This document shows positions 1 to 36,653 of a DNA stretch of 36,653 nucleotides, piece by piece. A program made the translations under genes and the position numbers. The notes beneath the pieces were generated by a model. That model saw nothing but the letters and a program-made list of their open reading frames with translations. It was not told where the DNA came from and ran no database searches. Origin of the DNA: a bacterium (lineage in GTDB: Bacteria > JAHJDO01); contig JAHJDO010000089.1 in assembly GCA_018812485.1 (NCBI GenBank), positions 1 through 36,653 of the forward strand. Direction: 5' to 3'. The stretch's first letter is position 1. Each line of letters begins with the position of its first letter.

Positions 1-81
1 CCAAGTGATGTGGGTAACTCAAAGAGTTGTCCATAGAAAGTTAGTTTCCATAATTATTAAAGCCCTTGTAATAAAAATTAC

Positions 82-110
82 TTGACAGTATATAATGATT
101 AGGTTATTAT
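82..110 (+). promoter_or_regulatory. sigma70-type promoter upstream of the HTH gene
   Basis: A perfect -35 box TTGACA (82-87) is followed after 17 bases by TATTAT (105-110). A second TTGACA lies at 142-147 and a perfect TATAAT at 173-178, but these two are 25 bases apart and do not form a standard pair. The region 1-185 holds no convincing gene; a small inverted repeat AACTC-AAA-GAGTT lies at 16-28. The assignment rests on consensus boxes only. Confidence 0.6.
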
Positions 111-185
111 AAAATTCGCAAAGATTTATATAAAAAAACACTTGACAACTAATTTTAATTTTAATTTAGTAGTATAATTATTAAG

Positions 186-404
186 ATGATGAAGAAGGCA
201 AGACCAGAGCGATTAGTTAAGAGGTTAATAAAATATCTAAATGAAGGAGAAATTACTCTCTCAGAAGCAGCCCTGGAGGTTGGAGTGAGTGTACAAACAA
301 TAATGAACTATAGAAATAAAAATTCTTTACCGAACTCGTTAATAATTATTCAACAGCTAGAAAGATACCTTAAAAGAGTGGAAAGAAGGTTAGAAAAAAG
401 ATAA
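186..404 (+). CDS. small helix-turn-helix DNA-binding protein
   Basis: A 72-residue basic protein. Residues ~20-50 (ITLSEAALEVGVSVQTIMNY) read as a helix-turn-helix of the kind used to recognise DNA; the C-terminal third is a charged helix rich in Arg, Lys and Glu. It is the first gene before the replication initiator and could control its expression, which is inference from position. No Shine-Dalgarno sequence precedes the ATG-ATG start, and a TATAAT box ends only 7 bases upstream, so a leaderless transcript is possible. I cannot assign a named family. Confidence 0.6.
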   Translation: MMKKARPERLVKRLIKYLNEGEITLSEAALEVGVSVQTIMNYRNKNSLPNSLIIIQQLERYLKRVERRLEKR

Positions 405-463
405 TGACAACAAAAATAAGCTATATTAAACGACCGTTTTTACTCACCCTTGGGAAAATAGAA

Positions 464-512
464 GGGGCGTGTTCCCAGCACAGGAAAAACACACCCCCCA
501 GTCGCGAAGACT
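464..512 (+). promoter_or_regulatory. structured leader upstream of the replication initiator
   Basis: In the ~180-base gap before the initiator gene, GGGGCGTGTT (464-473) pairs with AACACACCCC (488-497), ten positions with one C-A mismatch. An inner CC/GG pair (474-475 with 483-484) closes a loop CAGCACA. Directly after it, AGTC (500-503) pairs with GACT (509-512) around GCGAA. The hairpins are clear in the sequence. A role in copy-number or translational control of the initiator is inference; I do not recognise a known riboswitch class. Confidence 0.45.
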
Positions 513-584
513 GTAACCTAGGCTAAAACGATTGTAATGGAATTAAAATAAAAAATAAAGGCAAATTTAAGGACGGCACAGAAA

Positions 585-1967
585 ATGATTCAAAAAGAGT
601 TCTCTTCTCCCAATAGTCTGCTTAAAAACGTAGACTTATTGCCAATTTTTGTTTTTCACGGAAGTTCTGCGCGAAGATCCTATTACTATCGGGTTAGCAA
701 AAAAGTGGAAGATATTACTTATGTTCGAGATTTAACATTAAAATATTCCGGGGTTCTAGGGTGCCCCGGAGAATTCGACCAAGATATCTGGATCATTATG
801 CAATCAATGATAATTAACAAAATTAACGAAGAAGGCGACTGTAATGCGCTAAAATTTACAGTGGAAGAAATTAATAAAATTTTAGAGATTAAAAACGCAA
901 AAGAAGCGCATAAAAAGATCAAGGAGAGCATAACCCGATTAACGGACGTGAATATTGAGATAAGCCTTCAAAGATATGATGATAAAAAGGGCGATAAAAA
1001 TTTTAGTGTTAGCAATTTTAATATATTTGACATGGCTTGTTTTAAAGACAAATATGAAAACAAAAAATACTCTGAGTCTCATGTGATATACCCGTCAAGC
1101 TGGTTAATTAATTTGTTTATTCACAAAGACGCGAGTATTCCAAACACAGCTTTTTATTTTTCTCTAAGGCACGTACTCACAAAACGATTATATCGGTACT
1201 TGCTTGCGCGGTTCTTAAAAAGTAAATATTTCGCTAGCAGCATGAAAGAATTGGCAAACGAAATTCCTCTAGATAAGACATACTTGGAGAGCCCAAATAA
1301 ATTAAAGGGGCATTTAAGCGAATTAAAGGAAAAGCATTTTTTAAAGGACTTTTCTGTGTATAAGGAATCAGGTCATTGGTATTTAAAAGCCAATTATGAC
1401 GAGAAGTTTGAAGAATATTATCCACCACGGACTATTGGGGCAGACTTAGAAAAAATTGATTTAATAAGGGATAAGTACATTGCTCTTTTTGAAAAATCCG
1501 ATTTAGGTCCAAAGGCAATCAGGGAATTATTGAGATACAAATCTGTATCAGAGATTTTGATGTATGTAGAAAAAGTGGGGAGGTCAAAACCAAGTAATCC
1601 TGCAGGTATGTTGTTTGCGGCAGTAAAAAACGACTGGACACTAAGAGAGATTAAAAAAGAAAAGAAAGAGGACATGTTAGAAGAAAAAAGAAAGAAAAAC
1701 TTAAAAAAAATGAAAGAAGACAAAGAGAAATGGGCTGAACAAAAGCGGGAAGAAGACAAGATGAAAAAGATTTACGAAGGGCTTAGCGACAAGAAAAAAG
1801 AGGGATATAAAGAAAAAGCGACAAAGCAAATAAGGGAAGAAAATAGCGAGTTGTCCGAGGAAGTTGTAAAGGATTTTTTTCTCAAAGAACATTTTATAAG
1901 GGTAAAAATTCATGAAATGCTTAAAAAAGATTTGTGTCTTACTAATGGGGTTAACGTTAGTCAGTAG
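585..1967 (+). CDS. plasmid-type replication initiator (RepA/RPA-like)
   Basis: A 460-residue protein with the layout of plasmid replication initiator A proteins. A first winged-helix region (about 50-130) contains GCPGEFDQDIW, then KFTVEEINKIL, then a KIKESITRLTDVNIE segment. A second winged-helix region lies around 190-275. The motif NPAGMLFAAVKNDW (~340-353) is followed by a very charged Lys/Glu coiled coil to about residue 440. Such proteins bind origin DNA and load the replication machinery. Its presence says the element replicates, or once replicated, as a plasmid. AAGGA lies 11 bases before the ATG. Its last 56 bases overlap the next gene. Family placement is by pattern only. Confidence 0.65.
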   Translation: MIQKEFSSPNSLLKNVDLLPIFVFHGSSARRSYYYRVSKKVEDITYVRDLTLKYSGVLGCPGEFDQDIWIIMQSMIINKINEEGDCNALKFTVEEINKILEIKNAKEAHKKIKESITRLTDVNIEISLQRYDDKKGDKNFSVSNFNIFDMACFKDKYENKKYSESHVIYPSSWLINLFIHKDASIPNTAFYFSLRHVLTKRLYRYLLARFLKSKYFASSMKELANEIPLDKTYLESPNKLKGHLSELKEKHFLKDFSVYKESGHWYLKANYDEKFEEYYPPRTIGADLEKIDLIRDKYIALFEKSDLGPKAIRELLRYKSVSEILMYVEKVGRSKPSNPAGMLFAAVKNDWTLREIKKEKKEDMLEEKRKKNLKKMKEDKEKWAEQKREEDKMKKIYEGLSDKKKEGYKEKATKQIREENSELSEEVVKDFFLKEHFIRVKIHEMLKKDLCLTNGVNVSQ

Positions 1968-2787
1968 TATTGCAACGGGCGAGAGCGTTGATTCAAATAC
2001 AGCGGTTAAAAAACTGGAGAAGATACTGCAAAAATCCATGGAAGGAATAAGCTTGGAAGTAGTTGAAGATAAAGCTTGTGACATAGAAGGATATCGCTAC
2101 ATTGCAGCGCATATAAAAAAGGATGGTGTAAGTCTGGGCAAATTTTCCGGGGTAACAAACGGCGAATGGATATTTTCTGGCAGAGCAATAAACCTGGAAA
2201 AAGAATTTGAGATGTTTTACTTCTGGGATCAGGAAGCATTTTTAGTGGATGAGGAACTGGCAAAAATAAACGATGGGATACTTGTGAGGGGAGATACAAA
2301 CGCGCCAATCAAGATCCAGCTTTTCATAGATTTCTTATGTGGAAGCTGCGGGAAAGAATATAAAGAACTGATGGGAATTGTAATGGAAGAAAAAGACGTT
2401 GCTGTGTTTTTAAAGCTAGTTCCTGGAGAGGATAAAGATAATCTTAAGATTTCAAAACTTGCAGTATCCGGATTACTAGAGGGATATAACCTGATTAATG
2501 AGATATATGACTGGATGTTTGAGGGGAAAATTACATACAAAGATTTAGAAAAGAAATTTTACAGCACAATAAAACAAAAGGGGGGTGATGAGAAAAAGGT
2601 TGAAGTGTTAATAAATTCAGCACAGGTGCTTAGTATTATCAATTCGCATATAAGCGATTTTAAAAAGCTTGAAGGGGACAAAACTCCTTTGATAATGCTG
2701 GGCGGGCAGCTGGTGAAAGCCAGCGATGCTGGTGTTTTAAAGGAAGTAATTAAAAGAAAACTAAAAACAGAGGAGAAAGAAAAATGA
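1912..2787 (+). CDS. periplasmic DsbC/DsbA-like thiol:disulfide protein
   Basis: A 291-residue protein with an N-terminal signal peptide (a hydrophobic stretch after KCLKK). It has an N-terminal domain resembling the DsbC dimerisation region, and a thioredoxin fold from about residue 125 with a CGSC active site at 143-146. A TPLIMLGG segment (~260) matches the cis-Pro loop of DsbA/DsbC proteins. F-type systems such as SXT and the gonococcal island carry a DsbC beside traL-traC to fold cysteine-rich Tra proteins; the same role fits here, next to the pilin and traL genes. The start overlaps the initiator gene and only a weak ribosome site is visible. Confidence 0.75.
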   Translation: MKCLKKICVLLMGLTLVSSIATGESVDSNTAVKKLEKILQKSMEGISLEVVEDKACDIEGYRYIAAHIKKDGVSLGKFSGVTNGEWIFSGRAINLEKEFEMFYFWDQEAFLVDEELAKINDGILVRGDTNAPIKIQLFIDFLCGSCGKEYKELMGIVMEEKDVAVFLKLVPGEDKDNLKISKLAVSGLLEGYNLINEIYDWMFEGKITYKDLEKKFYSTIKQKGGDEKKVEVLINSAQVLSIINSHISDFKKLEGDKTPLIMLGGQLVKASDAGVLKEVIKRKLKTEEKEK

Positions 2788-3116
2788 TAATGATTAAGAT
2801 CAGAAAGATGGCAGGGTGGACGTGCAACGCTTATGTATGTTTTTTTGTGTTGCTGTTTGGATTTGCTCTAATTGGGCAGTTGTGTTATGGGGCGGACGAA
2901 GCGGCAACATCAAAGGATATTTCGGGGTTTAATGATTTTGCTAATACAATAACTGCAATTATGAGTGGTGCAATAGGCAAGACATTGGCGATGATAGCAT
3001 TTGTCGCAGCGGGAATTTCGCTAATGAGTGGGAGATATGGGGTTGCGATTGGTTGTATTATGGGGGGCTTATTCTTAGCGTTTGCACCGGCAATTGCAAA
3101 GGCATTGTTTAACTAA
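2784..3116 (+). CDS. TraA/VirB2-like conjugative pilin precursor
   Basis: A 110-residue precursor. A long N-terminal signal region with a hydrophobic core (about 17-33) ends in a CYG-ADE signal-peptidase-like site near residue 36. The mature ~74 residues contain two hydrophobic helices (about 64-78 and 86-105) separated by a short basic loop, SGRYGV. This size and two-helix hairpin are typical of TraA, TrbC and VirB2 pilins. It starts on an ATGA overlap with the upstream gene, with GAGGAG 7 bases before it, and sits directly before traL, as in F. The call rests on topology and position because pilin sequences are poorly conserved. Confidence 0.72.
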   Translation: MIMIKIRKMAGWTCNAYVCFFVLLFGFALIGQLCYGADEAATSKDISGFNDFANTITAIMSGAIGKTLAMIAFVAAGISLMSGRYGVAIGCIMGGLFLAFAPAIAKALFN

Positions 3117-3117
3117 G

Positions 3118-3438
3118 ATGGCTACTAAGTGTAATAGAGACATAGACAAGCCTATGCTTATATTGGGTATGGAGCCGGAAGATATTGCGTTTGCAATCAT
3201 GTTGCTTGGGGTATGTATGTTTGTTTTGGCAATGTCGGCAGGGATGGCTATATTTGTATGTGTGATATTTGTTTTTGTTTTGCGAAAACTAAAGGCGGGA
3301 AAGCCGGCTGGATATCTTGTACATCAGTTATATAAATACGGGCTGAAAACCAAAGGTTTATTACCCCCACATAGGGCATGGGTTTTTCTAAAGAAGAAAA
3401 GATTATATAGCTGTTGGCACGAAGAGGAGATGTACTAA
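3118..3438 (+). CDS. traL: TraL, conjugal transfer membrane protein
   Basis: A 106-residue protein starting at the ATG one base after the pilin stop; a longer reading from 3082 would overlap the pilin gene. It opens with a polar segment (NRDIDKPMLILGMEPEDI), then a hydrophobic hairpin (about 24-57), then KLKAGKPAGYLVHQLYKYGL. The basic G-K-P segment followed by an aromatic HQLYKYG-type stretch is the TraL/VirB3 hallmark. It is an inner-membrane part of the F-type channel. It ends on a TAATG overlap with traE, so the two are probably translationally coupled. Confidence 0.85.
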   Translation: MATKCNRDIDKPMLILGMEPEDIAFAIMLLGVCMFVLAMSAGMAIFVCVIFVFVLRKLKAGKPAGYLVHQLYKYGLKTKGLLPPHRAWVFLKKKRLYSCWHEEEMY

Positions 3439-4025
3439 TGGCAAAAAAATACTGGGAGTTTTGGGGAGATCTGTATGAAAGAAACATCCGTTTAAACATT
3501 ATCATAATTTTTCTAATTCTTTTAAGCGCCGTGTTAGGATATGCGTTGTTAAAGGTAACAATAAGACCGACCCCTATATACTACATCCCTTCGCAATCCG
3601 TAGCCGGCCTGGCAAAGCCAAACGATATTCCCAACTCTGCAATAAAAGCATTTGGAGCGTATTTCATTATGAATATGGCGAACATAACCCCAGCCACGGT
3701 TGATGACGCTTATACTGCTATCAAGAAATACATGTCTCCAAGATTATTGTCCATAAGCGAAGCTAGAATGGCAAAAGAACTGCCGAGAATAAAAAACGAC
3801 AGCATATCATCGCTGTTTTCAATAAAGGAAGAGGGATTATTGGAAATTAAAGGAGAAGGAAGAAAAAGGATTTATAGATTAACATTAAAAGGGGAAAGGG
3901 TTGTCTATATGGGCAGAGAAGAGTTAAGCAAAAAGGACGTAGCTTTCAGTGTGGAGATGCAGCTAGTTCCGCCAACAGAGGGAAACCCATACGGGATAAC
4001 AGTGGTGAACTATGAACAAATCTAA
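3438..4025 (+). CDS. traE: TraE, conjugal transfer pilus assembly protein (VirB8-like)
   Basis: A 195-residue protein. I chose the ATG inside the TAATG overlap, preceded by GAGGAG; an upstream reading from 3414 is less likely. A short cytoplasmic N-terminus (KYWEFWGDLYERN) is followed by one membrane helix (about 16-38) and a periplasmic domain of about 150 residues. The length and topology match TraE of F-type systems (F TraE is 188 residues), the VirB8 equivalent of the inner-membrane platform. It sits in the conserved traA-L-E-K-B order. Its end overlaps traK by 14 bases. Confidence 0.83.
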   Translation: MAKKYWEFWGDLYERNIRLNIIIIFLILLSAVLGYALLKVTIRPTPIYYIPSQSVAGLAKPNDIPNSAIKAFGAYFIMNMANITPATVDDAYTAIKKYMSPRLLSISEARMAKELPRIKNDSISSLFSIKEEGLLEIKGEGRKRIYRLTLKGERVVYMGREELSKKDVAFSVEMQLVPPTEGNPYGITVVNYEQI

Positions 4026-4740
4026 TTTGAACAAATTTAAGATTACAGTGGTTTTCTTTTGTCTATTGTTATTGATCTCTGGTCACGCAAACGCAGGCGT
4101 AAGAGAGGTGTTTTGTAAAGGAGAGCCTGTAAGAATCAATCTGGTTGTAGGAGAACTAACAGAGGTAGGTTTTTTAAAGCAGGTGAGAGATACGATTGTT
4201 GGGTTCTCTCGCGAGGAAGTTTCTATAGAAAGCAAAGACAACAAGTTGTTTTTAAAGCCTTTTACTATGGTCAATGTAATGATGTTTGTATGTTTTGAAG
4301 ATGGCTCCAGCATGCCGTTGGATTTAAGAACAGTAGAAGAAGCCGGGGATGTACAGGTATATATAAGGACAAAGACAGACATAGCACAAAATAAGCTGGA
4401 AAGAATAATAAAAAAAAGAAAAACATACGACCATTTGAGTTTCATAGCAGATATGGTGGAAAGAAGGTTTATTCCCGAAGCAACCGTAAGAGAAGGTGGG
4501 GGCGAGGTTGTATATGAAGATAAGTATATCCGGCTGAGACTAATAAAAATTTACGATATGGTGCTTTATCATGGTTATGTGCTTCATGCAGAGAACAGAT
4601 CTACAAAAACGCCCGTGATGGTGCCTGTTCAGGAGATATATTTCCCTGGTTTATTGGCAGTAACATCTGAAAGAGAAATGTTGGAAAAAAGAGGGCAGGG
4701 AGCTGGCTGGGTGTGTAAAGTATATATGGTGATAGAGTAA
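4012..4740 (+). CDS. traK: TraK, outer-membrane core component (VirB9-like)
   Basis: A 242-residue protein with a clear signal peptide ending in HANA-G near residue 29. The mature protein is beta-rich: an N-terminal domain like those of TraK and secretins (with the segment KLFLKPFTMVNVMMFVCFEDG) and a C-terminal domain (KYIRLRLIKIYDMVLYHGYVL) that in this family binds the lipoprotein TraV and TraB. The length equals that of F TraK. It lies between traE and traB as in F, and its stop overlaps the traB start. Confidence 0.8.
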   Translation: MNKSNLNKFKITVVFFCLLLLISGHANAGVREVFCKGEPVRINLVVGELTEVGFLKQVRDTIVGFSREEVSIESKDNKLFLKPFTMVNVMMFVCFEDGSSMPLDLRTVEEAGDVQVYIRTKTDIAQNKLERIIKKRKTYDHLSFIADMVERRFIPEATVREGGGEVVYEDKYIRLRLIKIYDMVLYHGYVLHAENRSTKTPVMVPVQEIYFPGLLAVTSEREMLEKRGQGAGWVCKVYMVIE

Positions 4741-6086
4741 TGATAGAAGAAGAAAAGAAAACAGAAAAAGAGAATATTAAGAATAGGAAAGAGAAATTGA
4801 ACATCTTGGATGTTTTGGAAATTGCCAAAAAATATTGGAAGGAATTTCAAAAGAAGCCTCGAATTTTTAAAAATCGAGCTTATGTTATAGGAGCTGCTGT
4901 GGTTGTATTAGTATTGGTCTGGTTCAGATCCCCTGATTATGAAGAAAGACCAGAAGAAAAAACCACTGGGACAAAAATAGAGGAAAAAACAGAAAAAAGC
5001 GGTGTGTTTTTTGATAAAGAAATCGACAAGAAAGCTTATGTTAAAAGACTTGATGGAATGTATGGTGAAGTAGCCGCTCGGGTTGAAGAACAGGAAAGAC
5101 AAACACAGGGCTTTGAGAATTCGCTGGAAGATATAAATAAATCAGTCGAAGAACTTAAAGAGGAAGGAAGAAGCACAAGCAAAGACATGGCTACTATTAA
5201 AAGAGTTGTAAGTGACTTGAATGAGGCAATTCAAAAACTAACAGGAAGACCGATTAGTGGATTGAAGGCAGACGGGAAAAGATATTTAGGGGAAGAAAGG
5301 CCAGTATTTGAAGGAGAAGCAAAAACAGGGGAGTATAAGGTGCCACGGGGATCAATGGCTACGAAAATAACTGTATTTCAGGTTAAAAAAGAGGAAGAAA
5401 AAAAAGAAGTAGTTCCAGAAGAGGAAGAATTTCTTATGCTTCCTGCCGGATCTTTTGTTGACTGTACGCTTCTTTCAGGTGTTTACGCTCCTGCTGATTC
5501 AAGCAGGCCGTTGCCGGTACTTATAAGAATGGACGATGCTTTTATTGGTCCAAATAAGAGCAAGGTGCCTCTTGAAGGTATTTTTGGGCTGTGTAAGGCA
5601 ACAGGAGAGTTGGTTTCTGAAAGGGCAATTTTGCAGTTACAGCAAATATCAGTAGTAATGAAGGACGGCAAAACATTTAATGAGGAAGGGAACCTGGGAT
5701 ATCTGGCAGGAGAAGATGCGGCTCTTGGGCTAAAAGGGAAAGTAATCAAAAACACAGGAAGATTAATTTGGAACGCCCTGTTTTCAGGTTATCTTGGGGG
5801 AGCTGCGGAAGCGCTGGCAATGGGGAAAACACAAACAACAATAGGCGGACAAGGGCAGATAGTACAAGATATAAACAAAAAAGCGACAGGGGACTATGCA
5901 GCTTATAGCGGACTTTCAGCAGCAGCGCAAAGAATGTCAGACTATTATATGGGGCAGCTTGAGCAATTAATCCCTGTTGTATATGTAGCAGCAGGCCGAA
6001 AGATAACAGTGGTTATGACAAAATCAATAAAAATAAAGGGATATAAATTAGAGAAGTATGACAGGTACATGGAAGAGGAGTATTAG
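4740..6086 (+). CDS. traB: TraB, VirB10-like channel scaffold
   Basis: A 448-residue protein: a charged cytoplasmic N-terminus, one membrane helix (about 46-62), a coiled coil in the periplasm (about 95-165), then the VirB10-type beta-barrel domain (about 220-440). The segment GSFVDCTLLSGVYAPADSSRPLPVLIRM and the later SERAILQLQQI match TraB closely. The glycine- and alanine-rich GYLGGAAEALAMG stretch lies where the outer-membrane helices of VirB10 are. It spans both membranes and links the inner platform to the TraK/TraV ring. It is slightly shorter than F TraB (475 residues). The start overlaps the traK stop by one base. Confidence 0.9.
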   Translation: MIEEEKKTEKENIKNRKEKLNILDVLEIAKKYWKEFQKKPRIFKNRAYVIGAAVVVLVLVWFRSPDYEERPEEKTTGTKIEEKTEKSGVFFDKEIDKKAYVKRLDGMYGEVAARVEEQERQTQGFENSLEDINKSVEELKEEGRSTSKDMATIKRVVSDLNEAIQKLTGRPISGLKADGKRYLGEERPVFEGEAKTGEYKVPRGSMATKITVFQVKKEEEKKEVVPEEEEFLMLPAGSFVDCTLLSGVYAPADSSRPLPVLIRMDDAFIGPNKSKVPLEGIFGLCKATGELVSERAILQLQQISVVMKDGKTFNEEGNLGYLAGEDAALGLKGKVIKNTGRLIWNALFSGYLGGAAEALAMGKTQTTIGGQGQIVQDINKKATGDYAAYSGLSAAAQRMSDYYMGQLEQLIPVVYVAAGRKITVVMTKSIKIKGYKLEKYDRYMEEEY

Positions 6087-6090
6087 CATC

Positions 6091-6489
6091 ATGAAAACAA
6101 CCGGCAAATTATTAGTTTTAATTACAATTGTTTCAATGTGCGGCTGCGCTCATGTACAGGATGAGCGTTCAGTAAAAGACATATATGAAAAATCAACAGC
6201 AAGAATAGATATAGAGAAAATTAGAGATACTCAAGACGGGCTGCACAAAAAAACAGGCTTAGGATATGTAACCCCATATGTACCGATAGTGTCAGCCCCA
6301 AAAACAATTAAAGTCTGGATTCCAGATTACATATCAAAAAAGAACCCAAATGTGCTGGTAAGCGGGCACTGGGTATTTATGCTGCTAACACCTGGGGGCT
6401 GGGAGCTTCAAAAGGAAGAAGGAAGCCAAAGGCCGAAGGCCTTGATCCCCAAAAAAATAGATCTAAGCGGTATGGGAGAAAAAAAGTAG
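6091..6489 (+). CDS. traV: TraV-like outer-membrane lipoprotein
   Basis: A 132-residue protein from the ATG at 6091, with GAGGAG upstream; earlier in-frame starts lie inside traB. The signal peptide ends in the lipobox SMCGC, so the Cys near residue 20 is the likely lipidated residue. The mature part has the pattern KVWIPDY, then LVSGHW, then GGW. TraV in F-type systems is the outer-membrane lipoprotein anchoring TraK and TraB, and this gene sits in exactly its place between traB and traC. Sequence similarity to TraV is weak, so the name rests on position and the lipobox. Confidence 0.68.
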   Translation: MKTTGKLLVLITIVSMCGCAHVQDERSVKDIYEKSTARIDIEKIRDTQDGLHKKTGLGYVTPYVPIVSAPKTIKVWIPDYISKKNPNVLVSGHWVFMLLTPGGWELQKEEGSQRPKALIPKKIDLSGMGEKK

Positions 6490-8991
6490 ATGGTAACAAT
6501 GAAAGAGCTATCCAGGATATATAAAGACGCAGACAGTTTTATCAACTATCTGCCATGGCTGGAATACGAAGACGGCTATTATGTGCTTATTGATGGGGCT
6601 ATTGGGCAGATGTATGAGATTGAGTGTCTCTCATCGGATCTAATGGATGAAAAATCACTGGAATATGTTGCGCAGAACTTAGAAACATTGTTTTTACGCT
6701 TGCCAGAAGAAACAGCAATGCAGTTTATTTTAATGTGCGATGATGATGTTGAAGACAAACTTGGAGAATATACAAAAAAAACCGGCTCAGATACTACTCA
6801 GGTAATTAGAGAAGCTATTAAGTCCAAGATTGGGAGATTAAGGGAAGGGACAAAAAAGAACCTACTACCAAAGCAAGGGGAATTTTATACCAAGAGAATC
6901 AGGCTGTTTTTTACAATATGGGAAACATCTAATCTTGCAAACTTTACAATAATTGAAAAAATAAAAGGCTTTATAGGAAACGAAATTAAAGGCGGAATTA
7001 AGGATATAGCAGAGCAAAACAAAATAAGCTTAGAGAAGAAGTGTAATATATGTGAAGGAGTGTTTAAAAACGCGGATATAGGCTTTAGAAAGAGTCCGCC
7101 TGAGACATTGGTTAAGCTGGTGTATAACATGCTGAATCCTGCAAGATATAAGGGGATTAAGGACGTTAATTATGATCCTGATAGATTCATTCGGGACCAG
7201 GTATTATTCAGTAGTGTTGAGACCAACGGCTACGGTCCCAAGTTTGAAGGAGTGCAGTACAATATAGTATCCATGAAAACCCTGCCAAAGGAAACGTTCC
7301 CCGGTATGCTCACAGGAGAATTTGAAACCGGAGGAAAGAGCGTAAGCATGCTTGACTTAATACAGGATTTTACGTTGGTTTTGAATGTAAAAATTGAGGA
7401 CCAGAAGAAGGCAGTTTCTCGAATGGGAAAGCAGCGGGGCTTAATGCACCTTCAGCGATTTAACCTTCTTGGTCATAAGTCTGTAGATGCAGAGATAAGC
7501 GCAAAAGAAATGGATGAGACAATGTCTAGAATACATGGTGGAAAGCGGGTTGTGAATTGCAGGTTTCAGTTTCTTGTGCGTGAGAAACTGGTATCACCAG
7601 AAAAGGAAGATGTGTTGGAAAATCTATGCAACGAGATCAACAACATGATACACAAGGTATTTGCAGAAGGAGTTAGAGAGGACGTTATAGGATCCAGCTT
7701 ATTTTTACAGTGTCTGCCTTTTAATTTCAGTGATAAATACGAAAGATTCATATGCAGAGGGAGAACGTTGCTATCTGATAATTTAGCAGAAATGCTTCCT
7801 GTATATGGTTCTTTTAGAGGGACTGGAACCCCTGCGCAAATTTGGCAAAACAGACGTGGAGAAACAGTGTTTTTCGACTTTTTTGATTCTGAAACAGCTG
7901 CGCATGGATTGTTAGCTGGAGTTACAGGTTCAGGCAAGAGTTTTTTCACAAATGACATTATTACCCAGAATTTACGAATAGGCGCGCAAATATTTATGTT
8001 AGACAAAGGGGATTCTTACAAGAAGTTATGCGCCCTATATAACGGAACATACATTACATTTGATCCCAATAAGCCACTTTGTATTAATCCGTTTGACGGA
8101 GAGCTCGACAACGAACGTCTTTCATACCTTGTAATGTTAATCTCCGAGATGACTTCGGGAGGCGACGAAAGGGAACGCGTTACAAGAGAACAAAGCGCCA
8201 TAATACAAGAATCAATCAGAGCTGTTTATAAGGAAAAGAAAAAAGATATAGTTTTAACCGATGTAGCTAAGAAGCTAGGAGAAAGCCCGCAGGGAAAGCT
8301 AATTGCCAGAAAGATGTCTCCGTTTTTGGCTGGAAATCAGTTTGGCGGTTTTTTTGACGGAAAAACAGAGATTAATATAGATAATAATTTTGTTATTTTT
8401 GAATTAGGGCTTCTGGATACATATAAGGATCTTCAATCTGTAATGCTGCTTTCTATTATGTATTTTATAACAAAGCAGGTATCAGTAGCCAAGTTAAAAA
8501 ACGTGAGAAAATACTTTTTAATTGACGAAGCGTGGAGTCTTCTAAACACAGAGAATACAGCGCGGTTTTTGGAGAATGCGTTTAGAACTTTCAGAAAATA
8601 CGGGTGTAGTGTAATTGCCATAACCCAGCAGACAGCAGATTTTACAAGAACAAAAGCAGGGGAAGCCATAAGAGCAAATACAGCTAATAAGATTTTGTTA
8701 AGGCAGTCAGGAGATGTTATTGCCAGGATGCAGTCTGATTTAGATCTGAGCAAGAAAGAAGTTGATAAGCTAAAATCTGTAACAACAATTAAGGGGGCAT
8801 ATTCAGAAGCCTTTATAAAAACTGAGAGCGTAAGCGGAATTATTCGATATGTGCCGGATTCTTTTTCATACTGGCTCTATACATCCGATTCAAAAGACAA
8901 CCGGGAACTGAATAAATATATAAAGGAATACGGCGGAATTGTAAAAGCTATAAATAAGATAAAAGAAAAGTATCCATATGGAGTACGTTGA
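6490..8991 (+). CDS. traC: TraC, VirB4-family conjugation ATPase
   Basis: An 833-residue cytoplasmic ATPase. The N-terminal TraC region covers about 1-440 (an early motif is YEDGYYVLIDG). The P-loop GVTGSGKSFF lies at 477-486, and the Walker B stretch KYFLIDEAW ends at residue 682. The downstream ITQQTADF motif is also typical of VirB4 proteins. It energises pilus assembly and channel function of the F-type system. The length is close to F TraC (875). The ATG follows the traV stop directly, with GGGAG about 10 bases upstream; a second ATG three codons later is less well spaced. Confidence 0.95.
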   Translation: MVTMKELSRIYKDADSFINYLPWLEYEDGYYVLIDGAIGQMYEIECLSSDLMDEKSLEYVAQNLETLFLRLPEETAMQFILMCDDDVEDKLGEYTKKTGSDTTQVIREAIKSKIGRLREGTKKNLLPKQGEFYTKRIRLFFTIWETSNLANFTIIEKIKGFIGNEIKGGIKDIAEQNKISLEKKCNICEGVFKNADIGFRKSPPETLVKLVYNMLNPARYKGIKDVNYDPDRFIRDQVLFSSVETNGYGPKFEGVQYNIVSMKTLPKETFPGMLTGEFETGGKSVSMLDLIQDFTLVLNVKIEDQKKAVSRMGKQRGLMHLQRFNLLGHKSVDAEISAKEMDETMSRIHGGKRVVNCRFQFLVREKLVSPEKEDVLENLCNEINNMIHKVFAEGVREDVIGSSLFLQCLPFNFSDKYERFICRGRTLLSDNLAEMLPVYGSFRGTGTPAQIWQNRRGETVFFDFFDSETAAHGLLAGVTGSGKSFFTNDIITQNLRIGAQIFMLDKGDSYKKLCALYNGTYITFDPNKPLCINPFDGELDNERLSYLVMLISEMTSGGDERERVTREQSAIIQESIRAVYKEKKKDIVLTDVAKKLGESPQGKLIARKMSPFLAGNQFGGFFDGKTEINIDNNFVIFELGLLDTYKDLQSVMLLSIMYFITKQVSVAKLKNVRKYFLIDEAWSLLNTENTARFLENAFRTFRKYGCSVIAITQQTADFTRTKAGEAIRANTANKILLRQSGDVIARMQSDLDLSKKEVDKLKSVTTIKGAYSEAFIKTESVSGIIRYVPDSFSYWLYTSDSKDNRELNKYIKEYGGIVKAINKIKEKYPYGVR

Positions 8992-9015
8992 TGCGCAAAA
9001 CTTGGGAGACAAATA

Positions 9016-9513
9016 ATGGTTAGAAAGTTATTGTATAGTATGGCTGCCTTCAGCTTATTAATGACAGCGGGATGCGTGTCATCGCGCCTGTTTGTAAAAA
9101 AAGAATATGATGACGGCTATTTAAGAGGATTCAAAGAAGGCTCAAAGTATAACTTAAACAGGTACAAGTATGACGACGTAGGCGGGCTTCCGTACAAATA
9201 CTGGACAAAGCCTATGGTTCAGAGAATATATATCCCCCCAAGAATTGTGGGAGGCTGTATGGTGCCAGGCCATTATGAATATGTAACAATAGTGCCTGGA
9301 CAATGGAGAACACATTTCGCCTATCCAATAGGGGAAGGCGGATTAAAACCAGAACAAAACGAGAAAGGAGTACGAGATGTTGATAACGCGATCAAGAGTC
9401 TTTACGGTGTTGGTAGTCAGTCTGATGATGCTGACTTGTGGTACAACGATGACCACAAGCGCGGAAAGTCTGACGAAGAAAAACGAGACAAGGATAACAA
9501 AGCAACAAAATAA
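9016..9513 (+). CDS. outer-membrane lipoprotein, possible TraV paralogue
   Basis: A 165-residue protein with a lipobox TAGC (Cys near residue 20). The middle shares the layout of the TraV-like protein encoded before traC: RIYIPPRIVGG, then a CMVPGHYEYV block, then PGQW. The C-terminal ~45 residues are hydrophilic and low in pattern, and their codons are also the signal-peptide region of the secretin gene read in another frame. It may be a second outer-membrane anchor, perhaps for the secretin that follows. The gene itself looks real (signal peptide plus conserved core); its tail may be shaped mainly by the overlap. Confidence 0.65.
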   Translation: MVRKLLYSMAAFSLLMTAGCVSSRLFVKKEYDDGYLRGFKEGSKYNLNRYKYDDVGGLPYKYWTKPMVQRIYIPPRIVGGCMVPGHYEYVTIVPGQWRTHFAYPIGEGGLKPEQNEKGVRDVDNAIKSLYGVGSQSDDADLWYNDDHKRGKSDEEKRDKDNKATK

Positions 9514-12166
9514 GGAGATTAAGGGGCTCATAAAAAGAGCAAAGGTTCAGTATAAGGGGGAGCACTATGAGAACGTAGTAGATTTATGCAAACAAGTTCT
9601 TAATACAAACCTAGAGAATGGAAAAGCCCTGAACAAAAAAGCTCTTAAATTAAAAGTAAAAGCAGAAGCTAAGTTAAATAAGATTAAAGAGCAAGCAAAA
9701 AAGGAAGCGGCTAAGAATAAGGAAGCTGAAAAACAAAAGAAAGAAAAAGCAAAGCAAGCGCTAATCGAAAATTTAATGAATCAGGCCAGACAGAAAATGA
9801 AGAGCAACGAGTATGATTTTGTAATAGCTCTTTGCGATGAGGTTCTCAAGATAGACGATAGTGAGATAGAAACGGTAAAATTAAAGGAAAAAGCGAAGAC
9901 AGCGTTAAAAGAGAAGAAAGAAGAAGAAAGGCAAAGACAGGAGCAAGAGACAAAAATAAATAAAGAGAGAGCAATTAGAAGCTATTTAGATCAGGCAAAA
10001 GCGGAATATAAGAACAAGAATTATAAGAAAGCAGAAAGAGCTGCAGAGCATGTTTTGCAGATAGACAGAAGCAACAAAAAAGCAAAATCAATATGGACAA
10101 AATCAGATTCAAGGTTAGAAGATATCTCAGGGAAAGAAGAAAAGGAAGCCAGCAGGATAAAAATTAGAACATTAAAGAGCGAGTTGAAACTGGCATGGGA
10201 ACAGAAGAAATATAAAGAAGTTGTAGAGATATGCAATTTGCTCCATGAGAATGTACCCGGAGATAGCATGGCAACAAAATACGAGAGAAAAGCAAAGGAT
10301 AATCTTGCAAAACAGATGGTAGCGAAAAGGCTAATGGCCTCTACTGAAGAAAAAGAGGAGAAACAGAGAGAGTTGGACGGGTATGTCACAGAAGCTATCG
10401 AAAAATACAAAAAGAAAGATTATGCAGGGGCGCGGGATGCAGCAAAAAAAGCGCTAGAGATTGATAAAGATAATGACATTGTGTTGCCGATATACATTAA
10501 AGCAAACAGACGAGCGGATATGGCAGGCCCTGGGGTAGTAAAAGAGAAAGATACCACAGGAGCAGTGCCTGTATCAAAGCCTAAAAAGGATAAGGCAATG
10601 CGGGAAGAAATTGAGGGCAAAGAGGATAAATTAGAGTTTAAGAAGGAAGACATAAAAGACGCCCAGAGTGACGCTCTCTCTGAAAACGCAGATATTAAGG
10701 CAAAAATAAAAGAGATAGACGATTCAGGGCAGCTCCAGGCGCCTGCGCCGCCAACATCGGTCAAAAGACCTGATATGGATAGGTGGACCGGGCTAATAGA
10801 CGAAGTTGACCAGGCAAAAACAGAGGTAAGCAAACCTGAATTTAATATTACTGTAGAGAAATTAGAAAAGAGCGTAAGTTTACGCTGTATGGACGTTGAA
10901 TTACAGAAGCTTTTAGAAACTCTGTTGTCAGACGAATTTGTTCTGGTATTAGGCGAAGGAGTTAGTACAAAAAAACTTATCTCAATAAATGTAAAAGAAC
11001 AGCCTTTAGGATCGGTTTTAACATCGGTTGTTACTCCGCTGGGATATTCGTGGAAGGTAAGAAGAGATAAAATAGTAGTTTTTGCTTTTGACACAAAGAC
11101 ATTCCGCGTTGTGCTGCCATCATTAGCGCATGGTTTTATAAACAAAATATCTAACGAGACCGAGACAAAAGAGACCGAAAGCGGCTCAGGGAGTGAAACA
11201 ACAAAAACAAAAGCTAAAATTGGGGCCACGATTACCGTGCAGACAGAAGTGGAAGATATGTCTGTATGGGACGAGATTGACGCTAATTTAAAGTCTTTTA
11301 TATCTGAGAAGGGGAAATATATTGTAAACAAGGGAGCAGGGCTAATTATTGTAAAGGATTATGGATACATCCTGGACAACATTGCGCAGTACATAACAAA
11401 TGTTAATAGGGAGCTATCCAGGCAGGTTCTGCTAGAAGTAAAGTTAATTGATGTGTCATTGAGCCATACAAAGGAAACGGGTATCGACTGGGGAGCAATT
11501 ACAAAGAAAGTTTCAGCTTTGGGTGTTGGTAACCTAACTATTTCAGGTAACTTTACAGATGCAGTATCCAACGGATTTGTTTTAAATGCTCAGGGGCCAA
11601 ACGCAGGATCAGGAGATTCAAGAAGAGGCATACAAACACTAATCAAGCTGCTTGAGGAGCAAGGAGAGGTTTCTATTTTATCTCAGCCAAAGCAAATGGT
11701 CTTAAATAATCAACCGGCAGTAATTCAGGTAGGCAGAATTGTGACATATATTGCAAGTTCAACCAGATCTGTTACTGATACTGGGGAGTCTTATACTATT
11801 GAGACATCAGACGTTCAGGAAGGAATCACAATGTTTGTTGTGGCAAGGATAAATGAAAGCGGAGAAATATACGTAAATATATCTCCTGTCTTGACAACTA
11901 TTGAGCAGATTCGACAAATACAGATGGGTGGCACAACTATAGAAGCTCCAGAACAGACAATCAGAGCAATGACCACAACAGTTAGAATAAGAAACGGAGA
12001 TACAATAATTCTTGGCGGGCTTATATCTAAAGACAAAAAATATACAGATCAGTCAGTTCCTTTCTTTAACCGGATTCCCTTCATCGGGAAGGCTTTTGGA
12101 TATACAGAAAGGGATGTAACAAGATCAGAACTGGTTATTATGATCACGCCAATAATTGTGTCATAA
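9377..12166 (+). CDS. type IVb pilus secretin with N-terminal TPR repeats (PilN/PilQ-like)
   Basis: A 929-residue outer-membrane pore protein. A signal peptide ends in TTSA-ES; GAAAGGAG lies 8 bases before the ATG, which supports a 137-base overlap with the preceding lipoprotein gene. About 40-400 holds five TPR-like repeats of the form KYKKKDYAGARDAAKKALEI. N-domains follow (about 480-580), then the GKYIVNKGAGLIIVKDYGY segment typical of PilN/BfpB secretins, then the secretin barrel ending in ILGGLISKD and a SELVIMITPIIV tail. It would let the type IV pilus cross the outer membrane. The long TPR front end is unusual for the family. Confidence 0.88.
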   Translation: MLITRSRVFTVLVVSLMMLTCGTTMTTSAESLTKKNETRITKQQNKEIKGLIKRAKVQYKGEHYENVVDLCKQVLNTNLENGKALNKKALKLKVKAEAKLNKIKEQAKKEAAKNKEAEKQKKEKAKQALIENLMNQARQKMKSNEYDFVIALCDEVLKIDDSEIETVKLKEKAKTALKEKKEEERQRQEQETKINKERAIRSYLDQAKAEYKNKNYKKAERAAEHVLQIDRSNKKAKSIWTKSDSRLEDISGKEEKEASRIKIRTLKSELKLAWEQKKYKEVVEICNLLHENVPGDSMATKYERKAKDNLAKQMVAKRLMASTEEKEEKQRELDGYVTEAIEKYKKKDYAGARDAAKKALEIDKDNDIVLPIYIKANRRADMAGPGVVKEKDTTGAVPVSKPKKDKAMREEIEGKEDKLEFKKEDIKDAQSDALSENADIKAKIKEIDDSGQLQAPAPPTSVKRPDMDRWTGLIDEVDQAKTEVSKPEFNITVEKLEKSVSLRCMDVELQKLLETLLSDEFVLVLGEGVSTKKLISINVKEQPLGSVLTSVVTPLGYSWKVRRDKIVVFAFDTKTFRVVLPSLAHGFINKISNETETKETESGSGSETTKTKAKIGATITVQTEVEDMSVWDEIDANLKSFISEKGKYIVNKGAGLIIVKDYGYILDNIAQYITNVNRELSRQVLLEVKLIDVSLSHTKETGIDWGAITKKVSALGVGNLTISGNFTDAVSNGFVLNAQGPNAGSGDSRRGIQTLIKLLEEQGEVSILSQPKQMVLNNQPAVIQVGRIVTYIASSTRSVTDTGESYTIETSDVQEGITMFVVARINESGEIYVNISPVLTTIEQIRQIQMGGTTIEAPEQTIRAMTTTVRIRNGDTIILGGLISKDKKYTDQSVPFFNRIPFIGKAFGYTERDVTRSELVIMITPIIVS

Positions 12167-12179
12167 GGAGATTACATAG

Positions 12180-13310
12180 ATGCGAATTGTATATGGAAAA
12201 TGGTGCTTGATTGAAGACGATTCAGGGAAAGTAGAAGTTGTTGAATCAGATAAGTTAAGCCGAATAAATTTCGAAAAAAAGAAGATAGTTGTAGGTGTTG
12301 CGGATCATGACTCGCAAGTTTCTACAGAGCCGTCAAGCGTGGAATTAAGAGACGTTGACATTTCTGCTGTACAGCCAGCAGAAGCTCAGCTTTGGGCAAT
12401 CTCAACAATAACCAGAGATACAATGAATAAAATAAGCAATATGGGAAAGATAGAAGGAGTCTATCCCATCGCGCCTGTAGTAATAAAAGGAATTAAAATA
12501 GAAAAGATTCCAAACCTAGAAGAGAAAAGAACCGTCTATATAGAAAAATGGAGCGAGAGCGAGGGATTTGCGGTCGGCTTTTGTGGCCAGAGAATATATT
12601 TTTGCGATTTTATTTCAATGAATCCAGAAGTATTGATAAGCGATATAATAAGAATACAGAAAAAAATGTCAGCCACGCAAATTACCGATATGCCCTTTCA
12701 TTTAGTAACGAATAGTCAGGAAATTGGTAACATGGCGTTGGAAGACAACCTTTTTGGCGCAGGGGATATTGCCGTTGTACCAACGCATTTATCGCTAAAA
12801 GGGTTGGCACATGTTGAGGATATAAAGCCATTCAGGTATCCGGAAGAAATAGCAAGGGAAGAGAAAAACAAACAGCTTAAAAAGGACAGAAAGTTTATGG
12901 CAGTTGCCGGAACTATTGCACTAGCAATGCTTGCAGTAAGCGTTTGGTTTTTACATGGATTCCAGGTTAACACCGATAAATTAAAAATTCTAAATGACAC
13001 AAAAAGAAAGATTAAAGTGGAGAATATTATTCTAACACAACAAAGATATGAAGCAATAATAGAGGCAAATAATATAGATATATTGCCTATTGTTCAAAAA
13101 TTACAATTTATCTTTGGAAACAAATTCATTCCATTTGCAAATATTAAAAATAAGTCCGGAGAGATTTATCTAAACGCATATTTTGAAAAACCCCCTATTT
13201 TAAAAGAGCCAGGGTTAATTCAAAGAATCAGGGGTGTTATGAAAACAGCAAAGATAGAAGCGACAATTGTAAAAGGAAAGCAAGGGATAAAGGTGTCATA
13301 TGTGGAATAA
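12180..13310 (+). CDS. PilO2-like type IVb pilus inner-membrane protein
   Basis: A 376-residue protein with a cytoplasmic domain of about 240 residues, a single membrane helix (about 241-260), and a short periplasmic C-terminus. The segment TVYIEKWSESEGFAVGFC and the order after a PilN-type secretin resemble PilO2 of R64-like pili, a bitopic protein doing the work of PilM/PilN or GspL. It would tie the cytoplasmic ATPase to the periplasmic alignment complex. A GGAG lies upstream, and the stop overlaps the next start by 11 bases. The assignment rests on topology and neighbours more than on strong motifs. Confidence 0.62.
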   Translation: MRIVYGKWCLIEDDSGKVEVVESDKLSRINFEKKKIVVGVADHDSQVSTEPSSVELRDVDISAVQPAEAQLWAISTITRDTMNKISNMGKIEGVYPIAPVVIKGIKIEKIPNLEEKRTVYIEKWSESEGFAVGFCGQRIYFCDFISMNPEVLISDIIRIQKKMSATQITDMPFHLVTNSQEIGNMALEDNLFGAGDIAVVPTHLSLKGLAHVEDIKPFRYPEEIAREEKNKQLKKDRKFMAVAGTIALAMLAVSVWFLHGFQVNTDKLKILNDTKRKIKVENIILTQQRYEAIIEANNIDILPIVQKLQFIFGNKFIPFANIKNKSGEIYLNAYFEKPPILKEPGLIQRIRGVMKTAKIEATIVKGKQGIKVSYVE

Positions 13311-13872
13311 GTTTAAATTACTGGGAATTATGTTTATAATTGCGGCTTTTTTAGCCGGATTTTACACCATTAATACTTTCTATAGAGATATAGATTTGAA
13401 GAAGAACATAAAAAGTTCAAAGGTTGAGCTTTTTGCGCTTAAAAAAAGCATGGAAAGAATTAGAACGTTACCTAAAGCAGAAAAAGGAAAGAGTATAGAT
13501 GTATTGTTTAATGAGCTTTGCAAAGAGCTTTCGCAATTTTGCGAATTGCTTAAAATCAATTATGGGTTACAAGCTGTCGGTTCAGTTGTTAAAGATGTAG
13601 GGAAGAAAAAGTTTACGGAGACAAAAGTCCAGGAAGAAAGGGTCCCTACGCTTGATTATGTTGTCAATAGCGAGCTTCCTGGCGTTAAGAAATTAGGATT
13701 ACAATTTACCTATGAGATAACACGGGGGAATATTATAAGTTCTACTTATATTCTAGAGATATTACAGAAATACCCTGTGTTAATTAAGGAATTAAGAATA
13801 ATAAGTGGGAAATATATTCTTAATTTTGATTTGTATGGGCTGGAAAAACTGTCAATAATTTTAGGAGGGTAA
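13300..13872 (+). CDS. PilO/GspM-like pilus alignment protein
   Basis: A 190-residue protein: a short N-terminal tail, one membrane helix (about 6-25), a coiled-coil helix (about 30-60), and a small periplasmic alpha/beta domain ending in a hydrophobic strand-helix pair. This is the shape of PilO and GspM proteins of the inner-membrane alignment complex. It overlaps the preceding PilO2-like gene by 11 bases, and the PilP-like gene begins one base after its stop. No strong sequence motif is visible, so the function is inferred from shape and operon position. Confidence 0.55.
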   Translation: MWNKFKLLGIMFIIAAFLAGFYTINTFYRDIDLKKNIKSSKVELFALKKSMERIRTLPKAEKGKSIDVLFNELCKELSQFCELLKINYGLQAVGSVVKDVGKKKFTETKVQEERVPTLDYVVNSELPGVKKLGLQFTYEITRGNIISSTYILEILQKYPVLIKELRIISGKYILNFDLYGLEKLSIILGG

Positions 13873-13873
13873 T

Positions 13874-14404
13874 ATGAGAAAAAAAGGAGTTTTTTGGATC
13901 GCCGGAATGTTCGTTGCATTAGGGATGATTATACCAAGTATAGGGCTATGCGAAGAACAGCAAAAGCAAGCTGAGGAAAGCAAAAAAATATACGACACAA
14001 AACCGTTAATCAAGCTAGAAGAGGAGATTTCAACAGAGGAGAAGCAGCTCAAATTGCTTGAGATAAAAGCGCAGAAGAAGAAATACGAAATTGAAATCAG
14101 AGGAATCGAAGCGCAAATGCAAGATTTTGAAAGCACGAATGGTGGACAGGCAGGACGCGTTTATCAAAGGCAGAAGATTAGAAGCAGTCAAGGCAAAGAA
14201 GGAGAGGATGTTAATTGGTTATCAAAAGCATATCTTAAAATGGTGTTTAAAAAGCAGAATGTGAACTATGCCATGATTTCATTTAATGATAGAGAAATTA
14301 CAGTTAAAGAAGGGGATCTTTTTGAGGGTTATAAAGTAGAAAAAATTGCAACAGATTATGTTGTGATAAAAGCAGGCAAGATTATCGAAAGGATATCGTG
14401 GTGA
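13874..14404 (+). CDS. pilP: PilP-like pilus biogenesis protein
   Basis: A 176-residue exported protein: a signal peptide ending near GLC-EE, a long charged coiled coil (about 30-85), a linker, and a C-terminal beta domain (about 125-176) with the pattern AMISFNDREITVKEGDLFEG, then VEKIATDYVVI. That domain is the PilP/GspC homology region that contacts the secretin. The coiled coil plus a small beta domain matches R64-type PilP. It lies between the PilO-like gene and the ATPase, and ends on a TGATG overlap with the ATPase start. Confidence 0.68.
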   Translation: MRKKGVFWIAGMFVALGMIIPSIGLCEEQQKQAEESKKIYDTKPLIKLEEEISTEEKQLKLLEIKAQKKKYEIEIRGIEAQMQDFESTNGGQAGRVYQRQKIRSSQGKEGEDVNWLSKAYLKMVFKKQNVNYAMISFNDREITVKEGDLFEGYKVEKIATDYVVIKAGKIIERISW

Positions 14405-16059
14405 TGGTAAAAAGAGCGCATACAATTCCGTTAGGGCAATGGCTTTTAGGGCAGGGAGAGGTTTCGGAAGAAAACCTTGCAGTCGCGCTTAATGAACAAA
14501 AACAAACAGGAAAAGCGCTGGGCGATATATTAATAGAAAAGCATTTTGCTTCTGAAGAAAGCGTATATTTAGCCCTGGCTGGTCAGATAGGCTATGAATA
14601 TATAAATACCCTTCCGGTTGGTTTGATTGATAACAAGGTGTTGGATCGTTTAGATATTAACGTTCTTAGAAAGAAGTCTGTTGTGCCAATCAGGCATAAA
14701 GGAAGCACATGTTTTGTTATTTCAGATCCAAGCGATGATTTGGTAATTAAATATTTAATAGAACAAGGGTATCTAAGTTATAAAAGACTGCTTACAACGC
14801 CAGCAAATATTGAGTCACTCTATTCGGAGATAACGACAAGCGATAAAAAAACTATTGAGAAACAAATCAGCCTGATGCAGAAGAGTGGAGTGGATCATGA
14901 AGAGGGAGAAATTAGAGAGTTTGTGCATAGGATTTTAAGTATAGCAATAAGTAGTGATGCAACAGATATTCACTTTGAGCCGGAGGGGTCTATAACAAGA
15001 GTAAGGATTCGTATAGATGGTATCTTATATGAAGAGAAACCTATTTCAATTAGTAGGCATAATCGCTTAGTAAATGTGCTCTATAGCATGGGGAAAGCGA
15101 CGGTTTCAGAATTCGGCAAGTTTCAGGATAAGCAGTTTAGTATAGAAACCACCATGAAAAGGAAAGTAGATGTAAGGCTTTCTTCAATTCCTACTGAACA
15201 TGGAGAGCGGGCCTCTATAGTTTTGCGACTGCTCAACAGAGAGAGGTCTTTGTCAGCTCTTAGCAAGCTTGGTTTTTCAAAGGATAGCTATAACAAAATA
15301 CAAAAAGTGATTGAATTCCCGTATGGCATGGTAATTTTTACAGGGCCTACTGGAAGCGGCAAGACGACCTCTCTATATTCAATACTTCAGGAATTAAGAG
15401 GACCAAAAATCAAGATTATCACGATTGAAGATCCAATTGAAATTGATATATCCATGGTGCAGCAGGTTCAAATAAATGAAAAAGCCGGAATAACGTTCCC
15501 TGAAGCATCAAGAAGGTTTCTAAGGCATGACCCGGATATAATATTAATAGGTGAAATCAGGGATAAAGAAACTGCTGAGGAAGCTATACGAGCTGCAATG
15601 ACAGGCCATAAGGTTTTTACAACACTGCATACAAACAGCGCAATAGACTCTATATCGAGATTTCTGGATCTGGGTGTTTCCAGGTGGAATCTTGCAAGTT
15701 CTCTTTTGGCTGTTGTTGCGCAAAGGTTGATCAGAGTTCTCTGCCCGAATTGCAAAGAGAAAGATGATCCCAGTAAATATAAAGGGATAGACATTAAAGA
15801 TGTGAAAATATACAAAGCCAGCAAGAAAGGCTGCGAGAAATGTAACGGTAAGGGGTATAAAGGGCGAACAGCCGCATCAGAAGTATTTATAATAAATGAT
15901 AAAATAAGATCCGTTATATCTAATTCTTTTAATATTGATAAACTTATTGAAGCTGCAAAAAAGCAGGGATATAGAACATTACTTGAAGATGCAATGGATA
16001 TCTTGAAACAAGGAAAAACAAGTGTTGAGGAAATTAAAAGAGTGATAGGAGTAATGTAA
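14404..16059 (+). CDS. type IV pilus assembly ATPase (PilB/PilQ/GspE family)
   Basis: A 551-residue hexameric secretion ATPase. An N-terminal MshEN-like domain (about 1-140) precedes the catalytic core. The Walker A GPTGSGKT lies at about 314-321, followed by the Asp box IITIEDPIE, the Walker B LIGEIRD, and the His box TTLHTNSA. Two CxxC pairs (CPNC near 446, CEKC near 477) form the zinc site typical of PilB/GspE extension ATPases. I chose the ATG in the TGATG overlap; a GTG six bases earlier is possible. It powers pilus extension. No PilT-type retraction ATPase is present in the window. Confidence 0.93.
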   Translation: MVKRAHTIPLGQWLLGQGEVSEENLAVALNEQKQTGKALGDILIEKHFASEESVYLALAGQIGYEYINTLPVGLIDNKVLDRLDINVLRKKSVVPIRHKGSTCFVISDPSDDLVIKYLIEQGYLSYKRLLTTPANIESLYSEITTSDKKTIEKQISLMQKSGVDHEEGEIREFVHRILSIAISSDATDIHFEPEGSITRVRIRIDGILYEEKPISISRHNRLVNVLYSMGKATVSEFGKFQDKQFSIETTMKRKVDVRLSSIPTEHGERASIVLRLLNRERSLSALSKLGFSKDSYNKIQKVIEFPYGMVIFTGPTGSGKTTSLYSILQELRGPKIKIITIEDPIEIDISMVQQVQINEKAGITFPEASRRFLRHDPDIILIGEIRDKETAEEAIRAAMTGHKVFTTLHTNSAIDSISRFLDLGVSRWNLASSLLAVVAQRLIRVLCPNCKEKDDPSKYKGIDIKDVKIYKASKKGCEKCNGKGYKGRTAASEVFIINDKIRSVISNSFNIDKLIEAAKKQGYRTLLEDAMDILKQGKTSVEEIKRVIGVM

Positions 16060-16061
16060 CA

Positions 16062-17270
16062 ATGTTATCGTTTTGTTATAGAGCTGTTTCGAGTGCTGGG
16101 ATAATAGTTGCGGGAAACATAGAAGGAGCTTCGCATAGAAGCGTTAAGAAAGGATTAATAAAGAAAAACTATCAGATTTTATCCCTATATCCAAATATAG
16201 TTAAGAGTTTATCATTGCTTTTTAAAAGACGACAGTTGAGCAGAAGCGCCTTAATTGACTTTTTTGGAGAGTTAGGTAAGTGCTTAAATATGGGAATGGA
16301 TCTACTTGCGAGTCTTAAGATGATGCGTGAAACCACGGTGGATAGTATGGTAAAGAGAGTTTGTGTTCTTGTTGATGAGAGCATACGAAACGGATTTACT
16401 CTGGCAGATGCTTTAGGGAGAACGAACGTTATCCCTAAAATCAGCATTGCAGCTGTTAGGGTTGGGGAGAAAAGCGGCGATTTATCTAAGTCGTTGAGAG
16501 ATTTGGCAGAGACATACAAAGTAGAGCAAGAGTTCGTATCAGAGTTAAAGCGCGCTGCAACATACCCTCTAGTTGTAATTAGTTTTTTGTTTATAGTGGT
16601 TATATTTGTTGGGTTTTATGTAATTCCTAAGCTAGAGCCACTTTTTGCAATCAGCGGCGGTGGAAACTTCATGACAAAAGGGCTTTTATTTCTCTCTTTT
16701 GTGTTAAGAAAATTTTGGTGGCTTATAATTATATCTTTTTTTGGCTTATGTTATTTTATAGGCGTTCTTAAAGAGCGGTTTTCCCAACAATTCTATGAAA
16801 TTATCTACAAGATAAAGCTGGTTGGCGTGATGGCAAAAGAAACCGCTATTTCAAGAGCATTTCATAATCTTGGTTTGCTGGCAGAAGCAGGGATCCCTGT
16901 CCTGGATAGCTTAAGTATTGTTGTTGAGAGCATGCCATATAAATATATATGCGCAAAACTCAATAAAGTTAGAGAAAGACTTTTGATGGGTGGGTCTTTT
17001 GGCGAAGTGCTTAATGACGGATTCTTTCCCCCGCAAGTGTATGATGTTATAGCCAGAGGAGAAAAAAGAGGAGCGCTTGGTGAATCTTTTTTAAGTGTGG
17101 CTGAGTATTATAGAGGGAAAGTACGAGACAAGCTTATTATTTTAACTAAATTGGTAGAGCCAGTAATGATTATAATAGCGGCATTACTGGTGGTTGGAGT
17201 GCTGTTTTCGTTCTTTGTGCCAATATATTCAAATGTAACAAATATAGAGAATATAAGTACTTTAAAATAA
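16062..17270 (+). CDS. type IV pilus/T2SS platform protein (PilC/GspF/PilR family)
   Basis: A 402-residue inner-membrane protein with the two-lobed GspF layout. The first cytoplasmic domain (about 60-165) contains FFGELGKCLNMGMDL and VGEKSGDLSKSL. Membrane helices lie around 170-190 and 220-245. The second cytoplasmic domain carries the repeated motif (LAEAGIPVLDSL, GEKRGALGESF), and a final helix lies near 368-388. It is the rotor-like platform on which the assembly ATPase acts. It starts two bases after the ATPase stop, and its stop overlaps an in-frame ATG of the following pilin reading frame. Confidence 0.92.
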   Translation: MLSFCYRAVSSAGIIVAGNIEGASHRSVKKGLIKKNYQILSLYPNIVKSLSLLFKRRQLSRSALIDFFGELGKCLNMGMDLLASLKMMRETTVDSMVKRVCVLVDESIRNGFTLADALGRTNVIPKISIAAVRVGEKSGDLSKSLRDLAETYKVEQEFVSELKRAATYPLVVISFLFIVVIFVGFYVIPKLEPLFAISGGGNFMTKGLLFLSFVLRKFWWLIIISFFGLCYFIGVLKERFSQQFYEIIYKIKLVGVMAKETAISRAFHNLGLLAEAGIPVLDSLSIVVESMPYKYICAKLNKVRERLLMGGSFGEVLNDGFFPPQVYDVIARGEKRGALGESFLSVAEYYRGKVRDKLIILTKLVEPVMIIIAALLVVGVLFSFFVPIYSNVTNIENISTLK

Positions 17271-17293
17271 TGAAAAAAGGGGGTGAGAAAAGA

Positions 17294-17731
17294 ATGATGA
17301 AGAGATCAATTAATCGCAAAGCATTTACATTGATTGAGTTGGCGATTGTAATGGTGATCATCGCCATACTTATTGGTGTATTAATTCCTACGTTTGGAAT
17401 GCGTGATAAGGCAAATATCTCAAGAGCAAAAGGAGATATCGGGGGACTGCATGCCGCAGCGTTAGGATATGTAAGTGCTGGCAGGACAACTTTTACTGGA
17501 GTTAGTGTTGCAGTTCTGGTTACCGAGGGACATCTGCCCGCAAACTTTTCTGGAACAGCTTCAAATCCATGGGGAGGAGATTATACGGTAGCCGTTAATA
17601 CGGATGCAACTAAAGTTGATATCGCTGCTACCGATGTACCGGCAAATGCAGGCGCAGATCTGGTAAGAACGTTTAATACAAAGAGTGAAGGAGCAGTTTA
17701 TGCTACCACGACATTTACGGTTACGTTCTAA
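17294..17731 (+). CDS. type IV prepilin, probable major pilin
   Basis: A 145-residue prepilin. I chose the ATG at 17294, which has a purine-rich GGGGGTGAG site and gives the short leader MMKRSINRKA before FTLIELAIV; the ORF is open from 17270. Prepilin peptidase would cut between A10 and F11, leaving Glu at mature position 5. The rest is a small globular head with SNPWGGDYTV and alternating polar strands. It is the first of three pilins following the platform gene, the place of pilS in R64. No prepilin peptidase gene is in the window, so a host enzyme is presumably used. Confidence 0.85.
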   Translation: MMKRSINRKAFTLIELAIVMVIIAILIGVLIPTFGMRDKANISRAKGDIGGLHAAALGYVSAGRTTFTGVSVAVLVTEGHLPANFSGTASNPWGGDYTVAVNTDATKVDIAATDVPANAGADLVRTFNTKSEGAVYATTTFTVTF

Positions 17732-18179
17732 ATATGGGTTTACGCTTCTTGAACTGGCTATATCTATAGTAATTTTAGGAGTATTGGTAATAATTATCGC
17801 GGGTACAGCGCATCAGAGGATAAAGGTGGCAAAAGCAGGAGCTGTAGTGAAATCAATGGCGGCTATTGCGGATGCAAGTGATGCGCACAGAAAAGATCAA
17901 GGATCATGGCCAACAACTCTGACTGATATAGCCAGTTATTTGCCTGCGAATTTTCAGGCAACAAATATGTTTGGAAACGGATACACATTATCATCTAATA
18001 ACATGATTTTTACGGTACAGACGGATATTCCTTCAGGGATTCTAACAGCTAGTAGATTGGGTTCACAATTCAGAATAATTAGTAATCCGCCAAATGTTAC
18101 ATTGTCTTTAACAAAAACCCTTGAAATGGGAGAAGTGGGGGAGGCTGTTTATGATAAACAACATTTATATGAAGAATAA
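17700..18179 (+). CDS. type IV prepilin, minor pilin
   Basis: A 159-residue prepilin starting at the ATG 6 bases after AAGGAG, inside the 3' end of the first pilin gene (32-base overlap). The leader ends in G13, then FTLLELAIS with the expected Glu at mature position 5. The head carries ATNMFGNGYTLSSNNMIFTVQTDIP, closely paralleling NSFGNAYSVSSTADAFTVQSNIP in the third prepilin, so these two genes are paralogues by duplication. It probably forms part of the pilus or its tip complex. Confidence 0.82.
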   Translation: MLPRHLRLRSKYGFTLLELAISIVILGVLVIIIAGTAHQRIKVAKAGAVVKSMAAIADASDAHRKDQGSWPTTLTDIASYLPANFQATNMFGNGYTLSSNNMIFTVQTDIPSGILTASRLGSQFRIISNPPNVTLSLTKTLEMGEVGEAVYDKQHLYEE

Positions 18180-19146
18180 AAAAGCTTTTACACTTGTTGA
18201 AATTGCCATAGTAATGGCTGTTCTAGGGGTGCTGGCTATGGTAGCTACTCCCAGAGCTATTACTCTAATGAATACAAAGGCAGCGCAAAAAACGGCTGTA
18301 GAAACAAAACATATTCAGGACGCTGCTAAGTGGTATTATGTTGCAAATAGTACCTGGCCAGCAGATATTACAGCGCTGCAGACTGCCGGGTATCTGGATT
18401 CTTCATGGACGGCTAATAATTCTTTTGGAAATGCTTATAGTGTAAGCTCAACAGCAGACGCCTTTACTGTTCAAAGCAACATCCCCGCTGCTTATATAAA
18501 TGCGGCAGCTCAGGTATTACCACAAGCCGTAGTAGTAGTAGAAACCATATCAAGTACTGTACCCCTGCCAGGAAGCGAATCCTCTCATGATAACTTGCTT
18601 CATAGATTAGCTGCTGCTACGCAGGAACAAAGGACATTAGAAGGGGATGTTTACACGCAGGGGAAAATTTATGACGATACAAACAATACATACCTATTGG
18701 ATTTAAGCCCGACTGGAACAAGTTATGTACACAGAATTAGTGCAGATGACGTATATATCAGGCAGCTTAGTACTTGGGTAAGCGATATGACAGGTGTGCC
18801 GTCCGGGACCATAGCAATGTGGTCAGGCGCTAGTGCTCCTAGTGGCTGGGATTTATGTGATGGAACAAACGGTACGCCGGACTTAAGAGATAGATTTATT
18901 GTAGGAGCAGGATCTTCTTATGCTGTAGGAGCAACAGGTGGGGAGAATACCCATACTTTAACTATTGCTGAAATGCCTGCACATTCACATTCCTATAATG
19001 AGACATGGCATAAAGGTAATGCTACTTTTAACTCTGCGGCTAATTATATGACAGCCAGAGTTAATAATACTGGTTCAACTGGTGGAAATGCTGCACATGA
19101 AAACAGACCGCCTTATTACGCTTTATGTTTTATTATGAAGGGTTAA
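18151..19146 (+). CDS. PilV-like prepilin fused to a phage tail-collar domain
   Basis: A 331-residue protein. GGGGGAGG lies 6 bases before the chosen ATG. The leader ends in A12, then FTLVEIAIV, a class III signal with Glu at mature position 5. Residues ~13-135 are a pilin domain related to the preceding minor pilin. A linker (~135-215) follows, then about 216-331 matches the phage tail-collar/microcystin-dependent protein module: SGTIAMWSGASAPSGWDLCDG, PDLRDRFIVGAG, EMPAHSHSY and a PPYYALCFIMK ending. In R64 the pilin-like PilV at the tip chooses the recipient cell. The same role is inferred here, with a collar domain as adhesin. No inversion repeats or recombinase for a shufflon are seen. 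Confidence 0.85.
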   Translation: MINNIYMKNKKAFTLVEIAIVMAVLGVLAMVATPRAITLMNTKAAQKTAVETKHIQDAAKWYYVANSTWPADITALQTAGYLDSSWTANNSFGNAYSVSSTADAFTVQSNIPAAYINAAAQVLPQAVVVVETISSTVPLPGSESSHDNLLHRLAAATQEQRTLEGDVYTQGKIYDDTNNTYLLDLSPTGTSYVHRISADDVYIRQLSTWVSDMTGVPSGTIAMWSGASAPSGWDLCDGTNGTPDLRDRFIVGAGSSYAVGATGGENTHTLTIAEMPAHSHSYNETWHKGNATFNSAANYMTARVNNTGSTGGNAAHENRPPYYALCFIMKG

Positions 19147-19147
19147 G

Positions 19148-19193
19148 TGAAAATAAAATGTCTAAAATCAAAAGTTTATCTGTTGTATAAGTA
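19148..19193 (+). repeat. 46-bp direct repeat, copy 1 (leader of traH)
   Basis: This stretch repeats at 26918-26963 with three mismatches in 46 bases. The first 26 bases are identical and begin with TGA in both copies. Here it fills most of the 63-base gap between the collar pilin and traH. It encodes a possible ten-residue peptide (MSKIKSLSVV) ending just before the AAAAGGAG site of traH. In the second copy the TGA is the stop codon of traF. Confidence 0.85.
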
Positions 19194-19209
19194 AAAGGAG
19201 AAAAAGCTC

Positions 19210-20505
19210 ATGCTTAAATTACTTGCTTTTGTTACTTTAATTATAGTTTTTTCATGCTCTATTGTTTTTGCGGATCTGTGGGACGATGCAGAGGCAAAAA
19301 GCACAAACATAGAATATTATCAGTATTATAATAAAGATAAAGACGGGTTTGTTTATCGCGGTGGAGTGGATTATGCGCCGCCATATAGACCCGCTGAAAA
19401 ATTAATTGAAATTCATACAAATGTAGAAGCTGGATGCGGCAGATTTGATTGGGAAGTAAATTTAAAAAACACATTAAATCAAGAGGCGCTTGATCGCTAC
19501 TGGGAAGCTTTGAAAGGGGGAGCAATTAGTAGCGCACCCATACTTTTGTTGGAGTATATTTCTCCTACGCTTGCCGATATCGTGAAACACCTGAAAGCCA
19601 TGAGTAATATGAGCATGGAAATGCAGTATGCAAGTTGCGAAAGACAACAACAACTCGCAACAAATTTAGGGCAAAGTCTTAGGAATGTAGCCCGTAATAG
19701 ATACAGAAGCGAACAAGATCCAAGTGACATAAAGGAAGCAAATAGACTCACTAACGATCATGTCAATAAAGAAGACTGGGCAAGCGGATTAAATAAATAT
19801 CAAGGTTCTGGGCAAATAGGCAGTGGAGAAGAAGGCTACAGCGTGATAGGACAATATCTAGAAAGCGAAGAAGCTGGAGGCGTGGGTAATACAACAAGAG
19901 ATTATATAGCTGGGCTCCTGGGAGATGTTGTTATAAAGGGTAGTGGTTCCATAAACTGGAAGAAGCCAACAATTAATGAAGTTCAGATGTATGCGGATAT
20001 TAAAAAAAGGCAAGAAGAGGTAGTGCTCGATCCAATAATAAGAAAGCTTGAGAATGGAGGAGAGTTTACTTCTGAGGATCAGGCTAAACTCTCTCGGTCG
20101 GATTTGATAGTGACTAAAGAATGGATGAAAGACGTAATGTTGTTGCCTTTAAATGAAAAGGAAATAGTATTTAGAGCGTATTTGACTTCGTATGCAGGAC
20201 TGGAAACTTTAGATAATTTAGACAAAGCACAGAGAAATCTTGAAAAGGGGATGGGAGATCCCAGTATTTCTTTAGAGCAAAGAAAATACTTAGCGGCAAA
20301 AATTGATGGAATTAAAATTAAAAAAGATGGGATTGCAATTCGTGCTGAAGCGCAGAAAAGGGCTTATAACACTATGTTCGAGGCAATAAAGAGAAGCAAA
20401 GAGGTGCGGGCTAAAGCTGTTAAAGATACTATAGGGACTAAACCTGTTAGTGTTTTTGAAGGGGGTTTTAGTCCAAAGTTCACAAACCCAACAGCCGAAG
20501 AGTAG
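19210..20505 (+). CDS. traH: TraH-like conjugal transfer protein
   Basis: A 431-residue exported protein with a signal peptide ending in VFA-DLW near residue 21. The N-terminal half matches the TraH pattern: IEIHTNVEAGCGRFDWEVN, then SAPILLLEYISPTLADIVKHL, then a Cys-containing YASCERQQQLA. The length is close to F TraH (458). In F-type systems TraH is a periplasmic protein needed for pilus assembly, working with TraF, TraU, TraW and TrbB/TrbC. It opens the second conjugation block after the pilus cassette and has AAAAGGAG upstream. Confidence 0.8.
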   Translation: MLKLLAFVTLIIVFSCSIVFADLWDDAEAKSTNIEYYQYYNKDKDGFVYRGGVDYAPPYRPAEKLIEIHTNVEAGCGRFDWEVNLKNTLNQEALDRYWEALKGGAISSAPILLLEYISPTLADIVKHLKAMSNMSMEMQYASCERQQQLATNLGQSLRNVARNRYRSEQDPSDIKEANRLTNDHVNKEDWASGLNKYQGSGQIGSGEEGYSVIGQYLESEEAGGVGNTTRDYIAGLLGDVVIKGSGSINWKKPTINEVQMYADIKKRQEEVVLDPIIRKLENGGEFTSEDQAKLSRSDLIVTKEWMKDVMLLPLNEKEIVFRAYLTSYAGLETLDNLDKAQRNLEKGMGDPSISLEQRKYLAAKIDGIKIKKDGIAIRAEAQKRAYNTMFEAIKRSKEVRAKAVKDTIGTKPVSVFEGGFSPKFTNPTAEE

Positions 20506-20523
20506 AGCTTTTTGGAGGAGAAC

Positions 20524-22059
20524 ATGAGAGCCGAAAATTTTAAATATAGTTTAGCAGTATTTTTAGTAGCTTGTATTGCTTTTTTGGGTTTAACGTGTGG
20601 AGGATGTAAAAAAGAGCTAACATTCGAAGAAGCAAAGAAAATTGCAGAAATTGATTGGGATAAGAGATATAAAGAAACTAAACAAAAGTTTGGCTATCAT
20701 TTTAAACGAGGGATAGCGTTTGCTGAGGTGAACGATTATAAAAATGCAGTTGATGAATTTAAAGATATGCTGCAAATGAATCCCGAGGATCCAGATTTAT
20801 ACCTTTTGCTTGGAAGTTGTTATTCCTTTTTTGGAGAATACGATAAGGCAATAAAAACTTGTAAAAAAGCAATAAAACTTAATGCTGATCTTGCTGATGC
20901 ACATTTCATGGTGGGTAAGAATTATGCTGCGTTGGGACGTTACAAAGAAGCGAGGGTATGGCTAAAGAGAGCAAAGGCGTGTAAAAGTGTTTCTTCTACT
21001 CCTTATTTAAATAGTCTTAAGGGGATTGATGAGGTTTTGGATATTGTAAATAGAATTATTTTTTGGAAAGAGAGCATTGGAATTTGGTCGCGATCGGCTA
21101 GCGATGCCAAAGGACATCGTCAACTGGGATTGGCATATCTTCATCTTGCTAAAAGTGGAATTTTTTCAAAAGACGAGCATATAAAAGAGAAACATGCTAA
21201 AGCCGTGAAAGAGTTTAAAAGAGAAGTTAAAATTAATTATAAAAGTCCTAGAGCGCGTTATAGAATAGGGGAGTATTATTTTGAATTAAAGCAGTATAAA
21301 GAGGCTAGGAAGTGGTTATGCAATGCTGCGCAATATGCGCCTGATGATTCGGAAATAGCGTTAACCCTTGGAATAGTTTGTTCGATATCTCTTGAAGCGT
21401 TAAAAATGGCTGAAATTTATAAGGATAATCCGGCAGAGCGTTTTAATCTTGAGGATGGATCTTTTGAAAGACAGTATTATATTGGAAGGGGGCACTATAG
21501 TGTAGCGAGATGGTTAGAAATAGGGTTTCAAAGTAATTTATGTGATCTCCGGAGCTCTCATTGCTTTGATTGGCCTCTTCACTATCAGAAAGCAGAAGAC
21601 ACATATAGAAAATCGCTAAAAATCAAGCCTGATTTTGCAACGGGACATCATGCATTGGGTGTGTGTTTGATAATGAGGAACGACAGAACTAAGGATCGTG
21701 AAGCAGTACTAGAATTTGAAAAGGCATTAGAAATTAACCCTAATCATTCCTGTGCGGCTGCTTCACATTTTTATATCGGGGAGACTTGGTATCGCTTAGC
21801 TTTTGATAAGTTTCCGATGAATCTTTTCAACAAAATGGAAAAAGAAAAGGCTCTCGTAATTATTTCACATTTGGAAAAAGCGATATCGGAGAAAGGAGTA
21901 AAAAAACGCCATGATGATGTGCATTTTTATCTGGGGAGAACCTACTTATGTCTAGGGCGATATAAAGAAGCGTTTAGAGAATACAAAGCTCTTCGAGGGA
22001 TTAATAGAAAAAAGGCAAAAGAGCTATTTAAGATGGCAGGTGGAGCGTTTAAAAAGTGA
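20524..22059 (+). CDS. TPR-repeat lipoprotein
   Basis: A 511-residue protein starting at the ATG three bases after GGAGGAG; a TTG at 20512 is less likely. The signal sequence ends in a GGC lipobox (Cys near residue 28). The rest is a chain of tetratricopeptide repeats, for example VNDYKNAVDEFKDMLQMNPE, then FGEYDKAIKTCKKAIKL, with more around 230-290 and 350-410 and a final one near 470-500. TPR domains are docking surfaces. Placed between traH and traG, it is likely an outer-membrane-attached scaffold of the mating apparatus. It has no counterpart in the F plasmid. Confidence 0.75.
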   Translation: MRAENFKYSLAVFLVACIAFLGLTCGGCKKELTFEEAKKIAEIDWDKRYKETKQKFGYHFKRGIAFAEVNDYKNAVDEFKDMLQMNPEDPDLYLLLGSCYSFFGEYDKAIKTCKKAIKLNADLADAHFMVGKNYAALGRYKEARVWLKRAKACKSVSSTPYLNSLKGIDEVLDIVNRIIFWKESIGIWSRSASDAKGHRQLGLAYLHLAKSGIFSKDEHIKEKHAKAVKEFKREVKINYKSPRARYRIGEYYFELKQYKEARKWLCNAAQYAPDDSEIALTLGIVCSISLEALKMAEIYKDNPAERFNLEDGSFERQYYIGRGHYSVARWLEIGFQSNLCDLRSSHCFDWPLHYQKAEDTYRKSLKIKPDFATGHHALGVCLIMRNDRTKDREAVLEFEKALEINPNHSCAAASHFYIGETWYRLAFDKFPMNLFNKMEKEKALVIISHLEKAISEKGVKKRHDDVHFYLGRTYLCLGRYKEAFREYKALRGINRKKAKELFKMAGGAFKK

Positions 22060-23492
22060 TTAAATTAGGCGCTTTCCCAGTTGATTCAGTATTGATGTTT
22101 TTGGGATTGTCTATATGCGGGAAAGTGCTATCTATGTTGAAAGTGGCCTACATAACGGTAGTTGCAATTAGTTTGGTAGTTATTGTTTGGCGAAGCGTTA
22201 TGAATGGCGAAGGTCCATGGAGTTCGTCGGTTATAAACTACTTGCTTGTGATAATTTTATTTTCAATTCTTGTAAGTCATAAAATGGTAATTAGTATTAA
22301 CAATATACAACCTCGTTCAGGTAGAGAATCTGCAGACAAAGTGTTTGAAAAATTCAAGGGACTTAAAAGTGATATGGGAAGCGTAAGAGTACCAGTAGTT
22401 TTCTTTAAAATAGTACAGAGTATAGATGAGCTAACTAATGCAATAGCATATATGATTAGCGGAGGGGACTATCACGCGGTTTTTTTGGATTTTGTCACAT
22501 TGCAGGCAGAAGTATCTGCATTAAGTATGGGAGAGAATGCCAGGGGTAATTATTTAAGGTTTGTTGCAGATTGTACTTCAAAAGCTATAACTACATGTGA
22601 AAATGAAGGAGTAATAGTAACCGGGCCAAAGAATTTTATAGGTAATGAAGCTTATATAAAAATGTATGAAAAACATGTTAAAGGAAAGGGAACTGAGTGG
22701 ACAACTACCGTTAATGGAGTGCCAATGTATTGTAATGAGGCTTATGACAAGTTAGGAAAGCTTCTGAAACAAGATGCAAAAAGGCAATTTACGGCATTGG
22801 AGCGGATGGGAAGTCTTCTCAAAAAAATATGGTATAAAATTCCAGGTATTGGAGGAGGATGGACATTTGCTATGGGTAGAAGGGCTCGTGGAGTAGGCTT
22901 AGAAGACCAAGTTTTGGAGGATATTGTGCGAAATTTTGAAAGAAAAGCAAGCGGAGACCCTGCCTCAAGCGCACAGATAGTAAGAAACATATCGCCTACA
23001 GGATCTTTTTTTGCAGACGCAGCTGGTGCCAAAGCGTTAGGACGCATAGGGCAACTTCTTACTATTCCAGCATTTTTGGGGATGTGTTCAACAGTTGTAA
23101 GGGTGTTACCGTATCTTCAAGGAGCATGTTTACTACTATTATATGCAGCTTCGCCTATTATTTTTTTATTGGCATTACTACCTGGGCGACTTGGTGCAAT
23201 GTTGAAATTTTTTACTACTGTGCTGTGGGTTCACAGTTGGACTATATGCTGGGCGATAGCAGGATTGGTGGGAACCTTTGCTGGCGGGTTAATAACTATG
23301 GTGTCAGGGAAGAGTTCTTTTTGGATGAACAATTTAGAGATGCCTACTTTAACAGTTTTGCTGGTAATTTTAACTCCTTATGTATCTTGGGTCTTTATTA
23401 ATGGGACAGTGACATCTATGGTGCGGCCGGAGAAAATTCCTACGGGGAATGTTGCAGCTGCAGCATCGTCTGCTGCAGGAAAGGTAGGGTAA
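22056..23492 (+). CDS. traG: TraG N-terminal-type mating channel membrane protein
   Basis: A 478-residue polytopic membrane protein, starting on GTG in a GTGA overlap with the TPR gene and with GGTGGAG upstream; an ATG 13 codons in is the alternative. Hydrophobic helices occur near 28-44 and 60-76, then a soluble region, then a cluster at about 340-460. This matches the N-terminal TraG domain (VirB6-like), which forms part of the inner-membrane channel. F TraG is about twice as long; the periplasmic C-terminal half involved in mating-pair stabilisation and entry exclusion is absent. It follows traH as in F, with one gene inserted. Confidence 0.75.
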   Translation: MIKLGAFPVDSVLMFLGLSICGKVLSMLKVAYITVVAISLVVIVWRSVMNGEGPWSSSVINYLLVIILFSILVSHKMVISINNIQPRSGRESADKVFEKFKGLKSDMGSVRVPVVFFKIVQSIDELTNAIAYMISGGDYHAVFLDFVTLQAEVSALSMGENARGNYLRFVADCTSKAITTCENEGVIVTGPKNFIGNEAYIKMYEKHVKGKGTEWTTTVNGVPMYCNEAYDKLGKLLKQDAKRQFTALERMGSLLKKIWYKIPGIGGGWTFAMGRRARGVGLEDQVLEDIVRNFERKASGDPASSAQIVRNISPTGSFFADAAGAKALGRIGQLLTIPAFLGMCSTVVRVLPYLQGACLLLLYAASPIIFLLALLPGRLGAMLKFFTTVLWVHSWTICWAIAGLVGTFAGGLITMVSGKSSFWMNNLEMPTLTVLLVILTPYVSWVFINGTVTSMVRPEKIPTGNVAAAASSAAGKVG

Positions 23493-23496
23493 AGCT

Positions 23497-23913
23497 ATGG
23501 TAGAACAATTCTATATAGTCGGTCTCGGTTTTTTTGTTGTGTTTATATTCCTGACGTTAATAGTAAGCAACAACTATTTCCGAAGAAAATTTTTCGTATT
23601 TGTTTTTTATGCAGTTAGTGGTTTACTTATGCTTCTTATGGGCACTTATTTATGGTGCGTTTTGACTTCTAAAGAAGTACTGGGTGAGAGATTTGGCCGC
23701 GAAAACGAGTTTGCAGTTTTTGGCTTAATGCCAAGTGATATTATAGGGCAAATCCGTCAAGCGAATGCTAATTATACACGCCCTACAGAAACAGGAAGGT
23801 ATAGTCGCAGAGAGCTTCTTGAGAAAGAAAAAAACATTAAAAGAGAAGCAGAACAGCAAAAGAAAAAAGATGAGTGGTTAAAGAGAAAAATAGCGAAAGG
23901 ATTGGAGGATTAA
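23497..23913 (+). CDS. small two-helix membrane protein, unknown function
   Basis: A 138-residue protein with two membrane helices (about 6-23 and 32-54) and a charged C-terminal tail ending in a basic Lys/Glu coiled-coil segment (about 110-137). I recognise no family. It lies directly after the TraG-like gene, where F carries the entry-exclusion genes traS and traT, so an exclusion role is conceivable, but nothing in the sequence proves it. Confidence 0.6.
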   Translation: MVEQFYIVGLGFFVVFIFLTLIVSNNYFRRKFFVFVFYAVSGLLMLLMGTYLWCVLTSKEVLGERFGRENEFAVFGLMPSDIIGQIRQANANYTRPTETGRYSRRELLEKEKNIKREAEQQKKKDEWLKRKIAKGLED

Positions 23914-23919
23914 TGAGTT

Positions 23920-24516
23920 ATGAGTAGAAGAAAAACATGGCTAAAAGCAACTTATTTTGCGCTATGTTGCTGCTTTCTTATGTTCTTCGCCTTTCTCCCC
24001 TGCTACTCAGAAAAAGTCATTGATCTTGGCGTAAGAGGCGAATATATCGAGCTATCCGATGAACAAATCAATGTAATTGCAAAAAGAACAGGGAAATTTG
24101 AAAAAGAAATGGCAACAATAGTGAAAGAAGGTATGGAAGAAGTAAAAGATAAAAGAGAAATTAAGCTGCCTGGTTTTCACACAAAACTTAAAAGACACAC
24201 AGGATCACAGAAAAGAACAATTAAAAAACTAAAAGATGAGTTATTGTTGGAAAGGACTCAGGGAATATTCTTTTTTACATGTAAAGACGAAAGCTCAATA
24301 AATGCGGCAAAGGTATGGCAAAGCAAGATCAGCGCAGCAATTTGCATTGGTTATAACACGATAGAAGAAGCATACGCTTTTTGGGCAGAAATAGGGCTGA
24401 AATGCCCAATGCAGGTAGCTCAAAACGATTCTACTACTGAAATGTTTGGAATAACATCATATCCTGCGTTGCTTATAATGAGGAAAGGCGAAATTGAAAT
24501 TATCGAAGGGATTTAA
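23920..24516 (+). CDS. TraW-TrbC-like periplasmic protein
   Basis: A 198-residue exported protein; the signal peptide ends near CYSEK. Directly after it, VIDLGVRGEYIELSDEQI resembles the DLG start of mature TraW. The second half (about 105-198) is TrbC-like, a thioredoxin-type fold without the active-site pair, with FFFTCKDES and a MFGITSYPALLIM motif containing the cis-Pro. TraW-TrbC fusions are known from other F-type systems. The product would act in pilus assembly in the periplasm. The family call is by motif only. It overlaps traU by 23 bases. Confidence 0.65.
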   Translation: MSRRKTWLKATYFALCCCFLMFFAFLPCYSEKVIDLGVRGEYIELSDEQINVIAKRTGKFEKEMATIVKEGMEEVKDKREIKLPGFHTKLKRHTGSQKRTIKKLKDELLLERTQGIFFFTCKDESSINAAKVWQSKISAAICIGYNTIEEAYAFWAEIGLKCPMQVAQNDSTTEMFGITSYPALLIMRKGEIEIIEGI

Positions 24517-25483
24517 ATTAACGTTTTTATTTTTTTTGCTTATTTGTTTTTCAAGAGGTGTTAAGGCTGAAGATGACAGCATAGATTGGAGCTGTGTAGA
24601 TCTAAGATTCAGCGGTTTATGTATTTGTACAAAAGCAAGGATAGGGCTGGGAATTACTGTAACATTTTGGTTGCCGGAGATATACATTGAGACAGTTAAA
24701 AAACCCGGAGATGGACAATATTCATCGAAGAGCGCGGCAGTTGCGCAGAGTAACATTCCTATGTATTCAGGAACCACTACCTCTACCCTAGATGGATCGA
24801 ATCTTCAGTTCAACGAGGTGCATGTTATGCTTAATAAAAAGTTATCAAAGAAGATCATAGACAAGCTAGAAGAGATGGATGGTAAGTTTGAATGTCCGGA
24901 AGGGACAGGGAGTAAGACTGAATATGGACTTTCCTATGTGTCAGAACTAGATGCAGTGGAATGGCGATTTGGACTAACGGAATGGCTGCATACAAAGACA
25001 TTGTCTACGGTTCCTTTATCAGCGATTCCCGGCTTTTGCGCCATGATTGGAGCAGCAGGTCAATATGCAGGAGAAACATATCTAACAATTTCACAAGCGC
25101 AAACTCCGATTGATATGGCATTTAATTGGGCAAAGTCGTTATGTATGGGCTATTGGGGCTTCATGTATCCAAGAAGAGGCTTTTTTACACATCAGAGCGA
25201 GGTTGTAGGAAGCGCTGCGGACGCGTGGAGAGCATTAGAAATATGCGGATTACCAAAGCCCGGAGACAGAACACGCCACGTTGTTACCCAAAGGCTTCCT
25301 TATCCTGTTTTAATGACGGATAAAATCCAAATGATACGGCCGACTCTTGGCGGTTGTATGTTTCCAGGGAAAAATCCTGCATTATGGGATATGAAAAAGG
25401 TGTCTAAAGACGGGAAATACATGTGGTTATTCTGGAAGAAGTATGTTTGTTGCTATTGCGTGTGGAAATGGTACGGGAGATGA
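24494..25483 (+). CDS. traU: TraU, mating-pair formation protein
   Basis: A 329-residue protein. No ATG is available near the start; TTG at 24494 follows AGGAAAGG and gives an immediate signal peptide (FKLTFLFFLLICF), so TTG is chosen. The mature protein is cysteine-rich and carries LRFSGLCICTKARIGLGITVTFWLPE, typical of TraU, and later WGFMYPRRGFFTHQSE and MIRPTLGGCMFPG. The length is near F TraU (330). It works in the periplasm with TraW and TrbC. Its many cysteines are likely substrates of the thioredoxin-fold proteins coded nearby. The stop overlaps the next start (ATGA). Confidence 0.88.
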   Translation: MKLSKGFKLTFLFFLLICFSRGVKAEDDSIDWSCVDLRFSGLCICTKARIGLGITVTFWLPEIYIETVKKPGDGQYSSKSAAVAQSNIPMYSGTTTSTLDGSNLQFNEVHVMLNKKLSKKIIDKLEEMDGKFECPEGTGSKTEYGLSYVSELDAVEWRFGLTEWLHTKTLSTVPLSAIPGFCAMIGAAGQYAGETYLTISQAQTPIDMAFNWAKSLCMGYWGFMYPRRGFFTHQSEVVGSAADAWRALEICGLPKPGDRTRHVVTQRLPYPVLMTDKIQMIRPTLGGCMFPGKNPALWDMKKVSKDGKYMWLFWKKYVCCYCVWKWYGR

Positions 25484-26097
25484 TTAGAAAATATACAAAT
25501 AGATTCCTTATTCTTTTTTTAATAGTAGGATTATTCCGCGCCCAGTTATTTGCAGTAGATTTTGGATACGATAAAATTGACTTCTTTGGTAAAGAGAAGG
25601 AAGAAGGTCCGAGAATTACAATTAAAACAATCGAGAAAAAGCCCTGTGAGGGTTGCGGGAAAAAGGGGAAGATCGTACAGAAGCAACCTATTTCAGAAAA
25701 ACATCCTAAAAACGAGATAACACAGCTTATAGAAAAGAGCAAACAGCCAAAGATTGAAGGTTTAATGTTTTTTGTTACAGATAAAGAGCCGTTTTTAAGT
25801 CAAACAATGACAAAAGTCAAAGAATTCAAAGATAATCATAGCGGCTTTCAGATTGAAGGATATCTGGTAATGGATTTTTTGGGAACAAAGGGAGATAAAA
25901 CAATAAGGGCTTTTAGGAAAGTAAAATACTTGGATGAGTTGGAATTAGCAGTAGATCCTTATTCAAAGGCTGGAATGGCGAGGAAATTTGATATAAGGAG
26001 ATTTCCAAGCTATGTTTTTGTTAAAAATGATACTTATCATAAAATAGCAGGGACATATGTGGAGTTAGAAAAGCTGTATGAAGAAATATATAAATAG
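25480..26097 (+). CDS. trbC: TrbC-like pilin assembly protein
   Basis: A 205-residue exported protein (signal peptide ending in LFA-VDFG). Residues ~55-65 have a CEGC motif; the C-terminal ~110 residues look like TrbC, a thioredoxin-like fold without the active CxxC, with ARKFDIRRFPSYVFV containing the cis-Pro. The ATG at 25480 overlaps the traU stop and matches the start of the paralogous traF front end; ATG at 25468 is an alternative. The first ~35 residues and their DNA are shared with the next gene by a recent partial duplication. Confidence 0.68.
   Translation: MIRKYTNRFLILFLIVGLFRAQLFAVDFGYDKIDFFGKEKEEGPRITIKTIEKKPCEGCGKKGKIVQKQPISEKHPKNEITQLIEKSKQPKIEGLMFFVTDKEPFLSQTMTKVKEFKDNHSGFQIEGYLVMDFLGTKGDKTIRAFRKVKYLDELELAVDPYSKAGMARKFDIRRFPSYVFVKNDTYHKIAGTYVELEKLYEEIYK
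25497..25534 (+). repeat. 38-bp perfect repeat, copy 1 (signal-peptide coding)
   Basis: These 38 bases are identical to 26092-26129. Both copies encode the signal-peptide core NRFLILFLIVGL, in trbC-like and traF respectively. The similarity continues at protein level for about 20 more residues (FGYDKIDFFGK against FGYDRIDFFGK), so the duplication covered the export signal and mature N-terminus. Confidence 0.9.
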
Positions 26098-26920
26098 ATT
26101 CCTTATTCTTTTTTTAATAGTAGGATTATCCGTCACTCAGTCATTCGCAGTGAATTTTGGATATGACAGAATTGATTTCTTTGGCAAAAAGAAGAAACCC
26201 ATATCTCCCGACACACCCGTGTTACAAGAAAAAACCAAGCCTGAAAAAAAAGAAGAAAAAAAGCTAGATGTAAACGACAGGGAATTCTGGACAGAAGTTA
26301 CTAAAACGCCTGACGGAACTTTAACATACTATAAACCCCCTAAAGCAGTATTAGATTATATTACCAATCCTACCGAAGAAAATGCCAGAAAATATCTTCT
26401 CTGGAATGAGAAAAAAATGGAAAGGATTGCAGAGGCTCAAAAGGTTCTTGCAAAGGCAGCGGAGAAAATGAAACTTTCCGGGACGTATTTCACAACGGAA
26501 GGGGGGGAATACAATCCGGTTGATATAAAGAAAGCCGGAGGGATTAATAAGTTTTTAAGAGAAAAAGGAATAAAAAACCAGCTTTTAATTAGCTATTTTA
26601 TCAGACCTGAATGCCCTTATTGTCATGATGAAACAAAAATATTGCAGGAATATATAAAAGAGAACAAGAACATAATAATAAAAGCATCTATAAACCCAAG
26701 GGGTTTTGCAAAAGAAGCAATAGATAAAGAATTAAAAGAATTCCCCTTTAAATATAGCTTCGATGGCGGAGAGCACGATCTCTATAAAATCGCAACCTAT
26801 CCCAGTATGATAATTACGGGACCCGACGGCACAAAATATAAAATGAGCGGTTTTGTAGATGAGGGGAAGTTTAAAGATACCTGCAGAAAAATATTATCCG
26901 GAAATATTAAAGAAAATTGA
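26078..26920 (+). CDS. traF: TraF, thioredoxin-fold conjugation protein
   Basis: A 280-residue periplasmic protein. The signal peptide ends in SFA-VNFG. A charged linker follows (PEKKEEKK), then the TraF middle region with TNPTEENARKYLLWNEKKMERI, then a thioredoxin domain with an intact CPYC pair at 179-182 and a cis-Pro loop ATYPSMIITG. F TraF has lost the CxxC, while many relatives keep it. It probably isomerises or reduces disulfides in TraU, TraH and related proteins. It overlaps the trbC-like gene by 20 bases. Its stop codon is the first triplet of the 46-bp direct repeat. Confidence 0.82.
   Translation: MKKYINRFLILFLIVGLSVTQSFAVNFGYDRIDFFGKKKKPISPDTPVLQEKTKPEKKEEKKLDVNDREFWTEVTKTPDGTLTYYKPPKAVLDYITNPTEENARKYLLWNEKKMERIAEAQKVLAKAAEKMKLSGTYFTTEGGEYNPVDIKKAGGINKFLREKGIKNQLLISYFIRPECPYCHDETKILQEYIKENKNIIIKASINPRGFAKEAIDKELKEFPFKYSFDGGEHDLYKIATYPSMIITGPDGTKYKMSGFVDEGKFKDTCRKILSGNIKEN
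26092..26129 (+). repeat. 38-bp perfect repeat, copy 2 (signal-peptide coding)
   Basis: This is the second copy of the 38-base block at 25497-25534. It starts 14 bases into traF. Identity breaks off just after GGATTAT in both copies, and the following residues diverge (FRAQLFA against SVTQSFA). Confidence 0.9.
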
Positions 26921-26963
26921 AAATAAAATGTCTAAAATCAAAACTTTATCTGTTATATATGTA
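26918..26963 (+). repeat. 46-bp direct repeat, copy 2 (after traF)
   Basis: This is the second copy of the block at 19148-19193 (three mismatches). It begins with the traF stop codon and leads into the PLD-like lipoprotein. Here the small ATG frame in the repeat stays open into that lipoprotein gene, while in copy 1 it stops after ten codons. Confidence 0.85.
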
Positions 26964-26987
26964 GAAAACAAGAAAAGGAGAAAAGGG

Positions 26988-27551
26988 ATGTTAAGTAAAA
27001 GAATTTCTAAGAACGCAATTTTGGCCGGGGCAGTTATGCTTATTTTCTTAGCAGGCTGTAATTCGCTAAAACCTATTACATTTACTAGCATGGAAGGACA
27101 TGTTGAGCCGACAATAGTAGTGAAAAAAGAATATAGTTATCAAGAAATGCTAAAGGTTATTAAATCAGCTAAAAGCTCCCTATGGATCTGCGACATTAAA
27201 TATGAAGATAATCTTTCAGATGAGGTCAATCCCGGGATAGTTAATGCAATTCTTCAAGCAGAACAACGTGGAGTAGATGTCAGGATTATGCACAGGGAGA
27301 CAGGAGAACTTTGGCTGAATAAACTAAGAAGATCAGGGACTGTTAATATCCTGGTACCTCCATGTGAAAGCAGAATGGTAAGAAAAAAATCAAGGTATGT
27401 TATAGCAGATAAAGAAACAGTCTTTGTCCAGGATGACAAAGTTGATCATCGCCCAAGAATTATAAGACACTATTCGCGTGTTGGAGATTATGTTACTGAT
27501 TTTAGTGAGAGGTGGAATGAAGCAGAAAAGAGAATAAGGAAGTATCATTAA
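26988..27551 (+). CDS. lipoprotein with degenerate phospholipase D-like domain
   Basis: A 187-residue protein from the ATG at 26988 (AAAAGGAG upstream); in-frame readings from further upstream run through the repeat and traF. The lipobox LAGC lies near residue 23. The domain shows PLD-family structure: MLKVIKSAKSSLWI, then IVNAILQAEQRGVDVRIM, then a strand pair where the H-x-K-x4-D signature belongs. There the sequence reads KSRYVIAD, giving K-x-R-x4-D, so the catalytic His and Lys are gone. It is therefore probably a binding protein and not an enzyme. Its stop overlaps the next start. Confidence 0.7.
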   Translation: MLSKRISKNAILAGAVMLIFLAGCNSLKPITFTSMEGHVEPTIVVKKEYSYQEMLKVIKSAKSSLWICDIKYEDNLSDEVNPGIVNAILQAEQRGVDVRIMHRETGELWLNKLRRSGTVNILVPPCESRMVRKKSRYVIADKETVFVQDDKVDHRPRIIRHYSRVGDYVTDFSERWNEAEKRIRKYH

Positions 27552-27799
27552 TGAGTAGAAGCAAAAAAATACTTAGTGAATTTGAATGGCTTGAGCAAAA
27601 TGAAGGAACTATGCAAAGAACTATGCGAGATGAAAAAGTTTGCCGAGGATGCGGGAGTCCAAAAGATAAAGGATCGCCTGTATGTTGGGATTGTTATAAA
27701 TACAGAAAAGACATAACGCCTTTTAAGTATTTTGATGGAGATATTTCGCAATGGCTAGAGCAAGTAAAAAAATTAAAAGCTCAGGAAAGAGAACAATGA
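27551..27799 (+). CDS. small zinc-ribbon-like protein
   Basis: An 82-residue hydrophilic protein with two Cys pairs, CRGC (near 31-34) and CWDC (near 45-48), arranged as a zinc ribbon, flanked by charged helices. There is no signal peptide, so it is cytoplasmic. Function is unknown. It is coupled to both neighbours by start-stop overlaps. Confidence 0.65.
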   Translation: MSRSKKILSEFEWLEQNEGTMQRTMRDEKVCRGCGSPKDKGSPVCWDCYKYRKDITPFKYFDGDISQWLEQVKKLKAQEREQ

Positions 27800-28932
27800 G
27801 ACAGAAAAAATTAGTTGCTTTTATATTATTTGCTTTTTTTGCAGGGCTTTCTTCCATATCATTTGCAAATGATATTACCCTGCACTATTTTTATGATAAA
27901 GGATGCAGAAACTGCGATAAGGCAGATAACCTGTTAAGCTCATTTATTGCAGGAGATCCTTATCATAAATATATAGTCGGGTACTCAAAAAAGAATAGGA
28001 TTAAAATTACAAAACACAATCAAGAACTAAAAGATCAAGTTGAGACTAGAATAACCTTTGATACTGCTTATAAAGTAAAACATGGCCGAAGGCTTGTGTG
28101 CCCCGCTGTTTTTATCGGAAGCTGTGCTTTAGTCGGGAAGAAAGAAGTATTTAAGTTAGGTGAGGCTATGAGAGATCCTGGCAAATGTCTGCCAGTTTGT
28201 AATACTGGGGGTAAGGAAAAACTGGAAAGCATTTTTACTTCAATTTCTCTACCGGTAGTTATTTTTGCAGGCTTGCTTGACGGAGTAAACCCTTGTGCAA
28301 TTACTGTTTTAATATTTTTTATTTCTTTCCTGCAGGTGAGAGAAAAAAGAGGAAGAAACCTTGCAGTGTTTTTATTTATTTCAGGTGTGTTTATCGCGTA
28401 TCTGTCGTTTGGGCTGGGAATAATTAAGGGAATAAATAAGTTTTACAGTTTTAGAAGAATAATCGACTTAGTTGCAGTAATGTTATGTACATACTTTGCT
28501 ATTCAATCATTCTTTGACTACAGAAAAGCTAAACTGGGGAGAGTTAGAGAAATGGTGTTAAAAACACCGGAAAGATTAAATAATATTGCTCGCAGATTAA
28601 TAAGAAACACAAAAGGAGCTGTTATAATTGCGCTGCCACTGGGAATTATTATATCTCTGCTGGAATTTGTATGTACGGGCCAGGAATATGTACCAACCAT
28701 TCTATATATGCTTAAAACAGGAAATAGAATTGCCAGGGCCATCCAACTCTTGACGGTTTATAATCTGGCTTTTGTTCTTCCTCTTATCCTGGTTGGGATA
28801 GCTTGTATTGCTGGGAGCAGGACTGATAGAGTTACAGACTTTTACAGGAAGCATTTAGCAACTGTTAAGCTATGTTTTTGTTTCTTTTTTACAGGATTAG
28901 CTATTTATTTAGGAACAACTTTAATCAACTGA
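27796..28932 (+). CDS. CcdA/DsbD-type electron transporter with N-terminal thioredoxin domain
   Basis: A 378-residue protein from the ATG at 27796 (ATGA overlap with the zinc-ribbon gene). After a signal peptide it has a glutaredoxin/thioredoxin-like domain with CRNC at 37-40 and two more Cys pairs near 105-140. A CcdA-like membrane region follows (about 155-378) of roughly six helices. Two conserved cysteines lie in GVNPCAIT (near 167) and FVCTGQEY (near 292), the pair that passes electrons across the membrane in CcdA/DsbD. It would keep the CxxC proteins of this element reduced. The domain order differs from E. coli DsbD. Confidence 0.85.
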   Translation: MRQKKLVAFILFAFFAGLSSISFANDITLHYFYDKGCRNCDKADNLLSSFIAGDPYHKYIVGYSKKNRIKITKHNQELKDQVETRITFDTAYKVKHGRRLVCPAVFIGSCALVGKKEVFKLGEAMRDPGKCLPVCNTGGKEKLESIFTSISLPVVIFAGLLDGVNPCAITVLIFFISFLQVREKRGRNLAVFLFISGVFIAYLSFGLGIIKGINKFYSFRRIIDLVAVMLCTYFAIQSFFDYRKAKLGRVREMVLKTPERLNNIARRLIRNTKGAVIIALPLGIIISLLEFVCTGQEYVPTILYMLKTGNRIARAIQLLTVYNLAFVLPLILVGIACIAGSRTDRVTDFYRKHLATVKLCFCFFFTGLAIYLGTTLIN

Positions 28933-28945
28933 GAAAGGAGTTTTT

Positions 28946-29422
28946 ATGGGCAAAAAAACATTTAAACAAAAATTACCAGAAGAATTAGAAAGTTTACTTT
29001 ACAAGAGCTATTTAATTGAAATTTACACAAAATATTGGGAAAACTTATTTGATAATCCACCGCTTTTACATGATTGTCTTATCAAAAAACTGAGTAACTT
29101 AGAGGAATCTGTAAGCAAAATATGTATAAAGATAGAGGCAGAAGATATAGGGTTTGATACAGATACAATTATTGATGGGATCGACAGCGTGTTTAAAGAG
29201 CAGAAGAAACAAATAAGTCTCCTACCTGTATTGTCGGGATTTGATTCTTCTAAAGAAATGGCGAAACTTCTAATAAAAAAAATAATGTTAGAGGGAATAG
29301 AAAAAGAACTTCAATCGCTTGGAGTTGAAGTGGCAAAGCTCACGACAGAAGAAGTCAGGTTTATTGATAAAAAAACAAAAATTGTTTTATGTCTAGAACC
29401 CCAAATCACTAATGTCCCATAA
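28946..29422 (+). CDS. uncharacterised cytoplasmic helical protein
   Basis: A 158-residue protein with GAAAGGAG a short distance before the ATG. It has no signal peptide or membrane helix. The composition suggests a mainly alpha-helical protein (LEESVSKICIKIEAED, KLLIKKIMLEGIEKELQSL). I recognise no family. It lies between the electron transporter and an exported protein. Confidence 0.6.
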   Translation: MGKKTFKQKLPEELESLLYKSYLIEIYTKYWENLFDNPPLLHDCLIKKLSNLEESVSKICIKIEAEDIGFDTDTIIDGIDSVFKEQKKQISLLPVLSGFDSSKEMAKLLIKKIMLEGIEKELQSLGVEVAKLTTEEVRFIDKKTKIVLCLEPQITNVP

Positions 29423-29447
29423 ATAAAAAGGTTGGAAAGGTGTAAAA

Positions 29448-29846
29448 ATGAATAAAATTATGCGTAGAATAGTAATTGTTTTTGCCATAAGCTTTTTGCC
29501 TGTTTTCGGGTTTGCTGAGGTAATTGGCAATGCTGATGAGATAATAGAGAATATCGCTAATCCAATCTTGAACAACATTCTGGATGGCATTAAAACGAGT
29601 AATGCCGAAAAATATTCAAAAGATTTTAAAGCATCCAGGAGAATGTTTATGCAAAAATATGATCAGGTACAAGCTCAAATTGGGAACTGGAAGTCATATA
29701 AATATCTCGGCTTCTTAAACAGAGAAACTGAGACAGTAGTTCTATGGAAAGGCCAGTTCAATGAAACCAATAATGATGTTTTGATCAAAATGGCCATATC
29801 TAAAGAAAACGGTAAATATTTGGTTGTTGGCTTGTGGTTTCAATAA
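29448..29846 (+). CDS. small exported protein, DUF3887/NTF2-like fold suspected
   Basis: A 132-residue protein with a signal peptide ending in GFA-EV. The mature part begins with helices (IIENIANPILNNILDGI), a YSKDFKASRRMF segment, and ends in beta strands (VVLWKGQFNETNNDVLIKM, then LVVGLWFQ). This helix-then-sheet order resembles small NTF2-like domains of the DUF3887 type, but the match is only by eye. It overlaps the open frame of the nuclease gene that follows. Confidence 0.55.
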   Translation: MNKIMRRIVIVFAISFLPVFGFAEVIGNADEIIENIANPILNNILDGIKTSNAEKYSKDFKASRRMFMQKYDQVQAQIGNWKSYKYLGFLNRETETVVLWKGQFNETNNDVLIKMAISKENGKYLVVGLWFQ

Positions 29847-29863
29847 TAAACCCAGGGAAACTT

Positions 29864-30394
29864 ATGAAAGCTTTATTAAAACCTATTAATCTCTTAATAA
29901 AAGTTATTACTGTGCCTGTATTAGTTTGCCTGGTAACGTCCTATGCTTACGGCGTTGTGGACATATTTGAAGGCAAAGAGGGCTGTATAAAAGGCAAGTA
30001 TTGCAAGGTTAAGTTTATAAAGGTAGTTACTCCTGAAAAGATAATTGTAAAGCGAGGATTAAAGGAGCACAGCGTAAAACTTGCCGGGGTTAACGTCCCA
30101 AAAGAATATTGGCCGGAAGCAACTACTTTTATAAGGAGTTTTATCGAGGGGATAGTTAAACATCCATATATCACAGTTGAATTTGAGAAAACAAAGAAAG
30201 AAAAAGCATGGGTAGGTTACGTCTGGAAAGAAGGCTTAATGTTAAATTGGGAGTTGGTAAGGATGGGACTTGCAGAATATTGTCAAAAAGATATTACGGG
30301 AAATAAGTATGATCAGTTTTTACAAGGAGCAGAACTTAAAGCAAAAACAGAAAGGAAAGGAATGTGGGCAAAAATATTAAGAGGAGGAATGTGA
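29864..30394 (+). CDS. exported thermonuclease (SNase-like)
   Basis: A 176-residue protein from the ATG at 29864, with CCAGGGAAA upstream. A signal peptide (hydrophobic ~8-25, ending in AYG) is followed by a staphylococcal-nuclease OB fold: HSVKLAGVNVPKE, EATTFIRSFIEG, a VGYVWKEGLMLNWELVRMG segment and a terminal KAKTERKGMW. The family's catalytic Arg before the (R)LxGI(D/N)xPE motif appears changed here, so activity is uncertain. SNase genes are frequent on conjugative elements. It could degrade nucleic acid outside the cytoplasm. Its stop overlaps the next start (TGATG). Confidence 0.82.
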   Translation: MKALLKPINLLIKVITVPVLVCLVTSYAYGVVDIFEGKEGCIKGKYCKVKFIKVVTPEKIIVKRGLKEHSVKLAGVNVPKEYWPEATTFIRSFIEGIVKHPYITVEFEKTKKEKAWVGYVWKEGLMLNWELVRMGLAEYCQKDITGNKYDQFLQGAELKAKTERKGMWAKILRGGM

Positions 30395-30915
30395 TGGGTG
30401 AGAAAGTAAAATATTTAAAATTAGTTCTATTGGGATCAGTGTGTTTTTTATTAGCAGGATGCGCTTGTGTTCCGGGAGGTATTTCAGCTTCAAGTACACC
30501 TCTTAATAACAAACCATATCATACACTTGGATATACCTCAGCAACTGATAGTAGGTTTCTTATACTGGGGTTTATCCCTGTAACAGGAAGTAACTCAACA
30601 AGGGACGCGCTTAATGAGGCAATTAAGGATGCTGGAGCTGATGCGTTAATTGATGTAACGGTAGAAGCATATGGACAATGGTTTATACTGTTTTCCAGGG
30701 TAGTAACAAAGGTAGAAGGAATTGGTATTAGGTTTGAGCATTATAAGCAAGAGCCTGAGAATATAGGCGTAAAGAGCAAAAATACGGATAGTGAAGCTAT
30801 TGCAGACTATATTGTAGAAGCGGTGAAAGAAAAGAAAGAAAGAGAGAGCAAAAAGCAAAAGCAGAAAACAGATCCTGAAAAAACGAGAATGTGGGATAAG
30901 ATTAAAATTGATTGA
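30394..30915 (+). CDS. outer-membrane lipoprotein, TRL-like fold suspected
   Basis: A 173-residue protein with GAGGAGGA before the ATG and a lipobox LAGC (Cys near 23). The central part, SRFLILGFIPVTGSNSTRD, then EAIKDAGADALIDVTVEAYGQ, resembles the small TRL/DUF6567-type lipoproteins (a beta strand with G, a helix with DA, then a strand ending in D). The C-terminus is a charged helix. Function is unknown. Confidence 0.62.
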   Translation: MGEKVKYLKLVLLGSVCFLLAGCACVPGGISASSTPLNNKPYHTLGYTSATDSRFLILGFIPVTGSNSTRDALNEAIKDAGADALIDVTVEAYGQWFILFSRVVTKVEGIGIRFEHYKQEPENIGVKSKNTDSEAIADYIVEAVKEKKERESKKQKQKTDPEKTRMWDKIKID

Positions 30916-30944
30916 ATTTTTAATTATATGCAAAAGGTTTAAAA

Positions 30945-31496
30945 ATGGCAAAAATGAATAAAGAAAAACGTGTAGGCTTAAGACTTTATGAAAATCAATT
31001 GCAAGATTTAGAAATACTTGCCAAAAAGAACAATAGCAGTATTAGTGAGCAAGTTAGAGAGGCTGTTGAGGAGTATGTTTTAAATCAGGGGGTCAGGAAC
31101 AGTCTTTCCTATATAAGACGGCAAATTAAACAAAAAACCACATTCGAAAAATTAAAGCTAATCGCAGGATTGGTAATAATTGCTCTTCTTCTTCCTGTAT
31201 TGTTGGATATAAAAATAGATACTTTCAGGCGAGTTGCTATGGCAATCGGGATTATTTTAGGTACATCCGGATTTCTTTTTAATATAGATACGAAATATTG
31301 GTTAGGAATATTAACTATAGGGTTTGGTGCCTCATTTGTACTGCCGGCTTTTTTCTTTTCCCCTAGTTATCAACTATTGTTTGGAACTTTTTTTATCTGG
31401 CTTAGCCCGTGGCTACTCATGTTTATTCTTTTACATATAGGGTTAAAAGAATATGAAACAAAAATTAATAAGGATCATAAAAATGAAAGCACATAG
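30945..31496 (+). CDS. ribbon-helix-helix protein fused to membrane helices
   Basis: A 183-residue protein. Residues ~6-48 form a CopG/Arc-type ribbon-helix-helix domain: a strand KRVGLRLY followed by LQDLEILAKKNNSSISEQVREAVEEYV. After a basic linker, about 70-170 contains four hydrophobic helices, and the end is charged. Ribbon-helix-helix proteins are DNA-binding dimers, often relaxosome accessory factors or autoregulators. Here one is tied to the membrane. Possible roles are anchoring plasmid DNA near the mating channel, or membrane-linked gene control; both are inference. It overlaps the next gene by 14 bases. Confidence 0.75.
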   Translation: MAKMNKEKRVGLRLYENQLQDLEILAKKNNSSISEQVREAVEEYVLNQGVRNSLSYIRRQIKQKTTFEKLKLIAGLVIIALLLPVLLDIKIDTFRRVAMAIGIILGTSGFLFNIDTKYWLGILTIGFGASFVLPAFFFSPSYQLLFGTFFIWLSPWLLMFILLHIGLKEYETKINKDHKNEST

Positions 31497-32898
31497 CAAG
31501 TATTTGACAATCTTGTGTTTATTTTTAGTAGTTTCAATAGTTGGTTGCGGCGTAATTAAGAAACGCCCATCTAATGACCTTATTCAAGGCGCGCTAAAGT
31601 ACAAATTACCTCCAGCGCTAAAAATAGTAGATTTAAAAGCAGAAGAATGGAGTTCCTCGGGCAAGCTCGGAGAAATTATCACTATTTTTTCTGCGCAGGT
31701 TATTCCTAGAGAAGATCTGGTAGAACAGATTGATTATATTGAAGGGACTTCCATTGTGAAGGTTGTTTTTCCAAAAACAAAGAGTGTTCCAATTAATGGG
31801 AAAGCGTTTGCCAAACAAGTTGGAGATCAATGGGAAGTTCAAGTAGAAATTAGCGAAAAGCACAAAGTGCTGTATTTTGTAGAAGAACCAATATCAAAAT
31901 ATCAACCGGCAATTCTAGCAGGAAGCAAAGAAGCAGAGAAACTAAAATCAGATCAATCAGATAAAATATTGCGTATAGCATGTAAAAAACTCGATGCAGA
32001 AATTAAACTGGATGAGAAAAGAAAAAAAATAAAACAAGAGCAACTTGATAAAGAAAAGCAAGAAGATATTGTTCTCCGGAAGAAAATGTTCTCAGCAATA
32101 GTCAATGCGTCAGGTCTTGTTGGTGGGACAGAGAAGAAGATACGCGATTGGTATATCTTCGTAGAAAACAAAGATCCTAAAAAACTTCTTTTTACCGGTA
32201 CTATTATTAAAGAACTTATAATTGGTGGATCGATTCCTTTTTCAGGTAGAATTGAAAAGGGTGGAATAGCAGTCTTGAAAACAGTTGCCGATGACGAAAC
32301 AAAAAATATTATACTTGATCAGGTAGATGTAACCGGACGTGTGACAGGAATATACTTTGCTTTTATGCCAATATCAGAAAATAAGGTAAAAGAGATAAAG
32401 GCAACATTAGAATATATGAAAGCATGGGCTGAAAGAGATTTTGTTATTAAGACAATAAGTAAAGAAGAAGCCATACAACTTCTTGCGCAAACTGAGTATT
32501 ATACCCCAAAGGGAGAAGCAACGGCTTCAAGTTGCCACTATGGCAGTTCAGGGTACCCTAAACGGGCGATAAATAATGATTTTAGCACATGGCAGTGTTT
32601 AGATGATAAAACTGGGTGGCTTAATATTCGTTTAAAAAGCTCGCAAAAGTGTATGGGGATTTTGTTATATAGGCCTGACGGTAGTGTAATTAAGTCTGCA
32701 AATATAAAGATTAATAATGGGAAAAGGATCTCATTTTCGACCACAGCAGAAAAAGGGAGTCTTTTAATTCCTTTTAAAAAAGAGGAATTTATTAAAAATA
32801 TTAGGGTAAATATTATTCAATCAGATAGACATACTGGATTTGCAGAAATAGTTTTTATTTCTCGCTTGAAAGAGAAAAAGGAAAACCAAAATGAATGA
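31483..32898 (+). CDS. large lipoprotein with F5/8-type discoidin-like C-terminal domain
   Basis: A 471-residue protein from the ATG at 31483; AAGGATC supports it over 31453. The lipobox SIVGC puts the lipidated Cys near residue 22. A middle region with a Lys/Glu coiled coil (about 170-210) is followed by beta-rich sequence. About 350-460 reads as a galactose-binding, coagulation factor 5/8-like domain: GEATASSCHYGSSGYPKRAI, NDFSTWQCLDDKTGWLNIRL, then strands to the end. Such domains bind carbohydrate or surface ligands, so it may act in cell-surface contact. Family naming is by pattern. Confidence 0.68.
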   Translation: MKAHSKYLTILCLFLVVSIVGCGVIKKRPSNDLIQGALKYKLPPALKIVDLKAEEWSSSGKLGEIITIFSAQVIPREDLVEQIDYIEGTSIVKVVFPKTKSVPINGKAFAKQVGDQWEVQVEISEKHKVLYFVEEPISKYQPAILAGSKEAEKLKSDQSDKILRIACKKLDAEIKLDEKRKKIKQEQLDKEKQEDIVLRKKMFSAIVNASGLVGGTEKKIRDWYIFVENKDPKKLLFTGTIIKELIIGGSIPFSGRIEKGGIAVLKTVADDETKNIILDQVDVTGRVTGIYFAFMPISENKVKEIKATLEYMKAWAERDFVIKTISKEEAIQLLAQTEYYTPKGEATASSCHYGSSGYPKRAINNDFSTWQCLDDKTGWLNIRLKSSQKCMGILLYRPDGSVIKSANIKINNGKRISFSTTAEKGSLLIPFKKEEFIKNIRVNIIQSDRHTGFAEIVFISRLKEKKENQNE

Positions 32899-33784
32899 GA
32901 GACCTGAAGAAATCAGACTGAAGATTGAATTAGTCCCTTCCGCATCGTGGTATGATAATTTAAGAAAACATACATCAAAAGAGGATTGGAATAAAATACG
33001 AAAGAGGGTTTACGCTAGCTACGGATACAGATGTGGAATTTGTAGTACTAAGGGAAGATTGAATTGCCATGAAATTTGGGAATATGATGATAAAGGATAT
33101 ATTCAGAGACTTGTTGGGTTCATCGCACTCTGTGATCTGTGCCACCATGTTAAGCATATAGGTCATGCAGATATTTTGGCGGATGAAGGGAAATTAGATT
33201 ACGAAAAAATTGTTGAGCATTTTATGAGAGTCAATAATTGCAGTAGAAATACTTTTGAAAAACACAGGGGAAAGGCGTTTGACGAGTGGAAAGAGCGATC
33301 GAGCCATGAATGGCAAGTGGATTTGGGAGAGTATAAGGATATAATTAAATATGTGGTATCAATGAATGGGAATAAAGAAGAGGAAGCAGGAGGGCTAACT
33401 GTTAGAAGCATTGATACTGTTGAACAAGCAGAAGCTTATTATCAGCATTTGATTCACGATGACTGTTATCAAAAAAAAGATGTGGTTGGACACTGGTTCG
33501 GGAAAGGAGCGGCAGCACTCGGTCTTGCCGGCGAAATTAAGAAGGATGATTTTGATGCTCTCATCTGTGGGGAAAAACCCACAGGAAAGCATATCGTAGA
33601 ACCAAGTTATGGGAAAGCAGAAGGTAATTTTATAACAACTGATGAAATTAAACAGTATTTTTTCTGCCCTTATGCTTATCTGTATGGTTTTATGGGAAAA
33701 GTAGGCGCTTCTATGGAAAAAGATAAAAAGAAAAGACTATATGGAAGAAAACAGCAACATAGAAAATTAGAGACAAAGTATTAA
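32891..33784 (+). CDS. HNH nuclease domain fused to a MobF relaxase fragment and a Cas4-like N-terminus
   Basis: A 297-residue mosaic. Residues 1-155 are an HNH/zinc domain: C48-x2-C51, H60, C81-x2-C84 followed by H85-H86. Residues ~173-235 match the N-terminus of TraI/TrwC relaxases: a YY pair at 183-184, then HWFGKGAAALGLAGE, FDALICGEKPTG; the His triad of a relaxase is absent. Residues ~247-297 look like the start of a Cas4-type nuclease: ITTDEIKQYFFCPYAYLYG with C259, then YGRKQQHRKLE. The catalytic part of a Cas4-like enzyme follows in the next ORF, one base after this stop. The mosaic suggests gene fusion by recombination. Confidence 0.8.
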   Translation: MNERPEEIRLKIELVPSASWYDNLRKHTSKEDWNKIRKRVYASYGYRCGICSTKGRLNCHEIWEYDDKGYIQRLVGFIALCDLCHHVKHIGHADILADEGKLDYEKIVEHFMRVNNCSRNTFEKHRGKAFDEWKERSSHEWQVDLGEYKDIIKYVVSMNGNKEEEAGGLTVRSIDTVEQAEAYYQHLIHDDCYQKKDVVGHWFGKGAAALGLAGEIKKDDFDALICGEKPTGKHIVEPSYGKAEGNFITTDEIKQYFFCPYAYLYGFMGKVGASMEKDKKKRLYGRKQQHRKLETKY

Positions 33785-33785
33785 C

Positions 33786-34427
33786 ATGATAAATAAAATT
33801 ATTTTATTTCTAATTTATCGAGTAATAGAGCCATTATTTATTTTTTGTCCTGTTCTCCTATTTTTTTTATTGGTTAACAGGATAACAACTTCGCGAAAAA
33901 TAAGAAAGCTGAAATTAAATTTTTTTATTTCCAAAGAGGAGTTAAATAAAAAACCTCGATTTAAAAGATTGGGGAAGTATGTTTACAAAGACAAAGGTTA
34001 TAGATCTAAAATATTCTACAATCAGGATTATGGTATTTCTGGAAAACCTGACAGAATATTCCGCTTATTTAACGGGCTCTATATTCCGATAGATTTTAAG
34101 TCGAGAAAATTAAAAGACGGCAGAATATACGAAGATGAAGAAATACAAATGGTTGCGCATATATTATTGGCAAGGGCTAATTTCCAAAAAGCTGAGTTTG
34201 GGCTTCTCATTTACGGAGATGAGAAGGTAGCTAAAATTGAGTTAAAGGAGAATAAGTTAAGCAAACTAAAAGAATGTCTTATGAATATTCGTAAAATGAG
34301 ACAGGGGAATGTTAGCTCTTGCCGTTTCGTTGAAACGAGTGCCAATATTAGCAGAGAAAAATGCCACCATTGCAAGGTATCTAGTAAATGCGAATATAGG
34401 AATTTTCGGAATACGAAAGTAGCTTAA
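33786..34427 (+). CDS. membrane-anchored PD-(D/E)XK nuclease (Cas4/RecB-like)
   Basis: A 213-residue protein. A hydrophobic segment (about 5-31) is followed by a nuclease core: GISGKPDRIF with D89, then PIDFKSRK with D103 and K105, then QMVAHILL with Q121 at the QxxxY-like position. The C-terminus has C193-x2-C196-x5-C202, the three-Cys arrangement that holds the iron-sulfur cluster in Cas4 and AddB. The fourth, N-terminal Cys of that cluster is missing here but present as C259 at the end of the preceding ORF, whose stop is one base upstream. Together the two could form a split Cas4-like nuclease. No CRISPR array or other cas gene is nearby. Confidence 0.8.
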   Translation: MINKIILFLIYRVIEPLFIFCPVLLFFLLVNRITTSRKIRKLKLNFFISKEELNKKPRFKRLGKYVYKDKGYRSKIFYNQDYGISGKPDRIFRLFNGLYIPIDFKSRKLKDGRIYEDEEIQMVAHILLARANFQKAEFGLLIYGDEKVAKIELKENKLSKLKECLMNIRKMRQGNVSSCRFVETSANISREKCHHCKVSSKCEYRNFRNTKVA

Positions 34428-34463
34428 GGTAAGTGCAACAGGAATAATGAAAGGGGGCCGGAT

Positions 34464-34871
34464 ATGGATAAAACAAAAAAAGAGTTGTTTTCCGATAAAG
34501 TGCGCGCGGGAAATCGGACGTATTTTTTTGATGTAAAAGAGTCTAGCCAGGGAGCAAAGTACTTAACTATCAGCGAATCAAAGAGAGACGAAAAAGGAAG
34601 CTATAGGCACAGTCGAATTATGGTCTTTGAAGAATGCGCTAGTGAATTTCGTGCTGCGGTAGGGAAGGCAATTAGATTTATGGGAAAGGTTGATTCTGGT
34701 ATAGAACGCGGGGTATACGCACGATCTCATTTGAGGTGGAGTAAAGAAGAAGATGTTTCCGTAAAAGATCAATTTGCTAAAGGTAAACAAATTGATGAAT
34801 TATCTAAGATGTTTCAAAGAAAGCCGACTGCTATAGCAAATCGTTTAAGCAAGCTAGGTGTCTTTTATTAA
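34464..34871 (+). CDS. PUR-alpha-like DUF3276 protein with C-terminal HTH
   Basis: A 135-residue protein with AAAGGGGG before the ATG. Residues ~12-72 match the bacterial PUR domain (DUF3276): VRAGNRTYFFDVKESSQGAKYLTI, then SRIMVFEECASEFRAAV; these bind single-stranded nucleic acid. Residues ~88-135 form a Myb/SANT-like helix-turn-helix: HLRWSKEEDVSVKDQFAKGK, IDELSKMFQRKPTAIANRLSKLG. It is the last gene of the collinear block and may handle single-stranded DNA during transfer or control expression. The two-domain form is my reading of the sequence. Confidence 0.75.
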   Translation: MDKTKKELFSDKVRAGNRTYFFDVKESSQGAKYLTISESKRDEKGSYRHSRIMVFEECASEFRAAVGKAIRFMGKVDSGIERGVYARSHLRWSKEEDVSVKDQFAKGKQIDELSKMFQRKPTAIANRLSKLGVFY

Positions 34872-35006
34872 TGTTTTTTCCAGCACATAACATACCTGTA
34901 TTAAAGATTAGATATTTTGATATACTTGACCATATCCAAAAAAGGATAACAAGTAGTAAAGAAAACGTCCATTTTTCATTAATCTGGCAAAAATGGCATG
35001 TCGACA

Positions 35007-35034
35007 ACTTCGCATAAGGCACCTTATTTGTCCC
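35007..35034 (+). other. candidate XerCD (dif-like) recombination site
   Basis: The 28 bases divide as ACTTCGCATAA, a 6-base centre GGCACC, and TTATTTGTCCC. The 11-6-11 layout and the inner CATAA/TTAT ends match dif sites; the left arm is close to a canonical XerC arm and the right arm is degenerate. The core ATAAGG-CA-CCTTAT is also a plain palindrome and could simply be a protein-binding site. No second copy is visible in the window. Confidence 0.3.
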
Positions 35035-35071
35035 TAGAGGGTGGGTCACGATGTACCTATTCATTTCTGTA

Positions 35072-35120
35072 TGTGCCCAGCACAGCACATTGACTTATTT
35101 TCTAAAAGGATATAGTATAA
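35072..35120 (+). promoter_or_regulatory. operator plus promoter upstream of the DUF2294 region
   Basis: An inverted repeat TGTGC-N8-GCACA (35072-35089) abuts a -35 box TTGACT (35090-35095). Candidate -10 boxes are TAGTAT (35112-35117, 16-base spacer) and TATAAA (35115-35120). A nearly identical operator precedes the PEP carboxykinase promoter, so the two are probably controlled by one regulator. The overlap with the -35 region suggests repression. Confidence 0.55.
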
Positions 35121-35170
35121 AACTTACGATTTTCCCGATAATTGCGATAATTTAACGAGAAAGGATAGTC

Positions 35171-35363
35171 ATGGTTATAAATCCATACGACTCCAATAAC
35201 CCAATAAGTCCTCAAGACTTTGCTGGGAGACAAGAATTCAAAGATGTTAATAACATTATATCTACAAAATAATGGAAGAGTACCGGAGAGGATGCTAAAT
35301 AATATGAGCGAAGACGATATTAATAGAGAAATAAAACGTCTTAAATCCGAATTGTGGTTATAA
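35171..35363 (+). pseudogene. remnant of an AAA/STAND-type ATPase gene and small ORFs
   Basis: From the ATG at 35171, after GAAAGGAT, a 33-codon frame encodes INPYDSNNPISPQDFAGRQEF, which matches the N-terminal NPY...P..F.GR.E motif of ORC/STAND-like ATPases, then stops. A second frame (ATG 35244, 39 codons) encodes a hydrophilic helical peptide with MSEDDINREIKRLKSELWL and ends at 35363. The pieces look like the remains of a longer gene with an internal deletion and frameshift. Either small ORF could instead be a real short protein. Confidence 0.4.
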
Positions 35364-35398
35364 ATTTTAGATAAAATAGCTAAAAAAGAGAATAACTT

Positions 35399-35764
35399 AT
35401 GGGAAAGAGGACAAAAGGAGAGATAGAAGCTCAAATCAGCGAGGCGATAATAAAGTTTGAAAAAGAATATATGGGCAGAGGCCCTATGGAGACAAAGACC
35501 TATATTATAAAGGATATGGTCTTGGTTCGCCTCAAAGGAGTGCTTACGCTTTCCGAGGAGCAATTAGCCAAGAGCGCTGAGGGAGCTGAATTAATAAAAA
35601 GGACACGTATGCAGTTATTAGAGGGTGCGAGACTTTTGCTGGAAAATATAATTTTAGATATTACCGCTTGTCAGACAAAAAACCTGCATACAGACATAAG
35701 CACAAAAACAGGCGAGAGAATTATTATTTTTACATTAGATCAAGATTTGGAGGATAAATTTTAA
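35399..35764 (+). CDS. DUF2294 domain protein
   Basis: A 121-residue protein that covers the full DUF2294 family: KGEIEAQISEAIIKFEKEYM, GRGPMETKTYIIKDMVLVRL, LTLSEEQLAKSAEGAELIK, and the closing HTDISTKTGERIIIFTL. It has no signal peptide. The biochemical function of the family is not established. It follows the operator-promoter at 35072-35120 and the ATPase remnant, and is probably a host gene next to the PEP carboxykinase gene. Only a weak AAAGAG ribosome site precedes the ATG. Confidence 0.85.
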   Translation: MGKRTKGEIEAQISEAIIKFEKEYMGRGPMETKTYIIKDMVLVRLKGVLTLSEEQLAKSAEGAELIKRTRMQLLEGARLLLENIILDITACQTKNLHTDISTKTGERIIIFTLDQDLEDKF

Positions 35765-35782
35765 AACAAAAAGTGTTACCTA

Positions 35783-35833
35783 TGTGCCCAGCCAGCACAA
35801 GATATTGACTAAATTCTTTTTTTGTTTTAGAAT
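35783..35833 (+). promoter_or_regulatory. operator plus promoter of the PEP carboxykinase gene
   Basis: An inverted repeat TGTGC-N7-GCACA (35783-35799) lies 5 bases before a -35 box TTGACT (35805-35810), with TAGAAT (35828-35833) after a 17-base spacer. It shares TATGTGCCCAGC and CAGCACA with the operator upstream of the DUF2294 region. The transcript would start about 170 bases before the pckG ATG. Confidence 0.62.
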
Positions 35834-35907
35834 AAAGCTGACAGACGGGTAATATTTTGGAAGACTGAGGCAAGGACCCATTAGAATATAAGGGGTTGTT
35901 GCGAAGT

Positions 35908-35968
35908 AAGCCAACATTGAGGTTCCAAGTTTCTGCGATAAGCGGAAAACAGGAAGCGGTGTTGGCTT
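35908..35968 (+). promoter_or_regulatory. structured 5' leader of pckG
   Basis: AAGCCAACA (35908-35916) and TGTTGGCTT (35960-35968) form a perfect 9-bp stem. Inside it, TTTCTGC (35930-35936) pairs with GCGGAAA (35942-35948) around GATAA with one G-T pair. GGTTG upstream could pair instead with CCAAC of the outer stem, giving a possible switch between two folds. T-rich sequence follows the stem before the GGAGG ribosome site. Function as an attenuator is inference. Confidence 0.45.
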
Positions 35969-36009
35969 TGTTGTTTTATAAGCGTTTTTTAAAAAAAGGA
36001 GGAAGGGCG

Positions 36010-36653
36010 ATGTCGAAAATGTATCTAGAAGCATTGGAATCCAAATTGAGTGAACGTGATTATGAGAAACTGGAGCGAATAGCCAATCCCAAAATTCAGC
36101 GGTTTATTGCTGAGTCTTGCGAACTCTGTAATCCTGAGAGAATATTTATCTGTAGCGATTCTTCAGAAGATATCGCTTATGTGCGCCAACAAGCAGTGTC
36201 TAGTGGTGAGGAAAAGCCATTGGCTATTTCCGGGCATACTTATCACTTTGATGGGATAGAAGATCAGGGTCGTGACCGTGAGGTAACCAAGTATCTTGTA
36301 CCTAAAGACGATTCACTTAGCAATACCCTCAAGCAGATTGAGCGCGAGGAAGGATTGACGGAAGTAAAAGCGTTACTTAAAGGTACTATGCAGGGGCGGA
36401 CAATGATTGTCCGTTTTCTTTCACTGGGGCCGACTAACTCTGTATTCAGCATCCCCTGTGTACAGTGTACTGATTCCTGGTATGTGGCTCACAGTGAAGA
36501 CCTTCTTTATCGGTCAGCCTATGATATGTTTACGCAAAAAACAGAACAGTCAGAGCTTTTTTGCATCCTTCATTCGGCAGGAAAAATGAATGAGGATATG
36601 GTGAGTGTAGAGACAGATAAAAAGCGTATCTATATTGATTACACCAAAGACAC
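36010..36653 (+). CDS. pckG: phosphoenolpyruvate carboxykinase (GTP), N-terminal part
   Basis: The open frame runs off the window end; 214 complete codons are seen. AAAGGAGGAAGG precedes the ATG. Matches to GTP-dependent PEP carboxykinase include NPKIQRFIAESCELCNPE, then LKGTMQGRTMIVRFLSLGP, the VQCTDSWYVAHSEDLLYR segment and, before them, RDREVTKYLVPKDDSLSNT. The enzyme interconverts oxaloacetate and PEP with GTP/GDP. The kinase loop and most catalytic residues lie beyond the window. It is a core-metabolism gene and marks host chromosome. A paired operator upstream suggests regulation. Confidence 0.92.
   Translation, partial: MSKMYLEALESKLSERDYEKLERIANPKIQRFIAESCELCNPERIFICSDSSEDIAYVRQQAVSSGEEKPLAISGHTYHFDGIEDQGRDREVTKYLVPKDDSLSNTLKQIEREEGLTEVKALLKGTMQGRTMIVRFLSLGPTNSVFSIPCVQCTDSWYVAHSEDLLYRSAYDMFTQKTEQSELFCILHSAGKMNEDMVSVETDKKRIYIDYTKD

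Follow-up and report, generated by a model that had tools for sequence, protein, structure and literature searches.

The two open reading frames described here, ORF1 (32891-33784, + strand, 297 aa) and ORF2 (33786-34427, + strand, 213 aa), are separated by a single base in a 36,653-nucleotide stretch of bacterial DNA, referred to as the window. The window starts at base 1 of its contig and its end cuts the last gene, coding for PEPCK. It encodes an RPA-type replication initiator and an F-type transfer region (TraL, E, B, C, H, G, U and F). Within this region, between traC and traH, lies a type IV pilus or type II secretion-like cassette (9377-19146) with a secretin, GspE, PilC/GspF and pilin-like proteins. 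A staphylococcal-nuclease-like protein is encoded about 3 kb upstream of the ORF1/ORF2 pair (29834-30394) and a DUF3276/PurA-like protein directly after it (34464-34871). At its right end (35399-36651) the window carries MpsC and PEPCK genes of chromosomal appearance, so that the transfer element may be integrated in the chromosome.

The GC content of the ORF1/ORF2 segments varied between 0.30 and 0.43 without a clear break, and the Pfam-scanned ORFs of the window included no cas genes. A PADLOC defence-system scan returned only Cas4-type and weaker PD-(D/E)XK matches. The host phylum consists of five genomes of one genus. ORF1 and ORF2 were absent from the other four, and close relatives of whole ORF1 or of ORF2 were found neither in the same-phylum genomes (n = 5) nor in IMG/VR; no close relatives of ORF2 were detected among phages.

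The preliminary description had assigned an HNH domain, a relaxase N-terminus and a Cas4-like N-terminus to ORF1, and a membrane helix with a nuclease core to ORF2; the two ORFs and these domains were recovered as described. The HNH domain (ORF1 aa 1-153; 32891..33349, +) corresponds end to end to a standalone family of HNH endonucleases of about 150 aa. The tblastn relatives are ORFs of ~150-165 aa with 50-69% identity, and the C-x2-C, CHEIWEY and C-x2-CH motifs of the family are kept intact in ORF1. The standalone family is present in 106 plasmid records.

The second part of ORF1 is a MobF/TrwC relaxase N-terminal stub (aa 169-243; 33395..33619, +), which starts at the natural relaxase N-terminus and breaks off around profile position 65-85. 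Pfam TrwC scored 33.8 bits (cut-off 25), aligning aa 178-237 with profile positions 2-65 of 286. The NCBIfam MobF model NF041492 aligned aa 169-243 with positions 2-85 of 299, below the whole-protein cut-off, as expected for a stub. The His-triad region, and with it a complete HUH domain, is missing from ORF1, in agreement with what had been read there. Compared with TrwC/TraI, the stub keeps the first Tyr pair, whereas the second reads C-Y. No other TrwC relaxase was found in the source genome.

The remaining 54 residues of ORF1 (FITTDEIKQYFFCPYAYLY...GRKQQH, aa 244-297; 33620..33781, +) bear the Cas4 N-terminal pattern, with C259 and G286-x3-H290, and correspond to the putative N-half of a split Cas4. 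A profile built from five single-chain Cas4s aligned aa 247-291 with its positions 17-57, which upheld the assignment of a Cas4-like N-terminus with one Cys. On N-half profiles the window N-half scored low (4.8-5.9 bits), a score that was equalled by 1 of 2000 shuffles and, in another run, by ~4 of 5000, and its pairwise z-scores against N-halves of other genomes reached 12.5. Given these weak profile scores, motif, position and complementarity were relied on as much as the score. A PDB search with the N-half profile gave no match. There is no ATG, GTG or TTG between ORF1 aa 198 and C259, and hence the Cas4 part would be translated only at the end of a larger protein. The reading frame stays open to the natural N-half end, one base ahead of ORF2. 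The window N-half carries neither a CFI-box nor a C-terminal membrane helix, one of which is found in most other N-halves.

ORF2 begins with a membrane helix (aa 2-41; 33786..33908, +) with a hydropathy of 2.3 over 19 residues. AF2 modeling of ORF2 alone from its single sequence placed a helix at 2-41 with a pLDDT of about 90 over the first 30 residues; the mean pLDDT of the model was 40.5, with only the membrane helix being confident. The C-half (33963..34427, +) is supported by PDDEXK_1, TIGR00372, conservation and a match to positions 78-201 of the single-chain Cas4 profile. The PDDEXK_1 match was above the Pfam cut-off, and the D and D/E-x-K of the Cas4 core are present as D89 and D103-x-K105, followed by the triad C193-x2-C196-x5-C202. 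Among 16 ORF2 relatives, D89, K105, C193 and C196 are invariant; C202 is present in ORF2. Core pairwise z-scores reached 31. The curated cas4 equivalog TIGR00372 matched ORF2 with E = 4.6e-11 and 42.9 bits, which is under its cut-off of 65 bits. The proposed composition of ORF2 (membrane helix, PD-(D/E)XK core and Cys triad) was thus corroborated by hydropathy, AF2, PDDEXK_1 and TIGR00372.

On the single-chain Cas4 profile the ORF1 tail and ORF2 occupy their segments without overlap, and an artificial join of the two scored about 12 bits higher than the ORF2 core by itself. When N-half/C-half pairs were concatenated, their profile was collinear with the solved Cas4 8d3l, the N-half mapping to residues 3-78 and the C-half to residues 103-199. 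For the V. breoganii pair, the N-half aligned with cas4 positions 4-49 (weakly) and the C-half with 59-175. The cas4 model was matched by 5/18 N-halves, and some others weakly matched the N-terminal part of the Dna2, Exo5 and PDDEXK_1 profiles. In Cas4/RecB-type nucleases, the N-terminal Cys is the fourth cluster ligand and the motif-I His belongs to the active site. The relevant passages of Hudaiberdiev et al. 2017 (PMC5704561) ascribe four conserved cysteines to all Cas4 family members and place a Cas4 clade on Burkholderiales conjugative plasmids; they do not describe a split Cas4, and our literature search for one found no prior description. In the window, C259 is on ORF1 and C193, C196 and C202 are on ORF2, so the pair is Cas4-like and not a canonical single-chain Cas4.

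The split arrangement was found again on plasmids. Using tblastn with ORF2, we retrieved PD-(D/E)XK genes from Aeromonas, Vibrio, Marinobacter, Pseudomonas and Microbulbifer plasmids; the small gene upstream, annotated as CFI-box-CTERM or unannotated, has a Cas4 N-terminus at its start. Rhodanobacter, Burkholderia, Methylophaga, Acidovorax and Denitratisoma plasmids share this arrangement, and in the window the N-half likewise lies directly upstream of a C-half with helix, PD-(D/E)XK core and Cys triad. An N-half was present in 26/26 plasmid records with a C-half, a set excluding Natribaculum, where the match is a single-chain protein; the independent cases are fewer than 26, since many of these are near-identical Aeromonas plasmids. 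The two genes usually touch or overlap. One gene separates them in Thioalkalivibrio, Xanthomonas and R. thiooxydans plasmids, and in a P. psychrotolerans plasmid (our locus L036) the halves are on opposite strands, both being kept. One Cys and one His are invariant among the N-halves; among the C-halves, the D, the K and the first two Cys are. Many of the carriers were typed as MOBH or MOBF, MPF_F elements.

Plasmid N-halves like those at L015:7486-7902 and L027:156-566 continue from the Cas4 N-terminus into a CFI-box-CTERM domain of unknown function; our literature search found no paper on the CFI-box. Unannotated N-half genes lie at L016:7606-7854, L017:7454-7852, L021:2508-2921 and L036:2622-2906 (-). 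The genes between separated halves (L022:2649-2927, L024:3446-4051 and L032:3453-4121) encode a DUF4326 protein in Thioalkalivibrio and hypothetical proteins in Xanthomonas and Rhodanobacter.

We have also searched the genomes of the phylum of G006, the source of the Chloroflexota locus L004. The C-half profile gave matches in 48/101 genomes, some with other nucleases. At the 20 best loci, the C-half carries a membrane helix but lacks an N-terminal Cys, and 18 of these loci have an N-half upstream on the same strand. The Chloroflexota N-half profile (invariant R5, S7, C15, W19, G25, G37, H41 and H44, among 13) found an N-half in 20/20 genomes with a C-half at these best 20 loci. The halves are on different contigs in G431, where an intact N-half lies about 49 kb inside its contig, counted from the nearer end, and the N-half of G490 is close to a contig end. 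Elsewhere the two genes often overlap by a few bases, being some hundred bases apart in a few cases. The Chloroflexota N-half has its own membrane helix at its end, so that the two genes resemble a two-helix hairpin severed within the loop. Reading the neighbours by eye, we take them to be NAD kinase-like and recN-like genes (G449 and G399) and a rarA-like gene (G431), a setting that suggests a possible link to DNA repair. In the tree, the Chloroflexota C-halves formed one group (96/87) and the window C-half grouped with the plasmid halves L015-L022 (95/89); the single-chain Cas4s stood apart with weak support.

A diverged case was found in IncC plasmids. A hypothetical protein of pYR1 (L034:6249-6770) is a diverged C-half that keeps the membrane helix and the PD-(D/E)XK core and ends in CSCGGKFHM in place of the Cys triad. 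No N-half was detected in NC_009139 or NZ_AP018687, both of which are IncC plasmids that were searched whole. The joint absence of the N-half and degeneration of the triad would be expected if the N-half Cys partners the triad, and the case counts as one event since it concerns one lineage. The IncC-type C-half protein is found on about 1,000-1,100 plasmid records, mostly of enterobacteria and IncC where typing was seen; a search of the IncC literature for gene names of the vcrx003-007 type found none. Under the split-Cas4 reading, this hypothetical protein may be a descendant with its cluster lost.

Based on these data, we consider it likely that a membrane-anchored Cas4-like Fe-S nuclease is split here between ORF2 and the last ~54 residues of ORF1 and is completed in trans. 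At the sequence level, the two halves are present, cover complementary stretches of the Cas4 profile and occur together in plasmids and Chloroflexota genomes; from this we infer that they pair physically, assemble the cluster and act as a nuclease. In the proposed mechanism, the N-terminal helix of the C-half would anchor it in the inner membrane, leaving the PD-(D/E)XK core on the cytosolic side. Docking on this membrane-held C-half, the N-half would supply the Cas4 N-terminal segment, in which C259 would be the fourth cysteine of the cluster and H290 the motif-I histidine. Both the Fe-S cluster and the active site would then be completed between two polypeptides, and in the window the N-half would form the C-terminal end of an HNH-relaxase-stub protein. 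The earlier idea of an iron-sulfur cluster split over two proteins thus received strong comparative support, the split recurring in every plasmid record and every Chloroflexota genome counted above.

Of the domain order noted in the window, the Cas4 split was found again in other genomes and the three-part HNH-relaxase-Cas4N order was not, having no second example. Separate intact genes were found in relatives for the HNH and relaxase parts; the Cas4 part is two genes elsewhere as well. The recombination scar considered in the preliminary description therefore fails for the Cas4 part and probably applies to the HNH/relaxase fusion. No other TrwC match in 385 genomes was a 1-65 stub within a longer protein, the shortest others being one of 5-130 in a 165-aa frame and a weak one under the cut-off. 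The HNH and relaxase pieces of ORF1 are probably a recombination product local to the window copy, for which the simplest account is an in-frame recombination beside an N-half gene that left the N-half in place. The fusion may or may not still work, and it may be an assembly chimera.

If the fusion damaged the window N-half, the split pair would be real elsewhere and ORF2 would persist alone or be decaying, as in IncC. The window is the only copy with the HNH-relaxase-Cas4N fusion, its relaxase stub is truncated in a genome with no other TrwC, its N-half has no CFI-box or membrane helix as most relatives do, and the IncC case makes it plain that a C-half can outlast its N-half. However, C259, G286 and H290 are retained, no stop interrupts the frame before the N-half reaches its natural end and the HNH motifs are intact. 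Moreover, the ORF2 triad is intact, unlike that of IncC, and Vibrio N-halves also do without the CFI-box. We regard this explanation as unlikely.

The three-part ORF1 could instead be an adaptive multi-nuclease, with the HNH domain, a relaxase-derived arm and the split Cas4 acting together on transferring DNA. All three parts are in frame, the stub still scores over 60 residues on Pfam TrwC and the locus is in an F-type transfer element, but the order has no second example, the stub is without the His triad and was not seen again in the 385 genomes, and the HNH domain stands alone elsewhere. This reading is highly improbable. Likewise, it is very unlikely that a two-protein membrane Cas4 has gained an HNH domain and a relaxase arm to form a multi-nuclease complex that processes or destroys transferring DNA at the F-type channel. 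The proposal that the three-domain mosaic is one system was thus left unsupported, the relaxase piece being without a catalytic fold.

It is extremely improbable that ORF2 is a self-sufficient Cas4-like protein, with C21 as fourth ligand and the ORF1 tail a chance resemblance: aa 20-22 of ORF2 do read FCP, the alignments of several library Cas4 profiles start at aa 18-19 and the window N-half profile scores are low, but ~0.1% or fewer of the shuffles reach the N-half score, z-scores rise to 12.5, the ORF1 tail is exactly where relatives keep their N-half, and C21 is unconserved in relatives, lies within a long hydrophobic helix with no GxxxH after it and falls in a region left unaligned by the single-chain Cas4 profile. 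A simple gene break was rejected, as the split recurs with intact frames.

The recurrence on plasmids and chromosomes alike argues that the Cas4 split is probably a real two-protein membrane enzyme and not a broken gene. Its most likely, if weakly supported, role would be to trim or degrade DNA ends at the inner membrane while DNA is being transferred or repaired. If this is correct, the split pair would be a ready system in which to ask whether cluster assembly controls nuclease activity, with one subunit being added or withheld, and unnamed conjugative-plasmid genes (the CFI-box-CTERM/PD-(D/E)XK pair) would gain a nuclease identity.

Compared with known systems, the split Cas4 is a variant within the Cas4 family and not a categorically new system. 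With that family (TIGR00372/Cas_Cas4; 7mi4, 8d3l, 4r5q and 4ic1) the window pair has in common the PD-(D/E)XK core, C-x2-C-x5-C, the N-terminal Cys and GxxxH; it differs in being two genes, in the membrane helix between the parts and in scoring below the cas4 equivalog cut-off. Nucleases of the Dna2/Exo5/AddB type also hold their Fe-S cluster with one distant and three clustered cysteines, but they are single chains with no membrane helix between the parts. With MobF/TrwC relaxases ORF1 shares the first ~65 profile positions, the first Tyr pair and W-x-GKGA-x3-LGL, whereas its stub is truncated and has no His triad or helicase part. The CFI-box-CTERM and PD-(D/E)XK pairs of proteobacterial conjugative plasmids have the same order of halves and the same motifs, and the window C-half groups with them; in those pairs a small protein of its own, mostly one with a CFI-box, makes up the N-half, whereas in the window it is the tail of an HNH-relaxase-stub protein.
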